From Ignavibacteria bacterium (GTDB taxonomy: Bacteria > Bacteroidota > Ignavibacteria > Ignavibacteriales > SURF-24): a stretch of DNA of 64,000 nt. How positions within the stretch are numbered: the stretch's first letter is position 1; each line of letters starts with the position of its first letter. The stretch is taken from NCBI GenBank assembly GCA_025612375.1, contig JAAXKN010000006.1, forward strand, positions 1 through 64,000, given 5' to 3'. This document shows positions 1-64,000 of the stretch, piece by piece. Below the pieces are notes generated by a model. It did not search any database, was not told the DNA's origin, and worked only from the letters and a program-made list of their open reading frames with translations. Position numbers and translations under genes: made by a program.

Positions 1-31
1 TAATTTCTGAATGCTTTGTTCAACCAATTTA

Positions 32-1234
32 CTAAAGTTCGCTTATTTCTGAAAGTATATAATTAGCTGTTAAGAACTTGCTCAAGAGAGGATATTCTTT
101 AACTTTGCCTTCTTTTGTAATTATTGTGACCTTATTCGTATCGAATTCAAAACCCGCGCTTTTGTCTTTTAACGAATTCAAAACAATCATATCCAGGTTT
201 TTCTTTGTAAGTTTATTCTTTGCGTTCTTAAATTCGTCGTCGGTTTCAAGGGCAAAGCCTACTATTTTTTTATCACCCTTTTCGAGTGAGCCCAGTATGT
301 CGTCGGTTTTTGTAAGGTCTATAGACTTAAGGCTTTCTTCCTTCTTGATTTTATTTACCGCTACATTCAAAGGGCGGTAATCTGCAACTGCTGCGGCCAT
401 TACGAGGATATCGTTGAGCGTAAGGTTCTCATCCACGGCTTTTTTCATCTCAGAAGCGCTTCTTACCTTAAGGCATCTTATGCCCGGGTAGGCTGCCTCT
501 GAGCTTGGCCCCGAGATAAGCGTTACCTCGGCTCCCCTCAGGCTCGCGGCCTTTGCAATCTGAAACCCCATCTTTCCCGAAGAGCGGTTGCCTATGAATC
601 TTACGGGATCAATATCCTCATAAGTCGGCCCTGCTGTAACGAGAAGCCTTTTTCCTTCAAGATCCCTTGAAAAGCCTGCCAGCACGAGCTCAGCTGCATC
701 CACAACCTTTTCCGGTTCAGCCATTCTGCCCTTGCCTGAAAGGCCGCTTGCAAGAAAGCCTTCTTCCGGCTCCACAATATAGGCAAGATCCTTCAACTTT
801 TTCAGGTTTTCCTGATTAATTTTATTGTTGTACATGTCCACGTCCGCCGCGGGAGCAGCTATTAAAGGACACCTCAAGGCAGCTGCAACGGTCGTAAGGG
901 CATTATCGGCAAATCCGTGCACAATTTTAGCAACAGTGTTTATGGTTGCAGGTGCAATGATCATAAGATCGGCCCAGAGGGCATATTCAATATGCCAGGT
1001 CCTGAGGCTGACGCCGTTTTTTTGTGTATCCGGGAAAACATTAACAATAACTTCGTTCCCGGTCAGTGTGGAAAATGTAAGGGGGGTAATAAATTCAAGA
1101 GCGGAAGGAGTCATAATGACCCTGACTTCCGCTCCGCGCTTAACTAACTGTCTGGCTAAAAGGCAGGACTTGTAAGCAGCAATCCCGCCCGTAACGCCCA
1201 AAATGACCTTTTTCCCTGAAAGAATGCTGTCCAT
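32..1234 (-). CDS. coaBC: Bifunctional phosphopantothenoylcysteine decarboxylase / phosphopantothenate-cysteine ligase
   Basis: This enzyme carries out two steps of coenzyme A synthesis: it joins cysteine to 4'-phosphopantothenate and then decarboxylates the product. The 400-residue length is normal for the fused protein. Residues 1-175 are the flavoprotein (CoaC) half, with GVTGGIAAYK near residue 14 and the active-site His at residue 81 (TWHIEYALWADL). The substrate-binding motif usually written PxMNxxMW reads PAADVDMY at residues 128-135; an Asp in that place is, as I recall, common in Bacteroidota, so I do not read it as loss of function. Residues 190-400 are the CoaB half, with AGPTYEDIDPVRFIGN and SSGKMG. 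It is the last gene of the yicC-gmk-rpoZ-coaBC run, 5 nt after rpoZ. The 31 bases beyond its stop hold nothing I can assign. Confidence 0.96.
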   Translation of the reverse strand: MDSILSGKKVILGVTGGIAAYKSCLLARQLVKRGAEVRVIMTPSALEFITPLTFSTLTGNEVIVNVFPDTQKNGVSLRTWHIEYALWADLMIIAPATINTVAKIVHGFADNALTTVAAALRCPLIAAPAADVDMYNNKINQENLKKLKDLAYIVEPEEGFLASGLSGKGRMAEPEKVVDAAELVLAGFSRDLEGKRLLVTAGPTYEDIDPVRFIGNRSSGKMGFQIAKAASLRGAEVTLISGPSSEAAYPGIRCLKVRSASEMKKAVDENLTLNDILVMAAAVADYRPLNVAVNKIKKEESLKSIDLTKTDDILGSLEKGDKKIVGFALETDDEFKNAKNKLTKKNLDMIVLNSLKDKSAGFEFDTNKVTIITKEGKVKEYPLLSKFLTANYILSEISEL

Positions 1235-1239
1235 TTTCT

Positions 1240-1530
1240 TCAGGATTTATAACGGTATTCAACTTTCCCCTTCAGCAGTTCATTAAGTGCATGAAGATGC
1301 GGTTTGGGTCTTTTTTCGAATTCCAGAGAAATCTTCAGCTGATCAGGGTTTTCAATATCTTCACTGTCATCATCAATACCTTTTGAAGGTATGGTATTAA
1401 CCAGGGAATTATATTCCAGTCTGGTTTCTTCGTTTATTCTTCTTCCTTCTTTTGCAGCAACAATTACAGCTTCATAAGTATTTGCTGTTTTTTCATCAAG
1501 TTTGCGCAAATCAACAGGCTGTATTCCCAT
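1240..1530 (-). CDS. rpoZ: DNA-directed RNA polymerase omega subunit
   Basis: Omega is the small subunit that helps RNA polymerase assemble around beta-prime. The 96-residue protein carries the RpoZ/Rpb6 core, visible as NTYEAVIVAAKEGRRINEE at residues 17-35, followed by an acidic tail. The protein is a divergent Bacteroidota-type omega. It starts 1 nt after the gmk stop and ends 5 nt before coaBC, so translational coupling in one operon is likely. The gmk-rpoZ-coaBC order is conserved in many bacteria and supports the call. Confidence 0.9.
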   Translation of the reverse strand: MGIQPVDLRKLDEKTANTYEAVIVAAKEGRRINEETRLEYNSLVNTIPSKGIDDDSEDIENPDQLKISLEFEKRPKPHLHALNELLKGKVEYRYKS

Positions 1531-1531
1531 A

Positions 1532-2113
1532 TCAGATTTTCTCCTCTTTATTTATTTTGTTCTTTATTATCTCTTTTGCTTCAGAAATTGCTTTTTCCAG
1601 TTCATCATTAACTACAATAAAATCAAACTCATCCTTAAGGCCCAGTTCCATTTCGGCCCTGTCTATCCTTTTCTTCAAATCCTCTTCAGTTTCAGTCATT
1701 CTGTTCTTAAGCCGTTTTTTCAATTCCTCAAGGCTTGGAGGCATAATATAAATTAAAACCGCTTCGGGATAAATCTTCTTTATATTCAGAGCCCCCTTGA
1801 CGTCTACTTCAAACAGAACACAATTTCCCTTTTCAACGTTCTCATCGACAAAACTTTTTAATGAGCCGTAATAATAATCGTAGAACTTCTCCCATTCAAT
1901 AAACTCGTCATCATGTATTTTCCGGAGGAATTCTTCCTCCGAAATGAAAAAATATTCTACGCCGTTTGTCTCGCTGTCTCTTTTTTTCCTGGTCGTGGCA
2001 GAAATGGAAAAGACTATCTCAGGGAACGTTTTCAGTACATTTTTTACAATCGTAGTCTTCCCGGCTCCGCTTGGAGCGGAAACAACAATAATGCATCCTT
2101 TATTATCAGTCAA
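1532..2113 (-). CDS. gmk: Guanylate kinase
   Basis: Guanylate kinase phosphorylates GMP to GDP with ATP in purine nucleotide synthesis. The 193-residue protein has the P-loop SAPSGAGKT at residues 12-20, the GMP-binding stretch SATTRKKRDSE, and the lid/core sequence NGVEYFFISEEEF. The length is normal for the family. It lies between yicC (18 nt upstream) and rpoZ (1 nt downstream) in a standard operon. No key residue is missing. Confidence 0.97.
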   Translation of the reverse strand: MTDNKGCIIVVSAPSGAGKTTIVKNVLKTFPEIVFSISATTRKKRDSETNGVEYFFISEEEFLRKIHDDEFIEWEKFYDYYYGSLKSFVDENVEKGNCVLFEVDVKGALNIKKIYPEAVLIYIMPPSLEELKKRLKNRMTETEEDLKKRIDRAEMELGLKDEFDFIVVNDELEKAISEAKEIIKNKINKEEKI

Positions 2114-2131
2114 TTACCACTCAGTTTTGAA

Positions 2132-3007
2132 TTACTCAATATTTTGAATTTGCTCGCGGATCCTTTCGAGTTCTTCCTTAATAAAAACCGTGTAATGCGA
2201 TATTTCGGTAGATAAGGTCTTGCTTCCGATCGTATTGGCTTCGCGGTTTATTTCCTGGCAGAGGAAATTCAGCTTGCGTCCTACTTCATTGCTCTGCCTG
2301 AGGCTCTCGAGGAAAAACTTTGCATGGCTGTTGAGCCTTACGCATTCCTCCGTAATATCGGCTTTATCAACCAGAATGGCAAGTTCCATATCCAGGCGGT
2401 CGCTGTAGGCAGATATATCTCCCAAAAGCTGTCTGGCTCTTTCTTTCAGCTTCTCGAAATTCTCCTGAGCGCTGTTATGGCTGAGCTCTTCAATTTTGGC
2501 TACCGTCTGCTGAATGTTATTTATACGCATTGCGAGGTCTTTTGAGAGTTCCTCGCCTTCTTTGTTTCTCATTGCAAGAAGCTCCGTTATTGAAGCTTCA
2601 ATCGCCTCGCGGACAAGCTGGAATTCACTTTCCAGCTCTTCACTTTGGTCGGCTGAGAACAGGTCCTGAAATGTCAGCAGCTGGTCGAGTGTTATTTTAT
2701 CCTTTAATTTAGCCGCTTTCTTCAGCTCTTTTAAGAACTGTACGGCATACTGAACGCTTTCTTTGTCGAGCGAGGGCTTTTCATTGTTTAAGCCGTTCTT
2801 TCTTAGCTGAAGGCTTAATATAATTTTCCCTCTTTTAATCCTGCTGCGTATAAGCTCTCTTATCTCATATTCCTTGCTCTGCAGGTTTTTAGGCAGTTTA
2901 AGGGAGACCTCAAGATATCTGCTATTGACGCTCTTAATCTCAGCTTCAACGTTAACATGTGTATTCTGGGCAGTACCTTTGCCAAAACCGGTCATACTGG
3001 AAATCAT
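2132..3007 (-). CDS. yicC: YicC/YloC family endoribonuclease-like protein
   Basis: The 291-residue protein is a full-length YicC/YloC family member. It begins with the signature MISSMTGFGKG and ends with the conserved C-terminal DUF1732 part (EANTIGSKTLSTEISHY and the ELERIREQIQNIE tail). Family members have been reported as endoribonucleases acting on RNA; I infer the same here without direct evidence. The middle (about residues 90-220) is rich in Glu, Lys and Leu and is probably helical. It is followed closely by gmk, its usual neighbour. Confidence 0.9.
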   Translation of the reverse strand: MISSMTGFGKGTAQNTHVNVEAEIKSVNSRYLEVSLKLPKNLQSKEYEIRELIRSRIKRGKIILSLQLRKNGLNNEKPSLDKESVQYAVQFLKELKKAAKLKDKITLDQLLTFQDLFSADQSEELESEFQLVREAIEASITELLAMRNKEGEELSKDLAMRINNIQQTVAKIEELSHNSAQENFEKLKERARQLLGDISAYSDRLDMELAILVDKADITEECVRLNSHAKFFLESLRQSNEVGRKLNFLCQEINREANTIGSKTLSTEISHYTVFIKEELERIREQIQNIE

Positions 3008-3104
3008 CGAAAAATCCTAAAATTTAGTCCAATAAATTAGTTAAAAATCCGAAGTTTAACAACTTATAAATCTTCCCAAAGGACGTAATCAGCTCTTTTC
3101 TCCC

Positions 3105-5264
3105 CTAGAAAGCCTCACCTATACCGAAGTGGATTTCAATTAAATCCTTGAAAATATGCTTACTTCTGTTGTAGAGGTTCAGAAAAGCCTTCCTTTCGTA
3201 AGGGTCATAAGCCTTAAACCCGATATCCACACGTATAGGGGCAAAAGAAGTATAATACCTCAAACCAAGCCCCACGGCTACTGCCAGACGGTCAAACTTG
3301 AAATCCTGATATCCCATGAACGTATTTCCATAATCCACAAATGCCGCACCGCCAATGCTTCCAACAAAGCGGTTCCTGGTTTCAAAGGAGCCTTCCATTA
3401 AGAAGGTGCCGCCAACCGGAACGTCGCGTAAGAACAGGTTCTGAAAGTCTGCAGCAGTAGTGATTGGTATATTAGCTGCCCTGGGAATAAGTTGCCTTGC
3501 ACGCCAGCCTCTGACCGAGTTGGAACCGCCTGCGGTAAAAAGCCTGTTAAGAGGGACATCGTTTTTCCTCCCCTGGTAGGTCTGCAGGTATCCAACCCTG
3601 AACTTAATGCCGAAAGCATCAACATTTGAATTATAGACGTTCGGGAAATAGGAAACCGTGGTCTGCAGGCGGTAGAACTGTGATCTTACATTAATGTAGT
3701 CTGCCCCTAGTCTTTTTAACAAAGAAGGGATAAAGTTTCCTTCCTCAAGCGTAAGGGACAAATTGTAGCCTTTGGTCGGGAACATCATGTCGTTGGTCTT
3801 GTTTGCACCTATGTCAGCTCCTATGATTGAGGTAATATTTCTTGAGCTTCTGAGGTTTGCAACGATGGAATCCTCTCTTGCCGGAGACAAAGGGGTATTC
3901 GTTGAGGCAGCGTTGTTCTTGATTACCGTTCTTACGTAGTCTTCCAGAAGATTGTCGACTGTCCTTTCAGCCTGATAGTAGGTAACCAGGGAATTAAAGT
4001 AAACTTTTCTTGGAAGTTCAAAGTCCAGGCTGATTTTGGTTCCGTAAATCAATGAGCGGTACTGCTTCTGTTTGTTGATTGTAAAATACCCTTCAAGCTT
4101 GCTTGATATCCTTCTGTCAAAAAGGAAGGGCTGTTCAACCGAGGCTCTTAAATCCACGTATCCAAGAATTGATGTATCCCTGATGGAAGTTACAAAGCCG
4201 AAGATTTTGCTGTAATCAACATTAAAAACGTCCTGAATGGCAAAGCTGCCGCCCAGCGTAAAAGTCCTGGCATTCCCAAGGAAGTTCTTCCTCGTGTACG
4301 TTGTGCCGAGACCGACGTTAAAAGCGCTTTCCTGGTTATTTATAATGATCTCCGGCGAAAGATCATTCATCTTTGTAATGTCACCCGTAATGTTGAGGTT
4401 AACAAGGCTCCGGTTTGAATCCGGCACCACACCGCTGATAAGAACTGAAGAAAAAAGATTTGTCCTGTAAAGCCTTACCTGTGCCCTCTGCTTTTCATCT
4501 GCACTGTAATAGTCGCCTGGACTTATGCTGACAATCTTTTTAATCAGCGTGTCTTCAACATAATCCTTGCCCGGCCCTTTCTTCTCCACCTCCAGGCTGT
4601 CGACCTTGTAGCGCCTTCCGGGGAAAACCCCGACATTTATATCCACGAAATCAGAGTCGGGATAAACATACACGTCGGGCCTTTTGATATCGGCATTCAT
4701 GTAGCCGTTATCTCTCAGGAAAGAAATTACAGGTGTCGTCTCCTTATCAACTAAACTCCTTGAAAAAGTCTTTGTCGTATCAACAAAGTAGTCGGAAAGA
4801 ATCTTTTCCCTGAATTCAGAGGGAAGTGAGTCTAGCCCCTGATAGGCAAAGTGCCTTATCTTAAAATCCGGCCCTTCAGTTATATTGTAGATGAGCGTAG
4901 CTTCTTTTTTATCTTTGTTGATGTGATACTCATCTGAAAACCTTGTCTCAAAGAAACCGTTATCCCTGTAATACTTCTCAAGCGCTTTCATGTCTTCAGG
5001 AATCTTAAGGGAATCAAAGTATTCAGGAGGCAGGCCCAAGCTGCTGGAGATTTTATGCAAAAATTTATAAAACCAGTTCGGAGTGGTTTTGGAAGAAATT
5101 ACAGTTTCAAGAACCGAACCTGGAATTGAATTATTTCCGTGGAATTCTATGCTGACAAGCTCATACTGGTCAGCGTTTTCCTGCTCCTCATCCTGTGCAA
5201 AAAGGAAGTTGTTGCCTGAAATGACAATCACGATTGCAAGCAGCAAAATCTTGTAAATGGTCAT
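3105..5264 (-). CDS. BamA/TamA family outer-membrane assembly protein (TamL-like)
   Basis: This is an Omp85-type protein: an N-terminal signal peptide (residues 1-24, cleavage near FAQD), periplasmic POTRA domains over about residues 35-300, and a C-terminal 16-strand beta-barrel ending in Phe. The loop-6 signature GGSNSVRGWRARQL lies near residue 580, in the place of the VRGF/VRGY motif of BamA and TamA. The wording of that loop resembles the Bacteroidota TamL group. TamL proteins are usually lipoproteins, yet here no lipobox Cys is seen. The family inserts or exports outer-membrane proteins; which substrates this one serves is unknown. It follows a lipoprotein gene by 32 nt and precedes yicC by 97 nt. 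Confidence 0.85.
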   Translation of the reverse strand: MTIYKILLLAIVIVISGNNFLFAQDEEQENADQYELVSIEFHGNNSIPGSVLETVISSKTTPNWFYKFLHKISSSLGLPPEYFDSLKIPEDMKALEKYYRDNGFFETRFSDEYHINKDKKEATLIYNITEGPDFKIRHFAYQGLDSLPSEFREKILSDYFVDTTKTFSRSLVDKETTPVISFLRDNGYMNADIKRPDVYVYPDSDFVDINVGVFPGRRYKVDSLEVEKKGPGKDYVEDTLIKKIVSISPGDYYSADEKQRAQVRLYRTNLFSSVLISGVVPDSNRSLVNLNITGDITKMNDLSPEIIINNQESAFNVGLGTTYTRKNFLGNARTFTLGGSFAIQDVFNVDYSKIFGFVTSIRDTSILGYVDLRASVEQPFLFDRRISSKLEGYFTINKQKQYRSLIYGTKISLDFELPRKVYFNSLVTYYQAERTVDNLLEDYVRTVIKNNAASTNTPLSPAREDSIVANLRSSRNITSIIGADIGANKTNDMMFPTKGYNLSLTLEEGNFIPSLLKRLGADYINVRSQFYRLQTTVSYFPNVYNSNVDAFGIKFRVGYLQTYQGRKNDVPLNRLFTAGGSNSVRGWRARQLIPRAANIPITTAADFQNLFLRDVPVGGTFLMEGSFETRNRFVGSIGGAAFVDYGNTFMGYQDFKFDRLAVAVGLGLRYYTSFAPIRVDIGFKAYDPYERKAFLNLYNRSKHIFKDLIEIHFGIGEAF

Positions 5265-5296
5265 ATTGAGTAGTTTCTGAAAATTCTGTTTATTCC

Positions 5297-5947
5297 TTAA
5301 AAAATGTCTTCCAGGTTATAATCCTTCTCAACTATCCTTAATTCAGGATAATCTCTTTGGAAGTGCCTTATGAAGAAATCCCTTATCTCCTTTACATTTG
5401 TATTTGGCGACAAATATAAAGAGGTAGGTTTTTTCTCCACACTGAAAAAGTGAGCGTAATAGACCTGGTTTTTGTTGAAATCCACAATGTAGTTAAAGAT
5501 TTCACCGCCGCCGCTTCCCATAAAATACGCCTGCGAGTCGTAATAGATCATTTCGTAGTCCGCATTGCCCAGCTTTATCTTCTTTATCAGGCTTTCGGTA
5601 AATGAGCCCTTTAAGAGAGGAGTCTCAAATGTTTTGCTCAGATCGTTATTGGCCTTCTTAAAATAGAAGAACTTAATACCCCATTCGGTCTTGCCGTTTT
5701 TTTCAGTACCGGCTGCTATGCCGGGGGAGGAATCTTCCTGGAATTTTCCTTCCTCAAAAAAGCTTACCTTTGTGCCCAGAATCTGCCTTACTCTTTCCTC
5801 GGCAAATTTCCTGTCGATCTTCTTTGCCGAGTCGGGAGTAACGACCGACACAACAGGCTTCGGAGCTTCCTTTTTCTCACATGAGGTAATAATAATTGAT
5901 AGAGAAGAAAGAGCTAGTACTAAAAGGAATTTAATTTTTGATGTCAA
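5297..5947 (-). CDS. Lipoprotein of unknown function
   Basis: The 216-residue protein begins with a lipoprotein signal peptide: a hydrophobic run at residues 6-20 and a lipobox ending in Cys23 (IITSC). I do not recognise the mature part. It contains a central stretch with aromatic residues (WGIKFFYFKKAN, YEMIYYDSQAYFMGSGGGE) and may form a compact beta-rich domain. The start overlaps the end of the upstream LD-transpeptidase-like gene by 17 nt, and the BamA/TamA-type gene follows after 32 nt. Those three probably form one envelope-related transcription unit. Confidence 0.75.
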   Translation of the reverse strand: MTSKIKFLLVLALSSLSIIITSCEKKEAPKPVVSVVTPDSAKKIDRKFAEERVRQILGTKVSFFEEGKFQEDSSPGIAAGTEKNGKTEWGIKFFYFKKANNDLSKTFETPLLKGSFTESLIKKIKLGNADYEMIYYDSQAYFMGSGGGEIFNYIVDFNKNQVYYAHFFSVEKKPTSLYLSPNTNVKEIRDFFIRHFQRDYPELRIVEKDYNLEDIF

Positions 5948-6560
5948 CTTCAGTCCCTGGTTTAATTACAGAATAGATCTCGTCTATGTTTTCATTGCTT
6001 ACAGCAGCAGAACCGTTTGTCCAGTTAAAAGTAAAGGGAAGATTCTTGAATATAAAATTCAGTCTTCCTGTACCATGAATCCCTATGGCCGGAAATCTTT
6101 TGCTGGCAGACTTTACACAGCCCCCGGCTTCAAGTTCCTCATACAGGGCTTCATATTCCCTTTCGGATATGGTACCGGCCTTATAAGCCTCAGTTATATC
6201 TTTATAATTCGGAAAATTAAGCCTTAAAAATTTGTGGTAATCTGATGCCGTATCGATTTCACAAATCTGGTAATTACCGACCGGAGAAATAGGGCTTTCA
6301 TTTGAAGGCCTGCGGGCACCATTATTATTTCTACCGAAAACAGCCCTGTAGCTTTTTACAAGAACTGTATCGGAATATAAATCCAGCCTGTAGTTGCGCC
6401 TGTCAATAAGCAGATGAACATTTGTCATGTAAGTCATATGTTTTTCTGCAAGAGCTTCAGATAAAGGCACATCCCTCAGATTCAGAATCATTCCGTATAA
6501 AATAATTCCTGCAAAGAAGACAAGCAAACTGGCTATAAAAAATAATATGCTCTTTAACAC
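5931..6560 (-). CDS. LD-transpeptidase (YkuD)-like protein with Ser in place of the catalytic Cys
   Basis: The 209-residue protein starts with a membrane anchor or uncleaved signal (residues 4-25) and has a YkuD-type fold, judged from LLIDRRNYRLDLYSD near residue 50, SPVGNYQI, the His motif IGIHGTG near residue 158, and a final WTNGSAAVSNENIDEIY block. YkuD enzymes use a Cys nucleophile in a motif written roughly S/T-x-G-C-x-R/A. Here that position is Ser184, encoded by TCT at 6009-6011. The two other Cys residues (in QICEID and GGCVKS) lie outside the motif. The overall layout recalls YafK/DpaA-like members. It may be a non-catalytic relative, a serine variant, or a recent loss of function. 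Confidence 0.75.
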   Translation of the reverse strand: MLKSILFFIASLLVFFAGIILYGMILNLRDVPLSEALAEKHMTYMTNVHLLIDRRNYRLDLYSDTVLVKSYRAVFGRNNNGARRPSNESPISPVGNYQICEIDTASDYHKFLRLNFPNYKDITEAYKAGTISEREYEALYEELEAGGCVKSASKRFPAIGIHGTGRLNFIFKNLPFTFNWTNGSAAVSNENIDEIYSVIKPGTEVDIKN

Positions 6561-6762
6561 AAGTTATTAAATATAATGTACTAAATAAAATTTAAAAATT
6601 AGTGCATGTACTTGCGGGTACTCTCAAAAATCAGGGTCTTAAGATAAGCATTCGGGTATTCTCAAGTCTATGGTCAGACAATCTTATTCTGCTTTTTCCG
6701 GCATCGCTTTGATTCTTTCTGCTTCAGGGGAAAGAGCCTTCACAAAATAAGCTCATTTCCTT

Positions 6763-6798
6763 AAAAAAACGGAAAGACGGCAGTTCATGCCGTCTTTC
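6763..6798 (-). terminator. Rho-independent terminator after maeB
   Basis: An 11-bp perfect stem (GAAAGACGGCA with TGCCGTCTTTC, 5-nt loop, 6772-6798) is followed on the minus strand by a T-run (the plus strand shows seven A at 6763-6769). It sits directly after the maeB stop. The rest of 6561-6762 holds no gene that I can see. Confidence 0.88.
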
Positions 6799-6810
6799 AC
6801 CGGGTATATA

Positions 6811-9060
6811 TTACTTCTGGCCTGCTTCAACTACTGCAATTGCCGTCATGTTGATTATATCCTCAACAGAAGCTCCTCTTTGCAGCACATGAACAGGTTT
6901 GCTTATGCCCATAAGAACAGGCCCAATAACCTCAGCATTTCCTATTCTGGCCATCAGCTTATAGGCAATATTTCCGGAATTAAGGTCCGGGAATACGAGC
7001 ACGTTGGCCTTGCCTTTAAGCGTGGTGAACGGGTAGTCGTTTTCACGGATCTGCGGAACGACTGCCGTATCGGCCTGCATTTCACCGTCTATTATTATAT
7101 CTGGCCTCAACTGCTTTACGATTTCAACGGCACGCTTGACCTTTAACGATTCCGGCATCGGAGCGCTGCCGAAATTGCTGAATGAAAGCATTGCAACTCT
7201 GGGTTCTATATCAAAACGTTTTACAGTATCAGCCGTAGAAATTGCAATTTCTGCCAGCTGCTCAGCCGTTGGATTAACATTTACGGTTGTATCTGCAAAG
7301 AAGTAAACATCCTTCTTCGTTACAACAATATAAAGCCCCGAGGCAACATTAAGACCTTCCTTTACGCCCAGGCACTGCAGGGCAGGCCTGATGGTTTCGG
7401 GGTATGAGGTGGTAAGACCGCTTATGAGGGCATCTGCGTGCCCAAGCTTCACCATCATTGAACCGAAGTAGTTGGGCTGCTTCAAAAGAGTCTTTGCCTG
7501 CCTGAGAGTCATGCCCTTGCGTTCACGCACCTTATAGAACTCATTTATGTACGTTTCAGAAGTCCTGGCCTGTGAAGGATCAATTATTGTCATCCTGTCA
7601 GGCTCAATTCCAATTGCCTTCAGCTTCGCCTTTATTACAGACTCATCACCTAAGAGTATGGGATTAGCAATGCCGTCTTCCAAAGATGTAACAGCCGCCC
7701 TGATGATCTTGTCTTCCTCGCCCTCAGGGTATACAATACGCTTCGGCGCCTTCTGCGCCTTCTGTATCATCGTACGGATTACCTCTTTTGACATTCCAAG
7801 GCGCTCTTTGAGCTCTTCTTCGTACTCATGCCAGTTTTCAATCTTTACCCTGGCTACTCCGTTTTCAATTGCAGCCTTCGCAACAGCGGGAGCAACCTTC
7901 CACAGGACACGGGGGTCGAAGGGCTTAGGTATGATATATTCCCTGCCGAATGAAAAGTCCAGACCGCCGTAAGCCTTAACTACCACGTCAGGAACTTTTT
8001 CCTTTGCCAGGCATGCCAGAGCTTTAACGGCAGCCATTTTCATCTCTTCTGTTATTGCGGTTGCCTTAACGTCCAGGGCACCGCGGAAGATAAACGGAAA
8101 TCCGAGCACGTTGTTTACCTGATTCGGATAGTCACTCCTGCCTGTAGCCATAATGATGTCTTTTCTGGCATCAACAGCATCTTCGTATGAAATTTCAGGA
8201 TCCGGGTTTGCCATTGCAAAGACTATCGGGTCCGGAGCCATCGAGATGATCATATCCTTTGTAACGACCCCGGCAACAGAAAGACCCAGAAACACGTCAG
8301 CTCCATCCATAGCATCGGCCAGTGTCTTCTTTTCTGTTTCGACTGCATAGAGCATTTTATACTTATTCAGGTCCGTTCTGCTTTTTGCAATAACTCCCTT
8401 GGAGTCGCACATCATTATATTTTCTTTTTTTACGCCTGCCCTTACATAAAGGTTTGCGCATGCAATTGCAGCCGCTCCGGCGCCGTTGATAACCAGTTTT
8501 AAGTCCTCAAGCTTCTTCCCTGCCAGCTCTGCAGCATTCAGCAGCGCGGCACATGAAATAATAGCCGTTCCATGCTGGTCATCATGGAAAACGGGTATAT
8601 TCATGGTCTTCTTTAATTCCTCTTCAATTTCGAAGCACTCAGGAGCTTTAATATCTTCAAGGTTTATTCCGCCAAAGGTCGGCTCCAGAAGCTGTACGGC
8701 CTTAATTACCTCTTTGGGGTCTTTTGTCTTGAGTTCAATATCAAACACATCGATGTCTGCAAACCTCTTAAACAGAACACCTTTTCCTTCCATAACCGGC
8801 TTTCCAGCCATGGGACCTATGTCTCCAAGGCCAAGGACAGCAGTTCCGTTTGAAACAACCGCGACCAGGTTTCCCTTTGCAGTGTACTTGTAAACATCCT
8901 CAGGATTATGCTCTATCTCTTTACATGGCACAGCTACACCTGGAGTATAAGCCAGGGAAAGATCTCTTGCAGTTACGCAAGGCTTAGTCGGCACAACTTC
9001 TATTTTCCCGTGTCTTCCCTGGATATGATACTCCAGGGCCTCCTCCTTTCTAATCTTCAT
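6811..9060 (-). CDS. maeB: NADP-dependent malic enzyme with C-terminal phosphotransacetylase-like domain
   Basis: The enzyme decarboxylates malate to pyruvate with reduction of NADP, feeding pyruvate and NADPH to biosynthesis. The 749 residues match the MaeB layout. The malic domain comes first ([15 protein letters not shown] near residue 33, FHDDQHGTA near 158), then the NAD(P)-binding domain ([19 protein letters not shown] near 190), and from about residue 425 a phosphotransacetylase-like domain ([26 protein letters not shown]). In well-studied MaeB proteins the second domain is regulatory, binding acetyl-CoA, and not a working Pta. It is transcribed alone, with a hairpin terminator on each side. 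Confidence 0.95.
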
Positions 9061-9165
9061 AATTCATTCCTCTGAAAATAATTGTATAAATATTTCTCTG
9101 ATATGAAATTACAATAGTTTTATGAAAAGATAAATAGCATAATAGGATAAAATGTACATTAATAT

Positions 9166-9194
9166 TAAAAAGCCGCCCTGATGTGGGGCGGCTT
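9166..9194 (-). terminator. Rho-independent terminator after frr
   Basis: A GC-rich 9-bp stem (AAGCCGCCC with GGGCGGCTT, 7-nt loop) is followed on the minus strand by a short T-run. It lies 22 nt past the frr stop and separates the translation operon from maeB. Confidence 0.88.
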
Positions 9195-9215
9195 GATTCA
9201 AAAGCAGGAAAGAGC

Positions 9216-9770
9216 TTAAACTTCCATTATCTCTTTTTCTTTATGTTTGATTATTTCGTCAATCAGGTTTGTATGATCATTTGTAAATTTCTGGATGTCC
9301 TGTTCCATATTCTTTAAGTCATCTTCTGAAATCTTCTTTTCCTTCTGTTCCTTCTTCAGGTGTTCGTTTGCATCCCTGCGGACGTTGCGGATAGCAACCT
9401 TGGCATCTTCACCCATCTTCTTAATTATCTTCATCAGGTCTTTTCTTCTTTCTTCAGTAAGCATGGGGATTGGGACCCTGATATTTGTACCATCACTTGA
9501 GGGATTCAGCCCAAGATCCGCAGTCATAATTGCCTTCTCAATTATCTGAACTGCCGAACGGTCCCAGGGGGTAATAGACAGAGTATGAGCATCCAGTACG
9601 GAGACGTTTGCCATCTGCTTCAAAGGGGTTAATGTGCCGTAGTAGTCCACTTTCACTCCATCCAGCAAAGCCGTAGTAGCCTTACCGGAACGGATCTTTG
9701 AAATCTCTGTTCTGAAGGCTTCAATCGATTTATCCATTCTCTGCCTGGCATCACTAATAGTTTGGTTCAT
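9216..9770 (-). CDS. frr: Ribosome recycling factor
   Basis: This factor splits post-termination ribosomes together with EF-G. The 184 residues are a full-length RRF: an N-terminal helix with MDKSIEAFRTEISKIRSGKA, the core beta motif VDYYGTLTPLKQMANVS near residue 45, and the C-terminal helical block RKDLMKIIKKMGEDAKVAIRN. It follows pyrH by 35 nt, the usual arrangement, and is closed by a terminator. Confidence 0.97.
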   Translation of the reverse strand: MNQTISDARQRMDKSIEAFRTEISKIRSGKATTALLDGVKVDYYGTLTPLKQMANVSVLDAHTLSITPWDRSAVQIIEKAIMTADLGLNPSSDGTNIRVPIPMLTEERRKDLMKIIKKMGEDAKVAIRNVRRDANEHLKKEQKEKKISEDDLKNMEQDIQKFTNDHTNLIDEIIKHKEKEIMEV

Positions 9771-9805
9771 GGTTTCCTCTGTATGTTGTTTAATGTTTAC
9801 TGTTT

Positions 9806-10522
9806 TTAATTACCGACTGTAGTACCTACCGATTCGCCCATCACAATTTTAAGAAGATTGTCCGGCTTATCCATATTAAATACAATAAGAGGCAGATCAT
9901 TTTCCTGGCAAAGACTTATGGCCGTAAGGTCCATTACCTTCAGCCTGTCTTTTAAGATATCCAGATAGGAGATAGTTTCAAACCTCAGTGCCGATGGATT
10001 TTTCTCCGGATCCGAGTCGAAAATTCCGTCAACGCGGGTGCCCTTGAGTATTGCATCGGCTTCAATTTCAACGGCCCTCAAGGTTGCCGCCGTATCAGTA
10101 GAGAAATATGGATGACCTGTTCCAGCTCCGAATATAACCACTCTTCCCTTCTCAAGGTGCCTGATTGCACGCCGCCTTATATAAGGCTCGGCTATCTCTT
10201 CCATGTGAATAGCAGTCATAAGCCTTGTATAGATCCCCTTATGTTCCATCGCGTTCTGAAGTGCAAGAGAATTAATAACTGTTGCAAGCATACCCATCTG
10301 GTCGCCTGTAACACGGTCAATCCCCTGCTCGCTTGCGCTCAGGCCTCTGTAAATATTTCCGCCGCCTATAACAATACCTATCTGAACACCAATATCGTGT
10401 ACCTTCTTAATTTCAGTAGAAAAGAAATCCAGGACCGCGGGGTCAATTCCGTGGCCCTTCTTTCCCATGAGCGATTCGCCGCTAAGTTTCAACAGCAGTC
10501 TTTTATATTTAAGCTTTGTCAT
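9806..10522 (-). CDS. pyrH: UMP kinase
   Basis: Bacterial UMP kinase phosphorylates UMP to UDP. The 238-residue protein belongs to the amino-acid kinase fold: KLSGESLMG at residues 13-21, [12 protein letters not shown] near 49, [15 protein letters not shown] near 133 and [12 protein letters not shown] near 165. The length is normal. It lies between tsf and frr, its standard neighbours, but a terminator hairpin stands between it and tsf. It may therefore be expressed partly by read-through or from its own promoter. Confidence 0.97.
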
Positions 10523-10541
10523 ATTTCTCCGTCAATTTAAT

Positions 10542-10573
10542 AAAAAAAAAGGTCTTATTAAATAAGACCTTTT
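10542..10573 (-). terminator. Rho-independent terminator between tsf and pyrH
   Basis: The inverted repeat GGTCTTATT / AATAAGACC is flanked by A and T runs, giving a stem of up to 13 bp with a very tight loop and nine T on the minus strand. It lies directly after the tsf stop and may only partly stop transcription into pyrH. Confidence 0.85.
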
Positions 10574-10579
10574 AAGAAA

Positions 10580-11449
10580 TTACTTCTTTTCGTCACTCAA
10601 ATGATATCTGTGGAACAAAACGAGCCGTGCTTCAGTGGAGTACTTTTTGTTGTATTCCTTGAAGAGGTCACTGACCGCTTTCGTATTATCTTTTATAAAC
10701 GCCTGTTCATAGAGGCAGTTTTCCTGATAATACTTGTTCAGCTTACCCACAGCAATTTTCTCGAGAATCTGTTCCGGTTTGCCTTCTTTTCTTGAAAGCT
10801 CCTTGTAGATTTCGATTTCCTTATCAATAGTTTCCTTTGGAACTTCTTCCCTGTAGACGAAGCCCGGCTTCATAGCTGCAACCTGCATGGCAACATCTTT
10901 CATTATGCCAACCATTTCATTCAGGTCGCCCTGGCCGATCTTGTCGACGCGTACTAAAACACCAAGTTTTGAACCATGGTGCACATAGTCAACTACGGCG
11001 CCGTCAGCTGAGGTTTCAATAACAAAGCGTGTTACAGTGATCTTCTCTCCGATCTTTCCGATCAGGTTTTCAAGTTCCTGCGCTACTGCTTTGCCGTCGC
11101 TGCTGATTGAGAGCAATGCCTCTACGTTGGAAGGTTTATTTTTAACTATTGTATCAAGAACAAACTTTGCAAAGTTCTGGAAGTCATCACTCTTGGCCAC
11201 AAAGTCAGTTTCGCAGTTAACTTCTACCATTACGGCAGTCTTCTTGTCGTCTGAAACGTAAGTAAGCACAAGGCCTTCGTTAGCTGTTCTTTCAGCTCTC
11301 TTTGCTGCAACAGAAGCACCTTTCTTTCTGAGGACTTCAATTGCCTTGTCGAAATCGCCGGCGGCTTCGGTAAGGGCTTTCTTGCAGTCCATCATACCTG
11401 CACCGGTTTTTTCTCTCAATGATTTGACTTGTTCTGCACTAATTTCCAT
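10580..11449 (-). CDS. tsf: Translation elongation factor Ts
   Basis: EF-Ts exchanges GDP for GTP on EF-Tu. The 289-residue protein opens with the UBA-like domain and signature LREKTGAGMMDCKKAL (residues 11-26), has a second family signature ETDFVAKSDDFQNFA near residue 80, and two core domains after it. The protein is of normal length. It starts 2 nt after the rpsB stop, so the pair is surely co-transcribed. A hairpin terminator follows. Confidence 0.97.
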   Translation of the reverse strand: MEISAEQVKSLREKTGAGMMDCKKALTEAAGDFDKAIEVLRKKGASVAAKRAERTANEGLVLTYVSDDKKTAVMVEVNCETDFVAKSDDFQNFAKFVLDTIVKNKPSNVEALLSISSDGKAVAQELENLIGKIGEKITVTRFVIETSADGAVVDYVHHGSKLGVLVRVDKIGQGDLNEMVGIMKDVAMQVAAMKPGFVYREEVPKETIDKEIEIYKELSRKEGKPEQILEKIAVGKLNKYYQENCLYEQAFIKDNTKAVSDLFKEYNKKYSTEARLVLFHRYHLSDEKK

Positions 11450-11451
11450 AA

Positions 11452-12297
11452 TTACCTTTTCCTTGATTCGGTTTCTTTATTAGGACGTCTGTCGCGTCTT
11501 GGTTCTCTGGCCGGTCTGGCGTCTTTTACTGTTTCCTTGGCTTCAACTTCTTCCTCGCCGCGTTCTTTTCTCTGTCTTTCCTTTTCGGCTGCTTCCTGGG
11601 CTCTGAGTTCCTTGGCTTTTCCAAGTCCTTCAACCACAGCATCAGCCATAACCTTAGTGATCAGTTCAATTGTCTTGACTGCATCATCATTGGCAGGAAT
11701 TACATAATCAGCAACATCAGGATCGCAGTTGGTATCCACGATAGCAAAGATCGGGATATTGAGCCTGATGGCTTCCTGTACGGCAATTGCCTCTTTTTTG
11801 ATATCAACGACAAAAAGTGCGCCTGGCAGCTTTGTCATTGTTTCCACACCGTCGAGTACTTTTCTTAATTTATCTTTTTCCCTTGAAAGGAAAAGTCTTT
11901 CTTTTTTGGTAATCTTGTCAAAAGTACCGTCGTTTTCCATCTTTTCGATGTTTGTAAGGCGTTTGATACTTTTGCGAATAGTTGAGAAGTTTGTGAGCAT
12001 GCCGCCCAGCCATCTTTCACTGACCCAGTTCTGTTCGCATCTTTTAGCTTCATTGGCTATGATGTGCTTTGCCTGTTTCTTTGTGCCGACGAACATTACT
12101 TTCTTTCCTTCGGCTACAAGTTTGGTCATGCTTTCAGCGGCATCGTTGATTAAAGTTTTGGTTTTCTTTAAGTCTATGATGTGAATCCCGTTTTTTTCCA
12201 TAAAGATATATGGTTTCATTTTGGGATTCCAGCGGCGGGTCAAATGCCCGAAATGAGCACCTGCCTCGATCAGTTCGGTTAAATCGATGTTCTTCAT
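11452..12297 (-). CDS. rpsB: 30S ribosomal protein S2 with charged C-terminal extension
   Basis: S2 binds the 30S body and is needed for S1 attachment. Residues 1-228 are a regular S2, with [20 protein letters not shown] near residue 13, [13 protein letters not shown] near 97 and [12 protein letters not shown] near 181. Residues 229-281 form a highly charged tail rich in Arg, Glu and Lys, longer than in E. coli. It is followed at once by tsf. The 130 bp ahead of it could hold an S2-type autoregulatory leader, but I see no convincing structure there. Confidence 0.97.
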
Positions 12298-12427
12298 TTG
12301 CTAGTTCCTGTTTTACTTCTACTTTTTTCATCTTCACCTAAATCCCTTTTCATGCGGGACACAGTCGGCAAATCCAAAAGTATGAATAGTTAATAAAAAA
12401 TTGTTTTCTGCCAGGTTGTAAGAGAGA

Positions 12428-12814
12428 TTATCTCTTAGAGAACTGGAATCTCTTTCTTGCCTTAGGTCTGCCGTACTTCTTACGTTCAACCATTCTGGGG
12501 TCACGTGTCAGATAGCCTTCAGCCTTCATTGCCGGACGGTATTCAGGATTAATTGCTTCCAAAGCTCTTGCAATACCCAACCTGACAGCCTGTGCCTGCC
12601 CTGTTGTACCGCCGCCCTGAACGTTGGCAATGACATCATATTTGCCCAGTGTATCTGTGACCTTAAATGGGGCTAAGATATCATCCCTGTGTGTTTCAAG
12701 GGAGAAAGCACGTTCAAATTCCTTGTCGTTAACGGTAATTTTTCCATTACCATTTCTTAAAATAACCCTGGCAACTGCGGTTTTTCTACGACCGACGTAA
12801 ATGTTATCCACCAT
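12428..12814 (-). CDS. rpsI: 30S ribosomal protein S9
   Basis: The 128-residue protein is a full-length S9: [19 protein letters not shown] at residues 8-26, [19 protein letters not shown] near residue 66, and the basic C-terminal tail [18 protein letters not shown], whose end reaches toward the P-site tRNA. It follows rplM by 13 nt, the conserved L13-S9 pair. Confidence 0.98.
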
Positions 12815-12827
12815 TAAATAACTCCAA

Positions 12828-13268
12828 TTATAAACTTAATGTCTCTGGTTTCTGAGCTTCATGCGGATGTTTTTCGCCCGCATATACTTTAAGCTTCTTT
12901 ATTAATTTCTTGCCTAATCTGTTCTTCGGGAGCATCCCTTTAACAGCATGCTGAATGACAAATTCAGGATCTTTCTGTACTAATTCCTCAAAACTTCTGA
13001 TTTTAGCACCGCCTGGATATCCTGAGTAATGGAAGTATGTTTTCTGCAACTCCCTTTTGCCAGTCATCTTAACCTGATCGGCATTGACGACAACTACGAA
13101 ATCACCCGTGTCGGCATTAGGAGTGAAGATTGCCTTTTCCTTGCCTCTGATAACGCGGGCTATCCTGGCTGCCAATCTGCCTAAGACCTGATCCTTGGCA
13201 TCTACTACGTACCATTTTTTAGCAGCGTTCTCTGTGCTGATAAATCTGGTCATTTTTTCTTGTTTCAC
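12828..13268 (-). CDS. rplM: 50S ribosomal protein L13
   Basis: L13 is an early 50S assembly protein. The 146 residues include [20 protein letters not shown] near residue 18, [17 protein letters not shown] near 54 and [19 protein letters not shown] near 111. The start is a GTG at 13268: a strong GGAGGAG ribosome binding site stands six nt before it, while the first ATG lies 15 nt further in and is too far from that site. It leads the rplM-rpsI-rpsB-tsf run. Confidence 0.97.
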
Positions 13269-13313
13269 TTAATTCTCCTCCGAATCAACTATTTTTTCCC
13301 AATAAAGGTCTTA

Positions 13314-13342
13314 AAGTTAACTCTATCTTAAAACAAAGTCAA
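13314..13342 (-). promoter_or_regulatory. Candidate sigma-70-type promoter for rplM operon
   Basis: On the minus strand TTGACT (13342-13337) stands 17 bp before TAACTT (13319-13314), about 45 bp ahead of the rplM start. The -35 matches the consensus at five of six positions; the -10 is weaker. The position fits, but this is judged by eye only. Confidence 0.5.
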
Positions 13343-13430
13343 GAAAGAGGGGAAGAATTTTCTATAAAATCTTTAGTTTTGAGCCTTTTTCCCAAATTTT
13401 TCCCCTTTTTTCAGGCTTTATTAAGCCCCA

Positions 13431-14123
13431 TTATTTCCTTTCGCGCCCGGTTCTCTGGCTACCTTCTGTCCTTTTGTAGTCCTCCGGGATCTCAAAATAT
13501 TTGCTGTCTACCGATTCCTTTTTTACGTCTTTTACCTCAAGACGGTTGATCTCATCTCCGTTTAAGTCCTTTTGTATGACTAAAAGCGGGAAAAAGCCTC
13601 CTGCCGTCACCTTCTGAAACCACCCCGGATAGCTTGAGGAATCCTCATTCTGGAAGAAAATGAAGTTGCCCAGTTCCTGAGTGCTCCAGAGCTCAATTTC
13701 GCCGCTGTTGGTCTTAACGGTCCACTTTGCGGCCTTATGGCCCAGTATGTCTTTTTCATCAGAAGTTTTTGTTATCCTGCTGTCAAGATTTTCCCTGCGG
13801 CTTAATTCATTCAATTTGTTCGTGATATTAAGGTCTTTTTCCACATAAGTCTTCCTTGAGGGCATAAGTATAAACATCTTATCGTTCTTAAAGATCACCG
13901 TTCCCTGAAGTGGAAGGCTGGTCTGCTTACCGGCATTATCCCCCATCTCAACCCTTGCCATATCACCTTTGGCGTAGTACTTAATGTCGTTATCGGATTT
14001 TTTTCCCTTTATAGTCATCTCAACAGTACCCTCGAATTTTTCATCCTGTGCAAGAATGCTGCTTAATCCACCTGGTGCCAGCAGGATGCTCACGGCAAAA
14101 AATAACATCGTTACTTTTTTCAT
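13431..14123 (-). CDS. Secreted DUF4412-like protein
   Basis: I place the start at the ATG at 14123, giving 230 residues, because it has an AGGGA site eight nt upstream and begins a clean signal peptide (MKKVTMLFF, cleavage near ILAQD). An earlier in-frame ATG at 14150 has no ribosome binding site. The mature part resembles the DUF4412 family (FEGTVEMTIKGKK, YYAKGDMARVEMG, LGHKAAKWTVKT). The function of the family is unknown; it is likely periplasmic or lipid-facing, similar in style to outer-membrane lipoprotein carriers. The gene sits between the ribosomal operon and a TonB-like gene and has no firm terminator after it. Confidence 0.75.
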   Translation of the reverse strand: MKKVTMLFFAVSILLAPGGLSSILAQDEKFEGTVEMTIKGKKSDNDIKYYAKGDMARVEMGDNAGKQTSLPLQGTVIFKNDKMFILMPSRKTYVEKDLNITNKLNELSRRENLDSRITKTSDEKDILGHKAAKWTVKTNSGEIELWSTQELGNFIFFQNEDSSSYPGWFQKVTAGGFFPLLVIQKDLNGDEINRLEVKDVKKESVDSKYFEIPEDYKRTEGSQRTGRERK

Positions 14124-14214
14124 TGCTACAATCCCTGTAATTTTTTCCATTTAATTAAAGTTAGATGAAATTAAATAATTTTCAATGGAATTTTACAAAC
14201 TTTTCATCAGTGTG

Positions 14215-15126
14215 CTAAAAAAGAGAGTTTCCGAAACGGAAGGACCTGACCATGGCAAAGAAAACGGGCTGGAACTGCCTGAAGGCCTCATGCCCCTGCA
14301 TGATAAGCTTTATGGAATAATCCTCGTCATCGCCTGTCCTGATGTAAATTGTCTGCGAGACCTGGCCTTCAAGTTCCTCGGGATCGTTATAATAGCCTGA
14401 AAAACGCCCGAAGTCATACTTATATCTGTACTGATCGGGATTAAAAATATATTTCTCCACAACTTCAACATGAATATAGGGCGGCGGATTGTAGCTCCCA
14501 ATTGAGGCCCAGAATGTAATTCCGTCAAGCTTTCTTCTTCTCTGCTGGTCCATATAAACCCAGCCTGAAGGATATTTCATACTGACCTTCAGTGTAGGTT
14601 CCTGATACATCTGGCTTAAGCCTGTTGAATCAAAGCCCCCTGAATTCATATTATAATATCCCCCGGCCTGAGCGGAGGTGCCGCTAAGGCTCCTGTTGCC
14701 CAGACTCCTTTCTGAAGGAGCGCTTTCTTTTACTTCCCTGCCGTCCTTACCTGCCTTTACTGTTTCCTTATCGGGCTGCTTTGAAGTCTTTGACTCAGGA
14801 AGAGATTCCTTATCTTTAGTTTTCATTTCCTCAGGATATTTTGTATCCTCAGGAGCCTTTTCTTCCTGAAGAGCTTTTCCTTCAGGCATCAAATTTTCAG
14901 CATTAAGGCTTCCTCCCTGAGCCCCTTTTGGCGAAACCATATCAACATAGTATCCTCCATAAGAACTGCCGGAAGCGTTCTCGGCTATTCTCATTAAAAT
15001 GACAAACCCGAAAAATAAGGTAAAATGCAGGATTACCGAGGCTATCGTGCTGTAAAGGTCCACCGGGCGCCCCCCGGGCTCGTCTGAACTATGTTCTTTT
15101 GATTTAATCATCATGCAATTATACAA
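14215..15126 (-). CDS. Membrane-anchored TonB/TolA-like protein with unrecognised C-terminal domain
   Basis: The 303-residue protein has a short cytosolic N-terminus, one membrane helix (about residues 28-46, ASVILHFTLFFGFVILM), and the YYVDMVSP stretch that often follows the helix in TonB/TolA-like proteins. Residues 65-135 form a Lys/Glu/Pro-rich linker. The last 120 residues (from KVSMKYPSGWVYMDQQRRRK) form a separate globular domain that does not look like the TonB C-terminal domain; its start vaguely recalls PsbP/Mog1-type folds. I infer a periplasm-spanning role but cannot name a partner. Other starts at Met5 or Met6 are possible. Confidence 0.65.
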   Translation of the reverse strand: MYNCMMIKSKEHSSDEPGGRPVDLYSTIASVILHFTLFFGFVILMRIAENASGSSYGGYYVDMVSPKGAQGGSLNAENLMPEGKALQEEKAPEDTKYPEEMKTKDKESLPESKTSKQPDKETVKAGKDGREVKESAPSERSLGNRSLSGTSAQAGGYYNMNSGGFDSTGLSQMYQEPTLKVSMKYPSGWVYMDQQRRRKLDGITFWASIGSYNPPPYIHVEVVEKYIFNPDQYRYKYDFGRFSGYYNDPEELEGQVSQTIYIRTGDDEDYSIKLIMQGHEAFRQFQPVFFAMVRSFRFGNSLF

Positions 15127-15298
15127 AAAACGTGAATGACTTTCAGTGACATTAGCTTAACACACCTCAATTAAACATCTGGATCCGGTGCCTTGTTTCC
15201 CGGGAAGTCATTCTCTGTAAACGGTTTAATAATTTTTTTTGAGAATTCCGCAAAATTGTTAATTTTAAGGTTGTACTTACAAAAACTTGGATTTTATT

Positions 15299-16336
15299 AT
15301 GAGATTTCTTGTAACCGGCGGGGCCGGCTTTCTTGGTATTAACCTCGTGCGCTACCTTTTAGAGAAAAATGAGGAAGTAACTTCACTCGACATAGCGGAG
15401 TTTAACTACAAAGACGTTACGGATAAAATAAATGTAGTACGAGGGGACATCAGAAATAAAGATGACGTAAAACGCGCAATGCAGGGGGTTGATATTGTAG
15501 TTCACACTGCTGCCGCCCTGCCCCTTTATACAAAAGATGATATATATTCAACCGATGTAGAAGGAACAAGGCTCCTGCTTGCGACCGCCCTGGAACATGG
15601 CGTAAAGAGGTTCATACATATTTCATCTACCGCCGTCTACGGTATACCGGACCATCACCCGATTTTTGAAAGTGACAGGCTCGAAGGCGTCGGCCCGTAC
15701 GGGCAGGCAAAGATTGAAGCTGAAAATGAATGCCTGAAGTTCCGTGAAAAAGGGATGTGCGTCCCGGTCCTCCGCCCGAAATCATTTATCGGACCCGAGC
15801 GACTGGGAGTGTTTGCGCTTTTTTACGACTGGGCCAAGAGCGGCAAGGGCTTCCCGATGATCGGTAAAGGAAATAACCGCTACCAGCTTCTGGACGTTGA
15901 AGACCTTTGCGACGCTATCTACAGCTGCTCGGAACTCCCTGAGAACGTTGTCAATGATACTTTTAATATAGGGGCAAAAGAGTTTACAACCATGAGGGAA
16001 GACTATCAGGCGGTGCTGGATTATGCGGGCTTTGGAAAAAAAATTGTTGGTTTGCCCGAAAAACCTGTTATATTTGCACTGAAATTTTTGGAATTTCTTA
16101 AGCTTTCACCCTTGTATAAATGGGTTTACGAGACGGCATCAAAAGATTCCTTCGTCTCAATTGAAAAAGCAGAAAGGCTCCTCGGCTTCAGGCCGAAATA
16201 TTCAAACAAGGATGCCCTCATCAGAAATTATAAATGGTACCTCGATAATCTGGAAACCTTTAAGGGCCAGTCGGGTGTTTCACACAGAGTTCCCTGGAAG
16301 CAGGGGGTGCTGAAAGTAGCAAAGCAGTTCTTCTAA
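15299..16336 (+). CDS. NAD-dependent epimerase/dehydratase (extended SDR)
   Basis: The protein is a short-chain dehydrogenase/reductase of the extended type, the group that includes sugar-nucleotide epimerases and 3-beta-hydroxysteroid dehydrogenase-like enzymes. The Rossmann motif [10 protein letters not shown] comes at the very start and the active-site YxxxK is YGQAK in [11 protein letters not shown]. The reading frame also opens at a TTG at 15287, but the ATG at 15299 puts the beta-strand MRFLVTGG in the usual place, so I use it (345 residues). The substrate is not known. It is transcribed away from the TonB-like gene and is followed by the deoxyhypusine synthase-like gene 86 nt later. 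Confidence 0.85.
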
Positions 16337-16422
16337 AGACCTCAGAGATGCTAAATTATCCCCTGTAGAATTAGGATTTTTCTATTATATTAGTAAGTAA
16401 AAAAAAGGAGAAAAAAGAAAAA

Positions 16423-17466
16423 ATGGCAGAGAAAAAAGACTATCTCAAAGAAACAATTCAACACTTCGACATAAAGCAAAACAACGTGGTTCCGATCGTG
16501 GAAGCTATGGAGAAAATGGCTTTCTCAGCACGCGACCTTAACCGCGCAGCCAGAATATACGACATGATGCTGAAGGAAAAGGACTGCACAGTATTCCTTA
16601 CACTGGCTGGAAGTATATTCTCGGCAGGGCTTAAGAAAGTTGTCTTTGACCTCGTCAATAACAACATGGTCGATGCCATTGTTTCTACGGGTGCTCTGAT
16701 CGTGGATCAGGACTTTTTCGAAGCACTTGGCTTCAAGCATTACATCGGTACCAAGTGGGTTAACGACAACGAAATGAGAGATCTCGCAATTGACAGAATT
16801 TATGATACTTTCATCGACGAAGATGAATTAAGAATTTGCGACGAAACCATTGGCAAAATTGCCGACTCTCTTGAACCGCGCCCTTATTCTTCACGTGAAT
16901 TCATCTATGAAATGGGCCGCTACCTGGAAAACAACGGCGGGCCAAAGTGCGATGATTCTGTGGTCTACGCAGCTTACAAGAAAAATGTTCCGATCTTTGT
17001 TCCTGCTTTCAGTGACTGCTCTGCAGGCTTCGGATTTGTAATGCATCAGACAAAAAACCCCGACAAGCACGTTTCCATCGACTCAGCAAAGGATTTTCTT
17101 GAACTTACACAGGTCAAGATGAGTTCAAAGGAAAGCTCAATTTTCATGATCGGCGGCGGTGTTCCGAAAAACTTCACACAGGATATTGTTGTGGCTGCAG
17201 ACATCCTTCAGGGATCGGCCCCGATGCACAAGTATGCTGTTCAGATTACAGTTGCAGATGAACGTGACGGAGCACTTTCAGGTTCGACCCTCAAAGAAGC
17301 CAGCTCATGGGGCAAAGTTGAAACCACTTACGAGCAGATGGTTTATGCAGAGGCTACAATTGCAATGCCTTTAATTACAGGCTACGCATACCACAAAGGC
17401 TCATGGAAAGAAAGAAAGCCAAAAGAACACCAGAAGCTTTTTATGAAGCAGCCCCAGCAAGCCTAA
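16423..17466 (+). CDS. Deoxyhypusine synthase-like protein
   Basis: The 347 residues align along their length with the deoxyhypusine synthase family: AGSIFSAGLKKVVFDLV near residue 62, STGALIVDQDFFEALG near 88, ECSAGFG-like SDCSAGFGFV near 200, and the active-site block SSWGK, in which Lys298 (codon 17314-17316) matches the lysine that forms the enzyme-butylamine intermediate. In eukaryotes and archaea the target is eIF5A, which bacteria lack. Bacterial relatives are therefore expected to move the aminobutyl group of spermidine to a small amine, as in homospermidine synthesis and related polyamine routes. That role is inferred. The ribosome binding site GGAG stands 12 nt from the ATG, and a strong terminator follows. 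Confidence 0.85.
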   Translation: MAEKKDYLKETIQHFDIKQNNVVPIVEAMEKMAFSARDLNRAARIYDMMLKEKDCTVFLTLAGSIFSAGLKKVVFDLVNNNMVDAIVSTGALIVDQDFFEALGFKHYIGTKWVNDNEMRDLAIDRIYDTFIDEDELRICDETIGKIADSLEPRPYSSREFIYEMGRYLENNGGPKCDDSVVYAAYKKNVPIFVPAFSDCSAGFGFVMHQTKNPDKHVSIDSAKDFLELTQVKMSSKESSIFMIGGGVPKNFTQDIVVAADILQGSAPMHKYAVQITVADERDGALSGSTLKEASSWGKVETTYEQMVYAEATIAMPLITGYAYHKGSWKERKPKEHQKLFMKQPQQA

Positions 17467-17489
17467 GTTAAAAGACTCTCAAAACGACA

Positions 17490-17526
17490 AAGGCACATCC
17501 CTCAAAAAGTGATGTGCCTTTTTTAT
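17490..17526 (+). terminator. Rho-independent terminator after the deoxyhypusine synthase-like gene
   Basis: A 10-bp stem (AAGGCACATC at 17490-17499 with GATGTGCCTT at 17511-17520) runs into a T-rich tract. It lies between two convergent genes and could also slow transcripts from the other side. Confidence 0.88.
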
Positions 17527-17555
17527 TTTCCTGACCTCGGACGCTGGACTCGGAA

Positions 17556-20162
17556 TTATTTCATCATCATCATCTTCATCGATTTGGTAAAAGATCCTGC
17601 CTTAATTGTGTAAAGGTAAACTCCGCTTGCCACCTGCTGACCTGATTCGTTACGCCCCATCCAGGTTACCTCATAATGCCCGGCCTGCTTAAAGTCATTT
17701 ACCAGTTCAGCTACCTGTTTACCGGTCAGGTCATAAACCGTCACTTTAACATTTGCAGCCTCGGGGATCTGGTACTTAATTGTTGTTGAAGGATTAAACG
17801 GATTAGGATAATTCTGCATGAGGTTAAAGCTCACCGGAGACTTTGCGCCCTCATCTGCAATGTCTGTAGTTGTTGTCCACGGAGCCGAGAACATTCCCCT
17901 TCCGTGCGTTGCAGCAAAAATCCTGTTATCCGAGGCCCTGTAGTCCAGATCCGAAACCGATACGTTTGCCAGCCCCTCATTGTTCTGCACCCAGCTTATG
18001 CCCTGGTCGGCACTTGTGAATATGCCAAGGTCTGTTCCAACGGCAAGGCTATTGCTGTTTGCGGGATTTACCAGGATACAGTTAGCAGGAATGTTAGGAA
18101 GGTTTCCTGAGGTGTTCTTCCAGGTCTGTCCGTAATCCGTCGTCTTATAAACCTTCTGCCCGTCTGAATATCCGGAAAATACTACAAAAGCCGTTGCGGG
18201 GTCCTTTGGATCAATTGCAATTTTTCTTGCGTTAAGGTTAGGAAGCCCCGATCCCTTTTCGTTCCAGGTTTTCCCACCGTCTGCTGTCGAGCGTACAACG
18301 CCGTTTGAGCATCCGGCATATATTACGTCCGAATTCCCTTTGGCTATGGCCAATGTTGTGATCTTTGCGCCTGAAGAACCCGTACCGTCACCCGTAAGAT
18401 CCCCGCTTATTGTTGCCCAGGTTGAAGCACCGTTTGTAGTTTTATATACCCTGTATGTTCCTGCAACCAGGTTAGCCGGATTATTGGGATCAATCGTAAA
18501 AGGAGCTATAAATTCCACTCTGTCTGAAGTTCCCGCCCACTCGTCCGATCCTCCTGTCGGGATGCCGCTCATGGCCTTAACGTAACTGCGGCCCCCGTTT
18601 GTTGATTTATAAATTGCCAGGTCGACGTATTCCATATAAATGTTGTTAGGATTGTTATAATCCACTTCAACGGCACCTCCGTCACCACTGAGAATCTCAT
18701 ACCAGTCCGCCGTGCCGTCAGACTTCACTGTTCCGTTATCCTGAGCGCCGCCGTAGTATTTGTTTGCTGATGGATCGACGGCTCCGTAATAAAACTGCGT
18801 AATATAAAGGTCGTTGTTCAGGTCAGTCCAGGAAGTACCCTTGTTTGAGCTCTTAAATATACCGCCGTCAGTGCCCAGAAAAATATTGCTGCTGTTATTA
18901 GGATCTATTGCCATTGCATGATGATCGGCATGAACGTAGGCGTAGCCTGAATAAGTATACCAGTTGGTCTTCTGTGCCCAGCTCCTGCCGCCGTCGGTCG
19001 ATTTCCAGAAATCGAGCCCTCCTGCGTAAAGGGTGTTCGGATCCTGCGGATCAACGGCAATTATGTTATCGTACCACGCCTGATTGGAGGTGTAAGTTGA
19101 AGCTCCTGAAACCGACGGGCCAGGCACCTTCAGGCTGTCCCAGCTTGCCCCGCCGTCTTTTGTCATACGCATTATGCCTGCCGTGTTGTCAGAGAGTTTC
19201 ATGGCCGAAAGATAAACCACCTTTGGATTTGAAGCCGAGGCGGCAAGAACCGTGCGCCCGTTTCCCGGAGCCGTAAAAACCGGCTGGAAGGTTTTACCTG
19301 CATCCGCGCTCTCATAAACAGTAGCAGTGTTAAAAAGACCGAAGGCCACATAGATCCTGGACGGACTGTCATAGGAAATTACAATATCCGTGGCGTGAAC
19401 ACTTGAACTGTTAGGAAGGCCTGTTACAACTGTAAAGGTGTTTCCGCCGTCAGTTGATTTGAAAAGCCCTCTTCTTGTAGCTGCCCACAAAGTGTTTGTT
19501 GTTTTGTCAATTGCAAGCTTGTTGACATAATAAAAATCCTGCGTCAGTGTTGAGGCCAGGCGGTTCCATGATTTTCCCGCATCGGTGGATTTAAAAATCC
19601 CCTCTCCTCTTAACGCATCAATATTTGCATAGCCTTCCCCTGTGCCGGCATAAATAATATCCGGGTTGGAAGGATCCATTACCAGTGAGCCGATGGAAAG
19701 GTTTTCCATGTGATCATTAAGCGCAAACCAGTTTGTTCCTCCATTTGTTGTCTTCCAGATTCCGCCGGCAACAGAACCTGCATACATAACTGCCGGATCC
19801 TGAGGGTTAATTGCAATACTGCGTACCCTGCCTCCGATGTTGCGCGGCCCTAACTGGGTCCAGCTGAGAGTTGAAGCGGTTTTATTAAGCTGGAGATTAT
19901 TTTTATTTATCTGTTTCATCGCCTTCTCACGCCATTCAACAGGAATTTCTCCTGAAGGATAGGACCTCTGCCCATAGTACCATTCCAGCATTTTGTCAGC
20001 ATAACCGGGTATAGCCTCCTCTTCGCCTTCTCTTTCCTCCTCTATGCGCAGCTTACTGAATTCTTCGTTTGTAAAAACTTCCGGCTGCCTGAAATAAAGG
20101 AAGGATGATATAAGGCCTGCAGTTAAGAGAAAAGAGGCCAGAAAAACTTTATATTTCTTCAT
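17556..20162 (-). CDS. Secreted Asp-box (BNR/sortilin-like) repeat protein with type IX sorting domain
   Basis: The 868-residue protein has an N-terminal signal/anchor (residues 5-23), then a beta-propeller-like region built from at least 12 Asp-box repeats of the form S/T-x-D/N-x-G-x-T/S-W/F (for example STDAGKSW, STDGGNTF, TKDGGASW, STDGGRSW, TADGGKTW, TTDYGQTW, SADQGISW). Such repeats occur in sortilin/VPS10-type and sialidase-type propellers. Residues 785-868 are a type IX secretion sorting domain with NYPNPFNPSTTIKYQIP and the usual GQQVASGVYLY block. The protein is expected to be exported across the outer membrane. No active-site motif is visible, so binding or enzyme function is open. 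Confidence 0.85.
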   Translation of the reverse strand: MKKYKVFLASFLLTAGLISSFLYFRQPEVFTNEEFSKLRIEEEREGEEEAIPGYADKMLEWYYGQRSYPSGEIPVEWREKAMKQINKNNLQLNKTASTLSWTQLGPRNIGGRVRSIAINPQDPAVMYAGSVAGGIWKTTNGGTNWFALNDHMENLSIGSLVMDPSNPDIIYAGTGEGYANIDALRGEGIFKSTDAGKSWNRLASTLTQDFYYVNKLAIDKTTNTLWAATRRGLFKSTDGGNTFTVVTGLPNSSSVHATDIVISYDSPSRIYVAFGLFNTATVYESADAGKTFQPVFTAPGNGRTVLAASASNPKVVYLSAMKLSDNTAGIMRMTKDGGASWDSLKVPGPSVSGASTYTSNQAWYDNIIAVDPQDPNTLYAGGLDFWKSTDGGRSWAQKTNWYTYSGYAYVHADHHAMAIDPNNSSNIFLGTDGGIFKSSNKGTSWTDLNNDLYITQFYYGAVDPSANKYYGGAQDNGTVKSDGTADWYEILSGDGGAVEVDYNNPNNIYMEYVDLAIYKSTNGGRSYVKAMSGIPTGGSDEWAGTSDRVEFIAPFTIDPNNPANLVAGTYRVYKTTNGASTWATISGDLTGDGTGSSGAKITTLAIAKGNSDVIYAGCSNGVVRSTADGGKTWNEKGSGLPNLNARKIAIDPKDPATAFVVFSGYSDGQKVYKTTDYGQTWKNTSGNLPNIPANCILVNPANSNSLAVGTDLGIFTSADQGISWVQNNEGLANVSVSDLDYRASDNRIFAATHGRGMFSAPWTTTTDIADEGAKSPVSFNLMQNYPNPFNPSTTIKYQIPEAANVKVTVYDLTGKQVAELVNDFKQAGHYEVTWMGRNESGQQVASGVYLYTIKAGSFTKSMKMMMMK

Positions 20163-20185
20163 ATATAATTTCCAATTTGTGTTAT

Positions 20186-20662
20186 TTATTTACCGGTCTT
20201 TTTGGCATCCAGTACTTCATAAACGACCCATTTATTATCCTGAGTCAGACCCACCCTCGCCCGGAAGGTGCTTCCCGGCATTAAGTCTTTAAGCTCCATC
20301 AGCTTCCTGTTTTTGTCTATCGGTTTTATCTCTTTTCCATCCATGGAAAAACCCGGTTGCATCCGGTATGTCTCACCCTTGACGGCGAGGCTTTCAAATG
20401 CCCCGTCATCTTCAACGTCTTTAACCAGAACTGTTAGTGTAAAGTTATCATCACCTTCAGGCCTGACATGCAGGACTTCAGCCGTTATAACCGAGCTGTT
20501 CTCCTGAATGACCGTTTTAATGCCGCCAGACTGCTTGCCGAGTGAATCGGTTTGCGGGGCATTTTGCACCTGCTTACTCCCGGTGTCCGGCTTGCTGCTG
20601 CTGCAGGCTGAAAAAATTAAAAGAGATAAAACCATAAAAATGGTTGGAATTCTGAGGCTCAT
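20186..20662 (-). CDS. Lipoprotein of unknown function
   Basis: I start this gene at the ATG at 20662 (158 residues) because AAAGGA stands six nt upstream and the new N-terminus is a lipoprotein signal with lipobox FSAC. A longer frame back to 20758 would put 32 extra residues before the signal. The mature part (about 135 residues) has a linker rich in Ser, Gln and Lys and a C-terminal domain with VITAEVLHVRPEGDDNFTLTVLVKDV, suggesting a small beta-barrel, perhaps OB-like. It lies upstream of the Asp-box protein with a 23-nt gap, so the two are probably co-transcribed. Confidence 0.72.
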   Translation of the reverse strand: MSLRIPTIFMVLSLLIFSACSSSKPDTGSKQVQNAPQTDSLGKQSGGIKTVIQENSSVITAEVLHVRPEGDDNFTLTVLVKDVEDDGAFESLAVKGETYRMQPGFSMDGKEIKPIDKNRKLMELKDLMPGSTFRARVGLTQDNKWVVYEVLDAKKTGK

Positions 20663-20908
20663 AGCATCCTTTTTTAAGGCACTAATGCTTAACAAAAGAC
20701 AAAAGTTCATAAAGCTGCCAAAACCGCCCGCAATTTCTTTAATATTTTTGTAAAACAAAGTGCCAAAATTTTACTCTGCGGCAGGTTTCACCCGGGGCGA
20801 TTTATTTTTCCGGCATTCAAGGAAAGCAGAATAATTAGCCCAGAAATATTTATTAACCACTCCCTTTTTCTTATATTTAGGTAACTTTAACAAAATCGTG
20901 AGGACCTA

Positions 20909-22102
20909 ATGGCAAAATTCGACCTGGAAAAAGTTCAGGACATACTGAAAAAAATGAACTTTGATGCGTGGCTGTTTTATGACTTCAGAGGCTCCAACTC
21001 TCTGGCCCATGAAATACTTAATGTTTCTCCCGAAGCTCACCTGACCAGGAGATTCTTTTATCTTATCCCTAAGGATGGAACACCGGTTAAGATTGTAAAC
21101 GGAATTGAAGCTTTCCACCTTGATCACCTGCCGGGTAAAAAGCTCACCTATTCCAGCCATGCCTCCCTGGATAAGCATTTAAGAGATACACTTTCTGGGC
21201 TCAAAACCGTTGCCATGGAGTACTCTCCGATGAATGCTATTCCTTACGTATCAAAGGTTGATGCCGGTACAATAGAGTACCTGAGGACGTTTAACATCGA
21301 CATCAAAAGCTCGGGCGACCTGATCTCGATGTTCGGCGCACTCTGGAGCCCGGAGCAGTTCGAAGAGAACAAAACCGCAGCCCGCGCTCTTTATGAAATT
21401 GTAAGACAGGCATTTAATTTCATTAAGGAAAAAACTGCCACTAACTCGAAGGTAAATGAATTCGACGTCCAGCAGTTCATCATGAACGAGTTTAAGAAAA
21501 GAAATATGGTTACCGATTCGGATGCCATTGTTGCAGTTAATGAAAACAGCGCAAACCCGCACTATGCCCCGGACTCAGGCGTGCATAAGGATATAAACAA
21601 GGGCGACTTTGTTTTAATAGACCTCTGGGCTAAGATGAATACCCCACAGGCTGTAATGGCTGACATTACATGGGTCGGCTATATGGGGCAGGAAGTACCT
21701 GAAAAATACACTAAAATCTTTAACATAGTTGCCCGCGCCCGCGACGCCGCCTTCAGTCTTGTTGAAGAGCGCTTTAAGGATGGCCGTGAGGTCCGCGGAT
21801 TTGAGGTGGATGACGCGGCCCGCAGCGTCATTAAAGAGGCCGGATACGGAGACTACTTTATACACAGGACAGGGCACTCAATTACAACTGAAACCCACGG
21901 GTCGGGCGCACATATGGATAACTTTGAAACCCGTGATGAAAGGCTTATTCTGCCTTCGACGTCGTTTTCAATTGAACCCGGGATTTACCTCACGGGAGAT
22001 TTCGGCGTTAGATGCGAAATTGACGTCTATATTTCCCCCTCGGGCGATGTTATAGCTACCGGAGAGGAAAGACAGAGAGAAATCGTCCCTATACTCAAAT
22101 AA
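20909..22102 (+). CDS. M24 family metallopeptidase (Xaa-Pro aminopeptidase-like)
   Basis: The 397-residue protein has a creatinase-type N-terminal domain (about residues 1-165) and a pita-bread catalytic domain. All five metal ligands of the family are visible in order: Asp in FVLIDLWAK, Asp in VMADITW, His in HRTGHSI, Glu in FSIEPGIYL and Glu in RCEIDVYI. The likely reaction is removal of an N-terminal residue ahead of proline, though related members have other substrates. No signal peptide is seen, so it acts in the cytosol. The ribosome binding site is GAGG, six nt before the ATG. Confidence 0.88.
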   Translation: MAKFDLEKVQDILKKMNFDAWLFYDFRGSNSLAHEILNVSPEAHLTRRFFYLIPKDGTPVKIVNGIEAFHLDHLPGKKLTYSSHASLDKHLRDTLSGLKTVAMEYSPMNAIPYVSKVDAGTIEYLRTFNIDIKSSGDLISMFGALWSPEQFEENKTAARALYEIVRQAFNFIKEKTATNSKVNEFDVQQFIMNEFKKRNMVTDSDAIVAVNENSANPHYAPDSGVHKDINKGDFVLIDLWAKMNTPQAVMADITWVGYMGQEVPEKYTKIFNIVARARDAAFSLVEERFKDGREVRGFEVDDAARSVIKEAGYGDYFIHRTGHSITTETHGSGAHMDNFETRDERLILPSTSFSIEPGIYLTGDFGVRCEIDVYISPSGDVIATGEERQREIVPILK

Positions 22103-22116
22103 CCCCTTTTTCAGGT

Positions 22117-22158
22117 CCTGAAGCCCGCCGGTTTAGGGCTTCAGGGCTGCCCTTTTTC
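22117..22158 (+). terminator. Terminator hairpin after the M24 peptidase gene
   Basis: A perfect 10-bp stem, CCTGAAGCCC (22117-22126) with GGGCTTCAGG (22136-22145), is followed a few bases later by a T-rich run. The distance from stem to T-run is longer than ideal, so efficiency is uncertain. Confidence 0.7.
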
Positions 22159-22313
22159 TCTTTCCAGATCCTTTTTTAGCCTCACCGGGAACTTTATGCA
22201 AATTTATTGCGTAATATTTTTAAGATATTTTCGTAATTTTGTAGAAAAATTTTGAACTATTCAGCCTGAAAAAGGACATTCAGCCCTTTGGGCAAATTGA
22301 AATTTATGAGGAT

Positions 22314-25175
22314 TTGATGTTATCCGGGAAATATTTAGAACTCCATAAGCTCCTGCTCGAGAAGATTCCTGAAGACAGGATGTTTTCAGACGACCTTCGT
22401 ACACTTGCCTATGGAACAGACGCCAGTTTCTACAGACTTATTCCAAAGCTGGTCGTAAAAGTAGATACTGAAGAAGAAGTAATTTTAATATTAAAGCACT
22501 GCAGGCGCCTTGGCATATCTGTCACTTTCCGCGCCGCAGGCACAAGCCTTTCCGGGCAGTCCATCTCCGACAGCGTCCTGGTCGTGCTTGGCACTAAATG
22601 GAAACACTTCCATATAAATCACGACGCCTCAGAGATAAGGCTCCAGGTCGGAATCATTGGCGCTCACGCCAACGTATTCCTGGCTCCTTATAAAAAGAAA
22701 ATTGGGCCCGATCCGGCTTCCATTAATTCGGCCATGATCGGGGGCATTGCAGCAAACAATGCAAGCGGCATGTGCTGCGGCACTTCGCAGAACAGCTACA
22801 GGACACTGGCCGGAATGAAAATCATTTTCTATGACGGAAGCCTGCTGGATACCAACAACCCCGAAAGCAGAAAGAAGTTTGCCGAATCGCACACTGAAAT
22901 GATTTCCGCTGTCTGTGCGCTCTCAAAAAAGGTCAAGGAAAACGCGGCCCTTTCTGAACGCATAAGAAGCAAATTCAAGATGAAGAACACCACAGGCTAC
23001 AGCCTGAATGCCCTTACTGATTTTGACGACCCTATAGATATTATACAGCACCTCATGATAGGCTCCGAGGGAACACTAGGCTTTATCTCCGAAGTAAATT
23101 ACTATACCGTTCCCGAAATGAGCAATAAGGCCACTTCACTTATGCTTTTCCCCGATGCCGTTACGGCATGCAAGGCAGTCGAGATACTGAAGACTTCAAA
23201 GGTCGAAGCCGTGGAACTCATGGACAGGGCTTCGCTGCGCTCGGTTGAGGATAAAGAAGGTATGCCCCCTTATCTTAAATCACTTGGCGCTGAAGTTGCC
23301 TCACTGCTAGTTGAAACAAGAGCCGGCGACGCTGAGAGCCTTTCAGGGCAGATTGCTGAAATTAAAGAAGCCCTTAAGGACCTGCCCAAGGTTATGCCGC
23401 TTGAGTTTACCCAGGACGAAAAAGAGTTCAAAAAACTCTGGGACATAAGAAAAGGACTCTTCCCTTCTGTAGGCGCAATGAGGAAGATCGGAACTACGGT
23501 AATTATTGAGGACGTATGCTTCCCTATCAGCCGCCTTGCCGAGGCAACAGCCGACCTGCAGGAACTGTTCAAAAAACATGGGTATTACGACGCCATTATC
23601 TTCGGCCACGCACTGGAGGGCAACCTCCACTTTGTCTTTAAGCAGGGTTTTAATTCAGAGGCTGAAATCAACCGCTATAAAAACCTGATTGATGACGTCA
23701 CAAATATGGTGGTTAAGAAATATGACGGCGCTCTGAAGGCTGAACACGGCACCGGACGTAATATGGCACCCTTTGTGGAGCTCGAATGGGGACATGAAGC
23801 CTTTGGCCTTATGAAGGAAATTAAGAGCATCTTCGATCCGGATAACATCATAAATCCGGGCGTGATACTGAACAACGATGCTGAGGCCCATATAAAAAAC
23901 CTAAAGCCTCTTCCGGCAGCAAATTCCATAGTTGATAAATGCATTGAGTGCGGATTCTGCGAAATCAACTGCCCTTCAAGAGATCTTACAATTACACCCC
24001 GGCAGAGGATTGTTGTCTGGCGTGAAATTGCCCGCCTCAAGGAAACGGGCGAGGATCCGGCAAGGCGCGCAGCCCTTATTGACCAGTACGACTACGACGG
24101 CAACCAGACCTGCGCTACAGACGGGCTTTGCGCCACGAGCTGTCCGGTAAACATTAATACTGGCAACCTGGTAAAAGAGCTAAGAGCTGAAAATGCCTCC
24201 CCCACTGCACAGGGCATTGCCAGCGTGCTTTCATCCTCCATGAACCAGGTGACGGCAGGAATGAAACTGGGACTCAACGTCGTAAACGGCCTGCATACGG
24301 TTCTGGGTACTTCAATAATGCAGGGAGCCTCAGACGTTTTAAGGAAGGTCTCAGGAGGCAGAATACCAATGTGGAACCGTTATATGCCAAAAGGAGCCGA
24401 CAAAATAATTATCCCTCAAAGCTCAAACGGATCAGAACTTAAGGTCGTATACTTCCCGAGCTGTATTAACAGATCGATGGGCGTCTCCAAGGGAAGTGAA
24501 AATAAAGACTCACTTACCACCCGGACTGTCTCGCTTCTTAACAAGGCAGGCTACGAGGTAATTTATCCGAAGAATCTTACAAACCTTTGCTGCGGAATGG
24601 CATTTGCAAGCAAGGGCTTTAAAAAGCAGGGTGATAAAAAATCCAATGAGCTTCTGGAAGCATTACTTGAAGCCTCAGATAACGGAAAATTCCCTATACT
24701 TTTCGATATGAGCCCATGCCTTTACAGGATGAAGGAATATTTAAGCCAGCACCAGGGACAAGAGCCCTTAAAGATATACGAGCCGGTAGAATTTATTGAC
24801 GAATTCCTCACAGACAAGCTCAGCTTCACAAAGACAAAGGAAAAAATTGCCATTCACTCCACGTGCAGCTCAACGAAGATGGGGCTCAATGGAAAGCTTA
24901 AGAAAGTAGCCGAAATGTGTTCTGAAGAAGTTGTTGTCCCCCACGGCGTCGGATGCTGCGGATGGGCCGGCGACCGAGGCTTTACCTATCCTGAACTTAA
25001 CGCCTCTGCCCTGAGAAACCTCAAGGGCGGCCTGCCTGATGACTGCCGCCACGGATACTCAACAAGCAGGACCTGCGAAATCGGATTATCCGTGCATAGC
25101 GGAATTAGTTATGAATCTATCATATACCTTGTGGATAATTGCACTGAACCTATAGAAAAAAAGCATAACTCTTAA
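22314..25175 (+). CDS. FAD-binding and iron-sulphur oxidoreductase (D-lactate dehydrogenase/glycolate oxidase type)
   Basis: The 953 residues join in one chain what GlcD and GlcF do in two. An FAD-binding PCMH domain comes first (FRAAGTSLSGQS near residue 71, IGGIAANNASGMCCG near 142), then an FAD-oxidase C domain ending with AEHGTGRNMAPFVELEWG near 475. Two 4Fe-4S ligand sets follow (CIECGFCEINCP and CATDGLCATSCP, residues 541-610), and finally two cysteine-rich CCG-type domains (NLCCGMAF and GVGCCGWAGDRG). This is the layout of the Dld-II type D-lactate dehydrogenase, which passes electrons from a 2-hydroxy acid to the respiratory chain. D-lactate is the best guess; glycolate or D-2-hydroxyglutarate is possible. 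Confidence 0.88.
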   Translation: MMLSGKYLELHKLLLEKIPEDRMFSDDLRTLAYGTDASFYRLIPKLVVKVDTEEEVILILKHCRRLGISVTFRAAGTSLSGQSISDSVLVVLGTKWKHFHINHDASEIRLQVGIIGAHANVFLAPYKKKIGPDPASINSAMIGGIAANNASGMCCGTSQNSYRTLAGMKIIFYDGSLLDTNNPESRKKFAESHTEMISAVCALSKKVKENAALSERIRSKFKMKNTTGYSLNALTDFDDPIDIIQHLMIGSEGTLGFISEVNYYTVPEMSNKATSLMLFPDAVTACKAVEILKTSKVEAVELMDRASLRSVEDKEGMPPYLKSLGAEVASLLVETRAGDAESLSGQIAEIKEALKDLPKVMPLEFTQDEKEFKKLWDIRKGLFPSVGAMRKIGTTVIIEDVCFPISRLAEATADLQELFKKHGYYDAIIFGHALEGNLHFVFKQGFNSEAEINRYKNLIDDVTNMVVKKYDGALKAEHGTGRNMAPFVELEWGHEAFGLMKEIKSIFDPDNIINPGVILNNDAEAHIKNLKPLPAANSIVDKCIECGFCEINCPSRDLTITPRQRIVVWREIARLKETGEDPARRAALIDQYDYDGNQTCATDGLCATSCPVNINTGNLVKELRAENASPTAQGIASVLSSSMNQVTAGMKLGLNVVNGLHTVLGTSIMQGASDVLRKVSGGRIPMWNRYMPKGADKIIIPQSSNGSELKVVYFPSCINRSMGVSKGSENKDSLTTRTVSLLNKAGYEVIYPKNLTNLCCGMAFASKGFKKQGDKKSNELLEALLEASDNGKFPILFDMSPCLYRMKEYLSQHQGQEPLKIYEPVEFIDEFLTDKLSFTKTKEKIAIHSTCSSTKMGLNGKLKKVAEMCSEEVVVPHGVGCCGWAGDRGFTYPELNASALRNLKGGLPDDCRHGYSTSRTCEIGLSVHSGISYESIIYLVDNCTEPIEKKHNS

Positions 25176-25192
25176 AAAGAGTCATGCTTTTT
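25157..25192. terminator. Bidirectional terminator whose loop holds the upstream stop codon
   Basis: A 16-bp stem with a single mismatch (25158-25173 with 25177-25192) has a 3-nt loop, a T-run on the plus side and seven A at 25156-25162, giving a T-run on the minus side too. The TAA of the FAD/Fe-S oxidoreductase gene (25173-25175) lies at the loop. It can serve both convergent genes. Confidence 0.88.
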
Positions 25193-25210
25193 ATCTTCAC
25201 TTATATTTCT

Positions 25211-25242
25211 AAAGCATAGCTTTTAAGCTATGCTTTTTTTTT
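25211..25242 (+). terminator. Second, tandem terminator hairpin
   Basis: A perfect 12-bp stem (AAAGCATAGCTT at 25211-25222 with its complement at 25225-25236) with a 2-nt loop runs into eight or more T. The stop codon of the opposite-strand B12 protein gene (25223-25225) lies in this loop. The arms share the AAAGCAT core with the hairpin just upstream. Confidence 0.85.
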
Positions 25243-25885
25243 CGGCTTTCGATCTTTCCTTAATAAATTTCTCAAGCTCCTTCAAATTCGGGATGTACTT
25301 TACATTGTAGTACTGCTCTAAAAAGTCGGGGCTGTTTTCCTTGAAAGCCTGTCCCCCCACAATAATCTCAAGCTGCGGGAATTCCTTCTTAACGCTTTCA
25401 ATCATGTCTGTGAGCCTGACAACATTCAGGTAAAGGCTCATGGACAAAGCCAGAAGGTCCGGCTGTTTTTCATTTATAAGCTTAAAGAGTTCAGTTTCCT
25501 TGGTATTGGCTCCAAGGCAGTAAGCTTCCCAGCCCTGCAATTCAAAAACATCAGCAACCATTTTGGCGCCCACCTGATGAAATTCCTTGGGAACGCAAGC
25601 TACAATAACTTTTTTTCCTATCTTTTCCGGTGCCGAGACTACCGGGTAAGTATAACTCATCAGGCATTCGGTAATTGTTGTGGCCATGTGTTCGGTGGCC
25701 CCGCAGATTTTATTGTTCTCCCAGAGCTTCCCGACGCGTTCGAGTGAACGCTGAAAAAGCCTCTCATATAATTCTTTTGGATCAACCTTATTTTCAATAA
25801 GGTGAGCTACTATGGCCGAACACTTTGGTTTATCTCCCTCCAGCAGGCATGAAAGATACTCTAAAAAAATTACTTCGCTAATCAT
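25223..25885 (-). CDS. Stand-alone B12-binding protein with CarH-type Wx9EH motif
   Basis: The 220-residue protein has a helical cap (residues 1-85) and a B12-binding Rossmann domain (about 90-215). The cap carries Trp55, then nine residues, then Glu65-His66: this is the Wx9EH motif that in CarH-type proteins surrounds the upper axial face of adenosylcobalamin and makes them light sensors. The B12 domain carries ExHxxG at residues 101-106, with His103 as the probable lower ligand, and later LSMSLYLN and VGGQAF. No MerR-type DNA-binding domain is present; the N-terminus starts directly with the cap. It may sense light or B12 and act through a partner. Other cobalamin-dependent roles remain possible. 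Confidence 0.85.
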   Translation of the reverse strand: MISEVIFLEYLSCLLEGDKPKCSAIVAHLIENKVDPKELYERLFQRSLERVGKLWENNKICGATEHMATTITECLMSYTYPVVSAPEKIGKKVIVACVPKEFHQVGAKMVADVFELQGWEAYCLGANTKETELFKLINEKQPDLLALSMSLYLNVVRLTDMIESVKKEFPQLEIIVGGQAFKENSPDFLEQYYNVKYIPNLKELEKFIKERSKAEKKSIA

Positions 25886-26207
25886 AATACCGTCATATTG
25901 TTATCAAATTAAAGTTTGTTGCTTAAAATTACCTGGCTTAACTCCATTTCCCTGATTAAAGTTCATTGAAGTCTAAAAATAGTTTATTTTCCCCTATTTT
26001 CACAGCAAAACTACTCAAAAAGCCTTCATAATATAAACAACAGATAAAAAAAATTTTTAATTCCCGTTTCCCGAAGGAATAATTAATATTAATGATTCCC
26101 TCCTCCCAGCCTTAAAAACATAAAGGGCAGAAAGTTTTTACCTGTCTGCCCTTTTAGATTAAAGCTTAACTTTATTCAGAACCCATTATGCTAGATTTTC
26201 TCTTTGC
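25886..26207. other. Intergenic region between the B12-protein gene and ppa
   Basis: This 322-bp stretch must hold the promoter of the minus-strand B12-binding protein gene at its left end. Its right part holds the ppa terminator and one copy of a 17-bp tandem repeat. I see no further gene, RNA or cobalamin riboswitch-like conserved box in it. Confidence 0.6.
26113..26154 (-). terminator. Terminator after ppa
   Basis: A 10-bp stem, AAAGGGCAGA (26122-26131) with TCTGCCCTTT (26145-26154), has a 13-nt loop and leads on the minus strand to a short T-rich run. It is placed about 54 nt after the ppa stop. Confidence 0.78.
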
Positions 26208-26224
26208 CTAGATTTTCTCTTTGC
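26191..26224. repeat. 17-bp tandem duplication across the ppa stop codon
   Basis: CTAGATTTTCTCTTTGC occurs twice back to back (26191-26207 and 26208-26224). The right copy encodes the last residues and stop of ppa; the left copy lies just after it and is out of frame. It looks like a recent small duplication. Confidence 0.9.
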
Positions 26225-26765
26225 TGTGCAGTTCCCCGTATGTCCTGTTGTAAAGACTGATGCTTTCGTTAATTACCCTGTAGGCCTCCTCGCGCCCGAA
26301 GAAGTGCTCCACGACCACGTTCTTATGCTCATTTTTCTTGTAATCTTCAAAGAAGCGCCTGAGCTCAACAACTGTGTGCGGGGGAAGTTCCGAGATGTCA
26401 TTAATATAGTTAACAGACATGTCGTTTTTTGCCACAGCAATAATTTTATCATCCCTCTCGTTTTCGTCCACCATGTGCATTACGCCTATTACCTTCGCGT
26501 CAACTATACACATAGGGTCGACCTCAATTGAACAGATGACCAGTATGTCCAGCGGATCCCTGTCATCGCAATAGGTCTGCGGAATAAAACCGTAGTTGGC
26601 CGGGTAATGAACAGATGAGAACAAAACGCGGTCGAGCCTTAAGAGTCCGCTTTCCTTGTCAAGCTCATACTTGCCTTTACTTCCCATGGGAATTTCAATT
26701 ATGCTTCTTACAAACTGAGGTGCGTGCTCCCCCAGATTTACATCGTGCCATGGATTGACATTCAT
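26208..26765 (-). CDS. ppa: Inorganic pyrophosphatase (family I)
   Basis: The enzyme hydrolyses pyrophosphate to phosphate and pulls biosynthetic reactions forward. The 185 residues contain the family I elements: [13 protein letters not shown] near residue 28, [12 protein letters not shown] near 54, and the metal-binding signature DDRDPLDIL at about 67-75, with a further Asp in EIDVDAKVIG-like [13 protein letters not shown]. The length is normal for a bacterial enzyme. The gene stands alone, facing away from the TonB operon. Confidence 0.95.
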
Positions 26766-27010
26766 AGTGCCTTCTTTTTTTGAATTTAATACTTTTAGTT
26801 GAATTTAAGGAATCGCGGGGAGAAAAAAAATCTCCCGGGCCAAGTTTTTAGGGATTTTTCCGGAATGATTATTTTTTTTTATACTTTTTTTTTACTTGCA
26901 AATTATTATCATTTAGCAGAATCACAATGTACAAACAATTAAAAACAAGAATAGGAGCACTGATGTAAGTTTATACTACCTTCCATCTGCAAACAAGAAT
27001 GTTGTCAGCA

Positions 27011-27038
27011 TGATTTGTGATCGACTTGATTTGTGATC
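27011..27038. repeat. Two direct copies of TGATTTGTGATC
   Basis: The 12-bp word TGATTTGTGATC is at 27011-27022 and again at 27027-27038, a 16-bp step. TGATC and GATCA also form a short inverted repeat around the second copy. The place, about 160-190 bp ahead of the TonB-receptor start, would suit a regulator binding site. That is inference. Confidence 0.45.
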
Positions 27039-27100
27039 AGCGTATGCCTTGGTATTCAGAAGTTTCGTGTAATCAAGTTCAATAGCATTCCCTCAAGAAG

Positions 27101-27170
27101 AAAATGATTCTGTTTAAGAGGGCGCTTCCGGCCATAAAGGGCAATAAAGCCGGAAGAAGTGAATCATTTT
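27101..27170 (+). promoter_or_regulatory. Structured 5' leader with two nested perfect stems
   Basis: An outer 10-bp stem (AAAATGATTC at 27101-27110 with GAATCATTTT at 27161-27170) encloses an inner 8-bp stem (CTTCCGGC at 27125-27132 with GCCGGAAG at 27149-27156). The internal loop is 14 nt on one side and 4 nt on the other; the apical loop is 16 nt. It ends 27 nt before the TonB-receptor ATG and has no T-run, so it is not a simple terminator. An RNA regulatory element or a protein binding site is possible. Confidence 0.55.
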
Positions 27171-27197
27171 AACAAACCTAAAGGAAAGGAGAAAACT

Positions 27198-30100
27198 ATG
27201 AGTAGGAAAATACTTTTTCTTACTATGTTTTGCATGCTTTTACCTGCATTCCTCCTTGCACAAACCACTACAGGTAGAATCAAAGGCAAAGTCACAGACA
27301 GACAAACAGGCGAACCGCTCGTCGGGGCCAACGTTCAGGTAGTTGGAACGACTTCCGGCGCGGCTACAGATGTAAACGGCGATTATGAAATCAGGAATCT
27401 CCAGCCTGCTGTTTACAGCCTTAAAGCCTCATTCATCGGTTATACCGCAATTACTCTGAATAACGTCAGAGTTAACGCAGGACTGACCACCGAAGGGAAT
27501 ATTCCGCTTCCGGCCGAAGGCGTTACAGTGGGCACCGTTGAGGTTACTGCAGTCAGGCCGCTGATTAATAAAAGCAACACCAACGCCGTTCGCATAACCA
27601 CAAGCGAGGATATTCAGGCCCTTCCTGTCAGGGGCGTCAACAACATCCTCAGCCTTACGGCAGGCGTTACAATCCAGAATAACGCCGTATTTATCCGCGG
27701 CGGCCGACTAGATGAAGTAGGCTACTATCTCGAAGGCGTTTCAATTACCAACCCTGTTACAGGCGGACGCGCCGTTACAATTAACCAGGATGCACTCGAG
27801 GAAGTGCAGGTCCAGGCAGGCGGCTACACGGCTGAATTCGGCGGAGCAAACTCGGGCATCATCCGCACGCAGCTGAAGACCGGGCCTCAGAACCTTAAAG
27901 TCACTGCCGAATACATCACCGACAACGTGGGCTTCCAGCCTAAAAGCAAAGGCTACAGCGGCGATAAAAGGCTTGGCGCATACTGGTTCGGCTATAACGA
28001 ATTTACAGGAACCCTGGGCGGACCTGTTTTAGATGAACGCTTCCGCTTCTTTGGACTCTTTAACTACAACTACCAGAGAGATGCTAACCCGCAGCCTTAC
28101 CCCGGCATCAGTCTGGGACGGGTTTCCGACGGGCTATCCGGCGATACAATTAACCTCTCCTATCCTGCCGGAGCGGTGCTTGGCAACCAAAACCAGACAT
28201 TCGACTACTCGGCAACATTTACAATGGATTTTAAGCCTATACTGATCCGTTTTGCCGGGACTTACAGCTCCAACTGGAGACAAAATGCATTTAACACCAA
28301 CAGAAATGCGGGCAACGTTTCCAATTTGCTGGACGTCGGCAGAATTGAACAGCGCGACCTGAAGGACGGATCGGCCAGCATTAAGCTGACTCACGTACTC
28401 AGCAATGCCGCGTACTATGAATTAAATGCGGGATACTTCAGCCAGTACGCCCACACATACGATCCCTTCCTAAAAGATAACCTCCTTGGCTACGGCGACA
28501 GCGTGGCTAATGCCAACGCGGGATTTGTATGGCAGCGCAAACCGGGCGACCCCACGGGCAGATTTATAAGGCCGGCAAGACTTACATACTGGGACTTTTC
28601 ATTTAATGCCCCGGGCGATGTGACGGCAGGCTATCAGAAGGCCAACAGGCAGAACTATACACTCTCCGGAGCTTTGACATATAATATAGGCAAAGTACAC
28701 GCATTTAAGATTGGTGGTGAATTCCAGAGATATACCATCAGAAACTACAGCATCGGAAATGAAGGCGGCTTTGCTCTTGCAGGACAGATAGCACAGAATG
28801 CTGCCCTGCCGGATACTGATCCGCAGAAACGTACTCTGGAGCAGATATTCATTAACCAGGGAATTAATAATTACGGCTATGATGCCCTCGGCAATGAAAC
28901 AAACGCCTCGGGCGTCTATGCCCCCAAGCATCCGGTCTTTGCCGGAGCTTATGTACAGGACAGAATTGAGTTCAGGGACCTCATTCTTAACCTTGGCGTC
29001 CGCTTTGATTATATAAATACAGACAACAAGGGCCTCGCAGACATGGCCCGTCCTGAACTTACTTTCAACTATAATACTGGCGAAATCTATCCCCAGGGCC
29101 TGGTGGATGTACCAAAGTTTACTTCCATAAGCCCCCGTATAGGACTTTCATTCCCTGTAACGGACCAGACCGTATTTCATGCTCAGTTCGGAAAGTTTGT
29201 TCAGCAGACACGCCTTGCGGATATTTACCAGGGGCTTCCGCTGACATACATTAACCTGAGAGGCGGCTTCTTTATCACCAACCCGGTAGGCTTTAACGTC
29301 CGCCCGACCAGAACGACACAGTATGAACTCGGGTTTTCCCAGCAGATCGCGGACTTTGCTTCCTTCGACATCACCGGCTACTACAAGGATATAGTTGACC
29401 AGGTGGTCTACGACCAGCAGATAGTTGCACAGGGCTCCCCGTTCAAGAATTATTATATCTTAAGAAACGGTGACTTTGCAACTACCAAAGGAGTGGAAAT
29501 AACCTTCAACATGAGAAGAACTGCTGGATTTGCTGTTAACGCTTCACTCTCTTTCCAGGATGCACGCGGAACTGGGTCTTTCCCGAATTCAAACCGCGGT
29601 ATTGTAGGTGCGCCGCTCGAAGGATCAACTCCTTTTGCTCCGGCGTATATTTCGCCTCTTGAATTCAATAACCCGTTAAGCGGAAACGTTAACGTCGACT
29701 TCCGTTTCGGACCAGAGGAAGGGCCAGCTATTCTGCATGAATTCGGAATCTCCGCTCTGGCCAGATTTACAAGCGGACACCCTTATACTCTCGGCGTCGG
29801 CGGACAGGATCTTGAAGGCGACGCACGCGACAGACAGCCTATTGAACCGCTTAACTCTTCATCAACCCCTGCTACGTTCCAGGTGGACCTGAAAGTGGAT
29901 AAAACTATCAGGCTGTTCGACGCTTTAAGCGCCAACATTTATATCTTTGTCATTAACCTCTTCGACAGAAGAAATGTCGAGAACGTATTCTTAAGAACAG
30001 GTACTACAACAGACAACGGAGTACTCAGCAATCCTAACCTCTCGGGCGACCTCTCAACCAGGCCGGGTTATGCGGATGTTTACAGGGCTATTAACATCAA

Positions 30101-30203
30101 CTACTATGAACAGTATCAGACTGCTTCTAACCAGCTGGTAACGTTCCCATACTTCTATGGCCCGCCGCGCCAGATCAGATTAGGTATCAGACTGGAATAT
30201 TAA
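27198..30203 (+). CDS. TonB-dependent outer-membrane receptor with carboxypeptidase-regulatory domain
   Basis: I start at the ATG at 27198, which has GGAGA six nt upstream and begins a clean signal peptide (MSRKILFLTMF, cleavage after FLLAQ); an in-frame ATG at 27159 lies inside the leader stem. The mature protein (about 980 residues) starts with a CarboxypepD_reg-like beta-sandwich (GRIKGKVTDRQTGEPLVGAN), then the plug (VFIRGGRLDEVGYYLEGV near residue 175), then a 22-strand beta-barrel with a C-terminal strand ending RLGIRLEY. This is the Bacteroidota OmpA-less receptor type that may take up a ligand or serve secretion. It leads a three-gene operon, and its substrate is not known. Confidence 0.9.
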   Translation: MSRKILFLTMFCMLLPAFLLAQTTTGRIKGKVTDRQTGEPLVGANVQVVGTTSGAATDVNGDYEIRNLQPAVYSLKASFIGYTAITLNNVRVNAGLTTEGNIPLPAEGVTVGTVEVTAVRPLINKSNTNAVRITTSEDIQALPVRGVNNILSLTAGVTIQNNAVFIRGGRLDEVGYYLEGVSITNPVTGGRAVTINQDALEEVQVQAGGYTAEFGGANSGIIRTQLKTGPQNLKVTAEYITDNVGFQPKSKGYSGDKRLGAYWFGYNEFTGTLGGPVLDERFRFFGLFNYNYQRDANPQPYPGISLGRVSDGLSGDTINLSYPAGAVLGNQNQTFDYSATFTMDFKPILIRFAGTYSSNWRQNAFNTNRNAGNVSNLLDVGRIEQRDLKDGSASIKLTHVLSNAAYYELNAGYFSQYAHTYDPFLKDNLLGYGDSVANANAGFVWQRKPGDPTGRFIRPARLTYWDFSFNAPGDVTAGYQKANRQNYTLSGALTYNIGKVHAFKIGGEFQRYTIRNYSIGNEGGFALAGQIAQNAALPDTDPQKRTLEQIFINQGINNYGYDALGNETNASGVYAPKHPVFAGAYVQDRIEFRDLILNLGVRFDYINTDNKGLADMARPELTFNYNTGEIYPQGLVDVPKFTSISPRIGLSFPVTDQTVFHAQFGKFVQQTRLADIYQGLPLTYINLRGGFFITNPVGFNVRPTRTTQYELGFSQQIADFASFDITGYYKDIVDQVVYDQQIVAQGSPFKNYYILRNGDFATTKGVEITFNMRRTAGFAVNASLSFQDARGTGSFPNSNRGIVGAPLEGSTPFAPAYISPLEFNNPLSGNVNVDFRFGPEEGPAILHEFGISALARFTSGHPYTLGVGGQDLEGDARDRQPIEPLNSSSTPATFQVDLKVDKTIRLFDALSANIYIFVINLFDRRNVENVFLRTGTTTDNGVLSNPNLSGDLSTRPGYADVYRAININYYEQYQTASNQLVTFPYFYGPPRQIRLGIRLEY

Positions 30204-30240
30204 AACAAGTTGACTGATTAAAATACTTGGAGAAATAAAA

Positions 30241-33200
30241 ATGAAACAAATATATAAAACGTTATTACTCGTCATCTTATGTTTTGTTTTTCTTCTCCCT
30301 TCTCTGATCCTGCAGGCCGAAAGTAGGGACAAAAAGGAGGGGAAGAAGTTAAGTAAAACAATGGGTCTGCCGAATAAGACCAAAATGAACATCAATAACC
30401 TTTCCGCCTGGGTCTACAACAGCGGGGATACAGACATAGATCCTTCACAGAATGCTGGCTTTACATACCCGAAAGGCAGCGGTAAAACCGCTATATTTGA
30501 ATCCGGTTTCGTCTGGGGTGCCAAGGTCAACGGAGAGGTGCGCGTCGGCGGATCAACTTACAGAACGGGACTTCAGCCGGGGAAGATCCTTTCACCCGGA
30601 AAAGCTGAAAACCCGGACCTGGATAAGAACAGAATCTACAGGGTAAGGCCTGACTATAAAACAGCAAGCCTTACAACTGAATCAAAAGAAGAAGGACTCT
30701 CAGAAGATGAGGTCCGCGCACAGTATGAGAAAGACTGGAACGAATGGCCGGCTTTAGACGGCGCCCCGTTTGAAGACCTCAACGGCAACGGCACCTACGA
30801 ACCTGCCTCTGATATTCCGGGCGTACCGGGCGCCAGCCAGACAATATGGTTTGTTGACAACGACCTGAACTCCAGCCTTACAACAAACATGTACGGCTCG
30901 CAGCCTATGGGCATCGAACTGCAGTCCACCTACTGGGCCTATTCACAGGCAGGGCCTCTTAGCAACATGTACTTCAGAAAATTTCTCATGATTAATAAAA
31001 GCACTACGTCGTTTACAGACATGTACGTATCGATGTGGTGCGACCCTGACGTGGGAAATGCCACAGACGACTATGCAGGATGCGATACAACTCTCAGCCT
31101 GGGATTTGCTTATAATGCAACCCCAAATGACGCCACATACGGCGAAATGCCCCCGCCTGCTGTCGGGTTCGACTTCTTCCAGGGACCAGTTGTGGCGGGC
31201 AGCGCCAATGATTCGGCAATTACCGGCGGACGCGTCATAAGGGGAAAGAGAAATCTCCCTATGACCGCATTCTACTACTTTGCCCGCGGCAACTTAAATG
31301 TTACCGACCCTACACTGGGATCTTATGAGGGGACGACACAGTTTTACAACTTTATGCAGGGACGCGTAGGTAAGACCGGTGAAATATTCAAAACCCCGCA
31401 GGGTGTCCCGACCCCGTTTGCACTTCCGGGCGACCCGGTTACAGGCACCGGCTGGATCGACGGCCAGATAATTGGCCCCGACGACCGCAGAATTGGCCTT
31501 GCCTCGGGACCTTTTACCATGGCTGCGGGAGATACACAGGAAATAGTTGTAGCTGAAATGGCTGCCGAGGGAAGCGACAACCTGCAAAGCGTAAAGCTCC
31601 TGAAGAACTACGACATTAAGGCTCAGGACGCCTATAACTCCTTCTTCAAGATACCTACTGGCGCTACCCCGCCTAAGGTTACCGCTACACCCCTTAACAG
31701 GGCAGTTGTCCTTTCATGGGGCGATCTGGCAACTTATAACCAGACTGAAAGCTATGACTACAAGGGATTCAAGTTCCAGGGCTATAATGTCTATCAGCTG
31801 CCTTCGGCCTCGGCTACATTTGAAAACGCCAAGCTGATTGCGACCTATGACATCAAAGATACCGTAGGTACAATCTACGGCTATGTCTTTAACCCTAAGA
31901 CAGGCAAGCCTGAACTTACTCCTATTCAGTTCGGCACAAACAGCGGCCTTCAGAGGTCTATTACTATAACAAAGGACTTCATAAACGGTATCCCGCTTAA
32001 TAACGGAAGCCGCTACTACTACGCCGTTACAAGTTATTCGTTTAACCCCGATCCTGCTGAGGTGCCTAACGTGCTTGAAAATCCTCTGCAGATCATTACT
32101 GTTGTTCCGCAGACTTACGACCCGGGCTTTGCCTCAAACTTTAACCCGGGCGATACCTTAAGCCAGGCTGGAATCAAACACGTCGGAACCGGTGATGCTA
32201 CAGTTGAAATTAAGGTGGTAGACCCGACCAAAATTACAGGGCAGACCTATACAATCAATTTCTCAACTATACCCGACAAGTTCGATGCCACCTATACTCC
32301 TCCTGATTCAGCACTGACTATAGGTACAGTCGAAATGACAGGGCAGCTTATTCTCAATGAGGATGCGACACAGCTTAAGTACAATATTACAATTACTAAT
32401 ATCGACTCACTGACAGGCCCCATTACACAGGCATACCTGGGTATGGTCGACACCATACTTAAGCCGATAACCTTTACTTTCCAGCAGGGGCGTAAAAATA
32501 AACTGGGCATTGCACAGGGCACATGGACCAATAAAGACGCCCAACAGCCGCTGACACAGGATATAGTAAAACTCCTCGAGGCCGGAAGAGTTTCTGTTAT
32601 TGTTGCAACGGCACAGAACCCCAAGGGTGAAATTACAGCTCCATTCAGCATCAGCAGCTATCCGTGGTATGTAATGCGGGGAGACCAGAGAGTTGCCACC
32701 TACCAGCAAAACTACAGCCTTAATGAAGATTACCCGATAATTGATGGACTCGAGTTCAAGGTCGGCAATCTCACATTCTCCGCACCAACAGCCTATTCAT
32801 CTGCCGAACAGACGGTTAAGGTAAATAAGGACACAAAACCGATCGTGTTTTCAGGTGACGCCACATTCTTCGGCGGCGTAACAGGCCGTTCGTTTGAACT
32901 CTTCCCCGGAGGAGGCGATGCTGCCACACAGGAAGACCTCATACAGGATCTTGAGCTGAGGTGGACCGGCGTCAGGGTCAGCGAGGCTGCAGAAGATACA
33001 ACTATTGTATCGGGCGGACAGATGGCAGTGGCTTATTCAAGCAACCGCCAGGCACACGCAACAATCAGAATACCCTTTGAGCTCTGGGAAGTTGAACGCA
33101 AACGCCAGATCAACGTTGCCTTCAGATCGAGAAACTTCGATACAAAGGATCCTTGGGGAGCCGGAGGAGCCCCGACATACATGAGGATCCGCGGCAGCCG

Positions 33201-33753
33201 TGCGTATATTGTCCCTGTTGCAACTCCATACAGCGACACCGTTACTGCGGCTACTGTCAACCTGACCAGCCCCAAGGCAACCTGGTTCCTTTACTTCGAT
33301 GCCGACAAGAATCACTGGGATACAGGCGACAGGTTTGTGGTTAAATTTGCAAACAATATCATCCCGGGAACGGATACATACACATTCACAGCTCCTGCCC
33401 CTATGGCCTATAACGCTCAGCAGGCAGCTCAGGATGTACAAAACATCAATGTGTTCCCGAATCCGTACTACGGTGTAAATCCGCAGGAATTAAACAAATA
33501 TCAGCGTTTCGTTACTTTTAGCCACCTGCCCAAGGATGCTATAATCCGTATCTATAACATTGCAGGAACCCTGATTAAGACAATTACAAGAGCCAGCGCA
33601 ACAAGCCAGTACGAGCGCTGGGACCTTGCAAATGAATCGGGCCTTCCTGTTGCCAGCGGCATTTACCTGGCTTATATAGAAATGCCCGGACTTGGTTCCA
33701 AGATACTGAAAGTAGCTGTAATTCAAGAGCAGCAAGTGCTGGATAGATTCTAA
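30241..33753 (+). CDS. Large secreted protein with CHRD-like domain and type IX sorting domain
   Basis: The 1170-residue protein has a signal peptide (residues 1-26) and no homology I can name over the first 450 residues, where glycan- or metal-binding style acidic turns occur (DLNGNGTYEPASDIPG). A fibronectin-III-like stretch lies at about 475-560. Residues 690-800 resemble a CHRD domain: EMTGQLILNEDATQLKYNI followed by the diagnostic PKGEI ending. The C-terminus from about 1060 (NVFPNPYYGVNP, SGIYLAYIEM) is a type IX-style sorting domain. Spacing of 37 nt from the receptor and 19 nt to the PorV-like gene implies one operon. Confidence 0.75.
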   Translation: MKQIYKTLLLVILCFVFLLPSLILQAESRDKKEGKKLSKTMGLPNKTKMNINNLSAWVYNSGDTDIDPSQNAGFTYPKGSGKTAIFESGFVWGAKVNGEVRVGGSTYRTGLQPGKILSPGKAENPDLDKNRIYRVRPDYKTASLTTESKEEGLSEDEVRAQYEKDWNEWPALDGAPFEDLNGNGTYEPASDIPGVPGASQTIWFVDNDLNSSLTTNMYGSQPMGIELQSTYWAYSQAGPLSNMYFRKFLMINKSTTSFTDMYVSMWCDPDVGNATDDYAGCDTTLSLGFAYNATPNDATYGEMPPPAVGFDFFQGPVVAGSANDSAITGGRVIRGKRNLPMTAFYYFARGNLNVTDPTLGSYEGTTQFYNFMQGRVGKTGEIFKTPQGVPTPFALPGDPVTGTGWIDGQIIGPDDRRIGLASGPFTMAAGDTQEIVVAEMAAEGSDNLQSVKLLKNYDIKAQDAYNSFFKIPTGATPPKVTATPLNRAVVLSWGDLATYNQTESYDYKGFKFQGYNVYQLPSASATFENAKLIATYDIKDTVGTIYGYVFNPKTGKPELTPIQFGTNSGLQRSITITKDFINGIPLNNGSRYYYAVTSYSFNPDPAEVPNVLENPLQIITVVPQTYDPGFASNFNPGDTLSQAGIKHVGTGDATVEIKVVDPTKITGQTYTINFSTIPDKFDATYTPPDSALTIGTVEMTGQLILNEDATQLKYNITITNIDSLTGPITQAYLGMVDTILKPITFTFQQGRKNKLGIAQGTWTNKDAQQPLTQDIVKLLEAGRVSVIVATAQNPKGEITAPFSISSYPWYVMRGDQRVATYQQNYSLNEDYPIIDGLEFKVGNLTFSAPTAYSSAEQTVKVNKDTKPIVFSGDATFFGGVTGRSFELFPGGGDAATQEDLIQDLELRWTGVRVSEAAEDTTIVSGGQMAVAYSSNRQAHATIRIPFELWEVERKRQINVAFRSRNFDTKDPWGAGGAPTYMRIRGSRAYIVPVATPYSDTVTAATVNLTSPKATWFLYFDADKNHWDTGDRFVVKFANNIIPGTDTYTFTAPAPMAYNAQQAAQDVQNINVFPNPYYGVNPQELNKYQRFVTFSHLPKDAIIRIYNIAGTLIKTITRASATSQYERWDLANESGLPVASGIYLAYIEMPGLGSKILKVAVIQEQQVLDRF

Positions 33754-33772
33754 TTAAAATTGAGGAGATAAA

Positions 33773-34813
33773 ATGAAAAAATATATTAAATATATAAGCC
33801 TGATGTTACTCCTCCTCCTTGCTACGGCTGAAATAATCTATGCGGGCGGAGGCAGACGTAACGGAACCGGAGGAGCTTCTGAACTCCTTATACCTGTCGG
33901 TGTAAGAGGCATTGGCCTTTCAGGCGCCAATACTTCTACTACTACCGGAATCGAGGCCCTTTACTGGAACCCCGCCGGAATTGCAAGGACTGATAAGTCT
34001 GCTGAGGCTACTTTCTCCTATATGAAGTACCTGGCAGATATGGGTGTGACTTACGGTGCCGTTGAGGCAAATATCGCGGGCTTCGGCGCTCTTGCCTTCA
34101 GCATTAAATCTCTTTCGTTCGGAGACATCAATGTAACCACAACGAATAACCCGGATGGTACGGGAGAAACCTTCAGTCCACAGTTCCTGACTTTAGGCCT
34201 CTCCTTTGCAAGAGCCCTGAGCGACCGTATTTCTGTCGGCATAACAGGCAGCCTAATCATGGAAAATATCGCTCAGGTTTCTGCCAACGGTGTGGCCTTT
34301 AACGTAGGAATCATGTACGAAAACCTGGGAGACCTGACAGGACTAAGCCTTGGTGTGGCAATCAAGAACCTGGGCCCTCAGATGACCTTTAGCGGCCCGG
34401 GGCTTTATACTCAGGCCTCAGCTGCTTCCTATGAGCGCCCCGCACAGCTCTATAAGGTTGAAGCAGCCTCATTCGAGCTGCCTTCAACCCTGGAATTCGG
34501 ACTTGCATACAGGCCTGTTTTGGATGCGCAGAATTCGCTGCTTGTTGCAACGACATTCCAGAACAACAACTTCTCCGGCGATGTTTACCGCTTCGGCGCC
34601 GAGTATACGTTCAATAACCTTCTCTCTTTACGCGGCGGCTACGGCTATACACCCGCCAGTCAGGAAGCCGGCTATATCTGGGGATTCACGGCTGGCGCTG
34701 GCATTAACTACGAAGTCGGCGGCGGCACGGCTATAAGAGTGGATTATGCTTACCGTCAGGTAAAGAGCAGTTTCGATGCAAACCATGTGTTCTCTGTTGG
34801 ATTAGCGTTCTAA
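33773..34813 (+). CDS. PorV/PorQ family outer-membrane protein
   Basis: The 346-residue protein has a signal peptide (residues 1-24, cleavage near YAGGG) and the PorV/PorQ-like start SELLIPVGVRGIGLSGA with EALYWNPAGIA, followed by beta-barrel strands ending in Phe. PorV acts as a shuttle that carries type IX substrates to the attachment complex, and PorQ-like relatives have linked roles. Its place directly after a gene for a sorting-domain protein suggests it handles that protein. The same family also holds FadL-like transporters, so the role is inferred. Confidence 0.85.
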   Translation: MKKYIKYISLMLLLLLATAEIIYAGGGRRNGTGGASELLIPVGVRGIGLSGANTSTTTGIEALYWNPAGIARTDKSAEATFSYMKYLADMGVTYGAVEANIAGFGALAFSIKSLSFGDINVTTTNNPDGTGETFSPQFLTLGLSFARALSDRISVGITGSLIMENIAQVSANGVAFNVGIMYENLGDLTGLSLGVAIKNLGPQMTFSGPGLYTQASAASYERPAQLYKVEAASFELPSTLEFGLAYRPVLDAQNSLLVATTFQNNNFSGDVYRFGAEYTFNNLLSLRGGYGYTPASQEAGYIWGFTAGAGINYEVGGGTAIRVDYAYRQVKSSFDANHVFSVGLAF

Positions 34814-34816
34814 ATC

Positions 34817-34852
34817 AAAAAAAGAGGCAGGTTTTGGCCTGCCTCTTTCTTT
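34817..34852. terminator. Bidirectional terminator between convergent operons
   Basis: An 11-bp stem, AAAGAGGCAGG (34821-34831) with CCTGCCTCTTT (34838-34848), has a 6-nt loop, a T-rich tract on the plus side and an A-run on the left that gives T on the minus side. It serves both the PorV-like and the CheW gene. Confidence 0.88.
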
Positions 34853-34872
34853 ATCTGTATAAATACTGATGC

Positions 34873-36111
34873 TTACTTTCTCTTCTTCCCCTCAGCTTCT
34901 TCCAGCTTCTTTGTCTCCTCACGCGAGAGGACTTTATCCGGATCAAGAAGTATCACAAGCTCATCTTCAACCTTGGCTACAGATGTGATGTAATCTGCAC
35001 TTTTGCCTACTGCAAGCGTTGGAGGCGGAACAAGAACGCTTTCGGGAATCCTTAAGACCTCTTTTACTGCATCAACAATAAAACCGATGGTCTTACCCCC
35101 TAACTCAACAATTATGATCCTCGTATCCTTATCGTATTCACGGGGCGGCATCTTTACTTTCTTTCTCAGATTAATGACGGGAATAACCGATCCCCTCAGG
35201 TTGATGACGCCTTCAATAAATTCAGGTGCCCTCGGAACCCTTGTTATCTCTGTCATACGGTTGATCTCTTTTATTCTCTTTATGTCAACTCCGTAGCACT
35301 CTTTCCCGAGATTGAACCCTACCAGCTGCACAATAGCCTCGTGGGCTTTTGCATCCTGCTGCTTTAAGTCCTGCCGCGTTTGATCCTGCAGTTTTACTTC
35401 CTGCTGCTGCCCGGCTGTGGCCTTTTCCTGTTTCTTTTCTTCAGGCTTAATTGCTCCTGAGGTATTTATGGCAGGAGCCTTATCAGCAGAAGGGGTACTT
35501 TCTTTTACCTGAGGAGCTTCCGGCTTTGCGCTGCTCATTTTCTCCTCTTCTTCAACCTGTGCACGGGTTACCATGGTTTCGTCTCTCAGGACCTCAGCAA
35601 TTAAAGCCTGGCGGAATGCTTCGGCCGGATCAATTTCCTCTTCCTTAACTTCCGCTTTTTCAGCTGAATCCATGTTTACAGATGGTTCTGCAATTTCGGC
35701 ATCAACTTCTTCTTTTACAGGTTCTTCTGATTTTCCGGCACTTTCTTTCGTAAGAGGCTCATTAAGCCAGGGATCAGCAACCTCCTCTGTAGCGTCGTGC
35801 TCAACAGGACTCGTAAACTCCTGAATTTCAACAGAACCTTCAACCAGTTCAATATCCTGAGATACACTAAGAAGTACTTCAGAAGCGCTCCTTAAATCCT
35901 CCGCAGGAGAATCCGGGGCGTTATTTATCTCTTCAGCAATTTCAGCAATTATTTTCTCATCAATATTCTCAATGTTCTGCTGCCTCTGAGCATTTTCCTC
36001 TGAAACAGGCTTTTCAGATGCAAGAGCTTCAGTCTTCTGCTCTAAAGAATCCTCTTTATCCTGCAGTTTTTTTTCTTTTTCAATTTTTCTGAGTTTAAGA
36101 ATATTAATCAT
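34873..36111 (-). CDS. CheW-domain protein with long acidic N-terminal region
   Basis: Residues 258-400 form a normal CheW domain: FNLGKECYGVDIKRIKEINR, TRVPRAPEFIEGVINLRG, GKTIGFIVDAVKEVLRIP. CheW couples chemoreceptors to the CheA kinase. Before it lie about 250 residues, low in complexity and rich in Glu, Ala, Lys and Gln, which are likely coiled or unstructured. A typical CheW has no such extension. No receptor, CheA or other chemotaxis gene is nearby. The gene is the last of the trehalose operon, 33 nt after an ExeA-like ATPase. Confidence 0.85.
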   Translation of the reverse strand: MINILKLRKIEKEKKLQDKEDSLEQKTEALASEKPVSEENAQRQQNIENIDEKIIAEIAEEINNAPDSPAEDLRSASEVLLSVSQDIELVEGSVEIQEFTSPVEHDATEEVADPWLNEPLTKESAGKSEEPVKEEVDAEIAEPSVNMDSAEKAEVKEEEIDPAEAFRQALIAEVLRDETMVTRAQVEEEEKMSSAKPEAPQVKESTPSADKAPAINTSGAIKPEEKKQEKATAGQQQEVKLQDQTRQDLKQQDAKAHEAIVQLVGFNLGKECYGVDIKRIKEINRMTEITRVPRAPEFIEGVINLRGSVIPVINLRKKVKMPPREYDKDTRIIIVELGGKTIGFIVDAVKEVLRIPESVLVPPPTLAVGKSADYITSVAKVEDELVILLDPDKVLSREETKKLEEAEGKKRK

Positions 36112-36143
36112 ACGTCAAAAATTCCCGCTTGTGTTTTTTGAAA

Positions 36144-37010
36144 TTATTCTCCGACAGTCTCTTTTGCCTCTGCCAGAGCATTTTCGTCTGCAAGGCTGTC
36201 TTCAAAATACAGTATTGATCTGGCTGCAGATTCCACGTCACTTGCCTCCACGGCATCCTTTTCATGCGTCATGGCCTCCATCATAGAAAAAGCCGCCAGG
36301 TGGTTTACAGGTCTCGGATACCCCCCTGTAATCCTGTGAATCCTCTCAATAGCCTCGGGAGTAAAAATACTCTCGCCCTCAAGGCCCGCCACTCTTAAGC
36401 GGTGGCTTATGTAACTATCCAGCTCTTCTGCAGTAAGCGGATTCAGTGTGAGTGTAAACCTGACCCTTTGAAGAAATGCCCTGTGTGTTTTCTTCTTCAG
36501 CTTCTTTAAGAGCTCCTGCTGACCCATGAGAATAATTGAGATCAGATTCTGCTCGTCAGTCTGATAGTTGCTCAAAAGCCTCAGCTCCTCGAAGATCTTT
36601 GTGCCAGGAATTACCTGCGCCTCATCAATTATTACTACAGGATATTTATTCTCCAAGAACAGATTTACCAGGCCTTCCTGCAGGGATTTTACCAGCAGTG
36701 ACTTTGAATGCGGAGCTTTATCGTCAAAGAGCTGTCCATAGATCTCACGTAAAAGCTGCGTAGAGGACATTACCGGATTTATTATCCAGGCCACCCTGAA
36801 GGTTTCTTCCGGCAGGCTGTCTACAAGATAACGAGAAAGCACGGTCTTACCTGAACCCACCTCCCCGGTGATCATTCCAAATTCATGCTGCTCGATTGCC
36901 ATTTTCATCCATTCAATGGCCGATGCGTGCGGTGTGCTTAAATATAAAAACTTCGGATCCGGTGTAATACCGAAAGGATTAACCTTCAGATTAAAGTATT
37001 CCCAGTACAT
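36144..37010 (-). CDS. ExeA/MshM-like AAA ATPase
   Basis: The 288-residue protein is an AAA ATPase of the ExeA type. It begins with the family hallmark YFNLKVNPFGITPDPKFLYLS (its first 20 or so residues), has Walker A GEVGSGKT at 49-56, Walker B VVIIDEAQ at 125-132, and the arginine-sensor region with LQRVRFTLTLNPL. Relatives supply energy to secretion or pilus assembly, or act as DNA-transposition-type regulators; the ExeA peptidoglycan-binding domain is absent here. The pairing with a CheW gene suggests a shared task such as surface localisation. The function is not known. Confidence 0.8.
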   Translation of the reverse strand: MYWEYFNLKVNPFGITPDPKFLYLSTPHASAIEWMKMAIEQHEFGMITGEVGSGKTVLSRYLVDSLPEETFRVAWIINPVMSSTQLLREIYGQLFDDKAPHSKSLLVKSLQEGLVNLFLENKYPVVIIDEAQVIPGTKIFEELRLLSNYQTDEQNLISIILMGQQELLKKLKKKTHRAFLQRVRFTLTLNPLTAEELDSYISHRLRVAGLEGESIFTPEAIERIHRITGGYPRPVNHLAAFSMMEAMTHEKDAVEASDVESAARSILYFEDSLADENALAEAKETVGE

Positions 37011-37124
37011 TCCACCTCGGTAAAATGGTTAATGGTTGCAATTCTTAATTTTCCTTCCTTTTCCCGGAAAATTACATTCCAAAATATAACATTCCGTTTT
37101 ATTATCGGAAAAAGAAAAAATAAA

Positions 37125-39935
37125 TTAAGTTTTTTCTCCTAAAATGAGTGCAACCGGGAAATGGCTGAATACTTCTTTTGCCATAAAGAACCCCCGCGAG
37201 GCGGATTTTTCAGATTTTACCAGCCTCTGGCCTGTAAAAACATTTTTCCAGGATTTTATTTCCTGCGGCAGGGCGATCATTGTATCCCCCCAGGCTTCAC
37301 CCAGTGGAAGTTCCCCTTCTTTTACAAATTCAGTTAACAAGCGAGGCGCAATAGTTACAGCCCACCTGTTATTGAGCTTTCTTGCAAAGGTTATAAGGTT
37401 CTGAGCGTGGCTGCCTCCCGTGTTTACCGGGATGTACTCCCCGTCCAAAAAGACTTCCCTGTTTTCATTTCTTGCCTTAAGCGCCTGGTGCATCAGGTAC
37501 ATCTTTATCCGGCCGTCGGGCATTGCGTCTAAAATGCTCTTCAGATATCTCAATCTGTCTTTTTCAGGGTTATTTCTTATCTCCTCAAGATGACCCCTTC
37601 TCAGGCTGAAATCCACCGGGCGGCGGTTGTCAGGGTCTACCAGTGACATGTCCCACAATTCTGTCCCCTGGTACACATCAGGTACGCCGGTGGATGTAAA
37701 CTTAATAAGAACCTGGCTAAGCGAATTAAACATTCCGTAGAACGCCACCTTCTTCTGAAACCCTGTAAAATCCAGCAGGAAATGGTTTCCATCAGAAGGA
37801 GTAAGAATTTTTTCCACGAAAGAGGAATAGGCCTGTTCATATTCCTCATCGGGCTTAATCCATGCGGTGTGAACTTTGGCCTCGCGTGTGGCTTTGACAA
37901 TATATTCCTTTATACGGGCTATATAAGTTGTCAGGTCTGTCTGTTCAAAGGGAAATGATCCGATTAGCGTCTGGTAGAGGAAATACTCGTCGTTTTTGTC
38001 AGGTATTACTTCCCCGTTTAAGTTTTCTTTCATTGAGCTGTTCAGCCTGCTCCAGGTGTTTACCCTTTCTTCCCATTCATCCGGTATTTCCGAAAGGACG
38101 TTTATCCTGGCCCTCATGTCCTCGCCGCGCTTGGTGTCGTGTGTGGCGGTTGCATTCATTGAATGAGGCCACAGATTAGCCCTCTTCTGGCAGAAAGTAT
38201 GAAATTCATCCGTAGTAATTCCGAAACGCCCGGGGTTGCCCCCCACTTCATTCATTGAAATAAGCCGGTTATAGACATACAAGGCCGTATCCTCAAACCC
38301 CTTTGCCATCAGGGGGCCCGTAAGCTGCTGAAACTTCATTACAAAGTCGAGCGCTATTTTTTTCTGCTCCTCCGTAAAATGCTCACGGAAGCTCAGCATA
38401 AGAAGGTTGCATATGTAGTTAAACTCTTGCGAAAGCCTGGGATTTATCCTTGAAACCCTCTTAAAGAGACCCTCGAGATATTTTTTATCCCTTTCCGTAT
38501 AATTCTCCGCATTTATATAGGTCCTGTATATCGGGAAATACGTCAGTATCTCCTCCAGAGCCCGTTTAAGCCCGTGCATCGTAATGTCAATACCGTAGCG
38601 GTCAATGCTGGAGACGGCTTCAACCAGGAATGCCAGGCGTTCTACTTCTCCGGCCATACGGGTCTGAATAATAAGTCTTTTTTTCTCAGCCACCACCCTT
38701 TCATAAGGCGTGGTAAACCCTGAAAACCTTTGATACACCTCAGTAAGGGCCCTCTCGTTTTCCTTTTTGATAAAAATCCCGTTCACATAATTTACAAACT
38801 CATAACCCGTTGTCCCCTCAATGGGCCACTCGGTGGGCAGTTCCTCCTCAAGCTCAAGGATTTTTTCAACCACGAGATAGTTATCCTGCAGGCGTCCGCG
38901 GAGCCTTTTAAGGTATGAAGTCGGGTCATAAAGCCCGTCGACGTGGTCTATTCTTAAGCCGTCAATTTTCCCTTCATCTACAAGCCTTAGCACCAGCGTA
39001 TGTATGCGGTTAAATACTTCCTCATTTTCCATCTTAAGGGAAATAAGGCTGCTTATATTAAAAAATCTTCTGTAGTTGATCTCTTCATTTGCCACCTTCC
39101 AGTAGGCCAGACGGAAATACTGGTCGGAAAGAAGCTTTTCAAGCATGTTAAAACTTTCAGCAACACCTTTTCTTCCGTTATAGATCCTCATGTTTTCATC
39201 TATGAACTCTTTAATCACCTCGTTACCGGTGTAGAGCTCGTAGAGCATTCCTTTGACAAATTTTATCTGCGAATATCTTTCCTCTATTTCCTCTGAGGCC
39301 GGAAGCGATCTGAGTATATACATAACTGCCAGATACTTGATCACATCAGAATTATTTTTCCCCAGCCTGTTCTGCAGGCTCGACATTCTGAATGAAAGTA
39401 TGTCCGAATATGATTCCATCTTAAGTGGGAAACGGTTGTCGTAATAATAGATGCTGAAGCCCTCAGCGTCATATTTTAGTACCAGTTCACCGTCTTCCAG
39501 GACTTCCTGAAAATACTTCCCCAGGAATGGAGCCAGTACCCTCTGCCGAACGCTCGCGTGCGGGTGGTTCCATTCAATGTCAAAGAAGCTGATAAAGCGC
39601 GAGTTGGGACCATTTTCAAGCAAATCGACAATCATCTGGTTTTCGGCCGAATAGGACATATGGTTTGGAACAACATCCTGCAGCCACCCCATTTTATACT
39701 TTTTATACTCCCCGACCAGGCTGTCAAAATCCTCTTCTGTGCCCAGTTCAGGATTAAACTGGTTCGGGTCAACAACGTCATAGCCATGCATGCTCCCCTT
39801 TGCAGCCTTCATAATGGGGGAAGAATAAATGTCCGAAATTCCCAGCTCTGAAAGGTAGCGCACAATTTCTTTCAGGTCGTTAAAAGTAAAAGCAGCGTTA
39901 AGCTGCAGCCTGTAGGTGGATTTTGGGATATGCAT
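37125..39935 (-). CDS. treY: Maltooligosyl trehalose synthase
   Basis: TreY turns the reducing end of a maltooligosaccharide into a trehalosyl unit by internal transglycosylation. The 936-residue protein is a GH13 enzyme with STYRLQLNAAFTF at residues 5-17, DGLRIDHVDGL near 323 (catalytic Asp), the Glu block VVEKILELEEELP near 352 and ATHDTKRGEDMRAR near 595 (third carboxylate). The size is slightly above the usual 700-900. It works with TreZ, which cuts off the trehalose. The gene follows the GH57 gene by 98 nt in one operon. Confidence 0.95.
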   Translation of the reverse strand: MHIPKSTYRLQLNAAFTFNDLKEIVRYLSELGISDIYSSPIMKAAKGSMHGYDVVDPNQFNPELGTEEDFDSLVGEYKKYKMGWLQDVVPNHMSYSAENQMIVDLLENGPNSRFISFFDIEWNHPHASVRQRVLAPFLGKYFQEVLEDGELVLKYDAEGFSIYYYDNRFPLKMESYSDILSFRMSSLQNRLGKNNSDVIKYLAVMYILRSLPASEEIEERYSQIKFVKGMLYELYTGNEVIKEFIDENMRIYNGRKGVAESFNMLEKLLSDQYFRLAYWKVANEEINYRRFFNISSLISLKMENEEVFNRIHTLVLRLVDEGKIDGLRIDHVDGLYDPTSYLKRLRGRLQDNYLVVEKILELEEELPTEWPIEGTTGYEFVNYVNGIFIKKENERALTEVYQRFSGFTTPYERVVAEKKRLIIQTRMAGEVERLAFLVEAVSSIDRYGIDITMHGLKRALEEILTYFPIYRTYINAENYTERDKKYLEGLFKRVSRINPRLSQEFNYICNLLMLSFREHFTEEQKKIALDFVMKFQQLTGPLMAKGFEDTALYVYNRLISMNEVGGNPGRFGITTDEFHTFCQKRANLWPHSMNATATHDTKRGEDMRARINVLSEIPDEWEERVNTWSRLNSSMKENLNGEVIPDKNDEYFLYQTLIGSFPFEQTDLTTYIARIKEYIVKATREAKVHTAWIKPDEEYEQAYSSFVEKILTPSDGNHFLLDFTGFQKKVAFYGMFNSLSQVLIKFTSTGVPDVYQGTELWDMSLVDPDNRRPVDFSLRRGHLEEIRNNPEKDRLRYLKSILDAMPDGRIKMYLMHQALKARNENREVFLDGEYIPVNTGGSHAQNLITFARKLNNRWAVTIAPRLLTEFVKEGELPLGEAWGDTMIALPQEIKSWKNVFTGQRLVKSEKSASRGFFMAKEVFSHFPVALILGEKT

Positions 39936-39976
39936 ATTCTGCCTGTAATGGTTACAAAGAAGATAATTATAATAGC

Positions 39977-40002
39977 GGAGGCCTTAATTTCCTAAAGCCT
40001 CC
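39977..40002. repeat. Inverted repeat between the GH57 gene and treY
   Basis: GGAGGC (39977-39982) and GCCTCC (39997-40002), with two more pairs inside, can form a stem between two genes of one operon. No good T-run follows, so it may be an RNA-stability or weak attenuation site. Confidence 0.35.
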
Positions 40003-40033
40003 TCCCGGTCAATTGAGACTTCACGTCAATTAT

Positions 40034-42469
40034 TCAGGTCTGTTCCAGTTTAATCTGCATTTCTTGTTCCAGTTTCTTGAAGTTGCCCATCCATTTTTGA
40101 GCATACTGCGTACCTTTTCTGGCCTTCGACTTCATAGGATGCAGGTGATCCTGCCCGACTAAGAAAAGGATATTCTGTGCCTTCCACATATTAAGGTCCA
40201 GACCTATTCCGTGCAGTGAAATCAGGTCATCTGCCATTTCGTTCATAAGGCTGGTATTCATTGGGTCTTCAGCCAGTTTCTGCGCCATTTTGTTAATCCG
40301 TCTGGAAGCCACATAGCTTAACCTTTGGTTTTCCAGCTGAATGGACCACTTCTTTGCTTCGGCCGACAGCTTCATAAGTTTTTCATTATCTATAGGATCA
40401 CTGCTCTCAAGTATTTTCAGTATATCCGAATTAATGACAAACTCCACGGCTGTTGAAATTGCCTTCGGCAGAGGCAGCCTAGCATCCACAAGAGCCTGCA
40501 TTAAGGGATAGTGGTTTTCATAAATCTGCCTGAATGAAAACTCAATTTCTTCCAGCGTTTTTCTCATAATTATTCGATATACCTTGCGGCTCTCATCCTT
40601 GAACAGGTGCCACAATGTGTAGTTATGAGTGCCGAAATGCTTATCCAAAAGAAGGACCATCTCAACGAGGTTCATTTTCTGGAAAGCATCAACAAGCTCA
40701 CTCTTCATCTCGTTAAATGCTTCATCACCCTTAAACTCCCTCACGCCGCCGTTTACAATCTGATCGCCGAAATGTATGACTGCATAGCTTACGGGGGTAT
40801 CTTCCAGCGTTATATTTGAATGCATCAGGGCGCGTCCAATAATCATCCTCTGCCTTCCCGCCTCAAATCTCTCGTCGGAATCTTCCGCGACTTTGTAGCT
40901 GAAAATTTCAGTACCCTCTTCATCTTTCTTATTCTCGAAAAGAGCCTTAATTGCAAAGTGGGCTGCAACCCTGAGCATGTCGATGAATGCGGGTTTAACG
41001 TACATTTCATATGCCCGTCCGCCATTTTGCACTTCTGGAATATTGCTTGGTGCTTTCTCCAGACGCTTGATAAATTCAGCCTCCAGGTCAGGTCCGCCAA
41101 GCTCACGCGCCAGCTGAATTGCACGGCCTGCATACATTATCACCTGGATGGTCTCAATGCCCGAGATCTCATCAAAAAACCATCCGCAGCTTGTGTACAT
41201 CAAAAGCGCATGACGCTCCATTTCAAGAAGTTTAAGAATTCTTGTTTTCTTTTCATCCGTAAAGCCGTTCGAGGAGAATGAAGAAAAGAATTTATTCAAG
41301 CTTTCAGGACGCCTGTCCAGAATAACATTTATATAATCGTCCCGGAGTTTCCAGGGGGCCTCAGTAAAGTCTGCAACACCTTTCTCATAGAATCCTATAA
41401 GTTCGTCCCTCAGCCAGTCCAGAGCCTCTCTTAGTGGTGCCCTCCACTCCTGTCCCCAGCCCGGGCGGCCGGTGTTGCATCCGCAGTTACTGCGCCATCT
41501 TTCAATTCCGTGTATGCAGCTCCACGAAGTGTCTTCAATAATTTCAACTTCATGCGTGGGAGGATACTTCTCCAGGAACTCTCCATAGACAGTTATCTTA
41601 GCCAAATTATTGCTTTCGATAAAGTTCAGGCAGTAGGCAAGTGCCATATCGCCGTGCTTTGCATGGTGGCCGTAGGTTTCACCGTCTGTTGCAATATTAG
41701 CAAGCTGCGGGGCGTCGTCATCCCTGAAAGTGCCGACAAGGCGGTTGGCCAGGTTCTCCCCGTTTTTCAGGAGGTCGCCGAAGGCCAGCTCCTGCGAAAT
41801 CGGCCCGTCATAGAAAAACAGGTTAATTGTTCTTCCCGAAGGAAGCCTGCAAAGGTATGCCATTTTGGGGTCAATTGATGCGTTGCTTACGTCAGTCCAT
41901 TCTTCAGAATCCATCGGCTTTACCTGCTTTGCCTGCCGGGGTGCCAGTATTGTAAACTTGATTCCAAACTCTGCAAGTATATCGAGCGTTTCATTGTCAA
42001 CTGCGGTCTCAGCAAGCCACATCCCTTCAGGTTCGCGCCCGAAGCGGAATTTAAAATCGGCAATGCCCCAGATTATCTGAGTGCGTTTGTCGTTTGTGTT
42101 GGCAAGGGGCATGATCATATGGTTATAAACCTGTGCAATAGCCGATCCGTGGCCTGAATAGAGTTCCCGGCTTTCAATATCAGCCTGTATAATGCTCTTA
42201 TATGTATCGGGTGAATGCTTCTCCATCCACAAAAGAAGCGTAGGCCCAAAGTTAAAGCTGATCTTTGAATAATTATTTAAAATGTTAAGAACCGTGCCGT
42301 CTCCTGCCTGTATGCGGGCCGCCGTATTGGGGCTGTAGCATTCGGCATTAATTCTCTCATTCCAGTCCCGGTAAGGGTAAGCCGAATCCTGCACTTCAAT
42401 CTCTTCAAGCCATGGGTTCTCCCTCGGGGGCTGATAAAAATGCCCATGAATACATACGTATCTGTTCAT
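40034..42469 (-). CDS. GH57-type glycoside hydrolase with DUF3536
   Basis: The 811-residue protein begins with the GH57 block IHGHFYQPPRENPW (residues 7-20) and carries a GH57-like nucleophile motif, MWLAETAVDNETLDIL near residue 144, where the Glu is the expected nucleophile. A Cys-rich segment SCIHGIERWRSNCGCNTG lies near residue 315. The C-terminal 450 residues match the helical DUF3536 part. GH57 enzymes act on alpha-1,4 and alpha-1,6 glucans. Its place among treS, treZ and treY suggests that it shapes or trims the glucan they use, but no activity has been assigned by sequence alone. The gene has a strong AAGGAG site ahead of the ATG. Confidence 0.85.
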   Translation of the reverse strand: MNRYVCIHGHFYQPPRENPWLEEIEVQDSAYPYRDWNERINAECYSPNTAARIQAGDGTVLNILNNYSKISFNFGPTLLLWMEKHSPDTYKSIIQADIESRELYSGHGSAIAQVYNHMIMPLANTNDKRTQIIWGIADFKFRFGREPEGMWLAETAVDNETLDILAEFGIKFTILAPRQAKQVKPMDSEEWTDVSNASIDPKMAYLCRLPSGRTINLFFYDGPISQELAFGDLLKNGENLANRLVGTFRDDDAPQLANIATDGETYGHHAKHGDMALAYCLNFIESNNLAKITVYGEFLEKYPPTHEVEIIEDTSWSCIHGIERWRSNCGCNTGRPGWGQEWRAPLREALDWLRDELIGFYEKGVADFTEAPWKLRDDYINVILDRRPESLNKFFSSFSSNGFTDEKKTRILKLLEMERHALLMYTSCGWFFDEISGIETIQVIMYAGRAIQLARELGGPDLEAEFIKRLEKAPSNIPEVQNGGRAYEMYVKPAFIDMLRVAAHFAIKALFENKKDEEGTEIFSYKVAEDSDERFEAGRQRMIIGRALMHSNITLEDTPVSYAVIHFGDQIVNGGVREFKGDEAFNEMKSELVDAFQKMNLVEMVLLLDKHFGTHNYTLWHLFKDESRKVYRIIMRKTLEEIEFSFRQIYENHYPLMQALVDARLPLPKAISTAVEFVINSDILKILESSDPIDNEKLMKLSAEAKKWSIQLENQRLSYVASRRINKMAQKLAEDPMNTSLMNEMADDLISLHGIGLDLNMWKAQNILFLVGQDHLHPMKSKARKGTQYAQKWMGNFKKLEQEMQIKLEQT

Positions 42470-42501
42470 AAGTTCTCCTTTATTATCCTTTCATTTTCAT
42501 C

Positions 42502-44331
42502 TCATATCACTTCCAGCTCATAAAGAGCGAAGCTGAATTCTTTAATTGTAATGTCCTGCTTCTTATCTAATCTGTCCGGCATTGAAGAGCCTTTCCCCAT
42601 CCATCTGCCTTCTGCCGAATCTAAAACTTTTCTCCACCTGCCTTTTGGCACAGTTGCATAGGAGGTAACTTCCATATCGTTAAAATTCATAAGGCAGTAT
42701 ATTCCGTTTTCACGTTTCCACCTGTGGAAGAAGATGATCTTATCATCTTCTACTTCTGTTACGCTCATATCGCTCCTGTCGAAATTCTTCAGGGCCGGAA
42801 GCGTATTTCTAAGCCTGATTAGCTCCCTGTAAAATCCCAGCATTACGCCGTGCTTTCCTTCATGCCTTTTTTCCCATTTCAGCTTTGAGTTCATATAGGT
42901 CATTTCGCTCTGCGGGTCGGGCACCTCACTCTGCCACTGAAAATTCTTAAACTCCTCTTTTCTCCCCTCCTGAACGGCTTTAACGAGCACGGGGTCGCTG
43001 TGGCTCACGAAATACTGGAACGGTGTGTCCTCAGCGTACTCCTCGCCCATAAAAAGCATCGGTATATAAGGCGACAGAAGCATTACGCCTGCAGCAAGCT
43101 TTGCGGCATCAAATGACACCAGGCTCGAAAGCCTTTCGCCAAAGGCACGGTTTCCGATCTGGTCGTGATTCTGCGTGCTCACAATAAACTGGTATGTAGG
43201 CCTTTCGGAAGGATCATTTCCATGCCTTCTTTTGCGCGATCTTGAATACTGCCCGGTATATACAAAACTGTTCTTGAGTGCTTTGGCCATATCGCCCATT
43301 GTCCCGAAATCAACGTAGTAGCCTGAATTTTCACCCGTTAGAAGAGTGTGAAGCGAGTGATGGAAGTCGTCGGTCCACTGTGCATGGCAGCCGTAGCCTC
43401 CTATTTCTCTTGGGTTGATGAGCCTTACGTCGTTCAGGTCGCTTTCAAGTATAAGGTAATGTTTCCTCCCTTCAGTCTTCGAGAGGTGGTCTGTGTACTC
43501 GGCCATTTCCTCCAGTATGTGTCTGGCGCTGAAGTCGTAAATGCTGTGAACCGCATCCAGCCTCAGGGCGTCAACGTGGAAGTCCCGGAGCCAGTAGAGG
43601 ACATTCTCAATGAAATAGTTTCTTACTCCGTCGCTATACTCCTCATCAAAATTAATGGCGTCACCCCAGGGGGTCTTATATTTTGAAGTAAAGTACGGTC
43701 CGTAGCTGTGGAGGTAATTGCCCGCGGGACCGAAATGGTTGTAGACCACGTCAATTATTACTGACAGGCCCTTATTGTGGCAGGCATCAACAAAACGCTT
43801 TAATGCCTCAGCACCGCCATATGAGCTTTGTACGGCAAACGGATAAACACCGTCGTAACCCCAATTCCTTTCGCCCGGATACTGCGAAACAGGCATAACC
43901 TCAACTGCAGTAACACCCAGATCCTTCAGGTCATCAAGCCTTTTAATTGCCGAGTCAAATGTGCCCTCATCAGTTAATGTTCCGATATGCACTTCATAGA
44001 TTATATAATTTGTAATCGGAATGCCTTCCCACCCCTTGTCAGTCCACCTGAAGGAGTTGTGATCAATAATCTCGGAAGGGCCGTGAACATCCTCGGGCTG
44101 AGAGTTGGAGGCCGGATCGCTCCTGTCGGTTTCGCCATCTATCCTGTAGAAATAATGCTGCCCCGGTCTTACATTCTCTGCTGCGGCCCTCCAGTAATAT
44201 TCCTCGTCTCTCTGCATCGGGATTATTCTTTCTCCTCCGTCAAGCATTCTGACTTCCATTTTTTCCGCAATTGGCGACCATACAACAAATTCACACTTTC
44301 CATCACCTGAATAGTTAGCACCTATCTTCAT
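42502..44331 (-). CDS. treZ: Maltooligosyltrehalose trehalohydrolase
   Basis: TreZ releases free trehalose from the maltooligosyltrehalose made by TreY. The 609-residue protein has an N-terminal CBM48/E-set domain (about 1-95), the GH13 barrel with DVVYNHFGPAGNY near 197, DALRLDAVHSI near 255 (nucleophile), LILESDLND near 290 (acid/base) and STQNHDQIGNRAFG near 392 (third carboxylate), and a C-terminal beta-sandwich. The length is normal. It follows treS by 37 nt and precedes the GH57 gene by 32 nt. Confidence 0.96.
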   Translation of the reverse strand: MKIGANYSGDGKCEFVVWSPIAEKMEVRMLDGGERIIPMQRDEEYYWRAAAENVRPGQHYFYRIDGETDRSDPASNSQPEDVHGPSEIIDHNSFRWTDKGWEGIPITNYIIYEVHIGTLTDEGTFDSAIKRLDDLKDLGVTAVEVMPVSQYPGERNWGYDGVYPFAVQSSYGGAEALKRFVDACHNKGLSVIIDVVYNHFGPAGNYLHSYGPYFTSKYKTPWGDAINFDEEYSDGVRNYFIENVLYWLRDFHVDALRLDAVHSIYDFSARHILEEMAEYTDHLSKTEGRKHYLILESDLNDVRLINPREIGGYGCHAQWTDDFHHSLHTLLTGENSGYYVDFGTMGDMAKALKNSFVYTGQYSRSRKRRHGNDPSERPTYQFIVSTQNHDQIGNRAFGERLSSLVSFDAAKLAAGVMLLSPYIPMLFMGEEYAEDTPFQYFVSHSDPVLVKAVQEGRKEEFKNFQWQSEVPDPQSEMTYMNSKLKWEKRHEGKHGVMLGFYRELIRLRNTLPALKNFDRSDMSVTEVEDDKIIFFHRWKRENGIYCLMNFNDMEVTSYATVPKGRWRKVLDSAEGRWMGKGSSMPDRLDKKQDITIKEFSFALYELEVI

Positions 44332-44368
44332 AATTCACCTAACATAAGTCACACACACTCAATTACTT

Positions 44369-47300
44369 TTACTTTGTCTTAACTGCGTTTTCCTGCTTTC
44401 CTTCCTTTAGAAAGAACTTGGAGAAATACTTAATCCCCTTTATCGGAATGTAGGCTTCATCCATATGCTTTGATAAAGCATAGTGCAGCTCATATAATTT
44501 TTTCTCCAGCAGGTAAACATGCAGCATATATTCGAGCTCTTCTTTTTCAGGAGGAAGGAGCCCGGTCTGCTGAACGGTATCAAAGTACGACTGCATAAAT
44601 ACGCTTCCCATCCAGAGCCACCACTGCTCGGCAAATGATTCGAGCATCGTTATATCTTCAGAACGCGACGACTTGTATTCAATGAGTGCCGTATAAGCAG
44701 CATAATGAAACGACCAGATCATTCCTGCCGCATCCCTGAGGGGAGAGCGCTTGAGCTTTCTTTCGCTTATGGACTGGCTTTCCGGTCCCTCGAAATTTGT
44801 TATTACAAAATCTTTTCCCGTAAAGAGCACCTGCCCTAAATGGTAATCCCCGTGAATCCGGATCTTCTGAGTAGGAAGCTTTCTTACTAGTATTTTTGCA
44901 GCAAATGATAAAAGAGGCTGCTCAAGTGCAAGAAGATCCCGTGCCTCCTGCCTTAGGTCTTCCGGCATCAAAGGCAGATTTCTGTTAAGAAGCCTGTATG
45001 TGCCTCTTAAGAGACTTCTTACCGACTGGTAAATAGACCTCTGATAAAGCATTGAAAAGGGTTCTGGGCTGTATGCAGGATCATCTCTTAGTGAATAAAG
45101 CGCCATATGCATTTCCCCTGTCCTTTTTCCAAGAAGGCTTACCATTTCAATATTTATCCTTTCAACGATCTCACCGAAATATGGCGAGTCTTTAAGCTGG
45201 TCCAGATCCGAAAGGAAAGAAGATATCTGCGGAAGCCCGTTTTCATTTTCATTCTGTGCGGCAAGTACATTGTCAAAATGCTTCTTCACAACGTCAATAA
45301 TATAGGACCATCCGTCGCTCTGATAGATGACATATTCTTTAAGCACACCTAAAGTTATTGGCGGCAGATTGCTCCTGAAGTACATTATCGCCCCGCCATA
45401 TGGCGGAACATTTTCAAAATCCGTTCTGTCCGTAAGAAGCTTAAGTACCTCAACGCCGGGGTTTACCCCTTCGTCTAGCTTTCTGTAGAGCTTTACGGTC
45501 AGTGTGTCTTCATAAAGAAGGTTAATATTTCTTTTATCTATCCTCTGTACCTGCGAGGAAGTATATACTCTTCCTCCGGAGAAGATGCTCTTTATCCTCT
45601 TCTCAATTATTGCCCTCAGCTCCCCGTTTTCACCCCTGATGTTGCGCCTTCGTATAAGCATTTTTAAGAATTCCTGGCGGAATGTTTCATCATAGATTCC
45701 GTCATAAAGCGTGTGCACCTGCCCTTCGGCATTCAAGCATGCAATTGCGGAGCCTGGGGAGGCCTGGGAAATTTTCCTGGCTTTTTCATCGTTTGCAGCC
45801 GACAAAGGCAGGAGGTAATGTTCCGGAACCCTGTCCAGGTAACTGACTCTGACAATGAGCAGCACTTCATCTCCTGAAGCGTCAGGAATAAAGATCTCCT
45901 CTTCAATTTTTACTTCCTGAATTGTCAGACGGTCGCCTTCAAACCATTCGCACTGTTTTATGTAAGGGCTCAAAATTGTATCTTCAAAAATTGCCCGCAT
46001 CTCCCCTTTCAAAATATTTTTCCAGCTGCCTTTTACACTTATTTCCGGAATTTTTCTTCCCTCCGGAGAGGGCACAGTCTCTTCCTGCTTCAGTATGAAC
46101 CAGTAGTAGTCATACGGGTTTAGGGTCAGCATGTAAGTATTCTCCCCAATCAGCGGAAACCTGTTTCTGCTGAAAGCTTCAACAGGAATATAGCCCTGAT
46201 ATTTTGCCAGGTCCAGCTCTGCTACCTGCGGAAATCTCGAAAGATTTACAACAACTAAAACTACCTCTGCTTCGTATTTTCTGATAAATGCCAGCACCTT
46301 CGGATTGGCCGGAGAAAGAAATTCAAGGCTTCCGCGCCCGAACGCCTTGTGGCTTTTCCTGACGGCAATGGCTCTTTTCATCCACCACAAAAGACTCGAA
46401 GAGCTTCTTTCCTGCACTTCCACGTTTACAGCTTCGTAGTGATATTCAGGATCTATTATAACCGGCAGAAACAGTTTCTGCGGATTGGCAGCCGAAAAGC
46501 CTGCATTCCTGTCGGGTGACCACTGCATCGGCGTTCTTACACCGTTGCGGTCGCCAAGATAGTAGTTATCCCCCATTCCAATCTCGTCGCCATAGTATAT
46601 AATGGGTGTTCCGGGAAACGAAAAAAGCAGGATATTCAGGAGCTCAATTTTTCTGCGGTTATTTTCAACCAGCGGAGCCAGGCGGCGCCTGATACCCAGG
46701 TTAATCCTTGCACGGTTATCCTTTGCATAAAACCTGTACATGTAGTCGCGTTCCTCGTCTGTCACCATTTCAAGCGTCAGCTCATCATGGTTTCTTAAGA
46801 ACATAGCCCACTGGCACGATTCAGGAATTGCCGGCGTCTGCTCCAGAATATCAATGATCGGGAAGCGGTCTTCCATCTGGAGCGACATGAAAAGCCTTGG
46901 CATGAGCGGGAAATGAAACGCCATCTGGCATTCATCTTCATTACCGAAATACTCCACCGCATCCTCGGGCCACTGGTTGGCCTCGGCCAAAAGCATCTTG
47001 TTCTTAAAGCGCTTTTTAACGTATGCGTTAAGCGACTTTAAGAACCCGTGCGTCTCGGGAAGATTCTCACAGTTTGTACCCTCCCTCTCATAAAGATAAG
47101 GCACCGCGTCAAGTCTCAGGCCGTCAACACCCATATCAAGCCAGAAATCCACTACCCTGAAAAGAGCCTTATGGACGTGCGAATTGTCGAAGTTCAAGTC
47201 CGGCTGGTGCGAATAAAACCTGTGCCAGTAGTATGACTTTGCAACCGGATCCCAGGACCAGTTTGAGGTTTCAAAATCCCCAAAAATTATGCGGGCATCC

Positions 47301-47737
47301 TTGTACTTTTCAGGCGTATCACTCCATACGTAATAATCTCTTTGTACCGAACCCGGCTTGCTGATTCTCGCAAGCTGAAACCACCTGTGCTGGTCCGAGC
47401 TATGGTTCAGTACTAGCTCCGTAATTACCCTGATCCCTCTGCGGTGGGCCTCTTTTAAGAAATCCTTAAAGTCTTCCAGTATTCCGTACTGGGAATGAAT
47501 ATTATAATAGTCCGCAATATCGTAACCGTCATCTTTTAATGGTGAAGGGTAAAATGGAAGCAGCCAGACAGTCGTAACCCCAAGGCTTTCAATATAGTCC
47601 AGCTTTTCTAAGAGCCCTCGAAAATCTCCTATCCCGTCGTTATTGCTGTCGTGGTACGCTTTAACGTGTACCTGATAAATTATTCCATCTTTATACCACA
47701 ATGGATTATCTTCCAGGAATTTCCCATCGGCGGTCAT
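44369..47737 (-). CDS. treS: Trehalose synthase / maltokinase fusion with altered kinase motif
   Basis: Residues 1-560 are a GH13 trehalose synthase, which converts maltose and trehalose into one another. [16 protein letters not shown] near 204, [11 protein letters not shown] near 247 and [12 protein letters not shown] near 315 hold the three carboxylates. Residues 580-1122 are a maltokinase (Pep2-like) domain, usually found in the GlgE pathway that makes maltose-1-phosphate. Its [10 protein letters not shown] loop is intact, but the following motif, usually DFEGEP, reads NFEGPE: the metal-binding Asp is Asn981 (codon 44795-44797). Kinase activity is therefore in doubt. The gene leads the operon, with a good GGAG site ahead of the ATG. 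Confidence 0.92.
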
Positions 47738-48122
47738 TAAGTTCTCCTTTTTAGACTAATAGTTTCTTCCGGTATGTAAAGAGGTTTGGATAAACCTGTT
47801 AAATAATAACTAATACAAAAGCTGTCTTCACCAATAAATTTTTATAAATTGCCCTTTACTTTAATTCCATTGGTTAAGCAGTTGATTAATTATTATAAAT
47901 AAATAAAGCTGTAAAAATCTACTGATAAATCCGTTTCATTTTGGCACCCCGTAAGGCCAAATACCCGCACCTGTCCGCTCCGCGGGAGGCAGCTTTGTGT
48001 TTTTAATTTAAGGGGCTCAAAAAAAGAACTGCTTCTAATTAAATCTGTTATAATAAATTCAATTAGAAGCAGATATTATAGGAGTCACTAAATGGGTATT
48101 CCGAAAAATTCCGTATATATAA
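47738..48122. other. Intergenic region ahead of the trehalose operon
   Basis: This 385-bp stretch must contain the promoter of the minus-strand treS operon in its left part. Its right part contains the terminator of the YciE-like gene. I see no further gene; a 19-codon frame starting at 48091 is antisense to the neighbouring gene and is not supported. Confidence 0.6.
48021..48072 (-). terminator. Terminator after the downstream YciE-like gene
   Basis: A perfect 12-bp stem, CTGCTTCTAATT (48029-48040) with AATTAGAAGCAG (48061-48072), has a 20-nt loop and is followed on the minus strand by TTCTTTTTTT. It lies 51 nt past the stop. Confidence 0.85.
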
Positions 48123-48620
48123 TTAGCTGGCCTCTACGGCCTCAACATTAACTTCACTCTGAGCCATCTGTGTCAGCTTGTCGTCAGTGGCATACTCTTC
48201 ATCCAGCGTATTCTGCAGAAGCTGCGCCAGCTTGTTCATACCAAGGTGATCTGCAAAAGTCCTGGCCGTTCCGTAAGAAGTTATTTCATAATGTTCTATC
48301 TTCTGTGCAGCGGCAATGATTGCAGCATCCATAACATTAGGATCGTTGATCTCATCCATCAGCTCTTTACCTTCCTGGATTATGCCGTCAATGGCAGGGC
48401 ATTTTTTAGCTTTAGGAGTCATATTAAGTTCTTTGAAAACTTTCTCAAGCCTTGCAATCTGCTTTTCAGTTTCTTTTGAGTGCTGTTCAAATGCCTTTCT
48501 TACATTGGTCGATGACACCTTCTTTATCATTCTTGGCATCGTTTTTAATACCTGCTTTTCAGCATAGTATATATCCTTAACTGAATCGACTAAAAGGTCG
48601 TGCATTGATTTTATCGCCAT
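48123..48620 (-). CDS. YciE-type ferritin-like protein (DUF892), copy 1
   Basis: The 165-residue protein is a four-helix ferritin-like protein of the DUF892/YciE family. Metal-ligand type residues are visible in the expected helices: Glu in YYAEKQVLK, Glu and His in FEQHSKETEKQ, Glu, His and Glu in KIEHYEI, and Glu in LDEEYATDDKL. These proteins are linked to stress response and are often next to general-stress genes. A good GGAAGG site stands before the ATG. It follows the acidic protein by 18 nt and shares about half of its sequence by eye with the second copy at 49286-49783. Confidence 0.9.
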   Translation of the reverse strand: MAIKSMHDLLVDSVKDIYYAEKQVLKTMPRMIKKVSSTNVRKAFEQHSKETEKQIARLEKVFKELNMTPKAKKCPAIDGIIQEGKELMDEINDPNVMDAAIIAAAQKIEHYEITSYGTARTFADHLGMNKLAQLLQNTLDEEYATDDKLTQMAQSEVNVEAVEAS

Positions 48621-48638
48621 ATTGATTCCTTCCTATCT

Positions 48639-49049
48639 TTATTTCAAATCTTCGTCGTCATCAAAATCATCTTCATCGTCATCTTCATCAACATCGAAGT
48701 CGCCCTCGATCTCCTCCTCGTCAAAGTCCTCGTCTTCATCAAAGTCTTCATCTTCGTCGAAGTCCTCATCATCCTCATCAGCATCCGCATCCTCATCAGC
48801 ATCCTCATCTTCATCTTCCTCGTCAAAGACTTCATCTTCCAGGCCCTCATCCAGGAGGCCGTCTTCTTCATCTTCAAAGTCCTCATCATCTGTAAATTCA
48901 TCCATATCCGGCTGCATGATTTCTTCATCATCGTCCATTTCATCGTCGTCCGGATCGCTGCCGGGCAGTGAGGCCAATATGTGCTTAAAGTACAGTAATG
49001 TCAGAAGACATCTTAAATTATTAACTTGAGTATCTAATACCCACATCAT
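48639..49049 (-). CDS. Extremely acidic Asp/Glu-rich protein
   Basis: The 136-residue protein has a hydrophobic, possibly helical start (about residues 1-30) and then some 100 residues made almost wholly of Asp and Glu with regular Phe and Leu (DEDFDEDEDFDEE repeats). A strong GGAGG ribosome binding site eight nt before the ATG, and its place between two ferritin-like genes, support a real gene and not a chance frame. It might bind metal ions, act as a nucleic acid mimic or bind a basic partner. No known family is recognised. The first 30 residues lack a clear signal peptide. Confidence 0.7.
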   Translation of the reverse strand: MMWVLDTQVNNLRCLLTLLYFKHILASLPGSDPDDDEMDDDEEIMQPDMDEFTDDEDFEDEEDGLLDEGLEDEVFDEEDEDEDADEDADADEDDEDFDEDEDFDEDEDFDEEEIEGDFDVDEDDDEDDFDDDEDLK

Positions 49050-49285
49050 TTCTCAACCTCCAAAGCGTTTTGTTTAAGAAAATTGGTTCATGATGAAACC
49101 GGTAACATTTATCTTAATTGAAGACTGAAGAAAACATTAACCAAAGAGTATTTCTATGGAAAATTAAACCTGCCAGTGAATACTGAAGGTAATGTATGAA
49201 CTCTGACCGGTAAACTTACCCTGCAATATCTATTCACCGGGCCCACACAAAATATGCCCTTTTTGGAACTGCAGGGTCATGAAGT

Positions 49286-49783
49286 TTATTTTTTTGCTTC
49301 CACATTAATGCTGTTAACAGCCAGTTCAGTCAGCTTTTTATCTGTTTCTTTTTCCTCATCAAGTGTACTCTGCAGCAAATCCCTCGAGTCTTCATCTCCC
49401 AGTATTTCCGCGTATGTTCTTACCACGCCATAAACGGCAATTTCGTAGTGCTCGATTCTCTGTGCCGCAGCAATAAGGCCCGCATCCTTTACTTCAGGAT
49501 CCGTAGACTGTCCCATCATCTGTTGTCCCTCGCGAATGATGCCTTCCATCCCGGCACAGCTTTTGCCTTCCGGAGATTCATTCATATTGCGGAATATTTC
49601 TTTCAGTCTGTCCAGCTGGCGCTTTGTCACGTCCAGGTGCTCATTAAAGGCATTCTTCAGTTCTTTAGATGAAGCGGACTGTATCATCTTCGGCATGGCA
49701 TCAATGATTTGACTTTCTGAGCTTACAAGATCTCTCAATTCATCCATATAAAGTTTCTTCAGCGAATCGACTTGCATATTCAT
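49286..49783 (-). CDS. YciE-type ferritin-like protein (DUF892), copy 2
   Basis: The 165-residue protein is the same length as the copy at 48123-48620 and clearly paralogous, with RIEHYEIAVYGVVRTYAE near residue 108 and LDEEKETDKKL near 142. The metal-ligand Glu and His residues of the four-helix bundle are kept. The ATG has a strong GGAGG site ahead of it. It is the first gene of the cassette, with 236 bp of apparently empty DNA before the acidic-protein gene; whether the three share one transcript is uncertain. Confidence 0.9.
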   Translation of the reverse strand: MNMQVDSLKKLYMDELRDLVSSESQIIDAMPKMIQSASSKELKNAFNEHLDVTKRQLDRLKEIFRNMNESPEGKSCAGMEGIIREGQQMMGQSTDPEVKDAGLIAAAQRIEHYEIAVYGVVRTYAEILGDEDSRDLLQSTLDEEKETDKKLTELAVNSINVEAKK

Positions 49784-49933
49784 TCCTCCTTTGTTTATAA
49801 CGCGTTTCTCTTTTCAATATATTTTTTTTGCCAAAAATGTCAAGATAATTACTTTTTCAGGCTAAGCAGAAATTAAGCTCTTTTATGCAATTGTAAATAG
49901 ATTGTATTTTTTGACGGGACAACAGTATCATGA

Positions 49934-50701
49934 TTATTTGCAGCAGTCTTCCGCCTGTTGCCTGCCTGCAACAGGCTTTACTTCAGGCGGCTTTACCCGG
50001 TATGAGCTCATGTGATCAGTTTTAGCGGCTATTGAAAGCTTTGGACTGATATACGGAATTCCAAGATCCAGCCCCCTCAGGATAAAAACTACGCCAAGAA
50101 GAAGAGCAAGTAATGGAACAACCCGTCTTAGCTTTTGCCTCAGTCCGATGCTTATATAATGACCCATTACTGAGATTGTAAACATCAGCGGCAGCGTGCC
50201 AAGCCCGAAAAGTCCCATATAGATCATCCCACTCTTAACCCCGGACGCAGTTACTGCACCCAGGAGCCCCACATACACGAGCCCGCACGGAAGCAGTCCG
50301 TTCAGAAGGCCAAGAGCCAATAAAGTAAATCCGGAATCCCTTTTTAACAGTTTCCCAATGTATGACTGCAGCTTCCTGTTGTAGAATCCATATACAGGAA
50401 TTTTGCCGATTTTGTTTTTATATCTCCGTGGAACAATTACAAGAAATATTACTATCGCCCCGAGTAAAACAGATAGATTCTTCTGAATTCCGAACAGTGC
50501 AGCTGCACTGCCGAAAGTTCCAAAGAGCATTCCCAGAAATATATAAGCCGTTATTCTTCCCGCATTGTAAATAATTCTTCCTAAAAAAAAGCCCAGCCTG
50601 CTTTTTGAATTTGCAGGAAGAGCAACCATTAGAGGTCCGCACATGCCGGCACAGTGCAGGCTTCCTGCCATCCCGATTAGAAATGCGCTCCAGAGTTCCA
50701 T
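49934..50701 (-). CDS. SafE/TauE-like membrane protein with HCxxMC motif
   Basis: The 255-residue protein has about six membrane helices and begins with GMAGSLHCAGMCGPL (residues 10-24). This HCAGMCGP motif defines the SafE/TauE-like group often found at the end of cbb3 oxidase operons, where a role in copper delivery or cytochrome maturation has been suggested. The C-terminus ends QAEDCCK, with another Cys pair. The DsbD-like and UreH-like relatives share the fold. It is the last gene of the cco operon, 29 nt after ccoH. A sulfite-export role is less likely here. Confidence 0.85.
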   Translation of the reverse strand: MELWSAFLIGMAGSLHCAGMCGPLMVALPANSKSRLGFFLGRIIYNAGRITAYIFLGMLFGTFGSAAALFGIQKNLSVLLGAIVIFLVIVPRRYKNKIGKIPVYGFYNRKLQSYIGKLLKRDSGFTLLALGLLNGLLPCGLVYVGLLGAVTASGVKSGMIYMGLFGLGTLPLMFTISVMGHYISIGLRQKLRRVVPLLALLLGVVFILRGLDLGIPYISPKLSIAAKTDHMSSYRVKPPEVKPVAGRQQAEDCCK

Positions 50702-50730
50702 TCATGCTTCCTTATTGCTGCTTAAAAAAG

Positions 50731-51171
50731 TTACCTTACATTAATAATCTCTTCATTCAGGTACTCCATACCTCCGGCCTTCCAGTTCATTTCAATTTTC
50801 CACAAGCCTTTTCTTCTCCCGCGGAAGTCTACAGACTGAACCAGATCCTGCCCCGGCTTAAGCGAAAGCCTGAAATCATATTTTCTGCCTGAAGGACGGG
50901 AAAAAAGGATTTCTCCCGTTATAGTTTCTTTAATTGTTTCGGGGAATTCTATTTTTACTTTGTCATCTGCCGGAATAAATTTAACCTCTTCTTTCAGGAC
51001 CCGGGTGCGTTTAAGCTTTTCAATTCTGTCCTGGTAATTTATTTCATCATTATAATATTCATTTGACACCAGATCCATATCCTGCCCCATATAATAAAAG
51101 ACAACTGAAAGAATGCCAAGCACAAACAATCCGTAAAGAAGAAATATTCTTATTCCCCAGTGAAATTTCAT
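50731..51171 (-). CDS. ccoH: FixH/CcoH family protein
   Basis: The 146-residue protein has one membrane helix (about residues 9-29) and a periplasmic domain with SNEYYNDEINYQDRI, the FixH signature. FixH/CcoH is needed for stable assembly of the cbb3 oxidase. It lies between ccoG (38 nt upstream) and the SafE-like gene. The length agrees with the family. Confidence 0.88.
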   Translation of the reverse strand: MKFHWGIRIFLLYGLFVLGILSVVFYYMGQDMDLVSNEYYNDEINYQDRIEKLKRTRVLKEEVKFIPADDKVKIEFPETIKETITGEILFSRPSGRKYDFRLSLKPGQDLVQSVDFRGRRKGLWKIEMNWKAGGMEYLNEEIINVR

Positions 51172-51209
51172 TTTTGTATTAATCCCGTTTGTGAAGTTAT
51201 AATTATTCT

Positions 51210-52625
51210 TTATTCTACTTTTCCTAAAAACGATGTTTTTACTTCATCCACCTTTTTATCGCCTGCGTAAACAGATATCTTAAGAGGTGTAATCAGCCCT
51301 TTCAGTTTCTTCTCACTCAGTGTCACCAGAACTTTTGTTGCGGTTATTGCCTGCGCTTTGGAAATTAAATTGTCGTAACCGATTACTTTTATTTCGCCCT
51401 CTTCATATTCAAGCTCAAGCTTCATTGGGGTGTCGGTAAAAGTCTTGTTTGTGACCTTAAGGTCATAAATGTTGCTTATCCTGCCTCCAGCCTGCTCCTG
51501 CGAAAGGAGTCCCGGAGTCCTTAAAAAGCTTACGTCAAAGTCAGTTCTGGTTAAAAGCAAATATGCTACTACAGCAATCAGTATCATAATAACCGAGCTG
51601 TAGAAAATCACCCGTTGAGTAAAGCGGAATCCTTTCTTTTCCCTTATTCCTTTCAGCGAAGCGTAGCGTATGAGGCCTCTGGGCCTGCTGGTTTTTTCCA
51701 TAACCATGTCGCAGGCATCAATGCACGCAGTACAGTTAATGCATTCGAGCTGCGTGCCGTTGCGTATATCTATTCCTGTCGGGCATACATCCACACACAT
51801 AAGGCAGTCCACGCAATCCCCTTTTTCCGTCTTTACTTCGGACTTCTTCAGCTTTCCTCTCGGCTCACCGCGCGTGTAGTCATAGGCGATTACAAGAGAA
51901 TTTTCATCAAGCAGAACGCCCTGGAGCCTGCCGTAAGGGCACACCAGAATGCATGCCTGCTCGCGGAACCATGCAAATACGCCATAGAATGCCAGTGAGA
52001 AAGCTGTAATTGAAATGAGCCCTGTCAGGTGCTCCCCGGGAGGATCACTCACAATACGGTTGAGTTCACCGGTTCCGATAACCCAGGCAAGGAAAGTATT
52101 TGCAACCAGAAACGACAGAATAAAAAATATTACGCTCTTCAGGCCTTTCTTCATAATCTTCTCAGCCGTCCATCGGGACTTTTTCAGCTGCCTCTGCCTT
52201 GATGCATCGCCTTCAATCAAGTATTCAATTTTTCTGAATACCATCTCCATAAACACCGTCTGTGGGCATACCCAGCCGCAGAAGACCCTCCCGAAGATGG
52301 TGGTAAAAAGAAATATAAACAGCACGAGCGCAATCATTGAAAGCAAAAGTAAAAAGAAATCGTGCGGCCCGAAGACTGTTCCCAGAATAATAAATTTCCT
52401 GTCAACTATATTTATCAGGAAAACAGGATTTCCCTTATACCTTAAAAAAGGAGCACCGAAAAAAAACAGGAGAAGAACTATACTAACCATTGTCCTCGCC
52501 TTGTAATATTTCCCTTTCGGCTTTTTGGGATAAATCCAGTTTCTTTTTCCCTCTTTACTTACAATGCCGAGTCTATCCCTGAACTCCTGGTCCCTATCTG
52601 AAGCTGCCTGGCTCATATTTTTCAT
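51210..52625 (-). CDS. ccoG: CcoG/FixG family ferredoxin-like membrane protein
   Basis: The 471-residue protein has several membrane helices (about 52-68, 85-110, 160-180, 195-215, 340-360) and two 4Fe-4S ligand sets, CVDCLMCVDVCP and CINCTACIDACD, at about residues 270-315. FixG/CcoG proteins reduce copper for insertion into cbb3 oxidase. A large C-terminal periplasmic Ig-like part follows (about 370-471). It lies 17 nt after ccoP. Nothing is missing. Confidence 0.93.
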   Translation of the reverse strand: MKNMSQAASDRDQEFRDRLGIVSKEGKRNWIYPKKPKGKYYKARTMVSIVLLLFFFGAPFLRYKGNPVFLINIVDRKFIILGTVFGPHDFFLLLLSMIALVLFIFLFTTIFGRVFCGWVCPQTVFMEMVFRKIEYLIEGDASRQRQLKKSRWTAEKIMKKGLKSVIFFILSFLVANTFLAWVIGTGELNRIVSDPPGEHLTGLISITAFSLAFYGVFAWFREQACILVCPYGRLQGVLLDENSLVIAYDYTRGEPRGKLKKSEVKTEKGDCVDCLMCVDVCPTGIDIRNGTQLECINCTACIDACDMVMEKTSRPRGLIRYASLKGIREKKGFRFTQRVIFYSSVIMILIAVVAYLLLTRTDFDVSFLRTPGLLSQEQAGGRISNIYDLKVTNKTFTDTPMKLELEYEEGEIKVIGYDNLISKAQAITATKVLVTLSEKKLKGLITPLKISVYAGDKKVDEVKTSFLGKVE

Positions 52626-52642
52626 TTCCCTCTAACACATAT

Positions 52643-53563
52643 TTATTTTTTAACCATAGTGTTTGCACTGTCCCTTGAACTCTCATCCGAGGGCTTTACC
52701 AGTACCCCCTGCGGGGCTTTGGCATTAGGGGGATTAGTACCGTGAATTGAAATGACGTAGCTTGCAACTTCCTGTATCTGTTTTGGACTCAGCTGCCCAT
52801 CCCAGGTCGGCATTCCCTTCTGCTGCACGCCGTTTTTAATTACCTTAAACACATTTTTAATTCCGGCTCCATGTATCCAGTAGTCGTCCGTCAGATTGGG
52901 TCCCACGACACCTTCACCTGCCCGGCCGTGGCATACAGAGCACTTTGCCATAAATGTCTCTTTCCCGCTTAAGAGTGATCCCGCGTCCTTCAGCTCCTCC
53001 ACGTTGGCCTCTGTTACAAGCTTCCCCTGACGGAAGAGGATCTCTTTCTGTAGCTCTGCTTCCTGCACCTCAGACTGGTATTCATCCTGTGAAACCTGCC
53101 CCGATCCAAACACGTGGAAGACCATCAGGTAAATTGCGGCAAACAATATTGAGCCGTAAAAAAGGATGTTAAACCAGGGGGGAATTTTATTATTAAGCTC
53201 TCTAATCCCGTCGTAATTATCTTCCATCATAATGTCTTTTTCTTCTTCCAGCGGGGCGGCAGCGCTGATTCTGCTGACAAGCCTCTTAAAGAAGAACTTC
53301 TTTTCCCCTGCCTCAACTTCCGGACGGTTTCCATAAACCAGTGTGATGATTAGTATTACAAAAATCAGTATCCCAAGCAGTACTGATGCCCATTTTGCAT
53401 AACTGCCCCAGTTCATCTCCTCCTGTGGACTGGCCTGCTGTGCAGCATCCTGAGAAAATGTATTCACGTAATTTAGTAGCGTAATGAGACCCGTAAGGAC
53501 AATGAAAACTATTGAGCTGTAATTATTCCTTCGGGCCTTAATATCCGGTATTGTCTTCACCAT
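52643..53563 (-). CDS. ccoP: cbb3 oxidase subunit CcoP with one heme c site
   Basis: I start at the ATG at 53563 (306 residues), the first Met before a signal-like helix; an earlier TTG at 53593 would add ten residues and deepen the overlap with ccoQ. The protein has three hydrophobic segments, the CcoP linker DGIRELNNKIPPWFN, and one CxxCH site (CSVCH, residues 208-212). Classical CcoP has two c hemes; one is usual in Bacteroidota. It passes electrons to the CcoNO core. The C-terminus is a Pro-rich tail. Confidence 0.88.
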   Translation of the reverse strand: MVKTIPDIKARRNNYSSIVFIVLTGLITLLNYVNTFSQDAAQQASPQEEMNWGSYAKWASVLLGILIFVILIITLVYGNRPEVEAGEKKFFFKRLVSRISAAAPLEEEKDIMMEDNYDGIRELNNKIPPWFNILFYGSILFAAIYLMVFHVFGSGQVSQDEYQSEVQEAELQKEILFRQGKLVTEANVEELKDAGSLLSGKETFMAKCSVCHGRAGEGVVGPNLTDDYWIHGAGIKNVFKVIKNGVQQKGMPTWDGQLSPKQIQEVASYVISIHGTNPPNAKAPQGVLVKPSDESSRDSANTMVKK

Positions 53564-53741
53564 TGTATTTCCCGTTATTATTGTTTTCATCAAGAGGAAG
53601 CTTTTTCATTTTGCTGGTATAAGTCTTATCCATCCTGAATATCCAGATTAAGAGAAGTATAAACAATACGAAAAATATAACCAGGGCAATTGCAGGATAA
53701 ATCCCTATATCTTTTATTGTCTCCAGAAATTGTGATAACAT
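53538..53741 (-). CDS. ccoQ: CcoQ-like small membrane subunit
   Basis: The 67-residue protein has one membrane helix (about residues 15-36, ALVIFFVLFILLLIWIF) and a hydrophilic tail rich in Asn, the shape of CcoQ/FixQ. It sits between the fused ccoNO and ccoP, where ccoQ is expected, and its end overlaps the ccoP start by 26 nt. The family is not conserved well in sequence, so the call rests mainly on place and topology. Confidence 0.8.
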   Translation of the reverse strand: MLSQFLETIKDIGIYPAIALVIFFVLFILLLIWIFRMDKTYTSKMKKLPLDENNNNGKYNGEDNTGY

Positions 53742-53757
53742 TTTTGGACGCCTTTTG

Positions 53758-55935
53758 CTATTTCATTGCCTGAATTACTTTAATGTCGGTTCCAAGCCTC
53801 TGCAGGTATGCAATCAGAGCTATTATTTCCTTGTCGGCTTCAGCAGGAACGCCTGACGAGAGAAGGCCTTTTGCAATTGCATCTGCCTGTCTTGTAAGTT
53901 CTGTATTTGCAAAATTTTCGTAGCCTGCACGGTAAGGCACCCCGATCTTTCTTAGAGCATTTATCTTAGCCCCTGTCTTACTTATGTCAAGCCTCTGCGT
54001 GTAAAGCCAGGGATAAGAAGGCATTATGGAGCCGGGCGACATTGAAGACGGGTTCTGCATGTGGTAAAAATGCCATTGGTCGGAATACTTTCCTCCTTCG
54101 CGCTGCAGGTCGGGCCCCGTGCGCTTTGAGCCCCAGAGGAAGGGATGGTCATAAACAAATTCGCCTGCCTTTGAATATTCGCCGTACCTCTGGGTTTCAC
54201 TGCGGAAAGGCCTGATCATCTGTGAGTGGCAGTTGTTGCACCCTTCCCTCTGGTATATGTCGCGCCCCTGCTGCTCAAGAGCCGTAAGCGGCTTTACACT
54301 TGCAATTGTGGGGACGTTTGATTTTACAAGGAATGTCGGAATAAATTCAACTATTCCGCCGATTAGTATTGCAACTGCCGCGGCAATTGTAAACTGCACT
54401 GGCCTCTTCTCAAGCCAGCGGTGACCCCTGTCGCCTCCATTGCGGCTTATTATTGCCGGAGATTCTGCAGCCTCATCTATGAGGAAACTGCCCATCTTCA
54501 TTGTCTTTAGAAGATTAACAACCATAATTATCACCCCGGCAAAATATGCCGATGCGCCGATTGCACGTATAACATACATCGGAATAATCTGCAGCACGGT
54601 TTCCAGGAAGTTCGGGTACTGAAGAACTCCAAGCGGTGTAAACTGCTTCCACATGAGCGACTGTGTTATGGCTGCCCAGTATAAAGAGAGCGCTACAAAT
54701 ACAATACCCGCGGTTCCAAGCCAGAAGTGAATGTTTGCAAGCTTTTTACTGAAGAGCTCAGTGCGGTAAAGCCTTGGAACGAGCCAGTACAGAATTCCAA
54801 ATGTTAGAAAGCCGTTCCACCCCAAGGCCCCGATGTGCACGTGGGCTATTATCCAGTCCGTATAGTGCAGAGCAGCATTGACATTCCTTAGTGACAGCAT
54901 CGGGCCTTCAAATGTCGCCATGCCGTATGCCGTTACGGCAACTACCATGAACTTCAGCACCGGTTCTTCACGGACCTTATCCCACGCGCCCCTTAGTGTT
55001 AAAAGCCCGTTTATCATGCCTCCCCATGAAGGCGCAATCAGCATGATTGAAAACACTGTTCCTAGTGACTGTGCCCAATCGGGAAGCGCTGTATAAAGAA
55101 GATGATGTGGCCCCGCCCAGATGTATATAAATATGAGCGACCAGAAGTGAATTATTGAAAGCCTGTATGAATAAATGGGACGGTTTGCTGCCTTCGGAAG
55201 GAAGTAATACATGAGTCCCAGATATGGTGTCGTAAGAAAAAATGCCACGGCATTATGCCCGTACCACCACTGCACCAGTGCATCCTGAACACCCGCATAA
55301 AGTGAATAGCTCTTAAAAAGTGAAACAGGCATTTCAAGTGAATTGACGATGTGTAAAATGGCAACAGTCACCCACGTTGCAAGGTAAAACCATATTGCAA
55401 CGTACATGTGAGGCTCTCTTCTTTTTATAAGTGTGCCCAGAAGGTTAATGCCGAAGACGACCCACACAACGGTTATTGCAATATCAATCGGCCATTCAAG
55501 TTCCGCATATTCCTTGCTGGTCAGGTATCCCAGGGCGAATGTAACAACTGCTGAAAGTATGATCAGCTGCCAGCCCCAGAAGTTTATCTTGCTCAAAAGG
55601 TCGCTGTACATCCTCGCTTTGCAGAGGCGCTGAATGGAATAATAAACTCCCATAAAAATTGCGTTACCCACAAAAGCAAATATTACGGCATTTGTGTGTA
55701 ATGGCCTTATGCGTCCGAACGTGACATACTGAATGCCCAGGTTAAGCTGAGGCAGGAAAAGCTGTACTGCTGCAATAAGCCCCACCAGCATTCCAATTAT
55801 CCCCCATACAATAGTTGCCAGGGCAAAGTTCTTTACGATCTGGTTATCATAACTGAAGGTTTCCACCTTAACTGAAACTTCCCCACGAACAGCTTTTATA
55901 TCTCCATTGCTGTAATCCGGTTTATCTTTTCCCAT
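53758..55935 (-). CDS. ccoNO: cbb3 cytochrome c oxidase, fused CcoN-CcoO
   Basis: This subunit holds the oxygen-reducing site. Residues 1-475 are CcoN, a 12-helix heme-copper subunit with RPLHTNAVIFAFVGN near residue 79, WWYGHNAVAFFLTTPYLG near 222, AGPHHLLYTALPDW near 272 and HVHIGALGWNGF near 361. Residues 520-725 are CcoO, a membrane-anchored mono-heme cytochrome c with CNNCH near residue 565 and a metal-ligand Met later. Fusion of the two is one reading frame without a break and is known from other Bacteroidota. The gene lies 16 nt before ccoQ. Confidence 0.95.
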   Translation of the reverse strand: MGKDKPDYSNGDIKAVRGEVSVKVETFSYDNQIVKNFALATIVWGIIGMLVGLIAAVQLFLPQLNLGIQYVTFGRIRPLHTNAVIFAFVGNAIFMGVYYSIQRLCKARMYSDLLSKINFWGWQLIILSAVVTFALGYLTSKEYAELEWPIDIAITVVWVVFGINLLGTLIKRREPHMYVAIWFYLATWVTVAILHIVNSLEMPVSLFKSYSLYAGVQDALVQWWYGHNAVAFFLTTPYLGLMYYFLPKAANRPIYSYRLSIIHFWSLIFIYIWAGPHHLLYTALPDWAQSLGTVFSIMLIAPSWGGMINGLLTLRGAWDKVREEPVLKFMVVAVTAYGMATFEGPMLSLRNVNAALHYTDWIIAHVHIGALGWNGFLTFGILYWLVPRLYRTELFSKKLANIHFWLGTAGIVFVALSLYWAAITQSLMWKQFTPLGVLQYPNFLETVLQIIPMYVIRAIGASAYFAGVIIMVVNLLKTMKMGSFLIDEAAESPAIISRNGGDRGHRWLEKRPVQFTIAAAVAILIGGIVEFIPTFLVKSNVPTIASVKPLTALEQQGRDIYQREGCNNCHSQMIRPFRSETQRYGEYSKAGEFVYDHPFLWGSKRTGPDLQREGGKYSDQWHFYHMQNPSSMSPGSIMPSYPWLYTQRLDISKTGAKINALRKIGVPYRAGYENFANTELTRQADAIAKGLLSSGVPAEADKEIIALIAYLQRLGTDIKVIQAMK

Positions 55936-55971
55936 TATTCCCCTCCTGGAATTACTACCTGATTTATATTT

Positions 55972-56148
55972 TCACTTTTCCTTTCTTTTTTGGTCCGTGT
56001 TAATCTTCAATTCGTCATCCAAAAGAATTCTAACCGACGGCGTGTATTTGTCATCGTACTGCCCGCTTTTTACGGCCCAGATGAAAGCCCCTAAAAATAT
56101 GAGGGCAACAAGAAGGCTGAAAAACATCAGTATAACCAGTACCCACAT
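55972..56148 (-). CDS. ccoS: CcoS, cbb3 oxidase maturation protein
   Basis: This short gene codes for 58 residues. It starts MWVLVILMFFSLLVA, one membrane helix, and carries the CcoS-type block GQYDDKYTPSVRIL (residues 29-42), followed by a charged tail. CcoS is needed for putting heme b and copper into the oxidase. The ATG at 56148 lies one nt past the ccoI stop, so the two are probably translated together, as in many ccoI-ccoS pairs. The fused ccoNO follows after 36 nt. Confidence 0.92.
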   Translation of the reverse strand: MWVLVILMFFSLLVALIFLGAFIWAVKSGQYDDKYTPSVRILLDDELKINTDQKRKEK

Positions 56149-56149
56149 G

Positions 56150-58555
56150 CTAACGTAACCCCTTTATTTTTGCCATCAGATTTGTTGAAAGTGTTGCAAG
56201 AGCAACTACCGTAATTGAGCTTAAGGGCATCAGTATTGCAGAAATAACGGGTGTCAGGTTATTATTAATTGCAAAACTTATCCCCGCTATGTTGTATAAC
56301 AGTGATATAACAAGGTTCATATAAATTATTTTCATGCTTGTCCTGGAGAACTTAAGAAAATCAGCCAGTCTGCTGAATTCCCCGGCCTCCAGTATTGCAT
56401 CGCACGCAGGAGAAAAGTTAACTGCCTCCTCCGAAATTGAAATTCCAACGTCACTCTTCATCAGGGCTCCTGCATCATTTAAGCCGTCACCAATCATGAG
56501 CGTTGAGCAGTTTTTCATCTGAAGTTTTTTTATGTGACTCAGCTTATCAAAAGGGGACTGTCTGAAATGTATTTTCGCTTTTGAGCCAAAGAGGTCCCTC
56601 AGGGTTTCTTTCTCACCGTCGAAGTCCCCTGAAAGCACTGAGATTTCATATGTCTGAAGATAAGAGGCCAGTTCCTTTATTCCATCCCTGTAAATATTGG
56701 TGGCTCTGAAGAAACCTTTTATTTCATCATTAATTGAGACGTAAACCGTTGAGCTGCTGCCGGAGGGAATTCCGGCCTCTGTGCCTATTACAAAAGAAAC
56801 CGATCCGAGCCTTGCTTTCTGCCCCTGCACAATGCCTTCTAGCCCGCGCCCCGGATACTCCATGAATTCCTCTATCCCCCAGAGCCTTACCTCGGGCATC
56901 AGTTTCAGTATGCTTCTGCTTAAAGGATGTATGGAGTTGTAGAGCACAGACTTAATTACTTCTTTTTCTTCTTCTGAAAGATCCGCGCCGTAGAACCTTA
57001 TATTCCGTTCATTCAGCTTTGTCAGTGTACCGGTCTTGTCAAAGACCACGTGATCTATCCCGGAGAGTTTTTCCACAACCGAGGCATTCTTTAAGTAGAA
57101 TTTATTTCTGCCGAAAATCCTTAGCGTACTGCCCAGCGTAAAAGGAACAGAAAGTGCAAGCGCGCAGGGGCAGGCAATAATCAGAACTGAAGTAAAGACT
57201 TTTAAGGCCTCTGCAATGCCCGCCTGAAGCCAGTACAGTCCGGCACCTGAGGCGATAAGGAGAATTACTGCTGTAAAATATTTTCCGGCAAGGTTGCTGA
57301 AAGTTATTATTTTATTTTCATCGGGTTTAACAAAGTCGCTGCTGTTCCAGAGCTGTGTAATGTAGCTTTGAGAAGTCTTCTTTATTACTTCCAGCTCCAA
57401 AGCCGTGCCTTTCTGCCTTCCGCCTGCATGGATTATTTCTCCTTCTGCTATTTCTACAGGGACAGATTCACCGGAGACAAAACTGTAATCGATATTGGCT
57501 CTTCCCCTTATCAGTACTGAATCCGCAGGAATAAGCTCATTATTTCTTATTAGAATTCTGTCACCTTCTTTCAGGGCTGAAAGCGGAACAGAAGCCTCAC
57601 CCTCCTCTTTCTTTATAACTGCATAAGCAGGGAAATACGATTTATAATTCCTGTCAAAGCTCAGGACGTTATAGGTCTTCTCCTGAAACAATCTTCCAAG
57701 GAGAAGAAAGAATACCAGTCCGCTTAAGGAGTCCATGTATCCCACTCCCGAATGGGCCAATATCTCAAAAACGCTCCTTCCAAAGAGTGCAATAATTCCT
57801 AGTGAAATCGGGAAATCTATATTTATCATTTTCTTTTTTAAGGCTCTGAAGGCTGAGGTGAAGTAACCGGAGCTGCAGTAGAAAAATACCGGCAGCGAAA
57901 GAGTCAGTATAATATAGCTGAAGAATCCTTTAAGAAAGAGGTCTACATTGTTTACAATGGAGAGATACTCCGGGAAGCTTAAAAGCATGATGTTGCCAAA
58001 GCAGAAGCCTGCAATTCCGGTCTTGTAATAAATACTTCTGTCCTGTGTTTTTTTGTTCCCCTCTTCCGTAGCCTGCAGGCTGATTTCAGGCTCATAGCCT
58101 ATTGTCGCCAGCAGTTCGGCCACACCCCGCAGGCTGATTATCGTTTCGGTGTACCTGATGGTAATTTTTTTCTGAAGGAAATTTACGCGCGAATACTGCA
58201 CTCCGGCATTAAACTTATATAAATTTTCCAGAAGCCAGATGCACGAGCTGCAATGCATAAAAGGGATATAAAATGTTACGGTTGAGACCGTTCCGTCTGT
58301 AAGGTCTATAAGCCTTCCGGCAGTACCGGAATCGTCCAGATATTCAAACTTCTTTTTTAGGTGAGACTTTTTCTGTTGTGCCCCGGGTGCAGCAGTAAAG
58401 GCATAGTAGTGGCCCAGGTTATTCTTTTCCAGAATTTCATAAACTGTTCTGCATCCCAAACAGCAGAAGTTTTTCTCTCCCAGAGCAATAGCCTCTTCAG
58501 GGCAGTCGCTGCCGCAGTGATAGCATTTAACTTCAGAAGCTGAGATTTTTTCCAT
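56150..58555 (-). CDS. ccoI: CcoI copper-transporting P-type ATPase
   Basis: CcoI exports copper needed for cbb3 oxidase. The 801 residues include a Cys-rich N-terminal zinc-finger-like part (CYHCGSDCP, CCLGC), a heavy-metal domain with MHCSSC near residue 100, the CPC metal site IIACPCALALS near 460, the phosphorylation motif DKTGTLT near 510, SIHPLSRSI near 545 and MIGDGLNDAGALM near 690. It has eight predicted membrane helices. It leads the operon, with a large gap upstream that must contain the promoter. Confidence 0.94.
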   Translation of the reverse strand: MEKISASEVKCYHCGSDCPEEAIALGEKNFCCLGCRTVYEILEKNNLGHYYAFTAAPGAQQKKSHLKKKFEYLDDSGTAGRLIDLTDGTVSTVTFYIPFMHCSSCIWLLENLYKFNAGVQYSRVNFLQKKITIRYTETIISLRGVAELLATIGYEPEISLQATEEGNKKTQDRSIYYKTGIAGFCFGNIMLLSFPEYLSIVNNVDLFLKGFFSYIILTLSLPVFFYCSSGYFTSAFRALKKKMINIDFPISLGIIALFGRSVFEILAHSGVGYMDSLSGLVFFLLLGRLFQEKTYNVLSFDRNYKSYFPAYAVIKKEEGEASVPLSALKEGDRILIRNNELIPADSVLIRGRANIDYSFVSGESVPVEIAEGEIIHAGGRQKGTALELEVIKKTSQSYITQLWNSSDFVKPDENKIITFSNLAGKYFTAVILLIASGAGLYWLQAGIAEALKVFTSVLIIACPCALALSVPFTLGSTLRIFGRNKFYLKNASVVEKLSGIDHVVFDKTGTLTKLNERNIRFYGADLSEEEKEVIKSVLYNSIHPLSRSILKLMPEVRLWGIEEFMEYPGRGLEGIVQGQKARLGSVSFVIGTEAGIPSGSSSTVYVSINDEIKGFFRATNIYRDGIKELASYLQTYEISVLSGDFDGEKETLRDLFGSKAKIHFRQSPFDKLSHIKKLQMKNCSTLMIGDGLNDAGALMKSDVGISISEEAVNFSPACDAILEAGEFSRLADFLKFSRTSMKIIYMNLVISLLYNIAGISFAINNNLTPVISAILMPLSSITVVALATLSTNLMAKIKGLR

Positions 58556-58864
58556 TTTTATTTATTATAATTGAAAATCATCTGGTTGAAACTGCACAGA
58601 GAACAGGAAACGACAATTCCGGGAGGTATGCTTGCGGCCCAATTGCCCCAGTGGCCCGCTTTCTTACTTATTTAGCTAATATTTATTAAAAAGTAAACAC
58701 TTTTTTTATTTTTCAGGATGAGAAGTCTGTTTTTGCGGATGCGGCAGTTGGGCTATTGGGGAGTGCACGTATGGTATGATTCTTCATTTAAAAATAAAAA
58801 ACCCGGCCTTTTTAGAAAGCCGGGTAACCTGACATTTAACAACAAAAATCAGTTCATATCTTTA
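58556..58864. other. Intergenic region between Rrf2 regulator gene and ccoI
   Basis: This 309-bp stretch holds the presumed promoter of the ccoI operon on the left and the Rrf2 terminator on the right. The DNA between is AT-rich at 58670-58710. I looked for an FNR-like TTGAT-N4-ATCAA box and saw none that is convincing. No gene is supported. Confidence 0.6.
58793..58825 (-). terminator. Terminator after the Rrf2 regulator gene
   Basis: ACCCGGC (58801-58807) and GCCGGGT (58819-58825) form a GC-rich stem with inner T/A pairs. On the minus strand it is followed by six T and further AT-rich DNA. It ends the suf operon. Confidence 0.88.
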
Positions 58865-59341
58865 TCAGTTCATGTCTGCAAAGTTCCTGAAGATGTCATC
58901 TACTTTTCCCTGCAGGTCCTGCTCTGTTCCCAGGAGGTCCTTCAGAGTCGTGTTCTTAAGTACATTATCCACAGAGTTCTGAACAACCCTCCAGAGCGAT
59001 CTTACAGAACAGTCAATACTATGCGTGCATATGTTTTCAACGCCGGCATGGGTTCCGCAGAATTCCTCCTCCTCAAAGAGTTTTCCGCCAAGAAGCGCAA
59101 GCACGTCGCTCAGTATGATCTTCTCAGGCGGCTTGGCCAGAGTATATCCGCCGACCTGCCCTCTTTCGCTTTCCAGGAATCCTCCCATACGGAGTATACG
59201 CAAAAGCTTAGCGGCGTTGTGCGTGGTTATACCTTCAAACTGGCTTATTTCAGGAATGGTAAGTGATTTGTTGATCCTGTAGAACTTGCCTATCCTGAGC
59301 AGGCAGCGAAGCCCATATTCTTCCTGTGCACTGAATTTCAT
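58865..59341 (-). CDS. Rrf2 family transcriptional regulator with three-Cys cluster site
   Basis: The 158-residue protein is a winged-helix Rrf2 protein: KFSAQEEYGLRCLLRIG at the start, SLTIPEISQFEGI for the helix-turn-helix, and GQVGGYTLAKPPEKI for the wing. Cys95, Cys105 and Cys111, with His98 and His107 near, form a likely Fe-S cluster site like that of IscR, though the first spacing is longer. It probably senses iron-sulphur status and controls the suf operon in which it sits, last after the bacilliredoxin gene. Operon position at the end, rather than first, is a bit unusual. Confidence 0.9.
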   Translation of the reverse strand: MKFSAQEEYGLRCLLRIGKFYRINKSLTIPEISQFEGITTHNAAKLLRILRMGGFLESERGQVGGYTLAKPPEKIILSDVLALLGGKLFEEEEFCGTHAGVENICTHSIDCSVRSLWRVVQNSVDNVLKNTTLKDLLGTEQDLQGKVDDIFRNFADMN

Positions 59342-59398
59342 ATTAGTCCGGGATTTTTGTTACTTAAAAACATTTTAATAACACTACTTAAAAGAACC

Positions 59399-59941
59399 CT
59401 AATTGGCATTGTGGCGCGGGATGCTCGACCCGCATGCCCTAGCGTATTCCAGCTTTGCATAGTCCTCTCTTGAAATGGAAGGGCCTTCTTTTGTGCAGAA
59501 CTGGTTAAATACCTCAACGAGCTTTTCAGCAATCTCCTGCGGGGAGTAGCCTTCGATGTCATAACGCTGCATCATGTAAACGAGCTTCCCGTCCTTAAAG
59601 AGTGCCGCCGAAGGGCTCGAGGGCGGAAAGTCTGAAAGATAACCGCGTACACGGTCCACTGCATCCCTGTCCTGCCCTGCAAAAACTGTCACCAGGTGAT
59701 CGGGAATCCTGCCATTCTGAAGCGCCAGGTTCACTCCCGGGCGTGCGCTTCCTGCAGCGCAGCCGCAGACGGAGTTGATCATTACAAATACAGTCCCGAG
59801 CGTGGGATCGGTTATGTATTTGTCAACTTCCCCGGGCGTTCTTGCTTCAACAAAGCCTGTATAGGTTAACTCATCACGCATCGGCTGAACTGCTTCGGGA
59901 TCATAAATCGGGGGCCTGGAATTTATATTGAAATTATACAT
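59399..59941 (-). CDS. BrxA/BrxB family bacilliredoxin
   Basis: The 180-residue protein matches the YphP/YqiW family: MRDELTYTGFVEARTPGEVD, then INSVCGCAAGSARPG with Cys59-Gly-Cys61, and the closing GYSPQEIAEKLVEVFNQ. Bacilliredoxins remove bacillithiol from mixed disulphides on proteins. This suggests that the organism makes bacillithiol. The protein is longer than the Bacillus version by about 35 residues at the C-terminus. It stands in the suf operon between sufT and the Rrf2 gene, linking thiol repair with Fe-S assembly. Confidence 0.92.
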   Translation of the reverse strand: MYNFNINSRPPIYDPEAVQPMRDELTYTGFVEARTPGEVDKYITDPTLGTVFVMINSVCGCAAGSARPGVNLALQNGRIPDHLVTVFAGQDRDAVDRVRGYLSDFPPSSPSAALFKDGKLVYMMQRYDIEGYSPQEIAEKLVEVFNQFCTKEGPSISREDYAKLEYARACGSSIPRHNAN

Positions 59942-59984
59942 TATATCTGCCTTTCATATATATATATTATTGTAGTAAGAAATT

Positions 59985-60299
59985 TTAATAAAATCCGAGC
60001 TCTATTTTAGCAATGTCCGACATCATGTCCCTGTCCCATGGCGGATTCCAGACAAGGTCCACATACACGTCATTTACTCCCGGAATATTCTTCAGTTTCA
60101 TTTGAACCTCACCGGGCAGGCTTCCTGCCACCGGGCACATGGGAGAGGTCAGTGTCATCTTGAGGTAGACATTATTCTCATCATCAATTTTAATTTCGTA
60201 AATAAGCCCAAGCTCATATATGTCAACCGGAATTTCAGGATCATAACAGGTCTTCAGAGTCTGAATGACCTCCTGCTCCAGAAATTTTTTGTCAGCCAT
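59985..60299 (-). CDS. sufT: SufT-like DUF59 (MIP18) Fe-S maturation protein
   Basis: The 104-residue protein is a bare DUF59/MIP18 domain: CYDPEIPVDIYELGLIY near residue 18 and LTSPMCPVAGSLPGEVQ near 51, with the family Cys. Such proteins help hand iron-sulphur clusters to target enzymes. It lies 23 nt after sufU and 43 nt ahead of the bacilliredoxin gene, in the usual place for SufT. Confidence 0.92.
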   Translation of the reverse strand: MADKKFLEQEVIQTLKTCYDPEIPVDIYELGLIYEIKIDDENNVYLKMTLTSPMCPVAGSLPGEVQMKLKNIPGVNDVYVDLVWNPPWDRDMMSDIAKIELGFY

Positions 60300-60322
60300 C
60301 TTAAATTATCCTTTCTCTTATA

Positions 60323-60772
60323 TTATTCAGTTGATGCTGATTTCTCTTCTTTTAATGCGCTCATCATTGTATGCCAGGCGAGGCTTGCGCATTTTACGCG
60401 CGAGGGGTAATCCCTTACGCCTGAAAATACGGCAAGTTTGCCCAAAGACGAAAGGTCCTGCTCGCTGCCGATCCTTGAGGTTACGACGTCATGAAATTTG
60501 TTGAACATATCTTCGGCTTCCTGCCTGGTTTTCCCCTTCAGCATAGAGGTCATTAAGGATGCCGACGACTTTGAAATTGCACAGCCGGAACCCTGAAACG
60601 ATATGTCCTTGATTTTGTCCCCATCAAGGTCAATGTAGACCCATATGTGGTCACCGCAGAGAGGATTAAAGCCTTCTGCATCGTGGTTGCAGGTTTCACA
60701 TTTGCGGTAGTTTCTTGGACTCTTGTTATGGTCCAGAATTACTTCCTGGTAAAGATCACTTAATTCTGACAT
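60323..60772 (-). CDS. sufU: SufU-type Fe-S assembly protein
   Basis: The 149-residue protein is a SufU-type zinc-binding scaffold or sulphur acceptor: HNKSPRNYRKCE near residue 15, NPLCGDHIWVYIDLDG with Cys and Asp near 34, GSGCAISKSSASLM near 61 and RVKCASLAWH near 130. The three Cys and the Asp are all present, and the insertion between the second and third Cys marks SufU over IscU. It accepts sulphur from SufS. Its end of the frame overlaps the sufS stop by one base. Confidence 0.94.
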   Translation of the reverse strand: MSELSDLYQEVILDHNKSPRNYRKCETCNHDAEGFNPLCGDHIWVYIDLDGDKIKDISFQGSGCAISKSSASLMTSMLKGKTRQEAEDMFNKFHDVVTSRIGSEQDLSSLGKLAVFSGVRDYPSRVKCASLAWHTMMSALKEEKSASTE

Positions 60773-62043
60773 TATCCGAATACCCTGATTACTTTTTGTA
60801 TTCCGTAAACTAATTTATCGATTTCACTTTTGGTATTGTAGAACGCAAATGATGCCCTTGCTGTTGCCGGTATGCAGAACCTCTGCATTACGGGCTGGCA
60901 GCAGTGATGCCCTGTTCTGATTGCAATGCCCTCACTGTCGAGTATAGTTCCTATGTCATGCGGATGAACATTGTCCATTATGAATGATATGAGTGAAGCC
61001 TTGTTCTTTGCCGTTCCTATTAAATGAACGCCGTCAACTTCAGATATCTTTTCAGTTGCATACTTAAGGAGCTCTTTTTCATGCTTTGCAACCTCATCCA
61101 TCTTAAGATACTTCATATAGTCAATTGCGGCGCCAAGGCCTATGGCTCCGGCAATGTTGGGCGTGCCGGCCTCAAACTTGTTCGGTATATCATTAAAAAT
61201 TGTTTTTTCAAATGTCACCGAGCGTATCATGTCGCCTCCCGTCTGATAAGGCGGCATATCCTGCAGGAGCTCTGCTTTGCCGTAGAGGATTCCAATTCCT
61301 GTAGGGCCAAAAAGTTTGTGCCCCGAGAACACGTAAAAATCACAGCCCAGCTCCTGAACGTCAACCTTGACGTGGGCAACACCCTGAGCGCCGTCAACAA
61401 GCACCGGGATGTTCCTTGCGTGTGCCTTCTGTATAATTTCCCTTATGGGGTTTACTGTGCCGAGTGAGTTTGAGATCTGGACGATGGAAACAAACTTTGT
61501 CTTTTCGTTTAAGAGCTTATCATATTCTTCCATGATAAGTTCACCATCATCGGTAATCGGAATTACCCTTAGTCTGGCTTTTTTCTCCTCGCACAAAAGC
61601 TGCCAGGGTACAATGTTGGCATGATGCTCCATGGCGGAGATTATTACTTCGTCGCCTTCCTTAATGTGAGTGCGGCCGTAAGTCCATGCAACGAGGTTAA
61701 TTGCCTCTGTAGCACCCCTGGTAAAAACAATCTCGCAGGCGCTTATTGCATTTAAGAATTCCTTGATCTTAAGCCTTGCATCCTCGTAGGCAAGCGTTGC
61801 CTGCTCACTTAAGTAATGCACGCCGCGGTGCACGTTGGAATTGATCATTGTGTAATAGTCGCGCACGGTATCTATAACAGAATACGGCTTCTGAGTCGTA
61901 GCGGCATTATCCAGATAGACAAGCGGCTTGCCGTTAACCAGCCTCTGCAGAATCGGAAAATCCTGCCTTACTCTTTCCACGTCAAAGGCGGCACCTGTCT
62001 TTTCACTTGATTGTACTGTTGTCTGGTACATTGGGTTATTCAT
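60772..62043 (-). CDS. sufS: Cysteine desulfurase SufS
   Basis: SufS removes sulphur from cysteine with PLP and gives it to SufU. The 423-residue protein has the PLP lysine in YVFSGHKLFGPTGIG near residue 240, the His in MEHHANIVPW near 140, and the active-site Cys in RTGHHCCQPVM near 385. The N-terminus is about 15 residues longer than usual. It lies 16 nt after sufD and overlaps sufU by one base. Confidence 0.96.
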   Translation of the reverse strand: MNNPMYQTTVQSSEKTGAAFDVERVRQDFPILQRLVNGKPLVYLDNAATTQKPYSVIDTVRDYYTMINSNVHRGVHYLSEQATLAYEDARLKIKEFLNAISACEIVFTRGATEAINLVAWTYGRTHIKEGDEVIISAMEHHANIVPWQLLCEEKKARLRVIPITDDGELIMEEYDKLLNEKTKFVSIVQISNSLGTVNPIREIIQKAHARNIPVLVDGAQGVAHVKVDVQELGCDFYVFSGHKLFGPTGIGILYGKAELLQDMPPYQTGGDMIRSVTFEKTIFNDIPNKFEAGTPNIAGAIGLGAAIDYMKYLKMDEVAKHEKELLKYATEKISEVDGVHLIGTAKNKASLISFIMDNVHPHDIGTILDSEGIAIRTGHHCCQPVMQRFCIPATARASFAFYNTKSEIDKLVYGIQKVIRVFG

Positions 62044-62059
62044 CTTCTTTTAATTTTTC

Positions 62060-63385
62060 TTAAGAAACCTTTTTCAGCTTTTCAAGTATCTGACTGTTAA
62101 CGGTTTCTTTTAATTGTTCAATATTAATTAAGTCTATCACGTCGCTTGCAAAAGCGTTTATTAAAATCGACTGGGCTTTCTCAATTCCCACGCCCCTCGA
62201 CTGCAGATAGAAAAGTGCATCCTCATTTAACTGCCCCACGGTTGCACCGTGGCTGCATTTAACGTCGTCGGCAAAGATTTCAAGCTGAGGCTTTGTGTCT
62301 ATTTTTGCAGTCCTTGAAAGCAGCAGGTTTTTATTCGACTGATATGCCTGCGTCTTCTGCGCGTCTTTTCTTACTATTACCTTGCCGTTAAATACTCCGC
62401 GCCCTTTGCCGTCAAGTATACCTTTATAAATTTCATTGCTGCTGCAGTGCGGAACCGCGTGATCTATAACCGTGTGATTGTCAACGTGGCGCTTGCCTTC
62501 AGCAAGATAAAGCCCGTTAAGATTTACTTCGGCATATTCGCCGCCGAGATACGAATTGAGGTCGTTTCTTACAAAGCCCCCTCCGTACGTAACGGCAAAT
62601 GAATGAAACGTGCTCGTCCTTTCCTGCCTTACCTGCAGGCGGCTTATGTGGAAGGCTTCATCCGACTCGTTCTGCAGCTTATAATAGTTCACAACTGCAT
62701 TTTCTTCCAAGACAACTTCTGTTACAGAATTAAACAGGTATGCCCTGTCAGAAGTGCTGTTGTGGCTTTCAATTATTTTTGCCTGGCTGTTTTTGCCCGC
62801 AATTATAAATACACGGGGCTGAATTAAAACTTCCTCTGTGTCGCTTCCGGATAAGAACATGAGGTGAATCGGATCTTCAAGAATTTTGTCTTCAGGAATT
62901 CTGATTACTGCACCGTCATTTAAGAAGGCCTTGTTTAACGCATTAAAGCCGTTTACAGGCTCCGATAAATATCTCGTTATCACTTCAGAATCATCATTTA
63001 TTACCGAAGAAAGATCTTCCGCCTGAAGAGTTTCTGCGCCTTTCCGCCTTACTGAAAGCTCTTCAATCATCCTGCCGTTTACAAATACGAATAAGTTAAC
63101 CGGCAGGTCTTTTATTAAATACTTTTCCACCGTTTCTTTTGAAAAATCCGCGTCCCCGGTTAAATGTGCCGGGACAAACGTGTGCTTTAGTATAGGAGCC
63201 GTATTGGTGTACTTCCACTCCTCGCTGTCTGTTGAGGGAAAACCTGTCTCCATGAACTGCTCCATTGCCTTTTTGCGTTCATTGTGCAGGCGGGTTTCCT
63301 TCAGGCCGTTTAGCGACTCTTCGAAAGTTTCGAAGTGCGCATGGTAGTAGTCCCTTAAATCTGTTTTTTCTATAGTTTCTGCCAT
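62060..63385 (-). CDS. sufD: SufD, Fe-S assembly scaffold subunit
   Basis: SufD is part of the SufBCD complex in which clusters are built. I start at the ATG at 63385 (441 residues), which begins MAETIEKTDLRDYY; a longer frame back to 63529 would overlap sufC by more than 120 nt. The beta-helix core includes NSVTEVVLEENAVVNYYKLQNE, YLGGEYAEVNLNGLYL, HVDNHTVIDHAVPHCSS and KCSHGATVGQLNEDALFYL. It lies 19 nt after sufC. Confidence 0.93.
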   Translation of the reverse strand: MAETIEKTDLRDYYHAHFETFEESLNGLKETRLHNERKKAMEQFMETGFPSTDSEEWKYTNTAPILKHTFVPAHLTGDADFSKETVEKYLIKDLPVNLFVFVNGRMIEELSVRRKGAETLQAEDLSSVINDDSEVITRYLSEPVNGFNALNKAFLNDGAVIRIPEDKILEDPIHLMFLSGSDTEEVLIQPRVFIIAGKNSQAKIIESHNSTSDRAYLFNSVTEVVLEENAVVNYYKLQNESDEAFHISRLQVRQERTSTFHSFAVTYGGGFVRNDLNSYLGGEYAEVNLNGLYLAEGKRHVDNHTVIDHAVPHCSSNEIYKGILDGKGRGVFNGKVIVRKDAQKTQAYQSNKNLLLSRTAKIDTKPQLEIFADDVKCSHGATVGQLNEDALFYLQSRGVGIEKAQSILINAFASDVIDLINIEQLKETVNSQILEKLKKVS

Positions 63386-63404
63386 ATCAGAATAAATTCT
63401 CCTC

Positions 63405-64000
63405 TTATTTCGTAGATGCCGGAATGTTGTTTTCCTCTTTAATCCAGTCGTAGCCTTTTGCTTCAAGTTCAAGCGCAAGCTCTTTGGTGCCCGACTTAAC
63501 GATGCGTCCGTTATAAAGGACGTGCACATAGTCAGGAACTATGTAGTCTAAAAGTCTTTGATAGTGTGTAACTACAACGACAGCTTTTTCCCTGCTCTGC
63601 TCTTTGAAAACATTCACCCCGTTTGCCACAATCTTAAGCGCATCTATGTCCAGACCTGAATCGGTCTCATCCAGTATTGCAAGCTTTGGATCTAAAACGG
63701 CAAGCTGGAATATTTCGTTCCTTTTCTTCTCACCGCCTGAGAACCCCTGGTTTACAGGACGGCTGAAGAGTGTCTGATCCATGCCTACTACTTTCATCTT
63801 GTCTCTTATGAGCGAAAGGAACTCCATTGCATCAAGTTCTTCCAGGCCCTTGTACTTGCGGATTTCATTTACCGCGGTCTTAAGAAAAGTTGCGTTGCTT
63901 ATGCCCGGTATTTCCACGGGATACTGGAATGCCAGGAATATTCCTTCTCTTGCCCTGTCCTCAGGCGGCATTGAAAGAAGGTCCTTGCCTTCAAAGGTCA
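63405..64000 (-). CDS. sufC: SufC ATPase (5' end outside the window)
   Basis: The 3' part of an ABC-type ATPase runs to the window edge; its start and Walker A lie beyond position 64000. Seen here are the Q-loop region IFLAFQYPVEIPGISNATFL, the signature QGFSGGEKKRNE, Walker B LAILDETDSGLDIDAL and the switch His in VVVTHYQRLLDYI. SufC powers the SufBCD scaffold. sufB is expected just upstream, outside the window. Confidence 0.95.
   Translation of the reverse strand, partial: TFEGKDLLSMPPEDRAREGIFLAFQYPVEIPGISNATFLKTAVNEIRKYKGLEELDAMEFLSLIRDKMKVVGMDQTLFSRPVNQGFSGGEKKRNEIFQLAVLDPKLAILDETDSGLDIDALKIVANGVNVFKEQSREKAVVVVTHYQRLLDYIVPDYVHVLYNGRIVKSGTKELALELEAKGYDWIKEENNIPASTK

Follow-up and report, generated by a model that had tools for sequence, protein, structure and literature searches.

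The gene on the minus strand at positions 25223–25885 of the window (the whole 64,000-nucleotide stretch of Ignavibacteria bacterium DNA that was analyzed) encodes a free-standing B12-binding protein whose nearest characterized kin, on the basis of sequence, fold, and tree, are the photocobilins and not CarH. Our preferred reading, which we put forward tentatively, is that this protein may have arisen from a photocobilin and may work as a free-standing switch based on adenosylcobalamin (AdoCbl) that signals to a separate partner. Of wider interest is a widespread family in which the DNA-binding and bilin-binding parts have both been lost, yet the adenosyl pocket known from B12 photoreceptors does not vary.

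Gene and domain architecture

The initial annotation gave this open reading frame no strand and described its product as a cap plus B12 domain that begins directly with the cap, and the frame and its layout prove to be real. The features of the locus are as follows.

25223–25885, minus strand: free-standing B12-binding protein of 220 amino acids (stop codon at 25223–25225)
25664–25858, minus strand: four-helix cap domain PF02607, residues 10–74 (Pfam and AlphaFold helices)
25313–25612, minus strand: B12-binding Rossmann domain PF02310, residues 92–191 (Pfam and AlphaFold model)
25721–25732, minus strand: GxxW, Gly52 to Trp55 (Gly and Trp invariant in 46/46)
25688–25693, minus strand: Glu65-His66 of Wx9EH (invariant in 46/46)
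25568–25588, minus strand: K100-E101-F102-H103-x-x-G106, lower-ligand motif (K100, E101, H103, and G106 invariant in 46/46)
25499–25513, minus strand: GANTK (G125–K129), site of the GxxxP signature (from the alignment)
25211–25236, no strand assigned: hairpin with T-runs between convergent genes, a possible shared terminator (pattern scan only)
26208–26765, minus strand: inorganic pyrophosphatase gene, upstream across a 322-nt gap (synteny kept in relatives G001–G003)
22314–25175, plus strand: FAD-linked oxidase/Fe-S protein gene, convergent (synteny kept in G001–G003)

Both domains score above the Pfam cut-offs, at 44.9 bits for PF02607 (B12-binding_2) and 60.7 bits for PF02310 (B12-binding), and the AlphaFold model is confident (pLDDT 91.8), with cap helices at residues 4–15, 19–31, 36–56, and 62–83. 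The open frame runs to 225 codons, five of them upstream of the start, and for this reason no hidden DNA-binding domain is fused to the protein; an N-terminal MerR DNA-binding domain is likewise absent from it. Strong purifying selection acts on the gene, with dN/dS of about 0.05–0.08 relative to the sister genome. The scan that returned the hairpin found three such patterns against 1.7 expected. An M24-type peptidase gene (identified by eye, 20909–22102) also lies close to the B12 gene, and members of its broad cluster recur beside the B12 gene in 20 related loci.

An invariant adenosyl pocket

The residues singled out by the initial annotation are present, namely W55-x9-E65-H66 in the cap and E101-F-H103-Q-V-G106 in the B12 domain, and in an alignment of 46 homologues sharing 36–92% identity, G52, W55, E65, H66, K100, E101, H103, and G106 show no variation (46/46). 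The relatives were fetched by a peptide pattern around His103 alone, from which the Trp and the Glu-His pair were absent, and all 47 relatives fetched in this way contain Wx9EH; judged from these sequences, conservation of the motif is far beyond chance. Three more B12 proteins were found in the genome, MetH and two corrinoid proteins of the methyltransferase type; these carry Phe at the Trp position and have no EH. In photocobilin and CarH, the Trp of GxxW stacks on the adenosyl ribose (PMC10979010, PMC11796333). His103 is the predicted cobalt ligand, and conservation of the pocket argues for AdoCbl as the ligand of the window protein, which very probably binds it.

How closely does this pocket follow the published signature for green-light response (SignatureFinder CBD), which comprises GxxW, EH, GxxH, and GxxxP (PMC11796333)? 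The window protein has GxxW and EH. At the third element Lys100 replaces Gly (KxxH) in 46 of 46 sequences, and at the fourth Lys129 replaces Pro in the window protein and the sister genome only, Pro being present in 43 of the 46 relatives. By sequence, then, the light signature is incomplete in the window protein. Since the hallmark KE[FY]H stands in place of GExH, the orphan branch is missed by the published signature, which would not list this family at all.

Photocobilins are the nearest characterized kin

Photocobilins are B12 and bilin photoreceptors (PMC10979010), and they head the phmmer search of solved structures (8j2w/8j2x, 1.5e-15; 8j2y, 2.2e-13), followed by 1y80 (a corrinoid protein), CtMerR, and, further down the list, CarH (8e-7). 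The best fold match to the model is the photocobilin SasPcob (Z 24.6, rmsd 2.2 over 208), below which come CtMerR (Z 22.4), MetH (21.1), the AppA SCHIC domain (20.0), CarH (19.4), and AerR (18.9). This ranking mixes types, and fold alone therefore cannot tell light-responsive from other proteins, though a photocobilin comes first. The window protein also has the photocobilin-type cap and Rossmann domain with W-x-EH and E/DxH. Clustering with methyltransferase-type corrinoid proteins, the outcome that the initial annotation had named as contrary to its reading, was not seen: the methyltransferase rows branch apart with support of 100/99, and forcing the clade together with them is modestly rejected (AU p = 0.024). 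The window protein groups with other free-standing proteins in a clade, supported at 90/99 (100/99 once one long branch is removed), that is nested among globin plus B12 proteins and has an Ilyobacter fusion as its sister (97/89); CarH and CtMerR form long branches whose position is unsure. By these sequence comparisons the window protein is placed as a member of a free-standing clade within the photocobilin lineage.

The CarH-type reading in the initial annotation thus stands for the adenosyl pocket and not for kinship. The combination that marks CarH, Wx9EH plus D/ExHxxG, occurs in the window protein and in 46/46 of the alignment, and the predicted structure does match CarH, only less well than photocobilin. 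However, H132 and the R176–D201 pair of CarH are replaced, the window protein having E56, F102, and N127 there, and its matches to the NCBIfam CarH model and to several corrinoid models fall far below the cut-offs.

Distribution, neighbors, and candidate partners

By their record titles, the relatives of the window protein fall in Ignavibacteria and SAR324. Among 59 related genomes the free-standing form occurs in 31 (hand count) and the globin plus B12 form in nine; a small split protein gives clear matches in two, with two more hits marginal. The gene order in SAR324 (L047, L048) is B12 protein, kinase-receiver-Hpt protein, a helical protein of ~160 aa, RsbU-like protein, and kinase, and in two Ignavibacteria (L029, L043) the B12 protein is followed by the small protein seen in SAR324 and then by a kinase. 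In Ilyobacter the small protein is fused to the B12 domain with a GGDEF protein next, and this fusion was the sole hit of the small protein against plasmids (2e-11). For the basal members, the split operons with kinases and the Ilyobacter fusion support signaling via a separate protein, and they lend direct support to the suggestion in the initial annotation that the protein works through a separate partner. The small split protein was also considered as a globin, a designation that is unproven given the weak hhalign result against photoglobin (probability 7%) and the poor model (pLDDT 49 from two sequences).

The kinase and small-protein neighbors are gone from the window's branch. Neither the small partner protein nor the photoglobin domain has a match anywhere in the window genome, and no CarH-like fusion occurs there. 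The corresponding profiles A3 and A4, which match in two and nine related genomes, find nothing there, though a diverged globin could escape them. Because the attached output part is lost, the window protein would have to signal through a separate partner, and signaling in trans is the probable mode.

Most related loci place the B12 gene among unrelated genes (PAP2, amylase, Mla, Ppa). Of 47 related loci, 25 (within L049–L091) have a PAP2_C membrane protein directly upstream, and in ~21 loci an alpha-amylase-like protein lies directly downstream on the same strand. As an obligate partner PAP2_C was rejected, since many genomes that lack the B12 gene have it too and only generic PAP2 hits occur in the window genome. 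A CobO adenosyltransferase lies closely upstream on the same strand in seven loci, as the immediate neighbor in five of them, and this linkage is confined to one clade. The neighborhood CobO, B12 protein, DtxR-like, FeoB-like, and exonuclease III-like is conserved in several Ignavibacterium-type genomes (L056, L064, L069, L074, L077, L084, and L014). The window genome itself has two adenosyltransferases, CobO and a PduO-type enzyme. Rfam models, the cobalamin riboswitch included, have no match in the window or in 13 related loci, and on this ground a riboswitch near the window B12 gene was rejected.

Is light the input?

A central question is whether the pocket still reads light. For the window organism the light signal suggested by the initial annotation is not supported so far: genome-wide there is no FAD_binding_7 photolyase, no third phytoene-synthase-like gene, no photoglobin, no CarH-like fusion, and no other CarH-type B12 domain. 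That the window protein responds to light in its natural setting is plausible, if somewhat less likely than not.

In relatives bearing a globin (11 genomes, the nine fused ones and, counted with them, two of the split form) there is a good circumstantial case for light. A third phytoene-synthase-like copy is present in 10/11 of them versus 9/48 others and a photolyase in 6/11 versus 2/48, although the genomes are interrelated and p-values for such gene associations are therefore optimistic. Only a third SQS_PSY copy was counted as carotenoid-like; the adjacent pair in nearly every genome is presumably a hopanoid/squalene pair. Orphan-only genomes show no association with photolyase (1/22 versus 1/26) and a weak one with the third SQS_PSY copy (7/22 versus 2/26, p = 0.06). 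Several relatives are, by record titles from which habitat is inferred, mine, groundwater, borehole, and cave isolates or from lake water at 100 m.

Wild-type photocobilins are without H132 and yet light-responsive (PMC11796333). For this reason the missing H132 does not by itself exclude a light response, and loss of the CarH residues makes the analogy with CarH weaker but leaves the light reading as it was. None of the 59 related genomes contains a canonical heme oxygenase (PF01126), though nine carry photoglobin plus B12 proteins, so that no source of the biliverdin chromophore is identified there.

The neighborhoods of these photoglobin plus B12 genes are distinctive in their own right. 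In all eight ignavibacterial cases examined (L034–L041) the gene directly precedes, on the same strand, a gene for a protein of ~396 aa, which in L035 is a HisKA-HATPase kinase by Pfam and in the other seven looks alike by eye. Ignavibacterial photoglobin plus B12 genes in L041 (1–5256), L039 (2846–5388), and L042 (3839–6381) stand in runs with a histidine kinase and KaiB, and the L041 run extends to KaiC (KaiB 2.5e-30, KaiC 2.3e-115); a B12/bilin light input beside clock-like genes is possible at these three loci. None of the papers listed in a literature search on this subject names photocobilins. Protoporphyrinogen oxidase- and ferrochelatase-like genes were also seen by eye near the photoglobin plus B12 gene in L039 (6615–9000) and L042 (221–2612).

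Proposed mechanism and alternative readings

In the mechanism we favor, AdoCbl would be bound base-off/His-on between the cap and the Rossmann domain of a head-to-tail dimer whose interface would hold the adenosyl group, as in photocobilin and CarH. Should this group be lost, for which the simplest route is breakage of the Co–C bond by green light, cap and dimer would rearrange and so alter the grip on a separate signaling partner. Ancestrally that role probably fell to the histidine kinase and the small helical protein found beside the B12 gene in SAR324 and two Ignavibacteria, and in the window's lineage the partner may now be unlinked or replaced.

An alternative hypothesis, a serious one if rather doubtful, is that the protein senses AdoCbl status (or oxygen/redox) independently of light, the apo or hydroxocobalamin and the AdoCbl forms differing in oligomer and partner binding. 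The pocket is intact in lineages that, going by their record titles, seem to come from dark habitats, orphan-only genomes are not enriched in photolyase, CobO is linked in one clade, and CarH tetramerizes only with AdoCbl and has a light response that depends on oxygen too (PMC10442372). However, the family is nested in a photoreceptor lineage whose tested members are light-responsive (PMC10979010), E65, H66, and W55 surround the photolabile adenosyl group, and the window and 13 related loci lack the cobalamin riboswitch or any other Rfam match.

A carrier or store of AdoCbl, passing the cofactor to enzymes or taking it from an adenosyltransferase, would suit a free-standing cap plus Rossmann domain and the loci in several Ignavibacteria where CobO is the next gene upstream, but it is improbable: that linkage belongs to one clade while most loci lie amid unrelated genes, the basal members adjoin kinases, and a carrier does not need an invariant Wx9EH. 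Least probable by far is a corrinoid protein that carries methyl groups within a methyltransferase system, a reading rejected by tree and motif even though the cap plus Rossmann fold is common to MetH and MtmC/MttC-type proteins (Z 15–21) and weak NCBIfam corrinoid-family matches exist, because the window protein has no DxHDIGKN and no methyltransferase gene beside it, unlike the genome's own two corrinoid proteins, both of which have DxHDIGKN and one of which lies beside a uroporphyrinogen-decarboxylase-like methyltransferase gene.

Returning to an AdoCbl switch of photocobilin descent, we speculate, as an unlikely extension, that the orphan branch may be a diffusible switch acting wholly in trans that in dark-living Ignavibacteria has turned from light to AdoCbl/oxygen sensing while keeping the photoreceptor pocket. 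Nature thus provides, in this family, a test case for what the pocket signifies, sensing of light or of AdoCbl, and a partner that can be tested, a histidine kinase, is indicated by the split operons of the basal members.

Comparison with known systems

The photocobilins SasPcob and AbDPcob (PMC10979010) are the best match in sequence and fold, share the lineage, and have W-x9-EH and E/DxH. They differ in carrying a bilin-binding globin on the same chain, a domain absent from the 220-aa protein by Pfam and AlphaFold model and unmatched elsewhere in the genome, and the window protein has Lys for the Gly of GxxH and for the Pro of GxxxP. CarH/LitR proteins share Wx9EH, ExHxxG, and the cap plus Rossmann fold, whereas their MerR DNA-binding domain, H132, R176, and D201 have no equivalents here and the tree separates them deeply. 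CtMerR of Chloracidobacterium resembles the window protein in fold and pocket, with the bis-His ligand missing in both, but is fused to a MerR DNA-binding domain.

AerR/PpaA of Rhodobacter are, like the window protein, free-standing B12-binding cap plus Rossmann proteins, and they are photoreceptors and co-regulators that act on a separate protein (PMC6199135, PMC9144470). AerR, however, acts on CrtJ/PpsR in phototrophs, whereas phototrophy is not expected for the window organism, and the long AerR form uses His10, which lies in an N-terminal extension that the window protein does not have. Finally, whereas the window gene has no comparable neighbor and these genomes no PF01126 heme oxygenase, the basal relatives share the arrangement of the pre-2/BBAG-2 split B12 and globin clusters already described (PMC10151467), in which a free-standing B12 protein is encoded beside a separate helical or globin-like protein.
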